Assembly (NCBI GenBank): GCA_018433595.1
Contig: JAHDQY010000023.1
Coordinates: forward strand, 1 to 52,015
DNA: 52,015 nucleotides
Reading direction: 5' to 3'
Source of the DNA: Synergistales bacterium
GTDB lineage: Bacteria > Synergistota > Synergistia > Synergistales > Aminithiophilaceae
The notes beneath the pieces are model-generated. The model ran no database searches, was not told the DNA's origin, and saw nothing but the letters and a program-made list of their open reading frames with translations. Below are positions 1 to 52,015 of this stretch, piece by piece. How positions within the stretch are numbered: the first letter of the stretch is position 1; every line of letters begins with the position of its first letter. A program made the position numbers and the translations under genes.

Positions 1-145
1 ACAGCATGTCCATGTAGCGCTTCCCCTCGGGGTCTTCGACCCAGATCCCTTCCGCCCTGGAGATGACGACTTCGAGAGGGTGGTAGTTGTGCGCCCCGTA
101 CTGATGCTCCATCTCCATGAGCTCTTTCGACGTGTAACTTGTCAT
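1..145 (-). CDS. rocD: Ornithine aminotransferase (5' end only)
   Basis: Only the first 48 codons are in the window; the gene runs off the left edge. The visible N-terminus contains the stretch [20 protein letters not shown] followed by [14 protein letters not shown], which is the characteristic opening of ornithine--oxo-acid aminotransferases (class-III PLP aminotransferases, converting ornithine to glutamate semialdehyde). The ATG at 145 follows an AGGAGAAGG ribosome site. A sigma-70 promoter lies about 100 bp upstream. The catalytic lysine and PLP site are outside the window, so the exact substrate is inferred from the N-terminus alone. Confidence 0.8.
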
Positions 146-448
146 CCTGATCCTTCTCCTTTCTGTGACCTTTGCATGATTAAACGTTTACTATACAGAC
201 GGTCGAAGAATCCCATCTGTTCCGTAGAGAAGTCTCCTTCTGGGATTTTAAACACCCCACCTCGCCCTGTCAATAATCCGAACGGCCAATATGACTGCAT
301 CTGTGAGCTTCCTACATCTGACGAGCGTCGCGGAGAAAATAAAAAATGGGATTGACTCCCTTGGTTTATATTTAATGCCGCGACTCCGGCACGCCAAAAA
401 GTAAACTCTTAATAATTTGTGATTTACACATCTTTCTTTCGGAGCCCG
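146..448. other. AT-rich intergenic region upstream of rocD
   Basis: This is the only gap longer than 300 bp in the window and is clearly more AT-rich than its surroundings. It carries the rocD promoter (245-273) and its leader. No convincing gene or RNA was found in it; a short open frame at 80-355 crosses the rocD start and has no ribosome site. Further upstream of the promoter the DNA is A/T-rich (around 340-430) and could hold UP-element or regulator sites, but no inverted repeat stood out. Confidence 0.6.
245..273 (-). promoter_or_regulatory. rocD sigma-70 promoter
   Basis: On the minus strand TTGACA (268-273) and TAAAAT (245-250) are separated by exactly 17 bp, giving a near-consensus promoter. 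Transcription would start near 238 and leave a leader of about 90 nt before the rocD ATG, with a small AGAAG/CTTCT hairpin near its 5' end. Confidence 0.7.
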
Positions 449-476
449 AAAAAAACGCCCGGGGCAACCCCGGGCG
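449..476 (-). terminator. Terminator of the glycerol operon
   Basis: A perfect 9-bp stem (CGCCCGGGG, 456-464, with CCCCGGGCG, 468-476) and a 3-nt loop is followed on the minus strand by seven T residues (455-449). It sits 33 bp beyond the HPr stop codon and ends that operon. Confidence 0.92.
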
Positions 477-508
477 GAAAATAGAGAACGAATCGATCGG
501 AGGCCGAT

Positions 509-769
509 TCAGATCGACTGATCCTGGGCGATGGCCTGCAGGGCGTCAAGGAGAGCTTCCGCGCCCTCTCCTTCGGCCTGGAGACGGATGGTCTCCCCCG
601 GTTCGATGCCGAGGCTCATGACGCTTAAGATGCTTTTGGCATTCACCTCTTTGCCGCCTTTGGCAACGAGAACCACACCCTCGTGGGAAGCGGCTTTCTG
701 CACGAAAAGAGCCGCCGGCCGGGCGTGAAGACCGTGGGGGTTTCTGACTTCGACGACGCGCTCGATCAC
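509..769 (-). CDS. ptsH: HPr phosphocarrier protein
   Basis: 86-residue HPr. His15 in the motif GLHARPA is the site phosphorylated by EI, and Ser46 in NAKSILSVMSLG matches the regulatory serine that HPr kinase modifies in Gram-positive-type systems. The start is a GTG whose bases overlap the stop of the DUF1667 gene (GTGA), so translation is coupled. It is the last gene of the glycerol/DHA cluster. The DhaM encoded here is only an EIIA domain, so a free HPr is needed to phosphorylate it; this HPr is the obvious donor. Enzyme I is not in the window. Whether it is the general cellular HPr or a dedicated paralogue cannot be told. Confidence 0.93.
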   Translation of the reverse strand: MIERVVEVRNPHGLHARPAALFVQKAASHEGVVLVAKGGKEVNAKSILSVMSLGIEPGETIRLQAEGEGAEALLDALQAIAQDQSI

Positions 770-1149
770 GCCGATTCCTCCTTGGCTTTCAGATCGCGGG
801 TGGCGACGATGTCAACGCCGGTCCCGCAGACATCAGGCAGGATGACTTGCCCGATGTCGACGGGAGCAGGAACGACAAGACGCGCCACTTCTTTGGAAAT
901 ATCGAAAAGGCGCTCCTTGGGAACGGCTTGTCGGCTTCTTACGGGACAGACAGGGAGCTTGCCGCCCGACACACGGACCGTCGTGGCGAAAACCCGCGTC
1001 GGATTGGCCACCTCCGCTTCGGCAAAGTCGATTCCGCGGGGACAGGAGTGTCCTTCGACATCGAGGACCTTCTTGCCCTGAACTCGGACCCGGAGATCAC
1101 ATCCGACAGGGCAGCTGACACAGATCATGCTCAAGACGCGCTCTTCCAT
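766..1149 (-). CDS. DUF1667 Cys-rich subunit
   Basis: 127-residue protein of the DUF1667 family with six cysteines: C10, C13 and C17 in a CxxCxxxC cluster, then C36, C67 and C107, suggesting a metal or Fe-S cluster. GAGGAGG lies 10 nt before the ATG and overlaps the end of the FAD oxidoreductase gene. In Thermotoga and many anaerobic bacteria this small protein is encoded beside a GlpA-like dehydrogenase and an FAD/NAD oxidoreductase in glycerol clusters, as here. It is inferred to be the electron-transfer subunit of that complex; the reaction has not been shown from sequence. Confidence 0.85.
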   Translation of the reverse strand: MEERVLSMICVSCPVGCDLRVRVQGKKVLDVEGHSCPRGIDFAEAEVANPTRVFATTVRVSGGKLPVCPVRSRQAVPKERLFDISKEVARLVVPAPVDIGQVILPDVCGTGVDIVATRDLKAKEESA

Positions 1150-1154
1150 GAGGA

Positions 1155-2411
1155 TCAGACCTCCTCGGCATCAAGGGTGATCGTCGTGACGGTCTCGGGC
1201 AAAGCCTGAAGGGCCGCCCCCTTGAGATGGATTTCGTTCATTTCGCCGGGGCGGACATAGCGCTGTCTGCGCTCGAAAAGACCGGGTTCGGCAAAAATGC
1301 GGCAGCGTTTTTCGATGGGCCTGAGGACACGGAAATAGACGGTCACATCGCCGCTGCCCACAATGTTTTGGGGCGAAAAGAGGCGGACGTTCCTTCCTCC
1401 TCGAACCTCGATTCTCCGGACCGGTTTTTCAAGAATACCGGCAGCGTAAAGCGCGGCATTCCGGCCGGCGGCAACTCCCTCCTGACTGACCCAGTCAGCC
1501 AGGTCGTAGACGATGACGACATTCCCTGCGGCGAAGATGGAGGGACGGCTGGTCTGGTAGAACTCGTTCAGCACCGGACCTCCCGTTGCGGCGTGAATGT
1601 CGACGCCAGCCATGCGGGAAAGCTCGTTCTCCGGAATGAGGCCGACGGCCAGCAACAGGCAGTCACAGGCGATGTACCGCTCCGTTCCGGCGACGGGCCG
1701 GCGCTTTTCGTCCACTCCGGCCACGGTGACGCCTTCGAGGCGATCCCTGCCGTGAACCTGGATCACCGTCTGGCTCAGATAGAAGGGGATGCCGTAATCG
1801 TTGAGGCACTGGGCGATATTGCGGCGCAGCCCTCCGGCCCAGGGCATGAGTTCAAAGACGCCTTCGACACGGGCCCCCTCCCAGACGAGGCGACGGGCCA
1901 TGATGAGGCCGATGTCGCCCGACCCCAGGATGACCGTCCGGTGACCGGGCATGTAGCCCTCCATGTTGACGAATCGTTGGGCCGTTCCCGCCGTGAAGAT
2001 GCCCGAAGGGCGGCTGCCCGGCACGTTGATGGCTCCCAGGGGCCGTTCGCGGCACCCCATTGCCAGAACGGTCGCTTTGGCGGTGACGTGAAAAACGCCC
2101 TTTTCGGGGTTCATGACCCAGAGACTGCCGTCGGACTCCATTTTGAAGACCATCGAGTTGGTGAGAAAGGCCACGCCTGCCTTGTGGGCCCTCTCGATCC
2201 AGCGATGCATGTATTCGGGACCGGTGAGCTCCTCCTTGAAGGCGTGAAGGCCGAAGCCGGGATGAATGCACTGCTGCAGGATCCCGCCGAGATCCCAATC
2301 TCTTTCGAGCACGAGAACGTCTTCCGCTCCGGCCTCCCTGGCTCCGATGCCGGCGGCAACGCCGGCCGGACCGGCTCCGATGATCGCAACGTCGACCTGC
2401 ATATCGGCCAT
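1155..2411 (-). CDS. FAD/NAD(P)-dependent oxidoreductase subunit
   Basis: 418-residue pyridine nucleotide-disulfide-type flavoprotein. The N-terminal FAD fingerprint is VAIIGAGPAGVAAG, a second dinucleotide site is VILGSGDIGLIMARR near residue 165, and the GD-type FAD motif is FAAGNV. It has no CxxC redox disulfide. The ATG overlaps the TGA of the dehydrogenase gene by one base, so the longer open frame extending to 2657 is not used. It is in the position of the middle gene in dehydrogenase/oxidoreductase/DUF1667 triads and probably passes electrons from the GlpA-like subunit to NAD(P)+ or another soluble acceptor. Its closest named relatives are the alpha-type subunits of opine or sarcosine oxidases. 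Confidence 0.85.
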   Translation of the reverse strand: MADMQVDVAIIGAGPAGVAAGIGAREAGAEDVLVLERDWDLGGILQQCIHPGFGLHAFKEELTGPEYMHRWIERAHKAGVAFLTNSMVFKMESDGSLWVMNPEKGVFHVTAKATVLAMGCRERPLGAINVPGSRPSGIFTAGTAQRFVNMEGYMPGHRTVILGSGDIGLIMARRLVWEGARVEGVFELMPWAGGLRRNIAQCLNDYGIPFYLSQTVIQVHGRDRLEGVTVAGVDEKRRPVAGTERYIACDCLLLAVGLIPENELSRMAGVDIHAATGGPVLNEFYQTSRPSIFAAGNVVIVYDLADWVSQEGVAAGRNAALYAAGILEKPVRRIEVRGGRNVRLFSPQNIVGSGDVTVYFRVLRPIEKRCRIFAEPGLFERRQRYVRPGEMNEIHLKGAALQALPETVTTITLDAEEV

Positions 2412-3889
2412 CAGTTTTCCCCCCTGAACCAGTAGTCCTTCGTCTTGCCGACGAGATAGCGCGAGTGCCCGCCGTGGCGCGTGATCTCCTCGCAAGAGAC
2501 GCCGAGTTCCCTGGCCAAGATGTCGACAACCCGGGGCCCGCAAAATCCGCCCTGGCAACGCCCGGCTCCCGCTCGAGTCCAGATTTTGACGGCCGCCACG
2601 GTACGGGCGCCTCGAGTGATCGCCTCGACAATCTGGCCTTCCGTGACCATCTCGCAACGGCAGACGATCTGGGCATACCGGGGATCAGCCTCGGCAAGCC
2701 GCCTCTTTTCCTCCAGGGAGAGCATCTCGAAGCGGGGAGTGTGCTTCCGCTCGGGAATAAAGGTCGGATCAGGGATGAAGGAGATCCGTTTGGCCAAACG
2801 ATCTTTCATGAGCTCCACCAGATGACAGGCAATGGCCGGAGCGCTGGTGAACCCCGGCGATTTGATGCCGGCGGCGTTGACAAATCCTAGCGGTCGCTCC
2901 AAGACGTTGACGATGAAGTCCTTCGTGTCGGGGTTCGCCCGCAAGCCCGAAAAAGCCGTGATGGCCATGTTGAGGGGAATCGAGGGAATCAGGCGTCGGG
3001 CACCGTCAATGACCTCGGCAAGGCCGTCAGCAGTCGTCGAGGTGTCATCCCTGCCGGGCTGAACGATCGACGTGGGGCCGATGAGAAGGTTGTTCTCCGC
3101 CGTGGGAGCGACGGTGATTCCCTTCCCCTTGGGCGTGGGGCAAGCGAAGAAGAAGCTGTTGACAAGACTCCCGATACGCTTGTCCATGATGTAGTACTCT
3201 CCACGGGTGGGACGGATGAAAAAACTGTCGTCGCCGGCCATGCGGGCGACGAGGTCGCTGTAGACGCCGGCGGCATTGACGACGACGGGAGCGAAAAGAC
3301 GCCCTCTGTTGGTGGCCACACCGACCACTTCGGCGCCGTCAGCCGAAAGGAGAAGATCTTTCAGCTCCGTCTCCAGGAAGAGTTCGACGCCGTTTTGCTG
3401 GGCATTGTCAATGAAAGCGAGGACCGCCTCGAAATTGTTGATGACGGCTCCCGTCGGAGCCCGGAGGGCATGGGTGATGTCACCGCTGGCGTAGGGTTCG
3501 CGGCGGCGCAAGGTCTCCCCGCTGATGATCTCCAGCCCCGGGACACGGTTAGCGCGTCCTTGTTCGAGAAGTTTTTCCAGGTGTATCCGGTCATCGTCGT
3601 CAAAACCGCAGACGTAGGAGCCGCACTCTTTGAGAGTGAAATCAAGAGGGGCTGCGAGCTCGTGATAGAGCCTGTTCCCGATGGGACAGAAATCGGCCTT
3701 GATCGTACCGGGTTGGTCGTCATAACCGGCGTGGATCATGGCACTGTTGGCCCGGCTGGCTCCGGAGGGAATATCCGAGGCCTTGTCGATGACGGCGACC
3801 CGAAGAGAATAGGCCGAGAGCTCCCGTGCCAGAGTGGCTCCGACGATGCCGGCACCGACAATGACGATGTCAAAGGTCTTATCGGTCAA
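2411..3889 (-). CDS. GlpA-like FAD glycerol-3-phosphate dehydrogenase
   Basis: 492 residues. The N-terminal DAO-type FAD domain begins DIVIVGAGIVGATLARELS; the C-terminal BFD-like [2Fe-2S]-type domain carries four cysteines in CRC and CQGGFC, the arrangement of anaerobic GlpA. It should oxidise glycerol-3-phosphate to dihydroxyacetone phosphate after GlpK. I start it at a TTG (3889) because a strong GGAGGTG site stands 8 nt before it; the ATG-started frame at 3979 has no such site and adds residues unlike the family. There is no GlpC-like membrane anchor nearby, so the complex with the next two genes looks soluble. It has its own promoter and a terminator-containing leader. Confidence 0.88.
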   Translation of the reverse strand: MTDKTFDIVIVGAGIVGATLARELSAYSLRVAVIDKASDIPSGASRANSAMIHAGYDDQPGTIKADFCPIGNRLYHELAAPLDFTLKECGSYVCGFDDDDRIHLEKLLEQGRANRVPGLEIISGETLRRREPYASGDITHALRAPTGAVINNFEAVLAFIDNAQQNGVELFLETELKDLLLSADGAEVVGVATNRGRLFAPVVVNAAGVYSDLVARMAGDDSFFIRPTRGEYYIMDKRIGSLVNSFFFACPTPKGKGITVAPTAENNLLIGPTSIVQPGRDDTSTTADGLAEVIDGARRLIPSIPLNMAITAFSGLRANPDTKDFIVNVLERPLGFVNAAGIKSPGFTSAPAIACHLVELMKDRLAKRISFIPDPTFIPERKHTPRFEMLSLEEKRRLAEADPRYAQIVCRCEMVTEGQIVEAITRGARTVAAVKIWTRAGAGRCQGGFCGPRVVDILARELGVSCEEITRHGGHSRYLVGKTKDYWFRGEN

Positions 3890-3955
3890 CTGCTGAACAC
3901 CTCCATCATGCCACGACAGGACTTCGGCGCCGATTTTTCGACCCCGGAAGACGGT

Positions 3956-4009
3956 AAAAAAAGAGGGAGAAAGGCGCACGCCGATAGCGGCGAGCGACCT
4001 CTCTCCCTC
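3956..4009 (-). terminator. Leader terminator/attenuator before the G3P dehydrogenase
   Basis: On the minus-strand RNA a stem of about 20 base pairs forms between 4009 and 3963 (outer GAGGGAG/CTCCCTC, then AGAGG/CCTTT, CGC/GCG and CGCCG/CGGCG, with one bulged U, one U-U mismatch and a CUAU loop). Seven T residues follow at 3962-3956. It lies between a good promoter (4041-4049) and the dehydrogenase start at 3889. It could simply end the glpK transcript, but its place downstream of that promoter makes it a candidate for GlpP-controlled antitermination. Confidence 0.85.
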
Positions 4010-4040
4010 TGTCGCGCAACATCAGAAAGTTCAATATGGC

Positions 4041-4049
4041 ATTATATCA
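4041..4049 (-). promoter_or_regulatory. Extended -10 promoter of the G3P dehydrogenase genes
   Basis: The minus strand reads TGATATAAT, a perfect extended -10 element. The -35 hexamer 17 bp upstream (TGGAGG) is poor, which is normal for extended -10 promoters. Transcription would begin near 4034, pass through the terminator hairpin, and reach the TTG start at 3889. Confidence 0.65.
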
Positions 4050-4085
4050 GCAACGGAACGGAACCTCCATCAGGCAGCTTCGACG

Positions 4086-5600
4086 TCAGTCGACCCAGCC
4101 CTTGGCCTTGCTGATGGCCTTTTTCCAGCCGGCGTAGTGCTCCTCCCGCTTTTCGGCGGCAAGGAGGGGGTCGAAGGTCTTGTCGACTTTCCAATGCTTG
4201 CGCAGCTCGTCGAGGCTTTTCCAGAGACCCGTCGCCAGACCTGCGGCATAGGCGGCACCAAGAGCCGTCGTCTCGCTGATAACGGGACGGACAACGGGAA
4301 CGCCGAGGATATCGGCCTGCATCTGCATGAGAAGGCTGTTTTTGACGGCCCCTCCGTCGACCTTGAGAGCCGTCAGGGGAACACCGGAGTCGGCATCCAT
4401 GGCGGCCTGGACGTCGCGGGTCTGGTAGCAGATGCTCTCCAGGGTGGCTCTGATGACATGCTCTTTGGTGATGTAGCGGGTGAGACCGACGATTGCACCG
4501 CGGGCGCTCATGTCCCAGTAGGGGGCATAGAGGCCGGAGAAGGCGGGGACGAAGTAGATACCGCCGCTGTCGGCAACCTTGCGGGCAAACCACTCCGAGT
4601 CGGGGGCATCGTCGAAGAGACGCAGATTGTCGCGAAGCCACTGAACAGCGGCGCCGGTGATGGCGATGGAGCCTTCCAGGGCATAGGTGGCCTTGCCCTC
4701 CTCAAGGCCGTAGGCGACGGTCGTCAGGAGGCCGTTTTTCGAGCGGACCGGCTTTTCGCCGATGTTGAGGAGCATGAAGCAGCCCGTGCCGTAGGTGTTT
4801 TTCGCCTCGCCGACGTCGTAGCAGGTCTGGCCGAAGAGGGCCGCCTGCTGATCGCCCAGGTCTCCCGCCACGGGGATCTCCATGCCGAAGGGGCCACTCT
4901 TGGCCGTCATGCCGTAGACGTAGCTGCTGGGCTTGATGGCCGGCAGCATGGCCTTGGGGACACCGAGGAACTCCATCATCTCCTTGTCCCACTGAAGGGT
5001 CTCGATGTTCATGAGGAGAGTCCGCGAAGCGTTGGTCACGTCGGTGACGTGAACGCCGCCGTTGGGGCCGCCGGTGAGGTTCCAGATGACCCAGGTGTCG
5101 ATGTTGCCGAAGAGGATCTCGCCTCTCTGGGCCCTCTCTCGGGCACCGGGAACGTTGTCGAGAATCCACTTGATCTTGGTTCCCGAGAAGTAGGGGCTGA
5201 TGACAAGACCGGTGCGATCGTTGACCTTTTTCTCCCAGCCCGCCATCTTCTGCCATTCGGAGCAGAAATTCTGGGTCCTCATGCACTGCCAGACGATGGC
5301 GTTATAGATGGGTTTGCCCGTGGCCTTCTCCCAGACGACCGTCGTCTCCCGCTGATTGGTGATCCCGATGGCGCCGATTTCGGCGGGTTTGACGCCGTTG
5401 GTGTTGACGGCCTCGCGGATGACGTCCTGAGTGCGGGACCAGATCTCCATGGGGTTGTGTTCGACCCATCCAGGTTTGGGATAGATCTGCTCATGTTCCA
5501 TCTGATGGGAGCTGACAGGTGCCCCCTCGAGGTCGAAAACGATGCAGCGGGTACTCGTCGTTCCCTGATCGATAGCCACGACATATTTCTTTTCGGACAT
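4086..5600 (-). CDS. glpK: Glycerol kinase
   Basis: 504 residues, full length for FGGY-family glycerol kinase. The phosphate-binding loop is [15 protein letters not shown]; substrate-site segments [10 protein letters not shown] and [14 protein letters not shown] and the ATP-site loop [14 protein letters not shown] are all present. It phosphorylates glycerol to glycerol-3-phosphate in the cytoplasm. AGGAGGGATCGTA precedes the ATG, 44 nt after dhaM, in the same operon as glpF and dhaKLM. Firmicute enzymes carry a histidine (His230/232) phosphorylated by HPr in a YHFFG-type loop; here residues 233-240 read AKSGPFGM, with no histidine, so PTS activation of this kind is not expected. Confidence 0.97.
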
Positions 5601-5644
5601 TACGATCCCTCCTGCATTTTCATCGGTCGAGGCATGAAACCGCC

Positions 5645-6043
5645 TCAGTCCTGAAGCTTCCTCAGATCTCTCGCTTCTCCGACGACCTGCGCGACACGAT
5701 CAAGATCGGCGCCGATGCTGGCTTCGACGGACGCCATGAGGGCTCCCTCCAGAATAGGCCCATCGGCGATGACGATCTTGCCGATATCACTGTCCACAAG
5801 CTCCATGGCTGTACGAGCCGCCAGAACGGCGCTCCCCAGATCGGGAATGACAACGACCCCGTCGGAACGGGCAAGGAGACCCTCGATCGCAGCGACAATG
5901 GCCGGAACGGAGGTCCCCAGCCCTCCCTCATCGGTTCCGCCGCAGCCGTCGAGGGGAACCCCATCTCCCGCCATCTGACCGGCGATGGCGACGATGCCTC
6001 TGGCCGCCTCGGCGCTGTGGGAGACGACGAGGATGCCGACCAT
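5645..6043 (-). CDS. dhaM: DhaM, EIIA-type phosphotransfer subunit of DHA kinase
   Basis: 132 residues, one EIIA-mannose-type domain; His9 in [11 protein letters not shown] is the phosphorylation site. It relays phosphate from HPr to the ADP bound in DhaL. E. coli DhaM is much longer because it is fused to HPr and EI-like domains; this single-domain form needs a separate HPr, and one is encoded at the end of the cluster. The ATG follows the dhaL TGA directly, with AAGGAG as ribosome site. Confidence 0.93.
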
Positions 6044-6682
6044 TCAGACCCTCTCCTTCAGAGAGGTCAGAAGGGTGGAGAGGATCAGATAGGTCGAAGT
6101 CGCTCCCGGGTCCTGATGACCGGCGGAGCGCTCGCCGAGATAGCTGGCCCGGCCCTTGCGCGCCACAAGGGGCGTCGTCGCCTCCATGCCCGCCCGGGCG
6201 GCGGCGACGGCCGACTCAAGAGCGGCGGCAAGAGCGGCGCCGTTTCCGGAGGCCTTTTTCAGTGCCTCCACCGCAGGCGTCAGGGCATCCACCATGGTCT
6301 TGTCCTCCAGCTGGGCCTTGCCGAGGGCAACGATGCCCTTGAGGCCCTCCTCCATCGCCTCCGCCAGGGAGGAGGTATCAGCCGCCTGGAGCCCGGCGAG
6401 TTTCATCGACATGCGCATGAAGAAGGTTCCGTAGAGAGGCCCGGCGGCCCCGCCGACGCTGGACATGAGGGTCATGCCCACATCTTTGAGGACGGCCCCG
6501 AGGTCGACGTAGGTCCCCGCGGAAAGCTTCTCACGGACCTTGTGAAAACCGCGGTTCATGTTGATCCCGTGGTCGGCGTCGCCGATGGCCGAATCGAGTT
6601 CCGTCAGATAGTCCTTGTGCATCTCCAACGTTTCGCCGATGGCGTCGATAGCCTTGAGCATTCCCTGGACGTCGAGGGTCAT
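6044..6682 (-). CDS. dhaL: DhaL, ADP-binding subunit of DHA kinase
   Basis: 212 residues. The Mg-ADP site is seen in the Asp-rich motif SAIGDADHGINMNRGF, and the glycine loop GGAAGPLYGTFF follows at about residues 80-90. The subunit keeps ADP bound as a cofactor that is rephosphorylated by DhaM and then phosphorylates dihydroxyacetone on DhaK. I use the ATG at 6682 (12 nt after the dhaK stop), which gives the usual family length; an in-frame start at 6706 would overlap dhaK. Confidence 0.94.
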   Translation of the reverse strand: MTLDVQGMLKAIDAIGETLEMHKDYLTELDSAIGDADHGINMNRGFHKVREKLSAGTYVDLGAVLKDVGMTLMSSVGGAAGPLYGTFFMRMSMKLAGLQAADTSSLAEAMEEGLKGIVALGKAQLEDKTMVDALTPAVEALKKASGNGAALAAALESAVAAARAGMEATTPLVARKGRASYLGERSAGHQDPGATSTYLILSTLLTSLKERV

Positions 6683-6693
6683 CGCGTGTCTTC

Positions 6694-7692
6694 CTACCTC
6701 CCCCACCGAAGGCCCGCCGTCTCAACGGGGGCGTCCCAAAGCACCTTGAGTTCCTCATCGAGTTTGAGCAGGGTGATGGAAAATCCCTGCATCTCCAGGC
6801 TGGTGATGTAGTTTCCGACGAGAGAGCGGGCTATCACGAGGCCCCTGTCCCTGAGATAGGCGGCCAGGTCGTTGAAGACCAGGAAGAGCTCCATCTGAGG
6901 CGTTCCGCCCATGCCGTTGACGAAGGCCAGCACCTCGTCGCCGGGTTTGAAGGGAAGGTCATCGACGATGGCCTTGGCCATCATTTCGACGATCTGTCCG
7001 GCGGGCTTGAGCTTCATGCGCTCCCGGCCCGGTTCACCGTGAATGCCGATGCCGATCTCCATTTCATCTTCCGCCAGGGAGAAGGTCGGCTTGCCGGCGG
7101 CGGGAACGGTGCAGGGGGTGAGGGCCATTCCCATGGAACGGACCCGGCTGTTGACCTTCTCGCAGAGAGCCTTGACCTCCTCCAGGCTCCCGCCGGCCTC
7201 GGCCTTGGCGCCGACGATCTTTTCGGCCAGGACGGTCCCGCCGACGCCACGGCGGCCCGCCGTGTAGAGCGAATCCTGGACGGCCACGTCGTCGTCGATG
7301 ACGACCTGGGCGACGTTGACGCCCTCGCCGGCGAGCATGTCGGCGGCCATCTGAAAGTTCATGACGTCGCCGGTGTAGTTCTTGACGATGAACAGGACGC
7401 CCTTGCCGCCTTCGACGGCCTTGGCCGCCTCATACATCTGATCCGGCGTCGGGGAGGTGAAAACCTCACCGGGACAGGCGGCATCAAGCATACCGTAACC
7501 GACATAACCGCCGTGCAGTGGCTCGTGACCGCTGCCGCCGCCGGAGATGACGGCCACCTTCACCCTGGGGGCATCGGCCCGGAGAACGGCCTTGACTGAA
7601 GGGTGGAGCCTGACCAGCGTCGGGTGGGAAGCGGCCAGTCCCGCCAGGGATTCGACGACGACGTCGTCGATTTTGTTCAGAAGCTTCTTCAC
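6694..7692 (-). CDS. dhaK: DhaK, dihydroxyacetone-binding subunit
   Basis: 332 residues. His218 in [11 protein letters not shown] is the residue that covalently binds dihydroxyacetone, at the same number as in E. coli; His56 in [14 protein letters not shown] is the second active-site histidine. Together with DhaL and DhaM it forms the PTS-type kinase making dihydroxyacetone phosphate. The start is a GTG at 7692 preceded by AAGGAGG; the longer ATG frame to 7785 would run into the hairpin and the glpF stop. No glycerol dehydrogenase gene is in the window, so the source of dihydroxyacetone is not explained here. Confidence 0.95.
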
Positions 7693-7737
7693 AGAGAACG
7701 CCTCCTTCCTGCCAGAGACAACAGAAACCGAGGAACC

Positions 7738-7768
7738 GGCAGGGGAGAAGGATTCCTCCTCCCCTGCC
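7738..7768 (-). other. Intercistronic hairpin between glpF and dhaK
   Basis: GGCAGGGGAG and CTCCCCTGCC pair over 10 bp and the inner GAGG/CCTT adds four more, leaving a 3-nt loop. No U-tract follows, so it is not a typical terminator. It may stabilise or mark a processing point in the glpF-dhaKLM-glpK message. Confidence 0.55.
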
Positions 7769-7781
7769 CGAGGAGAGAGGA

Positions 7782-8507
7782 TCACATCACGCCGAGAGCA
7801 CGGGCGATGACAAAGGCGATGGCGCCGCCCACAAGAGGGGCGATGACGGGAACCCAGCTGTACCCCCAGTCGGAATCACCTTTGCCGGCGATGGGGAGGA
7901 CGGCGTGGGCGATGCGGGGACCGAGGTCACGGGCGGGGTTGATGGCATATCCCGTAGGGCCGCCGAGGGCCATGCCGATAACCATGACGAGCCAGCCGAC
8001 GAGGAAGGGGCCGAAGCCGGGGGCCAGACCGCCGACGTTCCTGGAGAAGATGAACATGATGGGAACAACGAGGAAGACGGTGCCGATGGCCTCAGTGATG
8101 AAGTTGTGAGTGGCGTTGCGAATGGCGGGTCCCGTCGAGAAAACGGCAAGCTTGAGGCCGGGATCGGCCGTCTCATCCCAGTGGCCCAGATAGGCCAGCC
8201 AGACGATGACGCCGGCGCAGAAACCGCCGGCCACCTGAGCGGCCATGGTCATGACGGCATGAGGCATAGAGTAGGTACCAGCCAGCATTTTGGCCAGCGT
8301 GACGGCAGGGTTGATGTCCGCCTGGGGGGCACCGCAGGCGATGGCCGCGAAGACGCCCATGACAACGGCGGCTCCCCATCCGACGGTGATGTGGATCCAG
8401 CCGGCGTTCTGTCCCTTTGACTTGTTGAGAAGAGCATTGGCAACGACACCGTCACCAAAGGTCACCAGCACCAGAGTTCCGATAAATTCACCCAGAAGAT
8501 TCGTCAT
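7782..8507 (-). CDS. glpF: Glycerol facilitator (aquaglyceroporin)
   Basis: 241-residue MIP channel with six hydrophobic segments and the two pore-lining boxes [10 protein letters not shown] (first half) and [12 protein letters not shown] (second half). The Asp after the second NPA box is typical of glycerol facilitators rather than strict water channels. It lets glycerol diffuse across the inner membrane; GlpK then traps it. AAGGAGG lies 13 nt before the ATG, after a 217-nt untranslated stretch downstream of glpP. Confidence 0.95.
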
Positions 8508-8724
8508 TGCCTTTCAGACCTCCTTCGCAAATAAACTAGAGACAACACACAGAAAGCCGCCTTGTCTTTTCCGACGCCAGCTATCCCCTCCCTCAACAGG
8601 TTTCGAGAAACCTCAGGGCAGACACGACAAAAGCACCGCAGGACAGACGCCTCCGGTACCTCTCTCTTGATCTCTAGGGGCCGGGTATTGGGAAAAGCGA
8701 GTTACAGCTGCACTGTGGCGGAAA
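8508..8724 (-). other. glpP-glpF intergenic leader
   Basis: 217 nt without a gene. It contains a perfect inverted repeat AGGTTTC/GAAACCT (8598-8613) and, close to the glpF ribosome site, an AGACAA...TTGTCT pair. I find neither a convincing promoter nor a U-tailed terminator, and no known riboswitch pattern. Since GlpP-type proteins act on leaders of glp genes, this is a possible target, but the sequence does not prove it. Confidence 0.4.
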
Positions 8725-9303
8725 TCACCAGAGGGACGTGTCGCTTGTCGAGACCGCGGTGACTCCCTTCCGAAGGATGGAGTGAACTTGGCTGAGTTCC
8801 GTGATCAGCCCCCCGCCGATGAGGGGTACGGAGAAATCACGAATATGGCGTTCATCAACCGTTGTGAGCGCCACGCCGGGGAGGAGTTCTGCGAAATCAG
8901 GCTTGACGGCGGCCACGAGCTCCCTCCCCTTGCGCACAGCCTCGGAGTCAAGGACGAAGATGCGCAGGATTCGGAGCAGGCTTGCCTTCTTGGCAAGATC
9001 AATGACGGCCTTGTGGGTGCTGATGACACCCTCCGGAGGGGCCGAGGCGAGGAGGTAATCGAGAGCGGCTCCATCAGCCCGGAGGCCTTCAATCAGGTCG
9101 AAATGGATGAAGACGACATGGCCCGCATCCTGAAGGGCCTGCACCTTCCCGGCGAAATCAAGCACGGAGGCACCGAGAAGGAAAACCACTCTCGGTGCCA
9201 GCTTCAACGCCCGATCGACATCCTTCCCCGTCCTGAGAGCGGGAATGACGGGATAGGCCTTGAAGAGATCCCGGACCGTCTGGGCGGACTTTACCTGAGC
9301 CAT
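8725..9303 (-). CDS. glpP: GlpP, glycerol-3-phosphate-responsive antiterminator
   Basis: 192 residues matching the GlpP family: VIPALRTGKDVDRAL near the N-terminus, the barrel segment VVFIHFDLIEGLRADGAALDYL, and the C-terminal VPLIGGGLIT and AVSTSDTSLW. In Bacillus subtilis the glycerol-3-phosphate-bound protein stabilises glp mRNAs and allows read-through of leader terminators. It is the first gene of the cluster, with GGAGG 5 nt before the ATG and a strong promoter whose spacer is occupied by an 18-bp inverted repeat. The hairpin leader at 3956-4009 is a natural target. Confidence 0.92.
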   Translation of the reverse strand: MAQVKSAQTVRDLFKAYPVIPALRTGKDVDRALKLAPRVVFLLGASVLDFAGKVQALQDAGHVVFIHFDLIEGLRADGAALDYLLASAPPEGVISTHKAVIDLAKKASLLRILRIFVLDSEAVRKGRELVAAVKPDFAELLPGVALTTVDERHIRDFSVPLIGGGLITELSQVHSILRKGVTAVSTSDTSLW

Positions 9304-9363
9304 GTCTCCTCCTTTACTGGAACGGCCAAGTGATTAAAACATGCAAACAGCTCTTCACTGACT

Positions 9364-9392
9364 ATCATACTGCATGTGCAGTATTTCGACAA
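9364..9392 (-). promoter_or_regulatory. glpP promoter with embedded operator
   Basis: On the minus strand TTGTCG (9387-9392), a 17-bp spacer and TATGAT (9364-9369) form a sigma-70 promoter about 60 bp before the glpP ATG. The inverted repeat ATACTGCA-TG-TGCAGTAT (9367-9384) fills the spacer and overlaps the -10 element, the classical place for a repressor. Confidence 0.65.
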
Positions 9393-9411
9393 CCGGCAAG
9401 AAGCCTTAAGA

Positions 9412-10353
9412 TTAAACACTCTCGTAACGTTCGGGCCCAATCGCCGCGGTCAGGCTCCAGTCCGACCAAGGAGAACGGAAGTGGCGGAAAAAAACCTCCC
9501 CTTCCCGGGCCTCCCAATAACCTTGAGCAGCCACAAGGGCTTCCCTGACGGTCAGGCCGTCACGGCGTCGGAGGTTTTCCCAAAGCGGAACCGAGAAAAA
9601 GGTCCAGAGCCGTCTTTCCACACCGTCCTTTCCCGAAGGGAAAGGAGAACGCTGTTTCAGGAGGACACCCCATTGAGAGCGATGGATGGAAGGATTGTCG
9701 GGAGAACGGAAATCGGTGATCTGCTCGTCGCTGAAGCCGAGGGATCCCAACATTTCAAAGGCATGACGGCCCGGGTTGTCGCAAGGAGAGGCCCAGAAAA
9801 GAGGAAGCCCCTGAGCGTCGTCGAAGGAACGCCGGGCGCGCCTTAGCCAGAAGGAGAGTTTCTCGACGGACTCCTCATCGTTACGGAAGAGGGCGAAACG
9901 AAGCCCCCAGTAGGCGCGCTGAAGAAGGCCATCTCCTGCCAGGAGTTCCTCGAAGGGACTTCCTGTGGTCGAAGCGGGAAGCTGCCGTCCCTCCCCGGCA
10001 AGCAAGGGCATCAGTACGCTCAGCGTTCGCTGGTGATCGCCCGGCGGCAGCGCCTCGGCAAGCAGGAGACGCCGCAATCGGGCGACAATGCCTGTCGGAA
10101 GGACGATCGGGCTCAGGCCTTCGACGGAGAGTTTTTTGGGAGAATCATCGTAAAGGGAAATCTCTTCCCAAGGGAAATGTTCGAGTCTGCCGAAACGCCA
10201 GCGCTCATAACCGCAGAACACGTCGCCGATCAGGGCTCTGCCGTAAGGGAGAAGGACGACTAGGACCTTGCGTGCCCCCGGAGGCAATCCCGAGAGTTCC
10301 ATCGATTCAGGCAGGGGTACGAGCCTCGCGGAGGAGAGGAATTCGAGGATCAT
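9412..10353 (-). CDS. Protein of unknown function
   Basis: 313 residues, not recognised. It has no signal peptide or membrane segment and is rich in Leu, Arg and aromatic residues, with several Trp in the C-terminal third. I start it at the ATG at 10353, which follows GGGGTGAGG; a TTG seven codons upstream is the alternative. It is a single-gene unit between glpP and the divergent tautomerase gene, with its own promoter at 10379-10407. Nothing in it suggests a link with glycerol use. Confidence 0.7.
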   Translation of the reverse strand: MILEFLSSARLVPLPESMELSGLPPGARKVLVVLLPYGRALIGDVFCGYERWRFGRLEHFPWEEISLYDDSPKKLSVEGLSPIVLPTGIVARLRRLLLAEALPPGDHQRTLSVLMPLLAGEGRQLPASTTGSPFEELLAGDGLLQRAYWGLRFALFRNDEESVEKLSFWLRRARRSFDDAQGLPLFWASPCDNPGRHAFEMLGSLGFSDEQITDFRSPDNPSIHRSQWGVLLKQRSPFPSGKDGVERRLWTFFSVPLWENLRRRDGLTVREALVAAQGYWEAREGEVFFRHFRSPWSDWSLTAAIGPERYESV

Positions 10354-10375
10354 GACCTCACCCCCCCTTCTCAAA

Positions 10376-10407
10376 TAGAGTCTAAATCTTTACTCTAGGA
10401 AAGACAA
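10376..10407 (-). promoter_or_regulatory. Promoter of the unknown gene, with inverted repeat
   Basis: TTGTCT (10402-10407) and TAGACT (10379-10384) are 17 bp apart on the minus strand. The pair TAGAGT/ACTCTA (10376-10397) overlaps the -10 and spacer and could be an operator shared with the divergent tautomerase gene. Confidence 0.4.
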
Positions 10408-10440
10408 GGAGATTTCCGTCATCGAAAGGAGAGATCGATT

Positions 10441-10629
10441 TTGCCCATTCTTCAGATACACCTGCTTCAGGGGAGGACGCTGGAACAGAAAAAACGTCTC
10501 GTCAAAGAGGTCACGGAAGCCGTATGCCGATCTCTGGATGCTCAGCCGGAGCAGGTCCGCATCATCCTTGCCGAGATGGCCCGGGAGGAGTACAGCATCG
10601 CCGGAACACTGCTTTCCGATCGGCCGTAA
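10441..10629 (+). CDS. 4-oxalocrotonate tautomerase family protein
   Basis: 62-residue member of the 4-oxalocrotonate tautomerase superfamily. Pro follows the start codon, so it becomes the catalytic N-terminal Pro1 after Met removal (PILQIHLLQGRTLEQKKRLV). The start is a TTG preceded by AGGAGAG at 7 nt; an ATG-only search would miss it. Such small enzymes act as keto-enol tautomerases on unsaturated acids; the substrate cannot be predicted. Two hairpins follow the stop codon. Confidence 0.85.
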   Translation: MPILQIHLLQGRTLEQKKRLVKEVTEAVCRSLDAQPEQVRIILAEMAREEYSIAGTLLSDRP

Positions 10630-10637
10630 ACGCAAGT

Positions 10638-10688
10638 CCTTCGGAAGCAGCCGAAGGAGAAGGGTCCTCCACTTGAGGAGGACCCTTC
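10638..10688. terminator. Tandem hairpins between convergent genes
   Basis: CCTTCGG/CCGAAGG (10638-10657) is followed by a perfect 12-bp stem GAAGGGTCCTCC/GGAGGACCCTTC (10659-10688). They lie between the tautomerase (+) and the acyltransferase (-) stop codons and probably act in both directions, though neither strand has a long U-tract. Confidence 0.6.
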
Positions 10689-10689
10689 T

Positions 10690-11529
10690 TCATCGCCAGC
10701 GACGATGAAGCCAGAGCCACTGTTCCGGGTGAAGACGTATGAGGGACTCGAGGATCTCGTTCGCCTGCCTGGTGAGAGCCTTGATCTGGAAGGCGCGCTC
10801 TCCTTCCGGAGCGACGAGGGGGGGAAGGACGACGACCTCGTGCCGGAAGGGAGCGCGGCGAAAGGAGACGACGGGGACGATGGGAGCCCCCGTCAGGAGG
10901 GAGAAGGCGGCGGGCCCGGAAAAGGTCTTCGCCCGGCGCCCCATGAAATCGATCAGGAGATCGCCGCCGTGCTGATCGGCGAGAAGAGCCACGACAGCCC
11001 CCTTCTTGAGCGCCTGAAGGACCCCTCTCATGCCGAAAGATTTGGAAAGGGTCTTGAGTCCGATGCGACAACGGCTCTCTTCAATCAGTCTCTCCGTCTC
11101 GGGGTTCTCGTTCCGCTGGACGACGGCGTACATGGGATAGCCTTTTCGGCAGAGCCAGGCTCCGAGGAGTTCCCAATTTCCGATATGCCCGGTGAGCAAA
11201 ACGATGCCCCGCCCTTTCGCCAAGGCCTGTTCGAAGTGCTCCAGCCCCGAAACCTCTTCAACCCAGTCCAGGGCCTGATCAGGGTCCTTCTGTGTCACCA
11301 GGAATTCAACGAGGGAGAGGGCGAGGTGGTCATAGATGCGGCGCACTTGAACCCGCCTCCAACCCTCGCTGCTCTCAGGAAAGGCCAGGGCCAGGTTTTG
11401 CAGAGCCACCTCTCTCCTGGGACCGATGAGGCGGGCCGAGGCGCCGATCATCGCAGCGACGACCCGGCCTCGGATGCCCGTGGAAAGGAGGGCCTGCAAC
11501 GTCCCAAGAAACGTTTTTTTCCACCTCAC
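10690..11529 (-). CDS. LpxL/HtrB-type lipid acyltransferase
   Basis: 279 residues of the lysophospholipid acyltransferase (LpxL/HtrB) family. The catalytic H-x4-E motif is in TGHIGNWELLGAW; LADQHGGD and IVPVVSFRRAP are further family blocks. An N-terminal hydrophobic segment anchors it to the inner membrane. It would add a secondary acyl chain to lipid A or a related lipid. The GTG start (11529) shares bases with the stop of the upstream gene (GTGA), so the frame that extends to 11610 is discarded. Last gene of a three-gene operon with 12413-14455 and 11526-12422. Confidence 0.88.
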   Translation of the reverse strand: MRWKKTFLGTLQALLSTGIRGRVVAAMIGASARLIGPRREVALQNLALAFPESSEGWRRVQVRRIYDHLALSLVEFLVTQKDPDQALDWVEEVSGLEHFEQALAKGRGIVLLTGHIGNWELLGAWLCRKGYPMYAVVQRNENPETERLIEESRCRIGLKTLSKSFGMRGVLQALKKGAVVALLADQHGGDLLIDFMGRRAKTFSGPAAFSLLTGAPIVPVVSFRRAPFRHEVVVLPPLVAPEGERAFQIKALTRQANEILESLIRLHPEQWLWLHRRWR

Positions 11530-12422
11530 CGCGAAGCCTCGACAATCTGACCGTAAAGAGCCAACAGCCTGTCGACGGCCGTGGGCCCCGAGAAGCGCCC
11601 CTCCACCCAACGGCGGGCCGCGGCCGCTGCCGGAGGCCCGTCAGGATCCCCGGATGCCTCAAGGGCCGACCGCCAGCCGACATCGTCACTACCCCTGACG
11701 GCGACGTACCCCTCGCTTCCAAGGCACTCATCAAGGAAAGAGCTGCGCCGGGCAAGGGTCGGAACACCGAGAAGGGCCCCGTGGACGGCAAGCCAGGCGA
11801 GGTCGGCCGTTACCCAGGGAAGAAGAAGGGCTCCGCCGCGCTCGCGCCAGCGGGAGAGAATCTCCCGCTCAAGAAGCCCTCGTCTCTCTCCCCTCGCGTC
11901 ACTGCCCAGGGGAACCGGGGTCAGATGCAGGCCGTCACTCCAGTCAGGAAGGGAACGCCCCATCGGCAACGCCAGAATGGCGAGAGGCTCTCCTCCTGCG
12001 GAGGGCGACGTTCCCTCTTCGGAAAGCCAGAGGGAGCGGGAGCGGAAAAGAGGCGACAGCCTGGCCGCTCCCCCTTCGGGCGAAACCGGAAGCATCGTCG
12101 ACATCGATCCCCGCCAGGGACCGAAGTCACGCCACTGGGTGTGGACCACTCCCGCCCGCAAGGCAAGGGCACGAGCCCAGGAAGGAGCCTGGCCCCAGAA
12201 ATGCCAAAGCCTTCCCTCGGTGAAAAGGGTTCTTCCCAGGCTGAGCAGATCACGATTTTTCCAGGAAAGAACGGAGAAGGCCCCCTCCCATCCCTGGGCG
12301 TCGGCAGCGTAGACTTTCAGAGAGGCAACGGCAGGAGCCAGGGCCTCGGCAAGATCGAGAAGCACCTTTTTTTCCCACGGCCTCAGGCCCGATGAGGCGT
12401 ACCAGACCACGTTCAACGACAT
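11526..12422 (-). CDS. Glycosyltransferase-like protein
   Basis: 298 residues, weakly resembling GT4/GT-B glycosyltransferases: a Rossmann-like start (LNVVWYASSGLRPWEKKVLL), a HFWGQAPSWA segment, and a C-terminal region with LAVHGALLGVPTLARRSSFL, similar to the donor-binding lobe but without the usual E-x7-E motif. It may be an inactive or divergent member. It overlaps the upstream gene by 10 nt and the LpxL-like gene by 4 nt, suggesting a shared role in making or decorating an envelope glycolipid. The function is inferred from neighbours more than from motifs. Confidence 0.6.
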   Translation of the reverse strand: MSLNVVWYASSGLRPWEKKVLLDLAEALAPAVASLKVYAADAQGWEGAFSVLSWKNRDLLSLGRTLFTEGRLWHFWGQAPSWARALALRAGVVHTQWRDFGPWRGSMSTMLPVSPEGGAARLSPLFRSRSLWLSEEGTSPSAGGEPLAILALPMGRSLPDWSDGLHLTPVPLGSDARGERRGLLEREILSRWRERGGALLLPWVTADLAWLAVHGALLGVPTLARRSSFLDECLGSEGYVAVRGSDDVGWRSALEASGDPDGPPAAAAARRWVEGRFSGPTAVDRLLALYGQIVEASR

Positions 12423-14455
12423 GAGAGATCACCTTCCAAAATAACCTCTTTGACACCGCCGCCCCAGCCGGGAGGAACCGTCCAGCGGGAAATCTCCCGC
12501 CAGCGACGATGCAGACGGATCGACCGCGTTCCCTCCTGGCTCCAGAGGGGGAGATCTTCAGGGGTCGCGCCCTGTTCGAGAACCTGAATGACGTACTTCC
12601 CGGCGGCAAGCCCCACATCTTCCGGAGCGATATCGGGAGCCACCGTCCCTCCCCATCCTTCCTGGACCCAAGCGGAGGTGACATAGACAGGAAAGGGCTC
12701 TTCCCGCTCTTTCATGAGCCGCCCCAAAGCCGGCAAGGCACGGTAGACCTCGGGAAGAGAGGGAACGATGAGAACCGGCCGGCCTTCCCCTCTCGACGCC
12801 GCCACGAGGCCCTCAAGCATCAGCCTGGCCTTCGCTTCCTCGTCAAAAACCGACTTGATCGGGAGAAGGATCATCTCCATCTCCGCCATCGTCATCTCCC
12901 GATAGAGGTTATCCGTTTCGCTCCTTTCCGTCGAGGGGAAGGGCAATGCAAGGATAAAGGTCCGATCACGGCCGAAAAGGTTCTTCAGAATAGGGGGGTG
13001 CTCTTTCGGCGCCAGGAGGAAGGTGCTGCCCGTCATCGGTCGGTCTTGAGGGAGAACGTCAAAACCGGCAAGCCCAGCCCCCGTGAAAACGATGGGCAAA
13101 AGCGGCGGGAAATCCAGAGCTTTTTTGAGAGACTCGTCACCGATTGCAACGACCAAGTCCGCCTTGTCGGCCATTTCCGACAGAAGGCTCGCTGAACGCC
13201 TTGGGGGGCCGTCGACATCAGTCATCATGAGATCGTAGTTACTTCTGCTCTGACGCAGTGCTGTAACGACGCCCTCGATAAAGGAGCGGTTGGAAAGGAC
13301 GGACGAGCAGAGAAGGCCGATGGAACGGTAGGACCGGCTCTCGGGATCGTTTTCAATTCGCAATGACGGGAGCAGGCTGCCGTCGTCGGCATACCACCTC
13401 ATCCCGTTCGACGATCTCCAGACCCTGGACGGCTCAACCATCATCAGTCGGGGAATGGCGATGCCCAGCCGCCGGGCGCTGGCAAGGTTGACGGCGAAGT
13501 GAGTCTCTGAGCAGAAAACGTAGGGGAGAGATGAAGCCCGCTCTCCCCCGAGAACGGCCGCGACAAGGCGAGCCGTCTCCTGACCGACGTGGATCGGATC
13601 GACGTAGAGACCGGCGACGGCACCGGAAGCGACACCCTCTTCGAAAAGGGCAAAAACCGGCTTCCCTTCCGCCCACTGGGAAAAGGCAACGGCCTGTTCG
13701 GAAAGTCTTCTGTTCGTCCCGACAAGAAAGGCGTCGATACCTGAGGTCCGGCGAATGAAATCCTCCTTTTTCCTCATGGCTCTCTCGACAGCTACCGGTC
13801 GGACGTAAAGGCCGAACGCCGATTTGGTCGGGGAGAGGCCAACCAACTCTTCAAAAAAACCATCGGGGTTTTTCCCGTCGTAAACGAACCCGACGACGGA
13901 GACAGCCGGAGAAAGATACTTCAGAAGGGAGAGATTCTCCTCCAGCGGCATAACAGCGACAACGCCCGTCATATCGGGGGAAACCGCAGAAAGAGACTCA
14001 TCAAGCCCGAGATGGTGCGGATCGGCGATGGCCGATGCGACAAGAGGGAAATGGCGCCACCACCGACCCTCACGGGCCATCCGGGCCGCCCTGCTGCCCA
14101 TGACGACGGCACAGGCCACGCCGCGGCGTCGGAATTCTTCCATGTGCGATTGGAAACGCTCCGCAGAAAGACCGCTGTCACGACGCAACAGCAGCACCTC
14201 GCCATGAAGGTCCTTAAGCCTGTCGACAAAAGCCGCGATAACCTTTTCCGTCGATTGATCCTGATTCCACGTCAAAAGCCCGACCTCTACGACGGCTTCC
14301 GCCGCAGGAAGGGTCAATAGAAAAAGGGACAGAGCCCCGACGAAAAGCCCTAGAGCAAATGACGATCGAAACGACAGGCCGATCCTCCCCCTCACCTGCC
14401 TTGGGAGGGGAACCCCCAAGGGCGCCTCTTTAGTCCGTGAGCGCAAAACGGGCAT
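12413..14455 (-). CDS. Double-domain ABC_sub_bind (TrpX-type) exported protein
   Basis: 680 residues. A hydrophobic segment at about residues 30-53 ends in PAAEA and looks like a signal peptide or anchor. Two successive periplasmic-binding-protein domains of the ABC_sub_bind type follow, roughly residues 55-345 and 375-665; each has the type-I alternating fold, e.g. the segment LPIVFTGAGLAGFDVLP in the second. Normal family members have one domain. No ABC permease or ATPase is nearby, so it may be a sensor or orphan binder. It begins an operon with a glycosyltransferase-like protein and an LpxL-like acyltransferase. Ligand unknown. Confidence 0.75.
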   Translation of the reverse strand: MPVLRSRTKEAPLGVPLPRQVRGRIGLSFRSSFALGLFVGALSLFLLTLPAAEAVVEVGLLTWNQDQSTEKVIAAFVDRLKDLHGEVLLLRRDSGLSAERFQSHMEEFRRRGVACAVVMGSRAARMAREGRWWRHFPLVASAIADPHHLGLDESLSAVSPDMTGVVAVMPLEENLSLLKYLSPAVSVVGFVYDGKNPDGFFEELVGLSPTKSAFGLYVRPVAVERAMRKKEDFIRRTSGIDAFLVGTNRRLSEQAVAFSQWAEGKPVFALFEEGVASGAVAGLYVDPIHVGQETARLVAAVLGGERASSLPYVFCSETHFAVNLASARRLGIAIPRLMMVEPSRVWRSSNGMRWYADDGSLLPSLRIENDPESRSYRSIGLLCSSVLSNRSFIEGVVTALRQSRSNYDLMMTDVDGPPRRSASLLSEMADKADLVVAIGDESLKKALDFPPLLPIVFTGAGLAGFDVLPQDRPMTGSTFLLAPKEHPPILKNLFGRDRTFILALPFPSTERSETDNLYREMTMAEMEMILLPIKSVFDEEAKARLMLEGLVAASRGEGRPVLIVPSLPEVYRALPALGRLMKEREEPFPVYVTSAWVQEGWGGTVAPDIAPEDVGLAAGKYVIQVLEQGATPEDLPLWSQEGTRSIRLHRRWREISRWTVPPGWGGGVKEVILEGDLSCR

Positions 14456-14491
14456 GATGAATCGTCCCTACTTCAAATAGCTTACACAATA

Positions 14492-14545
14492 AAAGGACAT
14501 CGAGAAAGGCCCCGCCTCGAGGCGGGGCCTTTCTCGATGTCCTTT
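14492..14545. repeat. 54-bp perfect palindrome
   Basis: Two 27-bp arms (14492-14518 and 14519-14545) are exact reverse complements with no loop bases. The GC core AAAGGCCCCGCC/GGCGGGGCCTTT alone would be a normal bidirectional terminator for the flavoenzyme gene that ends at 14565; the outer 15 bp on each side extend the symmetry. On the minus strand it is followed by TTATT. Confidence 0.9.
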
Positions 14546-14564
14546 CAGGCCCTAATGGGCCTCT

Positions 14565-16256
14565 TCAGCCGTTCAATCCGTAGGGCCAGCCGATGACGCC
14601 GCCTTCGAGGACGGCGATCTTTTCGAAGCCGTGCCCCCTGAGAATGCTGACGGCATCCCATCCGCGGAGGGAGATCTTGCAGAAGACGATGATCTCCCGA
14701 TCGCGGGGCAGCTCGGCGGCTTTCTCCCAGAGAGCCCCCAGGGGGACATTGATTTGGCTTTCGAAGGGCAGTCTGCCCTGAACATCAAGCTCGGAACCCA
14801 TTCGGACATCGACGAGAAGGTAGGGCTCGCCGGATTGGGCTCGGCGCAGAAACTCACCCGGCGAGTAACCGGGCATAAGCCCTTCCATCTTGTTTCTCAG
14901 GGCGTTGGCCGCCTGAGTGAGAGGATCGAGGGCCGTGGCATAAGGCGGGGCGTAGGCGAGGTCGGCGTCGGCGAGGTCGTCGACGGTCTGTCCGCCGGTG
15001 ATGGCGCTCACCAGGGCGTCAAGGCGCTTGTCGACGACGCCGGGGCCGAAGAACTGGCCGCCCAAAAGGCGCTTTGTCCTTTTGTCGGCGACGAGCTTGA
15101 TCACCATCCAGGCCGCCCCGGGCATGAAGTGAGGGATATCGGCGGCGGTGACCGTCACCGTGACGGGGTCGAAACCCTTCTCGCGGGCGACATCCTCGTT
15201 GAGACCCGTCCGACCGACGGTGTGATCGAAAAAGCGCATGATCGACGTGCCCATGACGCCCCCGAAGGTGGAGCCTCTCCCGGCGATGTTGTCGGCGATG
15301 ACCCGCCCTTCTCGATTGGCCGACGACCCCATCGGCTGGCGGACCTTCTCTCCGGTAATGCGATGACGGACTTCGACGCAGTCGCCTCCGGCGAAGACGG
15401 CCGGATCGCTGGTACGCATCGCCTCGTCCACGACGATCCCCCGAGACGGGCCGATTTCCAGGCCGGCGTCGACGGCGAGCTGGGTATTGGCCCGGACGCC
15501 GACGGCAAGAAGGACCATATCGGCGGGCAACTCCCGCTTGTCGGTACGGACGGCCTTGATGCGCGACCCCTCGCCGACGATCTCAAGGACCTTCTCCCCT
15601 CCGTGAAAAGCAGCCCCCCGTTGGGCCATGACCTTGACAAGGCGGGAACCGAACTCCTCGTCAATCATGTTCGGAAGCGGTCTTTCCAGAAGGTCGACGA
15701 CATCGACCTTGATTCCTCGGGAAAGAAGGGCCTCGACGACCTCGATGCCGATGAGCCCGCCGCCGACGATGACGGCCCGCTTCACCGATCCGCCGTCGAT
15801 GGCGGCCCTCATGGCCAGGGCGTCGTCGAGAGTCCAGAGGGTGAAGACCTTGTCCAGATCGACGCCGGGAATGGGGGGACGGATCGGCGAAGAGCCCGTG
15901 GCGATGACGAGGTTGTCGTAGGGGAAGGTCTTCTCCTGCTGCGACTCCAGGTCAAGAGCCGTCACTGTCCTGGCCTCCCGGTCGATGGCCGTCGCCAAGT
16001 GACGGGTCAGGACGTCGACCTTCTTCACCTTCCGGAAGAAGTTGGCGTCGCGGACGACGCCGGCGGGCGTGCACATCAGCTCCCGGTATTCCTCGACGAC
16101 CCCGCCGACATAATAGGGAAGACCACAGCCGGCGTAGCTCAGGTAGGGCCCCTTTTCCAGGACAAGAATCTCCGCCTCGGGATCGAGCCTTCTCAGTCTC
16201 GCCGCCGCCTTGCCGCCGCAGGCCACCCCACCGATGACGACCACTCTTTTAGCCAT
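14565..16256 (-). CDS. CoA-disulfide reductase-like flavoenzyme with rhodanese domain
   Basis: 563 residues. The N-terminal pyridine nucleotide-disulfide reductase part has the FAD motif VVVIGGVACGGKAAARLRRL, the single redox Cys44 in SYAGCGLPYY, the NAD(P)H motif AVIVGGGLIGIEVVEALLSR and FAGGDC. A C-terminal rhodanese domain (about 460-563) has CKISLRGW as its active-site loop. Fusions of this kind reduce CoA disulfide, persulfides or polysulfide, or O2 as NADH oxidase. GGGAGG stands 7 nt before the ATG. It is monocistronic, between two terminator-like structures, with a possible operator at 16292-16307. The exact physiological substrate is uncertain. Confidence 0.9.
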   Translation of the reverse strand: MAKRVVVIGGVACGGKAAARLRRLDPEAEILVLEKGPYLSYAGCGLPYYVGGVVEEYRELMCTPAGVVRDANFFRKVKKVDVLTRHLATAIDREARTVTALDLESQQEKTFPYDNLVIATGSSPIRPPIPGVDLDKVFTLWTLDDALAMRAAIDGGSVKRAVIVGGGLIGIEVVEALLSRGIKVDVVDLLERPLPNMIDEEFGSRLVKVMAQRGAAFHGGEKVLEIVGEGSRIKAVRTDKRELPADMVLLAVGVRANTQLAVDAGLEIGPSRGIVVDEAMRTSDPAVFAGGDCVEVRHRITGEKVRQPMGSSANREGRVIADNIAGRGSTFGGVMGTSIMRFFDHTVGRTGLNEDVAREKGFDPVTVTVTAADIPHFMPGAAWMVIKLVADKRTKRLLGGQFFGPGVVDKRLDALVSAITGGQTVDDLADADLAYAPPYATALDPLTQAANALRNKMEGLMPGYSPGEFLRRAQSGEPYLLVDVRMGSELDVQGRLPFESQINVPLGALWEKAAELPRDREIIVFCKISLRGWDAVSILRGHGFEKIAVLEGGVIGWPYGLNG

Positions 16257-16291
16257 GTCATAGCCTCCCGGTCATTGCAGGATAAATAGCC

Positions 16292-16319
16292 ATACCTCTA
16301 TAGGTATTTAAACTCAAAT
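16292..16319 (-). promoter_or_regulatory. Possible promoter and operator of the CoA-disulfide reductase gene
   Basis: The minus strand has TTGAGT, 17 bp and TATGGC; the inverted repeat ATACCT-ATAG-AGGTAT (16292-16307) lies over the spacer and -10. The -10 is weak, so the promoter call is tentative; the repeat is clear. Confidence 0.4.
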
Positions 16320-16346
16320 GACTTTCTTTGTCCAGCCTGGACGACA

Positions 16347-16386
16347 AAAGAAAAACCGAGGCCCCGATTTCACATCGGTGCCTCGG
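16347..16386 (-). terminator. tyrS terminator
   Basis: CCGAGGC/GCCTCGG arms (16356-16362 and 16380-16386), extended by ACCGAT/ATCGGG pairing, are followed on the minus strand by TTTTTCTTTT. It lies about 50 bp after the tyrS stop. Confidence 0.9.
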
Positions 16387-16434
16387 CAATCCGGTCCTGG
16401 TCGGCAGTTCAAGGGGTTGCGAAAGAGACTTCGC

Positions 16435-17715
16435 TCAGTTGAGACGGACGAGGTGAAACCGTCTCTTCCCGAGCTTGAGGAGGAGATAGCCTCCGTCGAG
16501 AAGATCGGAAGGAGCGATGTCGATCGTTTCGTCGTCCCGGCGGCTGCCGTTGAGAGAGAAGCCGCCGCCCCGCAGCAGGCGTTTGGCCTCGCCTCGGCTG
16601 GCACAGGCACCGCAGTCGACGAGAAGATCGACGAGGGCATAGCCTTCGCGACGGGGACGCTCGCTGAACGGAACCTCTCTTTCGAGAAGCCTCAGAAGCT
16701 CTCCGTCGAGTTCGGAGGCTTCGAAGCCGCCGCCGAAGAGGATCTCGCTGGCTCTTTCGACCCTCCTGGCCGCCGCCTCGCCGTGAACGGTGGCCGTGAT
16801 CTGCCGGGCCAGGACGCGCTGGGCCTCCCGCCTTTCGGGGTGTTTCCCGTGATCGGCCATGAGAGTCCCGATCTCCTCCAGGGGAAGGAAGGTGTAGAGC
16901 TTGAGGAGTTTTTCCACCTGGCCGTCGTCGCTGTTGATCCAGAACTGGTAGAAGCGGTAGGGTGACGTCCGTTCCGCCGAAAGCCAGACGGCTCCCCCGG
17001 CCGTTTTGCCGAACTTGTTCCCCGCCGAGTCGAGGAGGAGGGGGTAGGTGACGCCGTAAGCCTCGGCGACGTTCGTTTTCCGGATCAGGTCGAGGCCGGA
17101 GATGATGTTCCCCTGCTGGTCGTTGCCGCCCATCTGAAGCTTGCAGCCGTAGGTCTCAAAAAGATGCTGGAAGTCTCGGGCCTGAAGAAGGGCGTAGGAG
17201 AATTCGGTGAAGGAAATCGATTTTTCCGGATCCTCCAGGCGGCTGCGGACGTATTCCCGGCCGACAAGGTAGTTGACGGTGAAGTGCTTCCCCGTATCGC
17301 GGAGGAAATCGAGAAGCCCGATCCTGCCGAGCCAATCGTAGTTGTTGACGAGCAGAGCGCCGTTCTCCTCGGATTCGAAGTCGAGGAAGTGAGTCAGCTG
17401 CCGCCCTACGGCTTCGACGTTCTCCCGGACCTTTTCGAGGGTCAGGAGCGTCCGTTCCGCCGTCTTTCCCGAGGGGTCACCGATCATGCCCGTCCCTCCT
17501 CCGGCGAGGGCGATGGGGCGATGGCCCAGCCTCTGGAGCCAGGCCAGCCCCATGATGGGGATCAGATGGCCCACATGAAGGCTGTCGGCCGTCGGGTCAA
17601 AACCGATGTAGGCCGTAACGCGTTCGGTGCGGAAGAGACCGCTCAGGGCCTCGGGGTGACTGCACCATTCGACGAAGCCTCTTTGTTGAAGAACTTCCAA
17701 CGCATCTTGAAACAT
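16435..17715 (-). CDS. tyrS: Tyrosyl-tRNA synthetase
   Basis: 426 residues of the bacterial TyrRS family, class I. The HIGH-like motif is HVGHL near residue 50, YIGFDPTADSLHVGH includes the tyrosine-binding region, GGNDQQGNI is the acceptor-side motif, and the KMSKS-like loop is KFGKT. A C-terminal S4 RNA-binding domain starts around residue 360. It charges tRNA-Tyr in the cytoplasm. The start is the ATG at 17715 with GAGGAGG upstream; the open frame extends further to 17829 but without family similarity. It is 25 nt downstream of an exported unknown gene and ends in a good terminator. Confidence 0.97.
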   Translation of the reverse strand: MFQDALEVLQQRGFVEWCSHPEALSGLFRTERVTAYIGFDPTADSLHVGHLIPIMGLAWLQRLGHRPIALAGGGTGMIGDPSGKTAERTLLTLEKVRENVEAVGRQLTHFLDFESEENGALLVNNYDWLGRIGLLDFLRDTGKHFTVNYLVGREYVRSRLEDPEKSISFTEFSYALLQARDFQHLFETYGCKLQMGGNDQQGNIISGLDLIRKTNVAEAYGVTYPLLLDSAGNKFGKTAGGAVWLSAERTSPYRFYQFWINSDDGQVEKLLKLYTFLPLEEIGTLMADHGKHPERREAQRVLARQITATVHGEAAARRVERASEILFGGGFEASELDGELLRLLEREVPFSERPRREGYALVDLLVDCGACASRGEAKRLLRGGGFSLNGSRRDDETIDIAPSDLLDGGYLLLKLGKRRFHLVRLN

Positions 17716-17740
17716 GGACTGAAGAACCTCCTCGCTGCCT

Positions 17741-19156
17741 CTATTCGATTGATGTCGACGGCCGAGTCCAGGTGACCCAGCCGCTGTCGAGCCTTGGAAG
17801 GACGACGACGATCCGTCCCAGAGGGGCAAGTTCCCGCAGGGTCCGGATCAGGCGGAAGGGGAGCGGCAAGCGGCCGAAGCGGGAAAGGAGCCTGCCCAGG
17901 GCCTCCGGAGTCTGAAGCCGCTCCGCAAGGCGAGGAAGGTCGACGACGGCCCAGAGGCGCTCTTCGCCGGCAAGGCCCGGGAAGAAGGCGGCCAAGGGGC
18001 GCCGCGGCGGCAGCAAACCTCCGTCGACGATGCCCCAGAGAGCCAGTTCTTCGTCGGCCACCGCCGTCAGGGTCAGGGGAAAGGCGACGGTTCCGCCCCG
18101 AGGAAACCCCGCAACCTCCGAAGGGGAGATCCCCGCTCCCGCCAGGCGAAGATGCCAGAACTTTTCGATCCCGTCCTCGCCGCTCTTCCTGCGGCTCTGG
18201 ACGAAAATCCCCGGGACGGGGAATCCGAGAAGCGCCGCGGGAGCTCCCATGGCGGCGACAGAGGGACCCGTCGACAGTGCAGGAGAACAAACCTCTTTCA
18301 TTTCGACCGGGAGGGAGACGGGACCGCCGCAGAGCCCCTCAAGAACCTCGCCGAGGAATCGGCCCTCTTCAGGAGAGAGGCGCCAGCCGAAGACCAGCTC
18401 GGGATCCGGGGGCAGATGGAACTCCCCTTCGTCCCAGCGGCCGCACCGAGGCTCTTCCAACGACGGCAGCGGATCGATGCGCCAGACGAGTTCGTTGGGC
18501 ATGCCGTCACAGCGCCAGGCTGCGGAAAACTCCAGAGAGCCGGTTTCCCGGGTCAGGCGGAAGGCAAGGTGAGCCGGCCATTGAGGGCGAAGGGTCCAGC
18601 GGAAAGGCCCCCTTCCTTTCTCTGTGGAGAGGGCCTTTTCGAAGCGGGCCATCGTCGCCTCTCCGTCAGCCAGAAGGACGAAATCCGATTCGAAACGCCC
18701 CTGAAGCGGTTTGGCCCAGGGACCTTCCAGGACAAACGAACTTCCCCTTCCGCCGTCGCAAAGGGCAAACCCCGGTTCCGCCCACGAAGGGGGGAGACGG
18801 CCTCCTTGAAGAGCCTGCAAGGAGACGTCGTCAAGCCTGAGGACGGCGTAATGAGTGGGTCCCTCCGCCTCCACGGCAAGGACAAACTCTTCGGATCGGC
18901 GCAGCAGGGGGAGGAGGGAGTCGACGATGGTCGCCGCAGGCGCAAGAGCCGGAAGTTCCAGGAGAAGCGGCGGGAGGTTTTCAGGAAGCTCCCCCGCCTT
19001 GCCCTGAAGGAGGAGCCGATCCCCCTCCACGGCAAGCCCCGGCAGGCAGTGAAGCAGCTCATTCGAGGAGGAGGGCTTGCCCAGCATCCGAAAGCCTCCG
19101 GCGACAAGCAGGGCCGAGAGGAGTATGGCGGACCAGAAGGCAAGGCTTCGCTTCAT
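17741..19156 (-). CDS. Exported or membrane-anchored protein of unknown function
   Basis: 471 residues. The first 22 residues (MKRSLAFWSAILLSALLVAG) form a signal peptide or membrane anchor without a lipobox cysteine; the rest is soluble, rich in Leu, Pro, Gly and Arg with scattered Trp, resembling large exported beta-rich proteins. No catalytic motif was recognised. GGAGGAG precedes the ATG. It sits just upstream of tyrS, 25 nt away, so the two are probably co-transcribed; no functional link is evident. Confidence 0.7.
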   Translation of the reverse strand: MKRSLAFWSAILLSALLVAGGFRMLGKPSSSNELLHCLPGLAVEGDRLLLQGKAGELPENLPPLLLELPALAPAATIVDSLLPLLRRSEEFVLAVEAEGPTHYAVLRLDDVSLQALQGGRLPPSWAEPGFALCDGGRGSSFVLEGPWAKPLQGRFESDFVLLADGEATMARFEKALSTEKGRGPFRWTLRPQWPAHLAFRLTRETGSLEFSAAWRCDGMPNELVWRIDPLPSLEEPRCGRWDEGEFHLPPDPELVFGWRLSPEEGRFLGEVLEGLCGGPVSLPVEMKEVCSPALSTGPSVAAMGAPAALLGFPVPGIFVQSRRKSGEDGIEKFWHLRLAGAGISPSEVAGFPRGGTVAFPLTLTAVADEELALWGIVDGGLLPPRRPLAAFFPGLAGEERLWAVVDLPRLAERLQTPEALGRLLSRFGRLPLPFRLIRTLRELAPLGRIVVVLPRLDSGWVTWTRPSTSIE

Positions 19157-19303
19157 GACGATCTCCTCCTTCGGTAAAACCGTTCAGGCAACACAGAGCG
19201 ACTCCAGGCAAACCGCCCCGCCGGGTCGGGAAAGGATGACAGGCCGGAGCGGTCAGGCCGCCTTCCTCTAGGTTAGCCTAAGGGGAGACGGATGGGAACA
19301 GGC

Positions 19304-20935
19304 CTATCCTTTTCCCGCCGTCACTTTCTCTCTTTCCTTCCCCGGAAGGCCGAGGCGCTCTCCGGCCGTCTCCAGGAGTGTTTTCGCCGACAGGAAGAGG
19401 GGAAGGACGGAGGCGATGTCGCCGGTCATCTCCTCGCTCATGGCGACAGCCAGGGAAGCGACTTCCGAGAGCAGCCCCTCCGCCTCCTCCCGGTCGGAGA
19501 AGCCGAAGGCGGGAACGACGAGAGCACGCTCAAATCCCCTTTCGGCCGAAATGAGCTGGAATTCCTCGCCGAGACGAGGGACGACGGCGCGGTAGCCTCG
19601 CTCTTCGAGGGCCGAGGCGAGGGCCGTCGCCGAACGGGGTTCACCGTGAGTGACGAGAAACATGGGACCGTTGGCGAAATTCGTCGCCCAGGCGAGAAGA
19701 TCCGTTCTGTCGGCATGAGCCGAGAAGCCGTTGACGGTATGAAGCTGCGACTTGACGGCGACTTCTTCTCCGGCGATGCGAAGAAGCTTGTCTCCTTCGA
19801 CAAGGCGGCGCCCCAGGGTCCCCTGGGCCTGGTAGCCGACGAAGACGACGTGGCTCTTTTCGTCCCAGATGTTGTGCTTGAGGTGATGGACGATGCGACC
19901 GCCGTTGGCCATGCCGCTGCCGGCGAGAACGACGGCGTGCCGGACCCCGTTGATGGCCCGCGACTCGTCGACGCCGTCGACGAAATGGAGCTGATGGGGA
20001 GCGAAGGGGTCTCTGCCGTTTTTAATCTGTTTCTGAATCTCCGCCGAGAGAAGCGGCAGGTGGCGGCGGTAGATCTCCGTGGCGCGGACGCCCATGGGAG
20101 AATCGAAGTAGATGGGGACGTTGTCCTTGAGAACTCCCTCCTTCTGGAGAAGCATCAGCTCGTAGAGAACCCGCTGGGCCCTGTCGACGACGAAGGTCGG
20201 AATCATGACCTTCGACCGGTCTTTCAGGGCCTGCTCCATGATCTGGCGGAACTCGAGGCGGGTTTCCTCGTTGGAGCGGTGTTCCCGGTCCCCGTAGGTC
20301 GACTCGATGATGACGTAGTCGGCCTCCTCGATGAAGGCGGGGTTCCTCTCCATGACCGTCCGCTGCGGTCCCAGATCGCCTGAGAAGACGATCTTGACCT
20401 GTCTGCCGTCATCCTTGGCCCAGAGCTCGATGACGGCGCTTCCCAGGATATGGCCGGCATCCCGGAAACGGACTTTCACTCCCGGCGCGATTTCAAAGAC
20501 ATCGTCATAGCTGAGGGGTTCCAGATAGTCCAAAGCCTTTTCGACGTCGGCCTCCTCGTAGAGAGGCTCGACGGGAGGCAGACCGCGACGTTTGTTCTTG
20601 CGGTTGCGCCATTCGGCCTCCTCCTTCATGATGTGAGCCGAGTCGCTCCAGAGAACGCCGACAAGTTCGACGGTAGGGGTTGTCGCCCAGACCTTGCCTT
20701 TGAAACCCTGGCGAACCAGAAGCGGGACTCGGCCCGTATGGTCCAGGTGGGCATGGGTAAGCAGCACGGCGTCGATCGAGGCGGGCTCGAAGGGGAAAGG
20801 TTCGCGGTTACGCCGGTCCTCGTCTTTCCCCTGATGGAGGCCGACATCGATCAGGACACGGCTCTGGCCCACTTCGACGAGATAGTTGGACCCCGTCACC
20901 TCTCCCGCGGCTCCAAGGACTCTTAGCAGCATCAT
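19304..20935 (-). CDS. Beta-CASP metallo-beta-lactamase-fold ribonuclease
   Basis: 543 residues. The metallo-beta-lactamase motifs are complete: LTHAHLDHTG (HxHxDH), DAGHILGSA, FSGDLGP and the C-terminal SAHAD. The beta-CASP insert has YVIIESTYGDR, IPTFVVDRAQR and AGSGMANGGRIVHHLKHN. This is the architecture of CPSF73/YSH1-like bacterial proteins, thought to process RNA. About 80 residues extend beyond the catalytic part. The ATG follows an SD site that can be folded into a hairpin (20939-20957), and its promoter overlaps the end of the upstream glycosyltransferase gene. Confidence 0.9.
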   Translation of the reverse strand: MMLLRVLGAAGEVTGSNYLVEVGQSRVLIDVGLHQGKDEDRRNREPFPFEPASIDAVLLTHAHLDHTGRVPLLVRQGFKGKVWATTPTVELVGVLWSDSAHIMKEEAEWRNRKNKRRGLPPVEPLYEEADVEKALDYLEPLSYDDVFEIAPGVKVRFRDAGHILGSAVIELWAKDDGRQVKIVFSGDLGPQRTVMERNPAFIEEADYVIIESTYGDREHRSNEETRLEFRQIMEQALKDRSKVMIPTFVVDRAQRVLYELMLLQKEGVLKDNVPIYFDSPMGVRATEIYRRHLPLLSAEIQKQIKNGRDPFAPHQLHFVDGVDESRAINGVRHAVVLAGSGMANGGRIVHHLKHNIWDEKSHVVFVGYQAQGTLGRRLVEGDKLLRIAGEEVAVKSQLHTVNGFSAHADRTDLLAWATNFANGPMFLVTHGEPRSATALASALEERGYRAVVPRLGEEFQLISAERGFERALVVPAFGFSDREEAEGLLSEVASLAVAMSEEMTGDIASVLPLFLSAKTLLETAGERLGLPGKEREKVTAGKG

Positions 20936-20938
20936 GGC

Positions 20939-20957
20939 GCCCTAGAGGGCTTCCCTC
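20939..20957 (-). promoter_or_regulatory. Ribosome-site hairpins of the beta-CASP nuclease gene
   Basis: The ribosome site AAGGAGGG can pair with itself through GAGGG-aag-CCCTC (20945-20957), hiding it. An alternative hairpin GCCCT-ct-AGGGC (20939-20950) uses the same CCCT and frees it, while shortening the 17-nt gap to the ATG. The two folds exclude each other. Confidence 0.45.
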
Positions 20958-20979
20958 CTTTTGAGTGTTTCTCCCGTCC

Positions 20980-21008
20980 ATTCTAAGAAGTTCTAAAGTG
21001 TTTGTACA
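20980..21008 (-). promoter_or_regulatory. Promoter of the beta-CASP nuclease gene
   Basis: TGTACA (21003-21008), 17 bp and TAGAAT (20980-20985) on the minus strand, lying across the stop codon of the glycosyltransferase gene. Transcription would start near 20973, giving a leader of about 38 nt with the SD hairpins. Confidence 0.5.
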
Positions 21009-22245
21009 GGAAAGGCGGCTTCCGTCCGGCGAGGATCCGGCGATAGAGAGTTTCGATCCGATCGAAGACGGCAGGCCAGGTGAAGGCCTCCAGGGCGGCC
21101 GTCTCCCGGGGAGGGCCTTCACGAAGGCAGAGACGGATCGTCTCCGCCAGAGCTTCGGCCAGGTCGGTCCGGAAGCGCTCCTCGTCATCGGCATGGGGGG
21201 AATCGATACCGGCAAGCCGGGGAAGAGGGACGAGGCGAAGCGCTCCACCGGCGCTTGCGACAAGCTCCCGAGGCAGGCCGGGGAGGGCCGTCGAAACGAC
21301 GCGGCAGCCCGAAGCCAGGGCCTGAAGAAGCACCAGCGGCAACCCCTCGAAAAGAGAGGGAAGGACAAAAAGATGGACCCGCCCCATGAGCTCGGCCAGA
21401 TCCTTCTGAGGGAGGGCACCGTGGAAGAGAACGCGTCCTCCGAAAGGGAGACCGAGGCGGCGGCAGAGGGCCCCCTCGTCGCCGCTCCCCTCTCCGGCGA
21501 GATGAAGCTTCCAGGGAAGATCGACCACTCTTTCCAGGGCCTTCAGAAGCCACGGGACCCCCTTGGCGCGGCTCAGCTTGCCCGCGTAGAGGATTTCGAC
21601 GGGAGGAGGCACCTCCTTTCGGGACGTACGGAAAAGGGAGCGGTCAAAGCCGGCGCCGACGACGTGGACGGCCTCGGGAGGGATGCCGTAGAGATCGACG
21701 ACCTCACTGGCCTGGACATCGTTGAGTGCCGCGACGGCATCGAGCCTCGCCAGGGCGGGACGCACCTTTCCGGCCAGGGCGGGGCCGTTTCGGAACTGGC
21801 GCAGGTCCGAACCGTGGCAGTGCGCCAGGAGGGGCAGGCCGGGAAAGGCTTCGGCGACGACTGCCGCACCGATCCAGAGGTGATGAAGGTGAATCAGGTG
21901 GGGGCGGTAAGCCGCGACGGCCTCCCTCACCCTGAGGGAAAAGGCTCTTTCGTACCGCTCCAGCTCGCCTGGCAAGAGATCTCTGAAGCAGCGGCTCCGA
22001 TAGGGCATGACGTCGCTCATGCCGACGACGGCGCCGGCTACGTCTCGACCTTCGAAGAGCACCGGGTGGCAGGGAGCTGGAAGGGCCTCCCGGCACCGAC
22101 TCTCTTCACCGCAGGGGATGCCCACGACGACCCGTGAGGAGAGCCCTTTTTTCCGGGCCTCGCCGACAAGGGCCTGGAGCGTCACGCCGCTTCCCGTTCC
22201 GTCGGGGCGCTGGGTCAGTACGTGCAGGATACGGAGTTTTTTCAC
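20983..22245 (-). CDS. GT4-family glycosyltransferase
   Basis: 420 residues, GT-B fold. The N-terminal lobe starts LRILHVLTQRPDGTGSGVTL and contains PHLIHLHHLW; the donor lobe has ILYAGKLSRAKGVPWLLKAL and FVLPSLFEGLPLVLLQALAS, where the E-x7-like motif of GT4 enzymes is found. It transfers a sugar from a nucleotide donor, probably in cell-surface polysaccharide or glycolipid synthesis. Its ATG overlaps the histidine kinase stop by 4 nt, making it the third gene of a two-component operon, an unusual partner. Confidence 0.85.
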   Translation of the reverse strand: MKKLRILHVLTQRPDGTGSGVTLQALVGEARKKGLSSRVVVGIPCGEESRCREALPAPCHPVLFEGRDVAGAVVGMSDVMPYRSRCFRDLLPGELERYERAFSLRVREAVAAYRPHLIHLHHLWIGAAVVAEAFPGLPLLAHCHGSDLRQFRNGPALAGKVRPALARLDAVAALNDVQASEVVDLYGIPPEAVHVVGAGFDRSLFRTSRKEVPPPVEILYAGKLSRAKGVPWLLKALERVVDLPWKLHLAGEGSGDEGALCRRLGLPFGGRVLFHGALPQKDLAELMGRVHLFVLPSLFEGLPLVLLQALASGCRVVSTALPGLPRELVASAGGALRLVPLPRLAGIDSPHADDEERFRTDLAEALAETIRLCLREGPPRETAALEAFTWPAVFDRIETLYRRILAGRKPPFLYKHFRTS

Positions 22246-23612
22246 GGAATCTCCCCTTCCCGGACGGGGAAGACGACACGGATCGTCGTCCCCTCTCCGG
22301 GAGCTGACCGGATCGCGAGACGGCCCCCGATGAGGCGGGCCCGCTCCTCCATGTTGGCCAGGCCCCGATGACCGGCGAGGCGGAATCGGACAAGGTCGTC
22401 GGGCGGTTCGAATCCTCGGCCGTCGTCGACGACCTGGACTTCCCAGAGGAGATCCGATTCCGGAACGATTCGGACGTCGATCCTGCCGGCGCCTCCGTGG
22501 CGCACCGCGTTGTTGAGGGCCTCCTGGATGATGCGGAAAAGGGAGAGGACCTTCTCGTGAGAGAGTCCTTCGAGACGGACGTCGACTTCATAGTCGATCT
22601 CGACGTCGAAGTGACGGCAGAATCGTTCCGTCAGCTCCGCCAGGGCCTGGGAGAGCCCGAGCTCCAGCCAGGGAGGAGCCAGTTCGTCACAGAGGGCCCG
22701 AAGCTCCCTCACGGCGAGGGAGGCCCCCTCCTCGGCCAGATCGAAATGACGGCTCCGCGCTTCGGCCGAGGCGGCGTTCTTGGCGAGACGGATCTGCTGG
22801 ACCAGGGCCGTCACATCCTGAACGGGACCGTCGTGAATCTCCCGGGCCAGGGAGGAGCGCTCCAGCTCCTGAACGCCGACAAGGTCCGAGACGTACCGTC
22901 GCGTCAGATCGGCCCGGTCGACGGCGGTTCGGGCCAGTTCATGGAGGACCTCCCGGAGGCGGCGCACCTGGTAGACGGCCACGGGATCATCGCGACGAGG
23001 CAGGTCCCTCCCCCACTGCAACGTCGACACCTCTTCCTCGAGGCGTCTCAAGGGCCGGGCGAGCCATCTCCAGAGGGGGATGACGGCCAGCAGTCCGGCC
23101 ACTCCCAACAGGGCCACGAGCAGGGCCCAGAGATGGGAGAAATGAACCATCGGCCCCAGAAGCTGTTTCCAGGAGACGGCGGCGACGACGAAAAAACCGC
23201 TCCCGACGGGGTAGGCGGCGACGGTGTAAGTGTCCTCGGCGGGACGCCGGACCTCGAAGGCCCGCCCCAGGGGGAACTCGGGACGCCAGATCTTGGAGAG
23301 GATCTCCACCCCCGGCGAGGCCGTCAGGACAGCTCCCTCGGCATTGACGACGGCCACCCACCCCGGCATGGAGAGCCCCGCCGTAAAGAGCCGAAGCCCC
23401 ATGAGCCGCATCGTCGGCGAGAGGTACCCGTTGCCCCGGAGACCGTCTTCCATGCGGGAGGCGACGGTCTGGGCGAGGTCCTCCACATAGGAGCGCGCCA
23501 CCATCTCCATGGCCCGCTCGTGCTGGAAGAGGCTGACGCCGGAGACGACGAGGACGGCCAGAGAGGGGATGAGGATGGAGACGACAAGCAGGGCCAGAAG
23601 GTGCCGCCTCAC
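22242..23612 (-). CDS. Sensor histidine kinase, NarX/DegS type
   Basis: 456 residues. Membrane helices at about 5-28 and 158-182 enclose an extracytoplasmic sensor region of about 130 residues, probably single-Cache-like. A HAMP-like segment follows, then the HisKA_3 dimerisation helix with the phosphorylated His in LAREIHDGPVQDVTALVQQI, and the ATP-binding domain with IIQEALNNAVRHGGAG and VVDDGRGFEPPD. It overlaps the response regulator gene upstream and the glycosyltransferase gene downstream by 4 nt each. Its signal is unknown. Confidence 0.92.
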   Translation of the reverse strand: MRRHLLALLVVSILIPSLAVLVVSGVSLFQHERAMEMVARSYVEDLAQTVASRMEDGLRGNGYLSPTMRLMGLRLFTAGLSMPGWVAVVNAEGAVLTASPGVEILSKIWRPEFPLGRAFEVRRPAEDTYTVAAYPVGSGFFVVAAVSWKQLLGPMVHFSHLWALLVALLGVAGLLAVIPLWRWLARPLRRLEEEVSTLQWGRDLPRRDDPVAVYQVRRLREVLHELARTAVDRADLTRRYVSDLVGVQELERSSLAREIHDGPVQDVTALVQQIRLAKNAASAEARSRHFDLAEEGASLAVRELRALCDELAPPWLELGLSQALAELTERFCRHFDVEIDYEVDVRLEGLSHEKVLSLFRIIQEALNNAVRHGGAGRIDVRIVPESDLLWEVQVVDDGRGFEPPDDLVRFRLAGHRGLANMEERARLIGGRLAIRSAPGEGTTIRVVFPVREGEIP

Positions 23613-24247
23613 TCCTCGAGCAGCTCCTCGAGGGTGACGACGCCGTACTTGAGGGCCAGGAGCATGGCCTCCGTCTTGTTGCGGGCGCCCAACTTGTCAT
23701 AGATCGAGGCCAGGTGGGTCTGGACGGTCCGCTCGCTGATGAAGAGCCTTTCGGCCACCTCCTTGCTGGAAAGGCCTCGCGCCGCTAGCTCCAGGACCTC
23801 CCGCTCCCGTGCCGAAAGGCTCTCGGGGAGGAAGTCGTGATCGCCGACGGCCGTCGCCACCTCGCTGTCGAGATAGAGCCCCCCGGCGGCGACGACACGG
23901 ATCGCCTGGGCCAGCTCCCCCGGCGTCGTCGTCTTGAGGATGTATCCCTTGGCCCCCGCCCGAAGGGAGGCGATGACATACTGCTTCGAGTCGTAGGAGG
24001 TGAGCATCAGGGGAGCCGAAGGAAGGCCTTGAGCCTTGATGCGCCGGGCAATGGCAACGCCGTCGGTCCCGGGCATGCGGATGTCGAGGAGGGCCACGTC
24101 CGGCGAGAGGGACTCGATGAGCTGCCAGGCACCGTCGCCGTCGACGGCCTGCCCGACCAGCTCGATGTCGGGCTCTCCCTCCAGATAGGCCACCAGACCG
24201 GCCCGGGTCATGGGATGGTCATCAGCAAGAATCACGCGAATCGCCAT
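23609..24247 (-). CDS. NarL/FixJ-family response regulator
   Basis: 212 residues. The receiver domain has the acidic pair in LADDHPMTRAGL, the phospho-acceptor Asp in ALLDIRMPGTDG and the conserved Lys in AKGYILKTT. The LuxR-type helix-turn-helix is LSAREREVLELAARGLSSKE through RLFISERTVQTHLASIYDKL. First gene of the three-gene operon; AGGAGG precedes the ATG, with a small GGCGT/ACGCC hairpin just upstream. It probably controls its own operon and surface-sugar genes, but no binding site could be assigned. Confidence 0.93.
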   Translation of the reverse strand: MAIRVILADDHPMTRAGLVAYLEGEPDIELVGQAVDGDGAWQLIESLSPDVALLDIRMPGTDGVAIARRIKAQGLPSAPLMLTSYDSKQYVIASLRAGAKGYILKTTTPGELAQAIRVVAAGGLYLDSEVATAVGDHDFLPESLSAREREVLELAARGLSSKEVAERLFISERTVQTHLASIYDKLGARNKTEAMLLALKYGVVTLEELLEE

Positions 24248-24326
24248 GGTTTTTCCTCCTGGGCGTCTGAACGCCGTCGTTTGATCCTATCCTACCTGCT
24301 GAGCCCCTTGCCTTTCATCAGCCACT

Positions 24327-25349
24327 TTACCGAGGAGACCGGTAGGAATTCCCTTCGCCTTCCTCCCCCTCCCTCCCCAAAAGCCGGGAAAGGCCCTTGA
24401 CGGCTTCATCGGCGGCGACGAGCAGGAGAGGCTCCTTGAGACGCCGCGACGGGAACTGATCCCAAAGGGCCGACACGGCCCCTGAGGGATCGCCCGTCGT
24501 TTCGATCTCGACGGCGGCGCCACCGGAAAGAGGGCGGAAGGAGGCCCGGCGAAGGGAGAGGGCGAAGGCCGATGCGGCCTCTTCCAATCGTTCGGCCAGA
24601 GATCTATCGAGAGGCCACCGGCGTTTAAGACGCCCGAGCGGTTTCCGCGGAAGATCGAGGAAAGCCTCCAGGCGCTCCTGGTCGATCCACATCCCCGGCG
24701 GGAGAAGCTTCGAGAGCAGGGCCCTGTCGCTTACAGGAAAGGGCAGATCGAGATAGTCCCGAAGGAGAGATCTCGCCGTCAGCTTGGGGAGGGCCGCGAT
24801 CTTCCCTCTCCCCCGGGCCAGCTTCTCCAGGGCTTCGATCCAGGGCGGCAGACGGTCGAAGACGAGAGAGGCCACGGCGCCGTCGGCTCCGTCGAGCCGG
24901 TCGACGGCCTGGCGGACGGCGACGAGACCGCTGCTGAAGGAACCGTCCAAAAGGGTCCAGCCGTCGTCACCGGCACACTCTCCGGCGGCGATAAGCTCCT
25001 CCATCGACAGGCGGGCTCGGACCAGGATCTCCCCCGAGGGGTCATGGGAGAAACGGAGCAGCTCCCCCTTGGCCCGGGGACGCCCCTCCGCCGGTGCTGC
25101 CGCCACAGCGAGGAGAACCACGACGTCACCGAAACGCCGACGTCGGGCCAGCCCGCCGTCGATCCCCCAGAGGGCCCTCTCTCCGGCACGCACCCCGTCG
25201 AAACAGCCTTGGGCACTCATCTCCCGACCCAGTTCGAGAAGGGGAAGCGTCAGAAGGTCCTCTTCCCTTTCGTCGGCATCGGCGAGGCGAGCCTGATCAG
25301 CCAGCAGGGCCGAGACGGCCTCGCCGTAGGGGCGGAATCCCTCTCTCAT
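24327..25349 (-). CDS. nurA: NurA 5'-3' nuclease
   Basis: 340 residues of the NurA family. The first catalytic Asp is in RALWGIDGGLARRRRFGDVV and a second conserved acidic block is GWTLLDGSFSSGLVAVRQAV. NurA is a 5'-3' single-strand-specific nuclease that works in a complex with the HerA hexamer to resect DNA ends. The ATG overlaps the herA stop by 4 nt, and it is the last gene of the resection operon. The C-terminal tail is acidic and low in complexity. No terminator is visible after it. Confidence 0.85.
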   Translation of the reverse strand: MREGFRPYGEAVSALLADQARLADADEREEDLLTLPLLELGREMSAQGCFDGVRAGERALWGIDGGLARRRRFGDVVVLLAVAAAPAEGRPRAKGELLRFSHDPSGEILVRARLSMEELIAAGECAGDDGWTLLDGSFSSGLVAVRQAVDRLDGADGAVASLVFDRLPPWIEALEKLARGRGKIAALPKLTARSLLRDYLDLPFPVSDRALLSKLLPPGMWIDQERLEAFLDLPRKPLGRLKRRWPLDRSLAERLEEAASAFALSLRRASFRPLSGGAAVEIETTGDPSGAVSALWDQFPSRRLKEPLLLVAADEAVKGLSRLLGREGEEGEGNSYRSPR

Positions 25350-27229
25350 GGCCTCTCTCCCAGGTCGTTGGCTTCGAGGAAGAGCGCCACCGAAGAGAAA
25401 GCCGAGAGGAAAAGAGGCTGTCCTGAAAAGGCCAGAGGGGAGAGGGGCCCCAGCAGCATGAAATTGAAGCTGCGATAGCCGTCGGAAGGGGCGCTCTGCG
25501 GGTCGGGGAAGCGCTGGTAGATGGAAAGAGCCTCTCCGTCACCGCCGGCAAGGTCGCGAAGGCTTGCGAGCTCGCTTCCTCCAGTGAGGCCGAAGCCGAC
25601 GAAGAGAGCCCGGAGCTGGCCGACGACTTCAGGATGGAGGCTGGCCAGGGTCTGGCTCACGAAAAGCCAGCCCAGACCGTATTTACGGGTCTCCCGGCTG
25701 GCCGAGACGAGGAGATCCCGCACCCGCCCCTTCTGCCCCTCCAGAGTTCCCCGGGGGACAAAGCGGTGGGCCTCGTCGAGGACGACAAGGGTGTTGAGGC
25801 GCTCTCCCTCGAGATAGGCCTCTTCCCCTCGGCGCCGGAGCGCCTCGAGGAGGCGCCAGACGACGAGGCCCTGGATCTCTTCATCCCAGATCATGTCGGC
25901 CCCTCCGGCGGCGATGGAGACGCCGCGGTCGAGCCCCTCCCGGGAGAGGTTGACAACGACGATCCGATCCCCCCGAGAGGACTCCTCGACGAGGCGGGAG
26001 ACCGAGACCGTCCCTTTGCGGCGATCATCGAAGAGAATCGTCATGGCCCGCCAGAGACGGCGGATCTGCTCCTTCTGAGAGGGGTCGCTCCAGTAGTCGC
26101 GGGCCTTGCGGAGGTGACGCTCCACGGAGTCGTCGGTCATGTAGACCCGCTTGACGAAGACCTCGTCGGAGACGATCTCGCCTACGGCCTCGAAGGCCGC
26201 GTCGCCGCTCAGCGCCGTCAGGTCGATATGGCGCTCCCGAAGCTCCCGGCTCAGCTGTTCGGCGGCGAGGTCGCGCTTTTCCCCCCGGGGGTAGCCGAGC
26301 CACTGGAAGACGAGGGCCTTGCCGACGACGTCCTCGAAAAGCTCCCAGCTGTCGAGGACGAGACTGCGCAGCGGAACGGCCTGGACCTTCTTTCCGAACC
26401 GCTCCTCGGCGACGCGGCCCCAGTCGAAGAGGAAGCCCTCCTGATCGGAGGGGCCTCCGAGGTCTCGGCTGAACTCCCCCTGAGGATCGAAGACGAAAAG
26501 GGACGTCCCCCGATGACGGGCGAAACCCGTGAGAACCATCTTGGCCAGAACGGACTTGCCCGACCCGGTTCGGCCGAAGATGCCCATGTGGTAGGTGTCG
26601 CCGGCGCCTCCCGGACCCTTTCGGAAATGGCGGATCCAGGTCGGCAGGAGGAGATCGCGCCCCCTGGGGCCGTAAGCCGTCCCGAGGTAGAAAAGGTCGG
26701 GGCTGTTTTTCCGGAGCAGCCCTCGAAGGAAGTCGTCGCTGACGATAAAAGCGGGACTCCCCGAGGGGGGAACCGTTCCCAGAAGAGAGGGGACGGCGGT
26801 CTCTTCGGCCCCCCGCAGGGCGAAGACGGCGCTCAGGACCAGATCGGCCCGATAGAGATCCTCCGAAGCCGAGGGAGGCAGGCTGCCGACGGAGCTGATG
26901 ACCGATCGGGCCGTGGCGCCGGAGAAGAGTTCGTTCTCCATGGCGACGCGGCGCACCTGTCCTACGGCGAAGGTGCACTCCCCGTCCTGGCGGAAGGGGA
27001 TGACGACCCAACGGCCCAGGAGGGCACGGGATCTCGCTCCGGCCAGAAGATCGACGGCAAGGGCATCCGTCGAGCTCGGGGCGGCGACGATTCCGAAGAG
27101 CAAGGCCTCTCCGTCGAAGGGAAGATCCCTTTCCGGAGGCTTTCCGGCGGCAGGAGTTCCTTCGACGCCGGGCATGGGAGTCTCTTCGTCGACGTCGCTC
27201 CAGCTGAGAGGGTCAAAGGTTTCGGTCAT
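25346..27229 (-). CDS. herA: HerA hexameric DNA translocase
   Basis: 627 residues of the FtsK-HerA superfamily. An N-terminal HAS-barrel-like region (about 40-140) precedes the ATPase. Walker A is GRTGSGKS at 219-226, followed by LFVFDPQGEF; Walker B with the catalytic Glu is NTLVVLDEAHRFVP near residue 480; sensor-like segment SRETRKYGLGWLFVSQT follows. It should pump DNA into the NurA nuclease during end resection. The ATG at 27229 overlaps the rad50 stop by 4 nt (ATGA); the open frame to 27274 is an artefact. Confidence 0.93.
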   Translation of the reverse strand: MTETFDPLSWSDVDEETPMPGVEGTPAAGKPPERDLPFDGEALLFGIVAAPSSTDALAVDLLAGARSRALLGRWVVIPFRQDGECTFAVGQVRRVAMENELFSGATARSVISSVGSLPPSASEDLYRADLVLSAVFALRGAEETAVPSLLGTVPPSGSPAFIVSDDFLRGLLRKNSPDLFYLGTAYGPRGRDLLLPTWIRHFRKGPGGAGDTYHMGIFGRTGSGKSVLAKMVLTGFARHRGTSLFVFDPQGEFSRDLGGPSDQEGFLFDWGRVAEERFGKKVQAVPLRSLVLDSWELFEDVVGKALVFQWLGYPRGEKRDLAAEQLSRELRERHIDLTALSGDAAFEAVGEIVSDEVFVKRVYMTDDSVERHLRKARDYWSDPSQKEQIRRLWRAMTILFDDRRKGTVSVSRLVEESSRGDRIVVVNLSREGLDRGVSIAAGGADMIWDEEIQGLVVWRLLEALRRRGEEAYLEGERLNTLVVLDEAHRFVPRGTLEGQKGRVRDLLVSASRETRKYGLGWLFVSQTLASLHPEVVGQLRALFVGFGLTGGSELASLRDLAGGDGEALSIYQRFPDPQSAPSDGYRSFNFMLLGPLSPLAFSGQPLFLSAFSSVALFLEANDLGERP

Positions 27230-29913
27230 GGTCGTTCCTCCTCTACGGAGAGGCGCCCCTCTTCCAGACGCCATTGCCTGGGAAAAGAGGCGGCCACGTC
27301 GGGGTCATGTGTGATCACGGCGACGAAGGCCTCCCGCCCCAACGTTCCCAGAAGGTCGATGACGCGGTCCAGATGACGGTCGTCAAGCATGGCCAATCCC
27401 TCGTCGATGAAGAGCACCTCCTGGAAACCGACGTGGGAGGCGAGGCGCCGAAGCATGAGAAGGGCAATGAAGGAGCGTTCCCCGCCGGAGAGGCTGGAGG
27501 CGGGACGGACTCCTTCGGCCTCGACGACTTCGATGATTCCTCCGCGGGCGCGAAGGTGCCAGCCCTTGTCAGGGAGAGCCCCGTTGACGGACTGAAGAAG
27601 CCTCTCCATCAGGTAGTCGCCGACGAAGCGGGGGAAGCTTCTTCCGTCGGTGAGGCGGAAGAGGCGCCGGGCGCCATCGGCGGCCGGAAGAAGTTCCCGC
27701 GATCGGCCTTCGGCCTCCCGGAACCGCCTTTCCAGCCCCTTCCGCTCGGAATGCATCTCCTCCAGACGGGCCCTGAGAGCCCAGGCTTCTTTCATCTTCT
27801 CTTCGGCCTCGTCGAGACGATCGGCCAGATCCTGCAGCGGAGGGGGATCGGAAGGCAGGGCGGCACGATAGGAATCGACAGCCCGTCGGGCGTTTTCGTC
27901 CGCCCTTCGCGATCCTTCCTCGCGTGCCAGGGCCGCCTCGAACGCTCCCGCCGGAAGCGTCCCCTCCCCGAGAGAGAGGGCCTCCCGGAGTTCCTCGACA
28001 TTCCAGCGGTGGTGCCGGGAGGCCTCTCGCCACTCACGGCGCGCTTCAGCCAGTCCCGAGAGCGCCTCTTCAAGGCGTTCCCGGGCCGAAACCCTCTCCG
28101 CCTCAAGGCGCGTCGCCTCCATCTTCAGCCGCTCCGCTTCATCGCGCATCGCCTCGCCGCGGCGGCGGAGATCCTCGCGAAGGAGGAGAAGCTCTTCCCG
28201 ACGACGGCGGGCCGCGAAGAAGCGCTCCAGCTCCTTGTCGTCGGGGAAGCCCAGAGCCTCGTCACGGGCCTGTCTTCGCCGGGTGACGGCCTCCAGCTGG
28301 CGCTGACGCTCCTGAAGCGTTCCTCCCAAGGTGTCGAGGGCCTTCACCGTCTGTTCACGCTCTCTTTCGAACGCCGCCGGGTCGAAGGCCTCCGAAAGGG
28401 GCTCCGCCTCGTCAGGAAGGTCGCTGGGCAGGGAGACCAGCTCCTTCCGAATCCGATACCCCTCCCGAAGGAGGTCGAGACAGCGCTGACGACTTCGGGC
28501 CTGCCCTTCAAGACGATCCTGAAGGCCGGCCTCCCTCAGGGAGGCGGCGAACTTCAGGGCGCGGGCCCCCCGAAACCGCTCCGGTCTCACCAGCCCGTCA
28601 TCATCGGCCAGAAGATGCAGCCAGGCCAGAAGGGCCTCGGAGAGACCGGAGACAAGGGAGGCGAGGCGATGAGCCTCCTCGCGATGGCGGTTCAGAACCC
28701 GATCCCGTCTCTCTTGCAGCTCCTTCCGCCGCAGGAAGGCCCATCGCCGCTCTAGGCGGTCGAGGCCGGACCGGAGAGCTTCGAGCTCCCTTCTCCCCTC
28801 GTCGAGGGAACGACGCAGCCGCTCCTCCTCCGCTCTCGCCTCAGCCAGGGCTTTTCCTTCCTCGGCCAGGCGGGCCGGCTCCTCTACGGCGGCAAGAAGG
28901 GCTTCCATCTCCCTCCACTCCCTGCGCAGCGACCGCAGGAGAGCCTCTTTGGCCGCCAGCTTTTCGATTCGGGCTTCACCTTCCCTGCAAAGAGCCGCGA
29001 CACGGCGATGACGCTCTCCGACGTTTCGGGCCCGCTCCAGAAGGCGGCGGAGCCCCTCGGTGGCCTCGCCGAGTCGGGCGAGGCGCCGGACCTCGGCAAG
29101 ACGGGAACGGGACGCCTTCAGGTCAAGGCCCGCCGCCGAGGCAGCCGACTCGAGGCGGTCAAGCTCCTTTCTGGAGTCGAAGGCCCGGCGAAGGCCCCGG
29201 ACCTCCCTTTCGGAAAGGGCGATCGCCGATGCGGCCTCCTGGAGACGGCAGGAGAGCTCCTCTTCAACCGGAAGGAGGGAGAGACGTTCGTCGAGAGCCT
29301 TTTTCTCCCCTTCCAGACGCTCTTCCTCGGCCTGTGCGAGATCAAGAACGGCCCGGGCCCTCTCCCGAAGACGCTCCTCGTCGTCAAGACCGAGAACGGA
29401 GGAGAGGACGGACCAGCGCTCCGACGGCGTGGAGTCGATGAGGCGGGTCACCATCCCCTGGGGGACGAAGACGGAGGCGAGAAAGGAATCCTTGAGACGG
29501 GCCAGGCGATCCCCCCTGGCCGGGAAGGGACGCGGTGCGAGAAGATCGGCAAGCAGCCCGGCCGCTTCCTGGACCGTCGAGGCCAAGGGCTCCCAGGAAG
29601 CGCCGTCGAAGCGCTCCAGCAGGACTTCCTGAGAACGATTCCTTCGGAACTTCCGCGTCACCCGGAAAATCCCCTTCGAAACGGAAAAGGAGAGGACGAC
29701 CTCGCCCCATTCGGCCCCGAGACGCACCAGCCCCGATTGCTTGACGACCCGGACCGGCGAAGGCTCCCCGAAAAGAGCGACGACGAGAGCATCGAGGAGA
29801 GAGCTCTTCCCCGAACCGTTGGGGCCGACGATGGCGACGACTCCCGGATCGAAGACGATTTCGGCGCTCTCCAGTCCGAGCAGGTTCGTGACGGACAGGG
29901 AGTGAAGCTTCAC
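27226..29913 (-). CDS. sbcC: Rad50/SbcC-type SMC-like ATPase
   Basis: 895 residues. Walker A is GPNGSGKSSLL at 30-40; the ABC signature SSLSGGERSF is near 806-815 and Walker B EVLFIDEGLAMLDD near 832. Between them lie two long coiled-coil arms rich in Glu, Arg and Leu. SbcC/Rad50 proteins usually carry a CxxC zinc hook at the arm tip; here the only central cysteines are isolated (LSCRL, ALCREG, QRCLDL), so no hook is seen. With SbcD it recognises and processes DNA ends. ATG overlaps sbcD by 4 nt and the stop overlaps herA by 4 nt. Confidence 0.93.
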   Translation of the reverse strand: MKLHSLSVTNLLGLESAEIVFDPGVVAIVGPNGSGKSSLLDALVVALFGEPSPVRVVKQSGLVRLGAEWGEVVLSFSVSKGIFRVTRKFRRNRSQEVLLERFDGASWEPLASTVQEAAGLLADLLAPRPFPARGDRLARLKDSFLASVFVPQGMVTRLIDSTPSERWSVLSSVLGLDDEERLRERARAVLDLAQAEEERLEGEKKALDERLSLLPVEEELSCRLQEAASAIALSEREVRGLRRAFDSRKELDRLESAASAAGLDLKASRSRLAEVRRLARLGEATEGLRRLLERARNVGERHRRVAALCREGEARIEKLAAKEALLRSLRREWREMEALLAAVEEPARLAEEGKALAEARAEEERLRRSLDEGRRELEALRSGLDRLERRWAFLRRKELQERRDRVLNRHREEAHRLASLVSGLSEALLAWLHLLADDDGLVRPERFRGARALKFAASLREAGLQDRLEGQARSRQRCLDLLREGYRIRKELVSLPSDLPDEAEPLSEAFDPAAFEREREQTVKALDTLGGTLQERQRQLEAVTRRRQARDEALGFPDDKELERFFAARRRREELLLLREDLRRRGEAMRDEAERLKMEATRLEAERVSARERLEEALSGLAEARREWREASRHHRWNVEELREALSLGEGTLPAGAFEAALAREEGSRRADENARRAVDSYRAALPSDPPPLQDLADRLDEAEEKMKEAWALRARLEEMHSERKGLERRFREAEGRSRELLPAADGARRLFRLTDGRSFPRFVGDYLMERLLQSVNGALPDKGWHLRARGGIIEVVEAEGVRPASSLSGGERSFIALLMLRRLASHVGFQEVLFIDEGLAMLDDRHLDRVIDLLGTLGREAFVAVITHDPDVAASFPRQWRLEEGRLSVEEERP

Positions 29914-31025
29914 TGAGGAGCCTCCCCATCCCCGTCTCTCAGGAGAAGGCTCCAGACCTCCTCGGGATCACGTCCCTGAAGAAGAGCCGACCCGGCCTGG
30001 ATCAGCAGCTCCCGGCGAGGGCCCTCGCCCTCTTCCCGTTCGACGAAGCGACGCCAGAGTTCCTCGACGACCAGAGGCTCAGCCCCCTCGTCGATCGCCT
30101 CTTCCGTCTCGCCGAAGGAGCCGAGCCGAAGCTGAACGATCCGCTCTCCCCCTCGCAGGTCCCGGAAACGCTCCAACAGGACGGCGCGTGAAAGAGAGGC
30201 CTCTTTCAGAAAGACGCGGATCCAGCAGGCCTCGTGGCGGGTCAGATCCTCTTCGAGAACCTCCAGGGCGGTCTTTTCGCTGTCGTAGTCCAGAGTCTTC
30301 AGTTCCCGGGCCTGAAGGGGCAGGGACTGGACGACGCCGTCGGCTCCCCAGAGCAGCCCCACGTCGACGCCCTCCTGGGAGAAGTCGACGCGATAGGGAG
30401 AGCCGACATAGAAGGCGGGAGGATCGGTCAGAACCTGGCCGTGACGGTGGATGTGGCCGCAGAAGACGGCGTCGAAGGCCCCCTTTTTCAGCAGGGAAAG
30501 AGGAAGAGTCGCCTCCTTCAGCCCCGGTACGGTCCCCTCCAGAGCCAGATGGGCCAGGAGAAAGCGCCATCGCACCTCCTGCGAACCGCTCTCCCGCAGA
30601 GGCTCCAGAAGCGTCTCCAGGCCGCCGGGAGGGATCTGATGGGGACGAAGGTAGGGCAGGCAGAGGAAGTCGGCGTCGCCGAACGAGAGAAGCGAGGGGC
30701 GGTCGACGACGTGGAGACGCCCCTCGCCGCTCAGGATCTCCCAGACCTTGACGCCCGACCAGTCGTGATTGCCCTTGAGCAGGACGACATGAGGCTCTCC
30801 CGGAAGATCGAGAAGCCGGCGCAACGTCGAGGCGACGAGATGGACGGGACCGTCGCCGGGATAGCGGAAGCGGTCGAAGAGGTCGCCCAGGAGAAGGATG
30901 ACATCAGGCCGGCGGCGCGAGGCCTGATTGACGACTTCCGCCAGCGCTGATGCCACCTCGTCGGACCTGTCGACGCCCCAGGTCGTGGCGCCGACGTGCC
31001 AGTCTCCGCTGAGAAGGAACCGCAC
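29910..31025 (-). CDS. sbcD: Mre11/SbcD nuclease
   Basis: 371 residues. All phosphoesterase motifs are present: SGDWHVG (Asp8, His10), LLLGDLFDR (Asp48), LLKGNHDWS (Asn86, His87), LLAHLALEG and FCGHIHRHG. It is the Mn-dependent nuclease partner of Rad50/SbcC in double-strand break processing. A C-terminal region of about 100 residues would form the Rad50-binding cap. It begins 9 nt after the HD-hydrolase gene and is joined to sbcC by an ATGA overlap, so Mre11, Rad50, HerA and NurA are made from one message. Confidence 0.94.
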   Translation of the reverse strand: MRFLLSGDWHVGATTWGVDRSDEVASALAEVVNQASRRRPDVILLLGDLFDRFRYPGDGPVHLVASTLRRLLDLPGEPHVVLLKGNHDWSGVKVWEILSGEGRLHVVDRPSLLSFGDADFLCLPYLRPHQIPPGGLETLLEPLRESGSQEVRWRFLLAHLALEGTVPGLKEATLPLSLLKKGAFDAVFCGHIHRHGQVLTDPPAFYVGSPYRVDFSQEGVDVGLLWGADGVVQSLPLQARELKTLDYDSEKTALEVLEEDLTRHEACWIRVFLKEASLSRAVLLERFRDLRGGERIVQLRLGSFGETEEAIDEGAEPLVVEELWRRFVEREEGEGPRRELLIQAGSALLQGRDPEEVWSLLLRDGDGEAPQ

Positions 31026-31034
31026 CGACGCCCC

Positions 31035-31610
31035 TCAGTCGTCTTCGCCGAGGCCGATCTCTTTTTCGACGGGCCGGAGAGCGGCGATGGTCTCTTCGAC
31101 GATCCAATCCAGCGGCTTGCCGAGCATCTCCGCTCCGCGGGCGACGACATCCCGATCGACGCCGCGGGCGAAGGCCTTGTCCTTCCATTTCTTCTTAACC
31201 GACTTGAGCCCCAGATCCTGGAGCGACTTGCCGGGCCGAACAAGGGCGACGGCGGTGATGAAGCCGGTCATCTCGTCGACGGTGAAGAGAACTTTTTCCA
31301 GGTCCGTCTCAGGCTGGACGCCGCTCATCTCGGCCGCGTGGGAGCGCACGGCCCTGCAGAGCCATCCGGGAGCGCCTTCGGCTTCGAGGATGGAAGCCCC
31401 GACGGAGCCGTGAGAGGCCGGTGCGGACTCGGTCTGCTCCCAATCGAGATCGTGGAGGAGACCGGCCAGCGCCCAATCGTCACCGTCGCCTCCATAGAGA
31501 GCGGCGAAGTGGCGCATGGCCGCCTCGACGGCAAGTCCGTGACGGATGTGGCCGTCATCGGCATTGTGACGGGCCAGAAGTTCGAGGGCCCTTTCCCGCG
31601 TCATGGTCAT
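31035..31610 (-). CDS. HD-domain phosphohydrolase
   Basis: 191 residues. The metal ligands of the HD superfamily are visible: His in IRHGLAVEAAMRHF, HD in AGLLHDLDWEQTE, His in ASHGSVGASIL and His in AVRSHAAEMSG. Members cleave phosphate from nucleotides or act as phosphodiesterases; the substrate is not predictable. AAGGAGG precedes the ATG. It lies 24 nt after the dCMP deaminase gene and 9 nt before sbcD, so it may be a nucleotide-pool enzyme expressed with the resection genes. Confidence 0.88.
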   Translation of the reverse strand: MTMTRERALELLARHNADDGHIRHGLAVEAAMRHFAALYGGDGDDWALAGLLHDLDWEQTESAPASHGSVGASILEAEGAPGWLCRAVRSHAAEMSGVQPETDLEKVLFTVDEMTGFITAVALVRPGKSLQDLGLKSVKKKWKDKAFARGVDRDVVARGAEMLGKPLDWIVEETIAALRPVEKEIGLGEDD

Positions 31611-31634
31611 GAAAAAACCTCCTTAAAAGACAGA

Positions 31635-32123
31635 TCAGGGCGTGGTACCGCAGAATTCCCTGTCGAAAAGAACCGTCGGCGGAAGCTGAAGAACGGCGAT
31701 ACCCGACTCCTCCCTGAGCCGACGAGCCAGTTCGTCGGGATAGGGATGGATGAAGACGATGCGCTCGATGGCGGCGTTGATGATGGCCTTGGTGCAGAAG
31801 ACACAGGGTTCATGAGTGCAATAGAGAGTCCCTCCCGCCGTCGGGGAGCCGACGGCGGCGGCCTGGGCGATGGCATTGATCTCGGCGTGGGAGCCGCGGC
31901 AGATTTCGTGGCGCTCCCCCGAAGGGATGCCCATTTTCTCCCGGAGGCAGCCCACCTCGTCGCAGTGAGGCGTGCCCCGAGGGGCTCCGTTATAACCGGT
32001 GCTCAGGATCTGTCGGTCCCGGACGATGACGGCACCGACACGGCGGCGCAGGCAGGTGCTCCTCGTCGCCACGACAGCGGCGATAGTCAAGAAGTAGCTG
32101 TCCCAATCAGGCCTGGAGGCCAT
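31635..32123 (-). CDS. Deoxycytidylate deaminase (ComEB-like)
   Basis: 162 residues of the cytidine/deoxycytidylate deaminase family. The catalytic zinc motif is SHAEINAIAQAA with PCVFC; an extra zinc-binding set (PHCDEVGC and the following ERHEICRG) is typical of dCMP deaminases. It converts dCMP to dUMP for thymidylate synthesis. GGAG lies before the ATG at 32123. It heads the operon that continues with the HD hydrolase and SbcD-SbcC-HerA-NurA. No clear promoter was found upstream of it. Confidence 0.92.
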   Translation of the reverse strand: MASRPDWDSYFLTIAAVVATRSTCLRRRVGAVIVRDRQILSTGYNGAPRGTPHCDEVGCLREKMGIPSGERHEICRGSHAEINAIAQAAAVGSPTAGGTLYCTHEPCVFCTKAIINAAIERIVFIHPYPDELARRLREESGIAVLQLPPTVLFDREFCGTTP

Positions 32124-32145
32124 GGGGAATCATCTCCTTCGGCGA

Positions 32146-32154
32146 TGCTAGAAT
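32146..32154 (+). promoter_or_regulatory. Extended -10 promoter of the thioredoxin-like gene
   Basis: TGCTAGAAT fits the extended -10 pattern TGnTAnnnT; the -35 region is poor. Transcription would start about 55 nt before the GTG start at 32215, with an ACAAC/GTTGT inverted repeat in the leader. Confidence 0.45.
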
Positions 32155-32214
32155 GGTTGAACAACTGTTGTGATAGGCGCAAGCCCTTACCCATCGAAAG
32201 GAGTTGAAAGGGAC

Positions 32215-32769
32215 GTGTCGGAAAGAGCCCCCTGGGCAGGGGAGGGATTGACGGTTGAAGCGTTCTACCGACGATGCCCTGCCCGCTTTCTCGAAAGCTA
32301 CCGCGCCATGGAGGAACTTTTTCGCAATGCACCCGGCCTCATGGCCAGCCTCCCCCGCCTGGAGGAAGGGACGGTCCTTCACTGCTTCTGCAAGACCGCC
32401 TGTCCCGACTGCCAGATCATGATCCCTCTCCTCGATCTGATCTGCCGCCAGGGCTCCATCTCCCTGCGGATTCACAGCCACAAGAAATGGGCTCAAACGC
32501 TGGAAATCCTTGCAGAAGACCCGACAGCCCTGACGCTGCCGACGCTGCTGGCCACCGACGAAGAAGGCAAGCCCCTCCGCTGCCTCTTCGGAAGGCCCGG
32601 GGGGCTCGACGTGGTGACCTGGCGGACGGGAAAGGGCTGGGAAGACCTCTTCGCCTTTTTCGGGTCATCCCCTCTCAGGGACTCATCAGGGGAGGGAAGG
32701 GGAGTTCCGGAGCCGGCCCGACGATCCGGCGCGTCTCATCGAATTCGAAATCAAAAAGCGTCTGAATGA
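32215..32769 (+). CDS. Thioredoxin-fold protein with CPDC motif
   Basis: 184 residues. After a helical N-terminus, VLHCFCKTACPDCQIMIPLL carries a CPDC redox motif, followed by the cis-Pro region ALTLPTLLATDEEG, giving a thioredoxin fold. No signal peptide, so it acts in the cytoplasm, possibly as a thiol-disulfide oxidoreductase. The start is a GTG with AGGAG 11 nt upstream; the ATG at 32170 lacks a ribosome site. The last 95 bp overlap the end of the convergent unknown gene, so its C-terminal tail past residue 150 is of doubtful function. Confidence 0.75.
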   Translation: MSERAPWAGEGLTVEAFYRRCPARFLESYRAMEELFRNAPGLMASLPRLEEGTVLHCFCKTACPDCQIMIPLLDLICRQGSISLRIHSHKKWAQTLEILAEDPTALTLPTLLATDEEGKPLRCLFGRPGGLDVVTWRTGKGWEDLFAFFGSSPLRDSSGEGRGVPEPARRSGASHRIRNQKASE

Positions 32770-33328
32770 TGCGCAGGTCCGTCACATCGTCGGTATCGTA
32801 GGCGATGCCGAAACGGCGATAGCCGAAACGCTCGGCGAAAAAGGCGGTGTCGGACATCCCCTCGCAAGCCTTGTGGAGAATCTCACCGAAGAGGGAAAAG
32901 AAGGACTCCTCGTCGAAGAGCGGATTTTCGCTGGCCAGGGCGATCACCTTGCTCTCGTCGACAAGGATGGACCGGTCCCAAAAGCCGCAGAGAGTGAGCC
33001 CCGCCTTGAGCCCCCGAGAGGCCTGGGCCACGAGATGAGCCAAGGCCTCCATCGTCTTCGAGTAGCCGAAGACCATCAAAAAACCCAGGTCGATCCCCGC
33101 CCGCCCCGGATCAAGGAGGCCGCCCCGCATCAGCGGCCCCACCTGACCGCTTTTGAAGCTTCGCAGGCAGAGGAATTCGCTGTCGAGCTGAAAGGCATCG
33201 GCGGCGATGCGGTGAAGCGCCTCGCTATGAAGGGCGTTGACGGAGACGGGAAAGAAATCGAGCCCGTAGGGCGCCCAGAGGTCCATGTCGAGATCGACGT
33301 GACGATCCCAGTAGGGAAGGAGCGTCAC
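32675..33328 (-). CDS. Protein of unknown function coupled to CheV
   Basis: 217 residues, not recognised. No signal peptide, membrane helix or obvious catalytic motif. Conserved-looking blocks are LMRGGLLDPGRAGIDLGFLM, ALAHLVAQASRG and RFGIAYDTDDVTDLRIIQTL. The GTG start shares bases with the cheV stop (GTGA), so it is translated together with CheV; a downstream ATG (MDLWAPYG) is the alternative start. The longer open frame to 33604 is the shadow of cheV. The tight coupling hints at a chemotaxis or signalling role, which is inference only. Confidence 0.75.
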   Translation of the reverse strand: MTLLPYWDRHVDLDMDLWAPYGLDFFPVSVNALHSEALHRIAADAFQLDSEFLCLRSFKSGQVGPLMRGGLLDPGRAGIDLGFLMVFGYSKTMEALAHLVAQASRGLKAGLTLCGFWDRSILVDESKVIALASENPLFDEESFFSLFGEILHKACEGMSDTAFFAERFGYRRFGIAYDTDDVTDLRIIQTLFDFEFDETRRIVGPAPELPFPPLMSP

Positions 33329-34251
33329 CGCTTGCCGGCAGCCTTGGCTTCGGCCAGAAGGAGACAGACCTCGTCGACGAGGGAACCGATCTCGGGCTTG
33401 GTGATCTGAAAATCGGCGCCGACGCTGGCGGCCTTGCGCCGGATGTCCTCGGCCATGATCGACGAGTAGACGATGATCTTCATGGTGGCGAAACGGTCGT
33501 CTTCGCGGAGGCGTCGCGTCAGGGTGAGACCGTCCATCTTGGGCATTTCGATGTCGGTGATGAGCAGGTCGAAACGCTCGTCGGGATCGACGAGGCGATC
33601 CCATGCGGCTTTGCCGTGGCTGACGAGTTCGACGTTATGGAACCCTCCCACGCCGAGGGCATCCTGGATGAGCTTCCGAATCAGGGGGGAATCCTCGGCG
33701 ACAAGAATCTTATAGTCGTTGGGATCGCCCAGATCGGGAGGCAGAACGCTGCGACGATTCCGTTTCGGATCGAGGTGATAGGCCTCGGCGATTTTGGGGT
33801 TGACGACCTGTACGATGCGCTCGTAATCGAGGAGCAGGATGTTCCGCCCCTCCCGTTTGATGACGTAGAGAGCGTCATCGCCGAGGAAGCTCCCCGAGAG
33901 GGTCGAATCCAGCTCCTCGGAGCTGATGCGGTAGATACGCTCGACTCCGTCGACGACGAAGCCGAGTTTCATCTTGTTGAACTCGGCGACGATGACCTTG
34001 TCCAGATCCCGCTCCCTTTCGGAATCGATTCCCAGGTAGGTCCTCAGATCGATGAGAGGGATCACCTCGCCGCGGACGGTGGTGATGCCCAGCATGGCAG
34101 GGTGACTCTGAGGCACGGGACGAACCCCCGTCCAGCGAAGGATTTCACGCGTTTTATCGACGTTGATGGCGAAGGCCTGTTCGCCCAGCAGGAAGACGAC
34201 GACCTGCCACTCGTTCGTCCCCACTTCGGTGAGAATTTTATCATCCTTCAT
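33325..34251 (-). CDS. cheV: CheV chemotaxis coupling protein
   Basis: 308 residues. A CheW domain (about 12-155) starts WQVVVFLLGEQAFAINVDKT and includes ITTVRGEVIPLIDLRTYLGI. A receiver domain (about 180-300) has VAEDSPLIRKLI, the phosphorylated Asp in LLITDIEMPKMDGLTLTRRL and the conserved Lys in FQITKPEIG. CheV links chemoreceptors to CheA and adapts through phosphorylation. No receptor, CheA or flagellar gene is in the window. It has a strong promoter of its own and is coupled to an unknown gene downstream. Confidence 0.94.
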   Translation of the reverse strand: MKDDKILTEVGTNEWQVVVFLLGEQAFAINVDKTREILRWTGVRPVPQSHPAMLGITTVRGEVIPLIDLRTYLGIDSERERDLDKVIVAEFNKMKLGFVVDGVERIYRISSEELDSTLSGSFLGDDALYVIKREGRNILLLDYERIVQVVNPKIAEAYHLDPKRNRRSVLPPDLGDPNDYKILVAEDSPLIRKLIQDALGVGGFHNVELVSHGKAAWDRLVDPDERFDLLITDIEMPKMDGLTLTRRLREDDRFATMKIIVYSSIMAEDIRRKAASVGADFQITKPEIGSLVDEVCLLLAEAKAAGKR

Positions 34252-34293
34252 TCTGATCCCTCCAAACAGAGTCCTGTCTCAGCGTTCCCCTTA

Positions 34294-34322
34294 ACTATAG
34301 GGCAAAGATCAGCGGGTCTCAA
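34294..34322 (-). promoter_or_regulatory. cheV promoter
   Basis: TTGAGA (34317-34322), 17 bp and TATAGT (34294-34299) on the minus strand form a near-consensus sigma-70 promoter just after the trkH gene. GGAGGGATCAGA precedes the cheV ATG. Confidence 0.7.
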
Positions 34323-34328
34323 TCCGTT

Positions 34329-35780
34329 TCAGCGTCTCCACGTCTCGGGAACGAGGAGCAGAAGAACGGTGAAGAGTTCAAGCCGCCCCAGCAGCATGCA
34401 GAAGGAAAGGACCCATTTGGCGGCTGGGGGCAGAAAGGCGTAGTTGTCCGTCGGACCGACGGCACCCAGACCGGGACCGATGTTTCCCAGAGTCGCCGCC
34501 ACCGAGGAGAGGGCCGTCACCACATCGAGGCCGAGGCCGGCCATGACGAGGGAAAAGAGGACGAAGAGCCCCACGTAGGTCACGACGAAGGCCGAGACGG
34601 CGTTAACGATGTCGCGCCCTACAACGGAGCCTCCGACGCGGAGGGGGATGACGGCCTGCGGATGGAGCAGGCGGTGAAATTCCAGCCGCACCTGACGGAG
34701 AACGATCATGACGCGAATGTTCTTCATGCCCCCTCCTGTCGAGCCGCCGCAGCCGCCGACGAACATGAGAAAGAAAAGGACCCCCTGGGCGTAGGCGGGC
34801 CAGCGTTCGTAATCGGCAGTCACGAAGCCCGTCGTTGTCATGATGCTGACAACCTGGAAGCCAGCGAAGCGGAGCGCCTCGCCCAAGGAGGCGTAGATGC
34901 CCCGGCAGAGAAGAAAGGCGGCGACCGTCATTGTCGCCAAAACGGTCAGCCCCGAATAGAAACGAAATTCGGCATCCCGCCACCAGGCTTTCAGATGGCC
35001 CCGGATCAGGCGATAGTGAAGGACGAAATTAGCCCCGGCGAGAAACATGAAAACAGTGATGACGCCGTCGACATAAGGGCTGTCGTACTGGCCGACACTA
35101 CCGTTAAGCGTCGAAAAGCCCCCCGTGGCCATAGTGGCGAAGGTGTGCGTCAGAGCCTCGAAGAGGCTCAACCCCCCCAGAAGAAGGGCCACAGTCTCAA
35201 GAAAGGAGAAAAGCAGGTAGACCCCCCAGAGAAGAAGAGCCGTCTGCTGAACCCTCGGCGTCAGCTTTTCCTGGATCGGGCCGGGGACTTCCGCCCGGTA
35301 AAGCTGCATCCCTCCGACGCCGAGAAAGGGGAGAACGGCCAGACTCAGGACGATGATGCCCATGCCGCCGAGCCAGTGAGTCAGCCCCCGCCAGAAGAGA
35401 ATGCCCCTGGGGTTGGCCTCGATGTCGGTCAGGACGGAAGCCCCTGTCGTCGAAAAGCCCGACATGGCCTCGAAAAAGGCGTCAGTGAACGTCGGAACGG
35501 ACCGGGCGAACCAGAAGGGAAGGCCGCCGACGACGGAGGCGACGATCCAGGAGAAGGTCACGACGGCGAAGGCCTCGCGAGGTCCGAGCTCCTTGGCGGG
35601 GTTCTTCCTTCCCAGCAGGAAGAGCCCTCCTGAGAGAGTCAGGCCGGCGATCATGGAGAGGACGAAAGCCCCGCTCTCCTCGGTTCCGTCGGCGACGGCC
35701 CAGAGCAGAGGCCAGATCATCGAGAGGGAGACGACGGCCCCGATGAGGGCCAGCACCTTGCTGACGATTCCCAGACGCAT
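34329..35780 (-). CDS. trkH: TrkH/KtrB potassium uptake channel subunit
   Basis: 483 residues with about ten hydrophobic helices. The four P-loops with the selectivity glycines are SGFSTTGASVLTD, TMATGGFSTLNGS, SIMTTTGFVTADY and VAATLGNIGPGLG. It forms the membrane channel for K+ (or Na+-coupled K+) uptake gated by TrkA. It begins 2 nt after the trkA stop, so the two are translated from one message. Confidence 0.95.
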   Translation of the reverse strand: MRLGIVSKVLALIGAVVSLSMIWPLLWAVADGTEESGAFVLSMIAGLTLSGGLFLLGRKNPAKELGPREAFAVVTFSWIVASVVGGLPFWFARSVPTFTDAFFEAMSGFSTTGASVLTDIEANPRGILFWRGLTHWLGGMGIIVLSLAVLPFLGVGGMQLYRAEVPGPIQEKLTPRVQQTALLLWGVYLLFSFLETVALLLGGLSLFEALTHTFATMATGGFSTLNGSVGQYDSPYVDGVITVFMFLAGANFVLHYRLIRGHLKAWWRDAEFRFYSGLTVLATMTVAAFLLCRGIYASLGEALRFAGFQVVSIMTTTGFVTADYERWPAYAQGVLFFLMFVGGCGGSTGGGMKNIRVMIVLRQVRLEFHRLLHPQAVIPLRVGGSVVGRDIVNAVSAFVVTYVGLFVLFSLVMAGLGLDVVTALSSVAATLGNIGPGLGAVGPTDNYAFLPPAAKWVLSFCMLLGRLELFTVLLLLVPETWRR

Positions 35781-35782
35781 CG

Positions 35783-37144
35783 TCAGTGGACTCCCAGACT
35801 CTCGACGGCACGCTTGAGCCGTTCCGGCGTCGAGAAAAGGAGCACCCTGTCACCGGCCTTAAGGACCGAATCGCCTCGGGGTACGAAAACGTCATGGCCT
35901 CGGATGATGAGGGCCATCAGGGTTCCCGGCTCCCAGCCGAGATCCATCACCCGTATCTCCCTGGCGGGGCTGTCCGAGGCAATCTCCACCTCAAGGGTCT
36001 CGGCGCCGATCTTGTCGAAAAGAGAGAAGGCGCCTTCCACGCCGGGATAGCGGACGTAGCGGAGGATGACCGACGTGAGGGCTTCGGTGGGGTCGATCAT
36101 GGCATCGACGGAGACGTAGCGGTCGAGGTCGCGGAAAATCTTTCGGCGCACCAGGGCGATGCTCTTTTTCGCCCCCATCGCCTTGGCGAGGACGGCGAGG
36201 AGGATGTTGACTTCGTCGGCGGCCGTCGTGGCGACGAATCCGTCGGCCAGGTCGATCCCCTCGGAGTGGAGCAGCGAGGCATCGGCGGCGTCGCCGTGAA
36301 GGACAAGGGTTCGCTTCAGCTCGCGGGAAAGGCGCTCGCACTTGGCAAGGTCGAGTTCGATGAGGCGGACATCGACTCCGCGATCCTCAAGGAGCCTGGC
36401 CACCTGGAAGCCGGACTTGCCGCCTCCGGCGAGGATGACCCGCTGGAGAGAACGGCTCTTGCGCAGTTGGAAGAGCTCCTCCAGCTGCCAGACCTGTTCC
36501 CTGAGGGAGACGACGTAGCAGATGTCCCCTGCCAACAGTCTGTCGTTGCCCGAAGGGATGAGCCCCTCGCCTTCGGCTCCCCGCCTGATGTAGACCACCA
36601 TGGCCTTCACCTCGGGGTGAGTGGCGGTGAGATCCCGGAGACGCACGTTCGCCAGCGTCGAATGCTCCGCCACGGCAAAGGCGTAGATGCCCGCCCTTCC
36701 CCCGGCCAGCTCGGTCGCCTCGAGAGCGCTGGAGACGGAAAGAAGCTCTTCGATCTGCCGTGCCACCGATCGTTCCGGCGAGATCATGGCCTGAATCCCG
36801 AGATCTCTGGCCCAGGCCTTGCTGTCGGTGAATTCGAGGCTCCTGGCCCGGGAGATGACGGCACCGACACCGGCACGGCGGGCGATCCAACAGGCCAGGA
36901 TATTCACCTCATCCCGGTCGGTACAGGCGATGAGAAAATCGACGTGCTCTCTGCCGACTCCGGCCTTTTCCAGGACCTGAGGCCGCGCCCCGTTGCCGCA
37001 GAGAGCCATGACGTCGAGTTCGTTCTCGATTTTTGCCACCTTTTCCTCATTCTGCTCGACGACGACAACATCGTGGCCGTCCTGAACGAGACTGGCGGCG
37101 AGGCTTGTTCCGACCTCTCCTGCTCCGATGATGACGATGCGCAT
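35783..37144 (-). CDS. trkA: TrkA potassium channel regulatory subunit
   Basis: 453 residues, two RCK_N/RCK_C repeats. The NAD(H)-binding motifs are IVIIGAGEVGTSLAASL at the N-terminus and VILAGGGKSGFQVARLL near residue 230; C-terminal RCK_C halves are about 140-220 and 370-453. It gates TrkH in response to nucleotides. The ATG at 37144 follows GAGGAGGG; the frame to 37237 is an artefact that would overlap the divergent asparaginase promoter. Transcribed from the promoter at 37188-37216. Confidence 0.95.
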   Translation of the reverse strand: MRIVIIGAGEVGTSLAASLVQDGHDVVVVEQNEEKVAKIENELDVMALCGNGARPQVLEKAGVGREHVDFLIACTDRDEVNILACWIARRAGVGAVISRARSLEFTDSKAWARDLGIQAMISPERSVARQIEELLSVSSALEATELAGGRAGIYAFAVAEHSTLANVRLRDLTATHPEVKAMVVYIRRGAEGEGLIPSGNDRLLAGDICYVVSLREQVWQLEELFQLRKSRSLQRVILAGGGKSGFQVARLLEDRGVDVRLIELDLAKCERLSRELKRTLVLHGDAADASLLHSEGIDLADGFVATTAADEVNILLAVLAKAMGAKKSIALVRRKIFRDLDRYVSVDAMIDPTEALTSVILRYVRYPGVEGAFSLFDKIGAETLEVEIASDSPAREIRVMDLGWEPGTLMALIIRGHDVFVPRGDSVLKAGDRVLLFSTPERLKRAVESLGVH

Positions 37145-37187
37145 GGTCCGCCCTCCTCGAGGAGTCGTGATGTGAACGCTGGCTCTC

Positions 37188-37216
37188 ATTATGGCTTCAG
37201 TGGTAGACTGAATCAA
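37188..37216 (-). promoter_or_regulatory. trkA promoter, overlapping a divergent promoter
   Basis: On the minus strand TTGATT (37211-37216), 17 bp and CATAAT (37188-37193). On the plus strand TGGTAGACT (37201-37209) is an extended -10-like element for the asparaginase gene, 27 bp before its ATG. The two promoters overlap, so they may exclude each other. Confidence 0.55.
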
Positions 37217-37236
37217 TCTGGGGAGGTGAAGCCGCA

Positions 37237-38223
37237 ATGCCGCAAAGGGAAAAGATCGCCCTTGTCATCGCTGGAGGCTCGCTCGGGATGATCTTCAGCG
37301 AACGCCAGGAAGGTCACGCACCGGGCCTGAGCGCCGAAGAGATCACCCGCTGGCTCCCCGAGGAAATCCGCCAGGACCTCATCATCGTCGACTGGAGCCA
37401 TCAGCCGAGCACCCATTTTTCCATCCGCATGACGACCGATCTCGTCGAGGTCCTGAAAAAGCTCGTCGTCGACGGCGTCCAGGGGATCGTCGTCACCTGC
37501 GGGACCGACGTTCTCGACGAAATGGCCTACCTGACCGATCTTCTCTGGGCTTACCCTCAGCCCGTCATCTTCACCGGCGCCATGAGACCTTCCGATCTTG
37601 TCGGCTCCGACGCCATGATCAATCTCCATCAGTCCCTGCTGGCCGTCCGCTCCGAATCGGTCTGGGGGACGGGCGTGCTGGCCTGTTTCCAGGACCAGCT
37701 CTTCGCCGCCTCCGAGGTGATCGAGGAGATTCCCCACCGCCGTGATCCCTTCGCCGCTCCGGGGCGGGGACCGGTGGGCGAGATCCGATATGACCACGTC
37801 GTCCTCCTGCGACGCCCCCAACGCCCCACCTCTTTCGGAAACGCCGTGACGCCCGCCCGGGAGGTGGAACTCGTGACGGCGACGCTGGGAGGCGGCGAAC
37901 GCCTTCTGAGCGCGCTGGCCCAGTGCCCTTCGCTGGAGGGCCTCGTCCTTGCCGGGTTCGGCCTCGGCAACGTTCCGCCGTCGTGGCTTCCCCACATCAA
38001 GACCATTCTCAAAAACGACGTCGCCGTCGTCGTCACCTCCCGCTGCCCTCAGGGGACGGTGGACACCCTTTACGGCTTCGAGGGAAGCGCCCGAAGGCTT
38101 CTCGAATTCGGCGTCCTCAGCGGCGGCGAACGGCGTCCCACCCAGGCGAGGCTCCGCCTGGCCGTCGGGCTCGGAGCCGGCCTCAAGGGTGACGAGCTCC
38201 GCAACTATCTCCTGGAAACCTGA
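37237..38223 (+). CDS. Asparaginase-like protein, divergent active site
   Basis: 328 residues, type-I/II asparaginase fold with VVTCGTDVLDEMAYL (Thr90-Asp91 pair) and VIFTGAMRPSDLVGSDA. The first catalytic motif, normally TGGTI, reads AGGSL, so the nucleophile threonine is Ser15, and the DVTK segment that supplies the catalytic lysine reads EVIEE (160-164). It may have another amide substrate, low activity or a binding role. GGGGAGG precedes the ATG. It is followed by a DUF296 gene with its own promoter. Confidence 0.82.
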   Translation: MPQREKIALVIAGGSLGMIFSERQEGHAPGLSAEEITRWLPEEIRQDLIIVDWSHQPSTHFSIRMTTDLVEVLKKLVVDGVQGIVVTCGTDVLDEMAYLTDLLWAYPQPVIFTGAMRPSDLVGSDAMINLHQSLLAVRSESVWGTGVLACFQDQLFAASEVIEEIPHRRDPFAAPGRGPVGEIRYDHVVLLRRPQRPTSFGNAVTPAREVELVTATLGGGERLLSALAQCPSLEGLVLAGFGLGNVPPSWLPHIKTILKNDVAVVVTSRCPQGTVDTLYGFEGSARRLLEFGVLSGGERRPTQARLRLAVGLGAGLKGDELRNYLLET

Positions 38224-38293
38224 TCCTCCCTTTTCGCTTCAACCGTCTTGAGGGGCCTCCGCCAGGGCAACAGCGCCTGGTAGGGGGCTCCTT

Positions 38294-38315
38294 TTTGTCC
38301 TACAATAAAGACAAA
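38294..38315 (+). promoter_or_regulatory. Promoter and operator-like repeat before the DUF296 gene
   Basis: TACAAT (38301-38306) is a good -10 hexamer, framed by the inverted repeat TTTGTC/GACAAA (38294-38299 and 38310-38315). The -35 is weak. A regulator bound to the repeat would cover the -10. Confidence 0.45.
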
Positions 38316-38338
38316 TTCATTCCAGGGAGGCGATTTTC

Positions 38339-38764
38339 ATGCGTTATGCTCACTCCGAGGAAATGGCGGCCCTTCGGCTTTCCGATGGCGAAGAGCTTCA
38401 TGAGGCTCTCTCCCAGATCTGCCGCGAGTGCTGCATCGATTCGGCCGTCATCGTCAGCGGCCTCGGGATGGTCCGGGAAATCACCTTCGGCTGGTACACG
38501 GGCAGCGAGTACCTCACGGAAACGTTCAAGGAGACCTTCGAGCTTCTCACCCTGAGCGGAGACGTGAGCTACAAGGGGCAGCAGCTCTACCCCCACCTTC
38601 ACGGCGTCTTCGGGCGGGGGAACCACGAAACGATCGGAGGTCATCTGCTGAGGGTCGTCGTCGACCACAATCTCGAAGTGTTCCTCCGCCCTCTCCAGTC
38701 CATTCTTCTCACCCGCGATTTCGACGGCTGGTTTGAAGCCATCGTCCCCATGCGGAGGGAATAG
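38339..38764 (+). CDS. DUF296/PPC-domain protein
   Basis: 141 residues, entirely a PPC (DUF296) domain: AVIVSGLGMVREITFGWY, SGDVSYKGQQLYPHLHGVFG with the family His cluster, and GGHLLRVVVDHNLEVFL. In plants this domain is joined to AT-hooks; free bacterial forms are small trimeric proteins of unclear function, some binding metal through the His residues. GGGAGG precedes the ATG. It ends 3 nt before the convergent ybaK-like gene; no terminator separates them. Confidence 0.88.
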   Translation: MRYAHSEEMAALRLSDGEELHEALSQICRECCIDSAVIVSGLGMVREITFGWYTGSEYLTETFKETFELLTLSGDVSYKGQQLYPHLHGVFGRGNHETIGGHLLRVVVDHNLEVFLRPLQSILLTRDFDGWFEAIVPMRRE

Positions 38765-38767
38765 CTT

Positions 38768-39280
38768 CTACTGCCGTATATCGGCCCGATCCCCCCGGGT
38801 CAGCCGCTGAAGCTCCTCCGGCGACACGGGAAAGAAGGCGTGGTCCGTCCCCGCCGCGGCCCAAACCGTCCGGTGAAGGAAAAGGTCTTCGTCGAGAATC
38901 GCCCTCAAGTCCTGAGGATAGCCGACAGGGGGGACGCCTCCGATGCGAAAGCCCGAAAGGTCGTAGACCTTATCCGGAGAGGCCATCCGCACCTTCCTGG
39001 CCGAAAGGAAGCGCTTGACCTTCCCCGTGTGGATCTTGTTCGGCCCCCGCATGAGGGCCAGGAGAGGCTCCTCGTCGGCGATGAGAACGATGGTTTTGAG
39101 AATCTCTTCTGGCTTGGCACCGATGACCCGGGAGGCGTCTTCGACGGTGAAAATCGTCGCCTCGCTGCGAAAGATCTCGCCCTCGTAGCCGAGTTTTCTG
39201 AGAGCGGTCTCGACCCGAGCGACGGGATCGCTCTCCTCCCAGGCGGGAAGACCTTTTACCATGGCTGACTGCACCTCCAT
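38768..39280 (-). CDS. YbaK/ProX-type aminoacyl-tRNA deacylase
   Basis: 170 residues of the YbaK/EbsC/ProX editing family: VEDASRVIGAKPEEILKTIV, the conserved Lys-containing KTIV block, ALMRGPNKIH and FRIGGVPPVGYP, where the substrate-binding Gly-Gly-x-Pro-Pro loop lies. It removes wrongly attached amino acids (often Cys or Ala) from tRNA. Fourth gene of a glutaredoxin-LysR-Slt-YbaK operon, 5 nt after the Slt stop. The start may be the first ATG or the one six codons later. Confidence 0.92.
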   Translation of the reverse strand: MEVQSAMVKGLPAWEESDPVARVETALRKLGYEGEIFRSEATIFTVEDASRVIGAKPEEILKTIVLIADEEPLLALMRGPNKIHTGKVKRFLSARKVRMASPDKVYDLSGFRIGGVPPVGYPQDLRAILDEDLFLHRTVWAAAGTDHAFFPVSPEELQRLTRGDRADIRQ

Positions 39281-39285
39281 AACGA

Positions 39286-41265
39286 TCAGGACTCCTCTCC
39301 GTAGAGCTTTCGGTAGACGATGAGATTGGCCAGGACACGACGGACATAGTTCGACGTCTCGTCAAAGCCGATCTCCTCGATCCATTGCTCCAGAGGAGCC
39401 TCCTCTTTCCCTTTCAACCAGCGGTTGACGTTGCCCGAACCCCCGTTGTAAGCCGCAACGGCCCACTCGATCCTCTTGTGGCGGCGGAGAAGCCGGGCAA
39501 GGTGGCCCGTCCCGAGGGCGATGTTGACGTTAACATCATAGAAACGGCCCGATTCGATTCCCAAGAGTCGGGCCTCTTCCTTTGCCGTGGAGGGCATGAG
39601 CTGCATCAGTCCCATGGCGCCGACCCAGCTTGTCGCCTCCGAATCGAAGGCGCTCTCCTGGCGCATGACCGACCAGACGAGGAGGGGGTCGACTCCGTAT
39701 TTGGCCGCAGCCTCAGAGACGGCAGTCTGATAGGGTCTCGGGTAAAGCAGCTGCAAGAGGGGGATCGAGAGCCCCCCTTCGCCGGTGAAAAAGGATTGAA
39801 GCCCCCCGGCGGCAAGGTATGCGGATCGATCGTCTTCCAGCCACGCCGCAAGACGGGCGGTCCGGTACTGGCCCGGCGGGGAGCCGGAACGGAGATGGCG
39901 CAGCCGGGAATAATGGACGAAGCCCCAACTCTCGAGCTCATCGGCCTCCCCGTCAAGCTCGGCGGGCAACAGCTCCGTCAACGGCCGGGCTCCGGCGGGA
40001 AAGGCCTGGAAAGTGTAGATCGACAGCGGATGACGCCGGGCCAGTTCGTCATGGCAGCGAACCCTCTCCTCCTCCCGCCCCGCCTCCTGGTGACAGCGGG
40101 CCGTCCAGTAGAGGAGTCTGGCCCGCCACTCCTCATCGGCAGTGCCGTCAAGCCCTTTTTGCCAAAGCGGGAAGGCCTGGTCGTGAAGGCCGGACTTCCA
40201 ACGCTCCCAGCCTCGCTCCCAGAGGACCTGCACCGTCTCCGTCGAGGACGGGTGCTCGGCCACTAGACGGTCGCGCAGCGCCTCGCCCCGGTCGCCTCCG
40301 ACAAGGGCGGCGAGACGGAAAAGGGCGGCCGCTCCGACAGGGGTCTTCTTTTCCGCCGCCGCCTCAAGAATGGCCAGGGCCCTCGACCGCTCCGATCGGG
40401 AGGCCGTCACGGCAATACGGCGCAGGGCCGACTTGGCGTAGCTGCCATCGCCCAAAGCCAAAGGGCGCCAGACATCAAGGGCCTCTCCGTCCCGTTGGAG
40501 GCGGTAGAGGCTGTATCCCCGATAAAAACGGGCCCGATCGCCCTTTTCCGAAACGTCAGGCACCTTGCAGAGCCAATCGACGGCCCTTTCGTACTGTCCC
40601 TTCAGGTAAGCCGCGTATCCCAGAGCGAAGGCTCCTTCAGACGGCAGAGCCTCCGCAGAAGCGGCCAGAATCTCCAGGGCCCTCTCGTTGCGGGGCTCCA
40701 CCTCGACGAGACGGAGGGCCTCGTCCACGGTCGCCCCCGGAAGAAGGACAAGCTCCCGCAGAGCCGAACGCAGCTGAACCCGTTCCAGGGCGGTCTCGGC
40801 CATACGCAGCAGATGACGGTGTCTTTCTCCGGGGTCCCCCTCAAGGCGGGAGAGGGCGTAGGCCACGTAGTAGCGAAGCTCTTCGGGGGCTTCGTTCCAG
40901 AGTTCCCGCCCTTTCAGAAGGGCCTCCGCCTTGCGCCCTGTCCGCTCCAGCCCCAGAAGGGTGAGCATTTCCCGATAGGGACGGAGCGATGAGGGCAGGC
41001 CATCACCGAGACCGTCGAAGACGGCGAGACTGTCGGCCCACCGCCCCTGAAGCCAGAGAGCGTTGGCCAGGAGACTCTTCCCCCGCGGCGAAAGAGCCCC
41101 TTCGGCATCAAGCGCCTCAAGGCCGGCCCAGTCACGGTTCCAGAAGAGGGTGTCACACTCCTCCTGCTCCGCTCCAAAGCCCGGGAGAGAGGCCAACAGC
41201 AGAAAGACCAGCAGCGCGGCAATGACCCCGCCTCGTCGGAATTCACGCACTCGCACCTTCGGCAT
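39286..41265 (-). CDS. slt: Soluble lytic murein transglycosylase (Slt70-like)
   Basis: 659 residues. A signal peptide (residues 1-32, ending LASLPGFGAEQ) exports it to the periplasm. An alpha-solenoid of about 450 residues with TPR-like helices comes next, then the catalytic domain with the Glu in VMRQESAFDSEA, GAMGLMQLMPSTA and AVAAYNGGSGNVNRWL. It cleaves peptidoglycan, releasing anhydromuropeptides. Its ATG is 2 nt after the lysR stop and its AAGGAGG site lies within an AGGAG/CTCCT hairpin. Confidence 0.95.
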   Translation of the reverse strand: MPKVRVREFRRGGVIAALLVFLLLASLPGFGAEQEECDTLFWNRDWAGLEALDAEGALSPRGKSLLANALWLQGRWADSLAVFDGLGDGLPSSLRPYREMLTLLGLERTGRKAEALLKGRELWNEAPEELRYYVAYALSRLEGDPGERHRHLLRMAETALERVQLRSALRELVLLPGATVDEALRLVEVEPRNERALEILAASAEALPSEGAFALGYAAYLKGQYERAVDWLCKVPDVSEKGDRARFYRGYSLYRLQRDGEALDVWRPLALGDGSYAKSALRRIAVTASRSERSRALAILEAAAEKKTPVGAAALFRLAALVGGDRGEALRDRLVAEHPSSTETVQVLWERGWERWKSGLHDQAFPLWQKGLDGTADEEWRARLLYWTARCHQEAGREEERVRCHDELARRHPLSIYTFQAFPAGARPLTELLPAELDGEADELESWGFVHYSRLRHLRSGSPPGQYRTARLAAWLEDDRSAYLAAGGLQSFFTGEGGLSIPLLQLLYPRPYQTAVSEAAAKYGVDPLLVWSVMRQESAFDSEATSWVGAMGLMQLMPSTAKEEARLLGIESGRFYDVNVNIALGTGHLARLLRRHKRIEWAVAAYNGGSGNVNRWLKGKEEAPLEQWIEEIGFDETSNYVRRVLANLIVYRKLYGEES

Positions 41266-41267
41266 GG

Positions 41268-42143
41268 TCAGGAGAATTCCTCCTTTGTTTCCAGCAGGAA
41301 ATCGACGAGAGCCCTCGCCGCCCGTGTGAGGACCTGACCATGGGCGACAAAAAAGCGCCGCGTCAAGGGGGGATCGAAGGGAACAAAGGGCAATCCTTCA
41401 GCAACGACAGCCCATCGGGAGACGACGGCATAGGCCTTGGCACCGCGCAGAGCCCGCAAAAGAGCGCCCGTCCCCTTGAAACGCAGCTCCGGCTCGGGTA
41501 ACGCCAGGCCATGGCGGCGAAGAGCCGCTTCCAGAATCGCCTGGGAAGCGGAACCTTCGATCCTCCCGAGCAGGGGCAGGCTCATAACCTGATCCAGCGA
41601 GAGGGCGGCACCCCCGCAGGGAAAAGACGCATTCGAGCAGGCCAGCACCAATTCATCAACGATGAAGGGATGAACGACATAGCCTGTCGGAAGCCGATCC
41701 TCGCCCAGGCAGACCATATCGACACGGCGGCTGACAAGCGCTTCCGAAGCCGCCCGCGAATCAAGAGCCTCCAGAGAGACGGAAACGGCGGGGTAACGCT
41801 CGTGGAAACGGCGGATCAGAGGAGGCAGGACATACTCCCCCGGTATCGATCCCGCAGCGACGGTGACCTTGCCGGAGAGAGTGCCGCCGGAACGGCGAAT
41901 CTCTTCGGCTGCACGATTCAGCTCGGCAAGAACCGCCTTGCCCGCAGCCAGAAGGATCTCTCCCTCCCCCGTCGGAACGGAACGGGTCCTTCCCCGCAGA
42001 AGAAGCTCGACGCCCATTTCTTCCTCAAGGTGAGCCAAATGCTTGCTCACGGCGGGCTGGGAAAGCCCCAGAGACGCGGCAGCGCGAGAGACGGAGCCGC
42101 TTTCGACGATGGCGATAAAGCTTTCCAACTCTCTCAGATCCAC
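41268..42143 (-). CDS. LysR-family transcriptional regulator
   Basis: 291 residues. The N-terminal winged helix-turn-helix starts MDLRELESFIAIVESGSVSR and includes AASLGLSQPAVSKHLAHLEE; the C-terminal effector domain (about 90-285) is of the periplasmic-binding type found in CysB/CysL-like regulators. It lies between a glutaredoxin and a lytic transglycosylase gene in a minus-strand operon rather than being divergent to a target. Effector and targets are unknown. Confidence 0.92.
   Translation of the reverse strand: MDLRELESFIAIVESGSVSRAAASLGLSQPAVSKHLAHLEEEMGVELLLRGRTRSVPTGEGEILLAAGKAVLAELNRAAEEIRRSGGTLSGKVTVAAGSIPGEYVLPPLIRRFHERYPAVSVSLEALDSRAASEALVSRRVDMVCLGEDRLPTGYVVHPFIVDELVLACSNASFPCGGAALSLDQVMSLPLLGRIEGSASQAILEAALRRHGLALPEPELRFKGTGALLRALRGAKAYAVVSRWAVVAEGLPFVPFDPPLTRRFFVAHGQVLTRAARALVDFLLETKEEFS
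41270..41284 (-). promoter_or_regulatory. Hairpin over the slt ribosome site
   Basis: AGGAG-GAATT-CTCCT forms a 5-bp hairpin that covers the slt Shine-Dalgarno sequence and the end of lysR. Ribosomes finishing lysR would open it, giving translational coupling. Confidence 0.45.
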
Positions 42144-42157
42144 AAAAAAGACTCCCT

Positions 42158-42409
42158 CTATCCCTTCAGGCCGGAGGAAACCAGAGCCTCGTCAATGGCA
42201 TCCCTGTCGAAGCCGATGATGACGCGATCTTCCAGAAGGGTTACCGGTACACCCATCTGTCCGGAGATCCGTCGGACCTCCTCGATCTTGTCGGGAGAGC
42301 TCCCGACGTCAACGGCCTCGAAGGGGATTCCTCGGCGGGTAAGGTAGTCCTGAAGGCGGTGACACCAGGGGCAGGTCGACGTCACGTAGACAACAGCTTT
42401 GACAGTCAC
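42158..42409 (-). CDS. Glutaredoxin-like protein
   Basis: 83 residues. The redox motif is CPWC in VVYVTSTCPWCHRLQDYL, with VPVTLLEDRVIIGFD as the cis-Pro and glutathione-binding part, similar to NrdH/Grx-C families. I start it at a GTG (42409) because AAAGGAGG stands 9 nt before it; the ATG-started frame would place that ribosome site inside the gene. First gene of the operon with LysR, Slt and YbaK, transcribed from an extended -10 promoter. Confidence 0.88.
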   Translation of the reverse strand: MTVKAVVYVTSTCPWCHRLQDYLTRRGIPFEAVDVGSSPDKIEEVRRISGQMGVPVTLLEDRVIIGFDRDAIDEALVSSGLKG

Positions 42410-42445
42410 GGCAGAGACCCTCCTTTTCCCTTCCTTCTGGGCCAC

Positions 42446-42454
42446 ATTCTATCA
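42446..42454 (-). promoter_or_regulatory. Extended -10 promoter of the glutaredoxin operon
   Basis: The minus strand reads TGATAGAAT (TGnTAnnnT). No good -35 lies upstream. It would give a leader of about 30 nt before the GTG start. Confidence 0.5.
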
Positions 42455-42553
42455 CGACGGCAAGGAACCCTTTCGCAAAAAGGGGGGATGTCTTAAGATG
42501 GATGGACTGGAAGTATGCTTTCCTGAGAGAGCCGCCAAGGGAGGCCCCTTGAC

Positions 42554-43414
42554 ATGGATGACGCAAAACTCCTCGGTGCTTTGGCGACATGGGCCCTCCT
42601 TTGGGAGGTCCACGCCGCACCCAAGCCGGGGCTCGTCGATCGGCTGAGCAGCGGAGCCCACGACGACATGAACTACGACACCTTTCTCGCAAGCGCCCTC
42701 TCGCTGGCACCTCACTGGCCCTGCCAGGCCGCGGTCGGCTTCGAAATCGACGACCCTCAGAGGGCGATGACCGCCCTGAGAGAGCGCGGCAAGATCATGG
42801 AGAAAGAGATGCTCCTCGCTACGGGGGGCGTCAACACCCACAAAGGCCTCGTTTTCGCCCTCTCCCTCCTTCTCTGGGGATCAGGCCGACTCCTGAGTCT
42901 CGGGCGGAGACCCTGCGGCCGGGCCGTTGCGGAGAAAGCCTCGCAACCCGTTCAGGGGTGCGTCGCCGCCGAGCTGGAACCGTTGAAGGGACGCGACGTC
43001 GAAAGACCTCTCTCCCACGGGGAACGGCTCTATCTTCTGCACGGCGTCACAGGCATCCGGGGAGAGGCGGAGAAGGGATTCCCCTCCATCACGACCTCGG
43101 GACTCCCCGCCCTGACGGCGAGCCTCCGCGGTGGATCCACGCCGGAAGAAGCCGCCCTGGACGCCCTCTTGGCCCTCATGGCCACCTGTGAGGACAGCAA
43201 CGTGATCCATCGCGGAGGCCACAGCTACTGGCGCCAACGCTATCTTCCCCTGGTCGACGGCTTCCGTCTCTCCCACCGCCGCTGGGACGAAAAGAAGCGC
43301 CGACACCTTCAGGAGCTGGACTCCCTCTTCCGAAAGGACCGAATCAGCCCCGGGGGAGCCGCCGATCTTCTCGCCTGTACCCTCTACCTGCACGGGATCG
43401 AGCGACTTCTTTGA
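42554..43414 (+). CDS. CitG-family triphosphoribosyl-dephospho-CoA synthase
   Basis: 286 residues of the CitG/MdcB family: HAAPKPGLVDRLSSGAHDDM and TGGVNTHKGLVFALSLLL are the ATP and dephospho-CoA sites, CEDSNVIHRGGHSYW a further conserved block. CitG makes the precursor of the prosthetic group of citrate lyase; MdcB does so for malonate decarboxylase. No citrate lyase or malonate decarboxylase gene is in the window, so this is an orphan. GGGAGG precedes the ATG; a CCCTTT/AAAGGG hairpin lies about 70 bp upstream. Confidence 0.85.
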   Translation: MDDAKLLGALATWALLWEVHAAPKPGLVDRLSSGAHDDMNYDTFLASALSLAPHWPCQAAVGFEIDDPQRAMTALRERGKIMEKEMLLATGGVNTHKGLVFALSLLLWGSGRLLSLGRRPCGRAVAEKASQPVQGCVAAELEPLKGRDVERPLSHGERLYLLHGVTGIRGEAEKGFPSITTSGLPALTASLRGGSTPEEAALDALLALMATCEDSNVIHRGGHSYWRQRYLPLVDGFRLSHRRWDEKKRRHLQELDSLFRKDRISPGGAADLLACTLYLHGIERLL

Positions 43415-43422
43415 CCAACCTA

Positions 43423-43451
43423 TTGGCAACACTAAAGTTATAGTATATATT
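43423..43451 (+). promoter_or_regulatory. Promoter of the XRE-ImmA pair
   Basis: TTGGCA (43423-43428), 17 bp and TATATT (43446-43451) form a good sigma-70 promoter in a short AT-rich stretch. The spacer contains ACTA/TAGT half-sites that the XRE protein might bind. Confidence 0.65.
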
Positions 43452-43484
43452 TACAGACATCACAGCAAGGAGGTGGTCCCCGCC

Positions 43485-43856
43485 ATGAGTCTCGGTATGC
43501 GCCTTAAGGTTCTCCGTAAGGCGGCAGGGAAGACGCAGCAGGCCCTGGCCGAAGAAGTCGGAGTCAGCCGCATCTACGTCCAGGCCCTGGAAAGCAATCG
43601 CCGGCTACCGTCGATGAAGCTCCTTCACCGGCTGGCCCAAGCGCTGGAAGTCGATCCCGGCGACCTTGTTCAGAATCTTCCCGAGGGGAAGGGGTCACGA
43701 TTCCAGATCGAAGAGCTCTTCTCCCACGGAGCTGACGTCGAGGTCTGGTACCGGAGCAAAAAACTCTCCTCCCGGGATCTGCATCTGGTGGGGAAACTCA
43801 TTGAAGCGGCTCTGTCCGAATGGGAACAGGAGAATGCCGCCAAGGAGGACGACTGA
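43485..43856 (+). CDS. XRE-family transcriptional regulator
   Basis: 123 residues. The helix-turn-helix (about 5-60) is seen in LRKAAGKTQQALAEEVGVSR and IYVQALESNRRLPSMKLLHR. A C-terminal region of about 60 residues, acidic near the end, probably dimerises. The ATG at 43485 is preceded by a perfect AAGGAGGTG, which excludes the in-frame GTG at 43473. It is directly followed by an ImmA/IrrE-like metallopeptidase gene; such pairs commonly work as a repressor and the protease that inactivates it. Confidence 0.92.
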   Translation: MSLGMRLKVLRKAAGKTQQALAEEVGVSRIYVQALESNRRLPSMKLLHRLAQALEVDPGDLVQNLPEGKGSRFQIEELFSHGADVEVWYRSKKLSSRDLHLVGKLIEAALSEWEQENAAKEDD

Positions 43857-43857
43857 C

Positions 43858-44259
43858 CTGCACAGCGACGCTTTCGATTTCCCCCGACCTCCCGAGAGCC
43901 TCCCCTCCTGGGCTCTTGAGGAGGGGAAGCCCTGGCAGGGACTGGATATCTTCGACATCCTCGTCCGTGCCGAGACGATGACGGGGAAAAGGATCGACCT
44001 CCGCCAGGAGTCGCTGCCTCCTCATCTCTGGGGTCTTCACGTCGTCAAGGGAGAGAGGGCGCGGCTCATCGTGAACCGCACCCTCCCCTTCTTCTGGAGA
44101 CGGTTCGCCCTTTTCCACGAGCTCTACCACCTGTTGGCCCATCGCCGAGGCGAGGCCTTCTGGGCCCGGACGGCCACGCCTCTTTCAAGCTTCGAGGCGC
44201 AGGCCGACCTCTTCGCCTGGGCGGCCGCATGGCCTGATTACGCCGAAATCGAGTACTGA
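43858..44259 (+). CDS. ImmA/IrrE-type metallopeptidase
   Basis: 133 residues. The zinc motif HELYH (His87, Glu88, His91) lies in RFALFHELYHLLAHRRGEAF, with a third ligand candidate in SSFEAQADLFAW, as in ImmA/IrrE proteins. It probably cleaves the XRE repressor encoded just upstream. The frame has no usable ATG or GTG after the repressor stop; AAGGAGG stands exactly 9 nt before a CTG (43858), which I take as the start. An upstream ATG at 43834 sits directly on an AGGAG and is less likely. The gene ends 4 nt before a convergent gene. Confidence 0.82.
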   Translation: MHSDAFDFPRPPESLPSWALEEGKPWQGLDIFDILVRAETMTGKRIDLRQESLPPHLWGLHVVKGERARLIVNRTLPFFWRRFALFHELYHLLAHRRGEAFWARTATPLSSFEAQADLFAWAAAWPDYAEIEY

Positions 44260-44263
44260 GGCT

Positions 44264-45787
44264 CTACCTTTCACTCCCCCCTGAAGCGTCGCGGAAACGC
44301 TGGGCAAACCAGCGGTAGCTCTCGCCCGGGAGGACACGGTAGCCTTTGACCTCCCGCGTCATCCACACCTGATAGTCTTCACAGAAACTCTCCTGCAGAG
44401 CGGAGATGCTTTTGCCTTTGTTGAGCTTGAGAAGACCGTAACTGTCCTTCAGCTCCCTGTCGTCGTCGGCGTCCCACCGGAAGAGGGCCATGCCCCAGGC
44501 CAGAGAGACATTGATCCCCTTGGGCGGATAGAGGGGAACCAGAAGTGAGTGGTCCTCCCAGTCGTAGACGGTGTTGCCCATTCCGGGGTAGGTGACGATC
44601 CGAGGAAGCCCGTGAACCCGGACGCGCAAGGTCTCCGTTAAACCCGGATCGTGGTCCGTCAGGAAAGACAGGGCCGAGGAGATCTCCTCCCAACGGGCAA
44701 TACCCCGCGCTCCCTGGAAAAAGGCAGACCGCTCGACCTTGGCTCTCTTGGCGGCCATGCCGAGAAACTCCCGCTTTCTCCGGAGAGCGTCACCGAGGAA
44801 GAGACGGCGGGCCGTGGCGTCGCGGAAGGCGTTTTTCTCCTGAAGACGGCTGCGTCGACTCAAGCGCCGCCGCCGTTCTTCCTGAAGGTGGACAAGAAGA
44901 TCGGCGGCGCACTCCTCGTCGGCATCGATCTCCCGGAGAGAGCGAGCCAGCCGGACAAGATCCTCGACGGCCGTGCCCTCCCAACGGTCAAGGGCGCTCC
45001 GCCAGGCTCCGCGGGCTTCGTCCCAGCGCGAGCGGATTTCGTCGAGAAGGGCCTCCTCTTTGGCCTCGGCGAAACGGACGCGGTAGGTTCTACGGCGCAT
45101 TTCGACACGGTCCAGCAGATGGCTCTCCAGATAGGCCAGATTTCCCTGAATCTCCTTGACGGAATGTTCCGCACCCGCTTTAGCGATGAGATTGAGGAAG
45201 AAGCGCCGCTGCCTTTGCTTGGCCTGGAGTTCGCCCCGGAGCAGTTCAATCTGTTCTTCCAGCCCCGCCCCGCCTTTGGGGGAAGGGAAGTCCCCCGATC
45301 CCGTCAGGACCCACTCCTCAGCCAGGTAGTCGCTGAACCGGCCGTAGCGAAAGCCGTCGAGGGGGTGCATCTCGGCAAAAAGCTCGGACAGCATGCCGAC
45401 GGGGCAGGGCGTGAACGTGTCGTCGATGACGCCGAAATCAAAAAGGGCCAACTCTTCCAGAGAGGGCTCGAACGGAGCATCGACGGAGAGCCTCAGGCGA
45501 TACTGGAGAACGCCCTCAAGGGCTGTCCAGTAGGCGTGGTAGAGGCGATCGACGAGACGACGGCGTTCCTTGCGGGTTTCACCGTCTTCCGGTCTTCCGT
45601 CAAGATCACGGTAGGCGGTCATCAGGGACTGTAGCTGATCCAGCCCCTCCGTCTCCTTGTCGTCGACACAGATCCGGAGATCTCTGAGGGGATTGATCAG
45701 ACTGCTGGCGTCATCAAGGTCTTTGAGGTTTTTTTTCTTGCCCGATCCCAGCCAGGGCCCGGGAAGCTCCATGGAAAGGCCTGCCAA
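44264..45787 (-). CDS. Large coiled-coil protein of unknown function
   Basis: About 507 residues, not recognised. No signal peptide or membrane helix. The centre (about 180-370) is Glu/Arg/Leu-rich coiled coil; the C-terminal 150 residues look globular and aromatic (VTYPGMGNTVYDWEDHSLLV, WGMALFRWDADDD, YRVLPGESYRWFAQRFRD). I start it at a TTG (45787) because GGAGG stands 7 nt before it; an ATG at 45772 is the alternative. It has its own promoter. No domain suggests an enzyme; it may be a structural or scaffold protein. Confidence 0.7.
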   Translation of the reverse strand: MAGLSMELPGPWLGSGKKKNLKDLDDASSLINPLRDLRICVDDKETEGLDQLQSLMTAYRDLDGRPEDGETRKERRRLVDRLYHAYWTALEGVLQYRLRLSVDAPFEPSLEELALFDFGVIDDTFTPCPVGMLSELFAEMHPLDGFRYGRFSDYLAEEWVLTGSGDFPSPKGGAGLEEQIELLRGELQAKQRQRRFFLNLIAKAGAEHSVKEIQGNLAYLESHLLDRVEMRRRTYRVRFAEAKEEALLDEIRSRWDEARGAWRSALDRWEGTAVEDLVRLARSLREIDADEECAADLLVHLQEERRRRLSRRSRLQEKNAFRDATARRLFLGDALRRKREFLGMAAKRAKVERSAFFQGARGIARWEEISSALSFLTDHDPGLTETLRVRVHGLPRIVTYPGMGNTVYDWEDHSLLVPLYPPKGINVSLAWGMALFRWDADDDRELKDSYGLLKLNKGKSISALQESFCEDYQVWMTREVKGYRVLPGESYRWFAQRFRDASGGSER

Positions 45788-45872
45788 AAAGATTCCTCCC
45801 TCCCCGCATGTCCTTCTGTTGGCTAAATGAAAAGAAGAAAAAAGAACGGCTTTCGTTACGGTGACCCGATTC

Positions 45873-45878
45873 ATTATA
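45873..45878 (-). promoter_or_regulatory. -10 element of the coiled-coil gene
   Basis: A perfect TATAAT on the minus strand, about 85 bp before the start. The -35 region is not convincing. The leader contains a short AACG/CGTT hairpin followed by a long pyrimidine tract. Confidence 0.4.
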
Positions 45879-45916
45879 TTACAAGACAGCGGGTTCCTCC
45901 CTTCCCCTCGGAAAAT

Positions 45917-47419
45917 CTAGTTACGCCCCGTCAGCGATGTGAGACGGGCAAGGATCTCCCCCCGTCCTGTCACGTCGGCATTTTCTCCAAGCCGCCAGCA
46001 CCAGTTTCCCCCTCTTTTTCCGGGGACGTTCATTCGCGCCTCCTCGCCCAGGCCGAGAAGATCCTGGAAGGGAGTGACGGACCAACAGGCCACCGAGCCG
46101 AGGGCCACTCGGAGAAGGTGGGTCGCCATCTCCTCTCCGGAAGGCATCGCGCCTGAAAGGCCGAGATAGGCGAGGAGGGATTCCCGCTCTTCCCGGGTCG
46201 CCTCCTTTTTCCACCAGCCACTGGCGGTATTGTTGTCGTGAGTCCCCGTGTAGACGACGTTCCAGCGCTGATGGTTGTGAGGGGCGTAGGGGTTGGTCCC
46301 CATGGATACGCAGCCGAAAAGGAGAACGAGCATCCCCGGCAGCCCGAAAGTCTCCATCGCCTCCGTCACGTCGTCGGTGATGACCCCCAGGTTTTCCGCC
46401 ACAAAGGGCATCGACGGGAAAGTCTCCTGAAGAACCGAAAGGAACCTTCGGCCGGGCCCCTTCTCCCAATGCCCCTCCGAAGCGGTTTCAGCCCCGGCGG
46501 GTATGGCCCAGTTACCGATGAAACCGCGGAAGTGGTCGATCCGAACCCGATCGAAGAGGTCGAGAAGACGGGCCAGGCGCCTCGTCCACCAAGCAAACCG
46601 CTCCGCTTCATGGACCTCCCAGCGGTAGAGGGGGTTGCCCCAGAGCTGGCCGGTGGCGCTGAAGTAATCGGGCGGAACTCCCGCGAGGGCGAGAGGCCGG
46701 CCTTCGGCATCGAGGCGGAAGAGCTCGCGGCGGCTCCAGACATCGGCACTGTCAAGGCTGGGATAGATGGGAAGGTCCCCCCAGAAGAGGACGCCTCTGT
46801 CGGCCCCGTAGCCCTTCAGCCTCTCCCACTGGCGCTGGAAGAGGTACTGGCCGAAGGCCCGCTTCAAAAGGGCTCGCTCCCTTTCGGCTGCGAATTTCTC
46901 GAGAGCTCCTTCATGGCGGTCCCGATAGGGTTCGGCCCATCGGAACCAGGGGAGCCCCCGATGGGCCTCTTTCAGCTCGGAAAAAAGGCAGTGATCATCA
47001 AGCCACCAGGCCTGGCGACGGCGGAAGGCTTCGACGGATGATCCGTCTCCTCTTCCTGCCAGAAGGTTCCTGAAGGCCTCGTCGACGACGGCCTCCTTGA
47101 TCCGTCGGGCCAGGGCGTAATCGACGGCTGCCGAAGGTACCGAAGGGATCGCGGGAACGGCGTCGAGCCACCCGTCCCCGACGAGATCTTCCGGAGAAAG
47201 GAGCAGGAGGTTGCCCGCCATGGCCGAAGGGCTGCTGTAAGGGGACTCACCGAGGGCGCTCTCCGTAGGTGAGAGGGGAAGAAGCTGCCAGATCGTCTGC
47301 CCCGTGGCGGCAAGGAAATCGACGAAACGCCGCGCCTCCTTCCCGAGATCTCCTATCCCCCAGGGGCCCGGAAGCGAAGTGGGATGGAGCAGAAGTCCCG
47401 AGCGTCGTCTTTCCTTCAA
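45917..47419 (-). CDS. malQ: 4-alpha-glucanotransferase (amylomaltase)
   Basis: 500 residues of glycoside hydrolase family 77. The N-terminus RRSGLLLHPTSLPGPWGIGD is typical; catalytic residues are the Asp in VRIDHFRGF, the Glu in PFVAENLGVITDD and the Asp in YTGTHDNNTASGWW. It rearranges alpha-1,4-glucans in glycogen or maltodextrin metabolism. Its ATG overlaps the DUF255 gene stop by 4 nt. No other glycogen gene is in the window. Confidence 0.96.
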   Translation of the reverse strand: MKERRRSGLLLHPTSLPGPWGIGDLGKEARRFVDFLAATGQTIWQLLPLSPTESALGESPYSSPSAMAGNLLLLSPEDLVGDGWLDAVPAIPSVPSAAVDYALARRIKEAVVDEAFRNLLAGRGDGSSVEAFRRRQAWWLDDHCLFSELKEAHRGLPWFRWAEPYRDRHEGALEKFAAERERALLKRAFGQYLFQRQWERLKGYGADRGVLFWGDLPIYPSLDSADVWSRRELFRLDAEGRPLALAGVPPDYFSATGQLWGNPLYRWEVHEAERFAWWTRRLARLLDLFDRVRIDHFRGFIGNWAIPAGAETASEGHWEKGPGRRFLSVLQETFPSMPFVAENLGVITDDVTEAMETFGLPGMLVLLFGCVSMGTNPYAPHNHQRWNVVYTGTHDNNTASGWWKKEATREERESLLAYLGLSGAMPSGEEMATHLLRVALGSVACWSVTPFQDLLGLGEEARMNVPGKRGGNWCWRLGENADVTGRGEILARLTSLTGRN

Positions 47420-49185
47420 AAGCAGTCGTCTCCTTCCAGGAGCGACCGGGCGGCCAGAAGCGTCACATGTTCCAGAGGTCGGGCCGAAATCGCCCCGCCG
47501 AAGGCCTCGACGGCCGCCAGGGCCCGCTCCTCCAGATCGGGACGCCTCAACAGGCGGCCCAGCCGGGCCAGAGCGAGGGCCATGACTCCGTTGCCCGAGG
47601 AGTAGGGGCCGTCGGCCCCTTCCAGGCGGGGCGGAAGCAGGCCTTCGTTATTTCGAGGGGCCAGCCGGTAAGCGCCGGAGGCGTCCCCGAAGACCTTTTC
47701 CGTCGCCTCGGCGAGGGCGAGGGCCTCCTCAAGCCACAACCGGTTTCCCGAACTTTCGTAAAGCTCGATCAGCGCCAGGACCGCAAAGGCCTGGTCATCC
47801 AGGAAGCCCTTCCGGAGCAGATCCCCTCCTTTCCATGCATGACCGAGAATTCCGGAAGGCAGGCGCATCGTCTCCAGAAGGAAACGACCCCCTTTCTCCG
47901 CAGCGTTCCGATAGGCCTCCCGCTTCAGGGCAGCTCCAGAGCGGGCAAGGGCAGCCAGAAAGTAGCCGTTCCAATCGGCCAGGATCTTTTCGTCCCGGAA
48001 CGGCCGACATCGGCTGGAGCGAGCCCGTTGAAGCCGTCGTCTGAACGCTTCCCGCCCCGGAGGGGAGCCTTCCCGAACCCGGGCCAGCGCGCTTCCCGCC
48101 TCGCCCTTTCCGGCGGAAACGAGCCTGAAATGAGCGTCAAAAGCCGCCCGCTCCGGCCCGAAAAGGGCCTCCAATTCTTCGTCGGTCCAGAGGTAGAACG
48201 CCCCCTCGATGCCGCCGCTGTCGGCATCTTCCGCGGCGTAATAGGCCCCCTCGGGCGAGGCGAGATCGGCCAGGACGTAGTCGATGACCGCAGCGGCCTC
48301 CTCGACAAAATCGTCCCGGCGCAAGAGGCGCCCCGCCTCAAGGAAGGCCAGAGCCATTCCGGCCTGGTCGTAGAGCATCTTCTCGAAATGGGGGATCTCC
48401 CAGAGCCTGTCTGTGGCGTAGCGGTGATAGCCTCCGCCGACCTGATCGCGGATGGCGCCGCGGGCCATGGCCTCCAGCATCATCGTCACAGCCTCTTGCG
48501 ACTCCCGGTCCAAGGAAGGGCGGGAAAGCAGAAAAAGGAGGAAATGAGGCATGGGGAATTTGGGGGCTCCCCCGAAGCCCCCTCCGTCACGATCGAAGGC
48601 CTCGATCAGAAGGCGCCTCGCCGCAACGACAAGGTCCTTGTCGACAGGCCCCGGCGACGGAGAGCCTTCCCGGATAAGGAGCTTGGCCAGATCGGAGGCC
48701 AGCGATTCGACGGCGCTGCGCCGCTCTTTCCAGGAATCGGCGAGAGCCGTGACGAGCTCACAGAGACCGGCACGACCCGATCGGCTCCCCGGCGGCAGAT
48801 AGGTCGCCGCATAAAAGGGCTTCCCTCCGGGAGTGAGAAAAATCGAGAGGGGCCAACCGCCTCCACCGGTGAGGTGACGGCAGGCCGCCATGTAGTGGGC
48901 ATCAACGTCGGGGCGCTCCTCCCGATCGACCTTGACGGAAAAGAGTTTTTCGTTGAGGAGCCGGCCGACCAGCGGGTCGGAAAAGGATTCCTCGTGCATG
49001 ACGTTGCACCAGTGACAGCTTCGGTAGCCGATGGAAAGGAAGACGATCCTGTCTTCCTTTTCGGCTTTCCTGAAAACCTCCCCCCCCCAGGGGTGCCAGT
49101 CGATGGGATCGCGGGCGTGTTTCTGCAGGTAGGGGCTCTTTTCGTTCTCAAGGCCGTTACAGACGTCTCGCCGTTCCTTCATCAT
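47416..49185 (-). CDS. DUF255 thioredoxin-fold/glycosidase-like protein (YyaL family)
   Basis: 589 residues. The N-terminal DUF255 thioredoxin-like domain has a CxxC in IGYRSCHWCNVMHEESFSD; then come RPDVDAHYMAACRHLTGGGG and WPLSIFLTPGGKPFYAATYL. The rest (about 190-580) is a six-hairpin alpha/alpha-toroid like N-acylglucosamine epimerases (e.g. GAPKFPMPHFLLFL, YHRYATDRLWEIPHFEKMLY). Function of the family is not settled. GGGGAGG lies 5 nt before ATG 49185 and 8 nt before a second ATG at 49182. Co-translated with malQ. Confidence 0.9.
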   Translation of the reverse strand: MMKERRDVCNGLENEKSPYLQKHARDPIDWHPWGGEVFRKAEKEDRIVFLSIGYRSCHWCNVMHEESFSDPLVGRLLNEKLFSVKVDREERPDVDAHYMAACRHLTGGGGWPLSIFLTPGGKPFYAATYLPPGSRSGRAGLCELVTALADSWKERRSAVESLASDLAKLLIREGSPSPGPVDKDLVVAARRLLIEAFDRDGGGFGGAPKFPMPHFLLFLLSRPSLDRESQEAVTMMLEAMARGAIRDQVGGGYHRYATDRLWEIPHFEKMLYDQAGMALAFLEAGRLLRRDDFVEEAAAVIDYVLADLASPEGAYYAAEDADSGGIEGAFYLWTDEELEALFGPERAAFDAHFRLVSAGKGEAGSALARVREGSPPGREAFRRRLQRARSSRCRPFRDEKILADWNGYFLAALARSGAALKREAYRNAAEKGGRFLLETMRLPSGILGHAWKGGDLLRKGFLDDQAFAVLALIELYESSGNRLWLEEALALAEATEKVFGDASGAYRLAPRNNEGLLPPRLEGADGPYSSGNGVMALALARLGRLLRRPDLEERALAAVEAFGGAISARPLEHVTLLAARSLLEGDDCF

Positions 49186-49211
49186 CGTCACCTCCCCGGG
49201 CCACCGGGAAA

Positions 49212-49604
49212 TCAGCCGCCCCGGCTCAGGCGGCAAACCCCCTCTTTTCGGAGCCAGAGCTCGGCCCGTTCGACCTGGTCGCCCTGCAGGACGGCATGAC
49301 CCTCCTCGACACGGGCACCGCAGCCCAAGTCCCGCCCCATCCTGCGGGCAAGGTCAGCCAGCTCCCGCTCCTTCAATCCCGTCACCTCGACAAGAGTCAC
49401 CGTATGGCCTCCCCGCCCCTTGCGGCTTTTTCTGAGAACGGCTCTTTCGATCCTCCCGTGAGTCTCCTGCGAGCCGGTCCGGCCTTGTTCCTCCGAGGTG
49501 GCCGATGAAACCGAAGAGACTCCTGCAGCCTGAAACAGGTCGGCCAAAGAGGGCAGCTCCCCTTCGGTGCGGCTCTGATCCTTCCTTTTTCTCGCCGACG
49601 CCAC
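49212..49604 (-). CDS. SUI1/YciH-type translation factor homologue
   Basis: 130 residues. The C-terminal half is an eIF1/SUI1 domain: RKGRGGHTVTLVEVTGLKER, LARRMGRDLGCGARVEEGHA and LQGDQVERAELWL. The N-terminal 55 residues are low-complexity and probably disordered. Bacterial YciH proteins influence start-codon selection or stress translation. The start is a GTG with GGAGGAG before it. It lies 26 nt before the DUF255 gene. Confidence 0.9.
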   Translation of the reverse strand: MASARKRKDQSRTEGELPSLADLFQAAGVSSVSSATSEEQGRTGSQETHGRIERAVLRKSRKGRGGHTVTLVEVTGLKERELADLARRMGRDLGCGARVEEGHAVLQGDQVERAELWLRKEGVCRLSRGG

Positions 49605-49628
49605 ACGGATCTCCTCCCTTCATGACGA

Positions 49629-49661
49629 AGCCTCTTCCCAATTGTAGCCTGGGAAGAGGCT
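49629..49661 (-). terminator. Hairpin between the kinase and yciH genes
   Basis: A perfect 12-bp stem AGCCTCTTCCCA/TGGGAAGAGGCT with a 9-nt loop, about 40 bp beyond the kinase stop. The minus-strand tail lacks a U-run, so it may be a weak terminator or RNA-stability element. Confidence 0.5.
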
Positions 49662-49699
49662 GTCGCACACGAGGAGGCGGGAAATGGCCGGGCGATCCG

Positions 49700-52015
49700 T
49701 CAGGACCCGGTGAGGGTTCTGTCCTTCCCGGGAAGAGGAATCGGTTCAGGAACCTTCTGCGGAGGGCTTTTTTCCTCGGAAGCGGCTTTCCCGGGACTTC
49801 CGACCAGGTCCTCGCTTACGACCAGGCCTTCGCTTGCGGGAAGGTCGCCGGAGGCAGGAGGCATTGGAGGAGGCACCGCTTCCGGAAGCCGCTCTTCTCC
49901 CGATGAAGGCTCTTCCGGGAGCGGTTCCTTCTCGGACACGGCGGGAAGGGAATGATTCCGTTCCGGATCGACTCCACCGAGGTGGAAATAGACCTCTCCC
50001 AGAAGCCTCCACCCCTCTTCGTCTTCCGGATGGAGGCCCAGGTATTCCTTCAGATAGGTCAGCGCCTGATCGTAGCGCTTCAGAGCCAGGCAGGCGCGTC
50101 CTGCATTGACCATGGCCTCTCCCTCTTCGGGCGAAAGGCGGAGGGCTTCCAGGAGAACGGGAAGAGCCATGGCGGGCTCCTTGGCAGCGATATGGCTCCG
50201 GCCCAATCCCAAAAGAGGCTTCACCGCCTTCGGGTCAAGGCGGCGGGCGGCCTCAAAGGCAACGGCAGCCTCTCGATGGGCGCCGCGCCTTTCCTGGATG
50301 TGGGCCAGAAGGAGCCAGCCCTCCAATGACGGCGATGCTTTCATCTGCTCTTCGAGAAGGCTCCGCGCCTCCCCGTCACGTCCGGCTCCCGTCAGGGCCC
50401 GAGCCAGGGCGAGGCGATAGGACGGCGTCGTCCCTCCCCCCTCGACAGCCCTTTGCAGCGCCTCGACGGCCTCTGGGAATCGGTTCTGCCCCAGAAGGGC
50501 AAGTCCCAGCTCATAGTGCCAGTCGCTTTTTTCGGCATCGATTTCCAAGGCCCGCCGATAGGCACCTTCGGCGTCACGCAATCGTCCGAGGGCCTTCCAG
50601 GCACGGCCCAGCCCTTCCCAGACCACCTTGTCACCGGAACGAAGGGCGGATGCCCGGTAAAGGGCCTCGGCCGCCTCGCCGGCCTTGCCCGCCTGAAGAA
50701 GGGCCAGTCCGAGATCACGCCAGGCTTCTCCGTCATTTCCGGCAAGGTCGACCTGCCGTCGGAAGGCGCCGGCGGCCTCATCGGGATGACCCTGCCGAAG
50801 GAGGAGCGTACCCAGGTTCTTCCAGCCCTGACTTTTGTCGGGTTCCAGGTGAACGACCTTTTTCCACACTTCCAGCAGGGCCTTCTCATCCCCCCGGCGT
50901 TCCAGAAGCACCGCCAGGGATCGCCAAGCCTCGGCCGACGATCCTTCCTCGGCGAGACGGCGTCTCAATCGGATCGCCTCATCCAGCCGCCCCCGCTCTT
51001 CCGCAACCGCGGCAAGACCGTCAAGGGCCTCCGAAAGGGTCGGGTCAAGAGCCAGAGCCTTGCTCCAGGCCTCGTCGGCGGCATCGAATCGTTTTGCGGC
51101 GACGGCGCTTCGAGCCGCCCGCAGCCAGAGGGAGACGTCATCTCCGATGATGCGGGCGGCCTCACGGAAAAAGGCCAGCGCCTTGTCCTCTTCACCAAGC
51201 TGCTCGTGAGCCTCGGCCGCCAACAGCAGACCTTCCGGGGGAAGGCCGCCCAGACGCTCGAGGCGGGCCAGAGAGGCCAACCCTTCCTGCGGGCGGCCGG
51301 AGGCGACCTGGGCTTCGGCCAGAGCAAGGTAGAGGGTTGCACCGGGCTCTGCGGAGCGGATCAGGGCCCGCTCCAGAAGCGGGAGGGCTCTCTCGGGCTC
51401 TCCCTCGACAATAAGGGAACGACCCCGTTCCTCAAGACGCCTGGGGCTCAGTCCGTTCCAGCCCCACCAGCCGCCGAAAGCAAGGCCGACAAAGAGGAGA
51501 AGACCCGCCGCGAGAAGGCCGCCGTTCCCTCCGTGCCGCCTTTCGGCTCCATCTTCGGCTTCGAGGAGAGCCTTCTGGAAAGCTCCGACATCGTCGTAGC
51601 GGTCATGAGGCTCCAGAGAGAGAGCCTTGAGGAGAACCGCCTCCCGGGGGGGAGAGAGTGCGACTCCCAGCGCCGAAGGAGCCTTGAGGGGCTGCCCCGC
51701 AACGCGATCAGGCCCCGTTGGAGGCAGCTGCCCCGTCAAGGCCCGATAGAGAGAGGCCGCCAGACCGTAGACGTCGGTCCACGGGCCCTGGTCCCCCTGG
51801 GCCTCATACTGCTCGGCGGGGGCGTAACCGGGTTTGACGACAACGGTGAAGCCGCGATCGGCGCCATCCATGGTGAGGGCCGAACCGAAATCGAGAAGCT
51901 TCACCTGCCCTTCCGTGGTCAGGAAGATATTCTCGGGGCTGACGTCCCGGTGAACGACGCCGGCCTCATGAACGGCCCGGAGGGAGTCCATGACGGGCAT
52001 GAAGATCGGGAGAGC
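49700..52015 (-). CDS. Ser/Thr protein kinase with membrane helix and TPR array (5' end missing)
   Basis: The gene enters from the right edge; about 771 residues are visible. The kinase C-lobe is present with the HRD-type loop VVHRDVSPENIFL, DFG in VKLLDFGSA, APE-like PGYAPAEQYEAQGDQGPWTD and the F-helix DVYGLAASLYRALTG; the ATP-binding N-lobe lies outside. A transmembrane helix (GLLAAGLLLFVGLAFGGWWG) follows, then about a dozen TPR-like units and an acidic, Pro-rich tail. Cytoplasmic kinase and exported TPR region suggest envelope sensing or scaffold function. No terminator with a U-tract follows. Confidence 0.9.
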   Translation of the reverse strand, partial: ALPIFMPVMDSLRAVHEAGVVHRDVSPENIFLTTEGQVKLLDFGSALTMDGADRGFTVVVKPGYAPAEQYEAQGDQGPWTDVYGLAASLYRALTGQLPPTGPDRVAGQPLKAPSALGVALSPPREAVLLKALSLEPHDRYDDVGAFQKALLEAEDGAERRHGGNGGLLAAGLLLFVGLAFGGWWGWNGLSPRRLEERGRSLIVEGEPERALPLLERALIRSAEPGATLYLALAEAQVASGRPQEGLASLARLERLGGLPPEGLLLAAEAHEQLGEEDKALAFFREAARIIGDDVSLWLRAARSAVAAKRFDAADEAWSKALALDPTLSEALDGLAAVAEERGRLDEAIRLRRRLAEEGSSAEAWRSLAVLLERRGDEKALLEVWKKVVHLEPDKSQGWKNLGTLLLRQGHPDEAAGAFRRQVDLAGNDGEAWRDLGLALLQAGKAGEAAEALYRASALRSGDKVVWEGLGRAWKALGRLRDAEGAYRRALEIDAEKSDWHYELGLALLGQNRFPEAVEALQRAVEGGGTTPSYRLALARALTGAGRDGEARSLLEEQMKASPSLEGWLLLAHIQERRGAHREAAVAFEAARRLDPKAVKPLLGLGRSHIAAKEPAMALPVLLEALRLSPEEGEAMVNAGRACLALKRYDQALTYLKEYLGLHPEDEEGWRLLGEVYFHLGGVDPERNHSLPAVSEKEPLPEEPSSGEERLPEAVPPPMPPASGDLPASEGLVVSEDLVGSPGKAASEEKSPPQKVPEPIPLPGKDRTLTGS

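Follow-up and report, generated by a model that had tools for sequence, protein, structure and literature searches.

A putative translationally coupled sbcD-sbcC-herA-nurA operon with a divergent NurA candidate in Synergistales

The window analysed here, a stretch of 52,015 nt, makes up contig C44 in a Synergistales genome of 2.53 Mb (72 contigs, 99.65% complete) and carries on its minus strand a head-to-tail run of six genes for a dCMP deaminase, an HD protein, SbcD, SbcC, HerA and NurA. The unit opens with a ComEB-like dCMP deaminase of 162 aa (31635..32123, minus strand), which matches Pfam dCMP_cyt_deam_1 at 3.6e-25 and ComEB at 3.4e-33, the latter below the cut-off. After 24 nt comes an HD-domain protein of 191 aa (31035..31610, minus strand; Pfam HD 3e-6, HDIG 1.1e-8) in which H24, H53-D54 and D112 are kept in alignment, and 9 nt further on lies sbcD/mre11 (29910..31025, minus strand; 371 aa, GTG start, Metallophos 1.4e-16). 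The remaining genes overlap: sbcC/rad50 (27226..29913, minus strand; 895 aa, GTG start, AAA_23 9.6e-17) begins within the last 4 nt of sbcD, herA (25346..27229, minus strand; 627 aa, DUF87 7.4e-14) shares an ATGA with sbcC, and a gene that we assign to a divergent subfamily of nurA (24327..25349, minus strand; 340 aa) by an AlphaFold (AF2) model, Foldseek and hhalign shares another, again of 4 nt, with herA. A thioredoxin-like gene lies divergently upstream of the operon (32170-32769, plus strand), and the next gene beyond nurA, 79 nt away, encodes a NarL-type regulator.

The longest ORF for herA starts at 27274 and overlaps sbcC by 49 nt. The start common to its relatives (loci L031-L034) corresponds to Met16 of this frame, at 27229, and produces the ATGA overlap with sbcC at 27226-27229; comparison with these relatives suggests that the herA start should be corrected from 27274 to 27229. 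In the relatives from the window's own family (f1) and from a second family (f2), the overlap between sbcD and sbcC is 4 nt in every case and that between herA and nurA is 4 or 14 nt. Since these overlaps recur in two families, they are not due to chance. The four genes sbcD-sbcC-herA-nurA overlap and are predicted to be translationally coupled, an arrangement conserved in two families of Synergistales, and they are contiguous and apparently coupled in the manner of an archaeal-type Mre11-Rad50-HerA-NurA operon. The operon would be read as one transcript; a promoter and terminator scan around it returned nothing useful. A sequence-only reading of this DNA had placed the six genes here, with gaps of 9 and 24 nt and with ATGA overlaps along sbcD-sbcC-herA-nurA, and these positions, gaps and 4-nt overlaps all hold on the minus strand, the one at herA once its start is set to 27229. 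Its description of a bacterium with the full SbcD-SbcC-HerA-NurA complement also stands, with the putative coupling and the conservation in relatives now in its favour.

The best PDB matches of SbcD (Mre11, 3qg5, 1.2e-20) and SbcC (Rad50, 3qf7, 5e-23), the first two products of this set, come from Thermotoga rather than from archaea. All Mre11 phosphoesterase motifs are kept in SbcD, with D8-H10, D48-D51, N86-H87-D88, H159 and H191-H193 invariant in the alignment, and SbcC has an intact Walker A motif (GPNGSGKSS), signature (LSGGE) and Walker B motif (LFIDEG). By cysteine count, the CxxC of the Rad50 zinc hook is absent from the window's SbcC and from its relatives in f1, f2 and a further family, f9, and present in those at L097 and L099. 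A second, weak SbcD-like phosphoesterase accompanied by a 1152-aa ATPase was seen on contig C72 of genome G000. HerA scores 52.8 bits against DUF87 (PF01935; cut-off 23.2), contains the motifs GRTGSGKS (Walker A) and VVLDEAH (Walker B), and matches the DNA helicase of PDB entry 9x1l, the T. kodakarensis HerA-NurA entry, at 3.7e-6. Against the curated NCBIfam HerA equivalogs of the repair and antiphage types it reaches only 26.6 bits (cut-off 970) and 26.3 bits (cut-off 800), and scores so far under the cut-offs place it in a different HerA subfamily.

The identity of the last gene required more support, as neither it nor its Synergistales relatives match Pfam NurA (PF09376) above the curated cut-off, and NCBIfam and PADLOC returned nothing for it. 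Against the PDB, a profile built from six relatives scores best with PfuNurA (E 0.011) and aligns to it in the correct register, and a wider profile adds SsoNurA. On five plasmids the NurA profile also picks out a gene adjacent or close to herA, and two of the five exceed the Pfam NurA cut-off. Intermediate homologues that pass Pfam are those at L074, L075, L135 and L136. When nine subfamily members were compared with seven classical NurA sequences by hhalign, they matched over residues 53-322 (Prob 95, E 3.8e-8). An initial AlphaFold model from six close sequences was unusable (pLDDT 44) and was replaced by one from a nine-sequence alignment that included four distant homologues, which reached a pLDDT of 83.9 and a pTM of 0.82. 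Foldseek searches with this predicted model retrieved NurA chains for all of the top 10 matches (E 2.8e-10 to 1e-8), the next fold lying at 1.6e-3, so that the model has the RNase H-like fold of NurA. The acidic core (DG, E, DGS, D) is represented by D64, E118, D135 and D208, invariant in f1 and f2. In contrast, the C-terminal Tyr-Pro ... His pair of classical NurA is missing, with Glu306 and Asp314 in those columns; nearly all of the subfamily has Glu and Asp there, where the classical rows have Y and H. In G331, most of these positions are no longer conserved. Taken together, the Foldseek matches of the model, hhalign, the HMM matches to NurA in the PDB and the intermediates that pass Pfam support the nurA assignment, originally a guess from the sequence, with the product as a predicted member of a divergent NurA subfamily.

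A scan of genome contigs returned close relatives only, the nearest named ones being Synergistota strain L-13 (CP074691) and a Synergistaceae MAG, with Synergistales MAG 54_24 for the second family. Strain L-13 is an oil-field thermophile, Thermosynergistes, a genus that the taxonomy places in Synergistota. In SYNERGISTALES, the NurA subfamily was found in 6 of 183 genomes, namely all four of f1 and both of f2. A seventh match, in G064, was rejected as a different protein adjoining a V-ATPase-like gene. A weak match in G028, whose frame contains stops, was rejected too. All six f1 and f2 genomes have herA and nurA together, and no nurA of that kind was found elsewhere among the 183 Synergistales genomes; HerA of this kind is found in the same six and in G017, of family f6.

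The gene order around sbcDC differs among these families. In f2 it is HD-sbcD-sbcC-herA-nurA, without the deaminase, and in f9 HD-sbcD-sbcC is followed by a NarL regulator, with neither herA-nurA nor the deaminase there. In G017, deaminase-HD-sbcD-sbcC and herA are on different contigs, herA at a contig end and beside an ornithine cyclodeaminase-like gene. The HD gene thus neighbours sbcD in f1, f2, f6 and f9, and the deaminase adjoins sbcDC in f1 and G017 and is absent there in f2 and f9. This distribution suggests that the HD gene is an older neighbour of sbcDC, and the deaminase probably is too. We infer that herA-nurA was added downstream of sbcC onto an older HD-sbcD-sbcC operon, with some doubt left by the contig breaks in G017. 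The HD and deaminase genes also adjoin sbcDC in relatives that lack herA-nurA at that site, so neither is a partner specific to the pair, and the earlier proposal of linked nucleotide-pool enzymes is not borne out by f9 or by G017.

We also looked beyond Synergistales, across a wide selection of 392 genomes of which about 60 are Synergistales; Pfam NurA was found in 16 of the 392. In two genomes from unrelated bacterial families, G265 and G282, nurA, herA, sbcD and sbcC form one run; in G282 a gene of 191 aa separates nurA from herA. G285 has a looser set, with all four genes within 10 kb and an opposite-strand reading frame between herA and sbcD. In Oceanithermus profundus, sbcD and sbcC have been described downstream of herA (PMC5448004), and recent papers still credit only a few bacteria with HerA-NurA (PMC9960219, PMC12977600). 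These sets show that the linkage is not archaeal only, contrary to the sequence-only reading, which held that bacterial SbcCD normally stands without HerA-NurA and that the set is the archaeal arrangement; the search for bacterial co-occurrence that it had proposed yielded contiguous four-gene runs as well as the looser one. Although they share the linkage of bacterial SbcCD with HerA-NurA with the window, Oceanithermus, G282, G265 and G285 have herA upstream of sbcD-sbcC, and the NurA of the latter three passes Pfam while their HerA belongs to another subfamily. Given the differences in HerA subfamily and in gene order, SbcCD and HerA-NurA have likely been assembled at least two separate times in bacteria, judging from these sequences.

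The Synergistales rows cluster together in the HerA trees, with support of 100/100 in one tree and 92/100 in the other. Their neighbours are copies from plasmids, viruses and scattered bacteria, and the HerA of G282 and G285 is placed apart. Within these trees of bacterial, plasmid and viral HerA, the window's HerA-NurA resembles a bacterial or mobile subfamily, and neither this nor the gene order, which differs from the archaeal one, lends support to an archaeal origin. HerA of this kind was absent from the phage genome collection. Among the subfamily's bacterial HerA-NurA pairs, most have no sbcDC alongside, and one relative of the pair lies beside a DNA methylase and a ResIII helicase. The GC and GC3 of herA and nurA match those of the neighbouring genes, which argues against a fresh insertion, and their acquisition is probably old.

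Other members of the subfamily occur in a different context. In G358 (L131) and G325 (L109), a DruA gene directly precedes nurA-herA of the window's subfamily, and three IMG/VR contigs (L135-L137) have the same DruA-NurA-HerA order. These cassettes share the window's HerA and NurA subfamily, whereas DruA takes the place of SbcCD and nurA comes before herA. Our literature searches found no paper pairing DruA with NurA, and the cassette is apparently an undescribed candidate mobile system. The copy at L135 adjoins phage DUF669 and RusA genes, a context in which a role in phage recombination would be as possible as one in defence. In the window, no DruA was detected at E 1e-4 and no known defence gene was found in the locus, the PADLOC matches being distant ones of ATPase and deaminase type.

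We consider it an even prospect that SbcCD and HerA-NurA are made from one coupled operon, the pair having been added behind HD-sbcD-sbcC in two Synergistales families, and that they act in end processing during repair. SbcCD would open or clear DNA ends, such as blocked or hairpin ends, after which a HerA hexamer would pump duplex into a NurA dimer that cuts it, leading to processive end processing or degradation alongside AddAB; the complex, the order of action and a role at chromosomal breaks or stalled forks are all part of this proposal. That a HerA ring feeds duplex to NurA follows proposals made for homologous complexes from archaea and Deinococcus (PMC9960219, PMC12977600), and in Sulfolobus acidocaldarius Rad50 and HerA are both interaction partners of Mre11 (PMC2288612). 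The recurrence of the linkage in other bacterial families, in Oceanithermus and in hyperthermophilic archaea points to a shared pathway. Against this explanation, AddB is present, so end resection is probably covered already; in T. kodakarensis both strands are degraded by HerA-NurA, and the authors of that study argue that it does not serve resection (PMC12977600); and the homologues that sit with DruA, the G017 herA located away from sbcDC and the SbcC without a zinc hook count against it as well. The presence of AddB also bears on whether HerA-NurA took over end resection from AddAB in f1 and f2. A distant AddB family model had seemed to miss AddB in both families, but a Synergistales AddB protein query finds it in all genomes of f1 and f2 (E 3e-79 to 4e-135), and HerA-NurA therefore did not replace AddAB, an idea to which we now give almost no credence.

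The both-strand degradation by TkHerA-NurA, for which an antiviral role has been proposed (PMC12977600), instead suits a possible but less probable explanation, in which HerA-NurA is an anti-invader nuclease against phages or plasmids, drawn from a mobile defence-type cassette, with SbcCD exposing foreign ends and HerA-NurA destroying the DNA. Its relatives occur in DruA-NurA-HerA cassettes (two bacterial genomes, three viral contigs), on plasmids and beside the methylase and helicase mentioned above, and in antiphage systems the partners of bacterial HerA are Sir2 or DUF4297 nucleases (PMC12977600). However, the operon has neither DruA nor another known defence gene beside it, it is stably conserved in a housekeeping context with native GC, and the viral copy beside DUF669 and RusA would fit a cassette serving phage recombination. 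It is also conceivable, if improbable, that the four genes are merely co-transcribed, with SbcCD and HerA-NurA working independently and a chance insertion kept by drift, as might be read from the separate places of sbcDC and herA in G017 and from the many subfamily pairs without sbcDC. The overlaps kept in two families speak against this, and the occurrence of the linkage across HerA subfamilies and gene orders suggests selection.

The operon is real and conserved but less exceptional than first held, and similar sets occur in other bacteria. It shares with the archaeal mre11-rad50-herA-nurA cluster (PMC2288612, PMC5448004, PMC12977600) the same four activities in one gene run and differs from it in being bacterial, in its order sbcD-sbcC-herA-nurA, in its bacterial or mobile HerA and NurA subfamily, in the Glu/Asp of NurA in place of Tyr/His, in the hookless SbcC and in the accompanying AddB. 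Deinococcus and Thermus likewise have a bacterial HerA translocase with a NurA nuclease, but the Thermus pair is unlinked to sbcDC and the phylum is described as lacking RecBCD/AddAB (PMC9960219, PMC5448004). Whether HerA-NurA serves end resection for recombination or the destruction of foreign DNA is disputed (PMC12977600), and an operon tying a mobile-type pair to SbcCD in AddB-bearing cells is a natural test case for that dispute. Repeated independent assembly, if true, would argue that the four proteins truly cooperate. More tentatively, a plasmid- and DruA-cassette-borne NurA-HerA subfamily with Glu/Asp for Tyr/His may have been captured by the Synergistales SbcCD operon, among several independent bacterial assemblies, with the captured version serving both end repair and foreign-DNA destruction. 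The most novel by-product of this work is the DruA-NurA-HerA cassette, of which G333 has a variant in the order NurA-HerA-DruA, with a different HerA and with DruA in two frames.

Upstream of the sbcDC cluster, a CheV-like gene followed by a gene for a protein of about 216 aa is conserved in the window's own family (f1) and three further Synergistales families (f2, f6, and f9); in the window, the pair occupies 32675-34251 (-), and the product of about 216 aa has no Pfam match. A thioredoxin-like gene (32170-32769, +), kept in f1 relatives, is divergent from the operon, and the two possibly have a divergent promoter in common.

In the NurA subfamily comprising the window protein (24327-25349) and its relatives, Glu and Asp replace the Tyr and His of classical NurA at two positions, and most of the catalytic residues are gone from one NurA copy, that of genome G331 (L129:984-2120). 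No CxxC zinc hook was found in the SbcC/Rad50 of the window (27226-29913) or of loci L030, L031, L033, L034, and L063. Contig C72 of the window's own genome also encodes a further phosphoesterase, the second that is SbcD-like but a weak one, whose gene overlaps that of a 1152-aa ATPase (L065:3206-7941).

Corynebacterium and Rhodococcus plasmids provide a loose version of the window's gene set, with NurA-like, HerA, and SbcC-like SMC ATPase genes lying within about 11 kb (L077:6393-17801 and L078:6241-17879). In genome G223, NurA-HerA of the window's subfamily adjoins genes for DNA methylase and ResIII-type helicase proteins, and this locus (L130:7317-18035) resembles a restriction-modification locus. 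A three-gene cassette, DruA-NurA-HerA, of which the literature searched apparently gives no description, was found in bacterial genomes (G358, L131:2999-7048; G325, L109:394-3569) and three viral contigs (L135:2358-6423, L136:1-3943, and L137:3358-7725). At L111:5355-9470, the order is NurA-HerA-DruA, with DruA broken into two frames.
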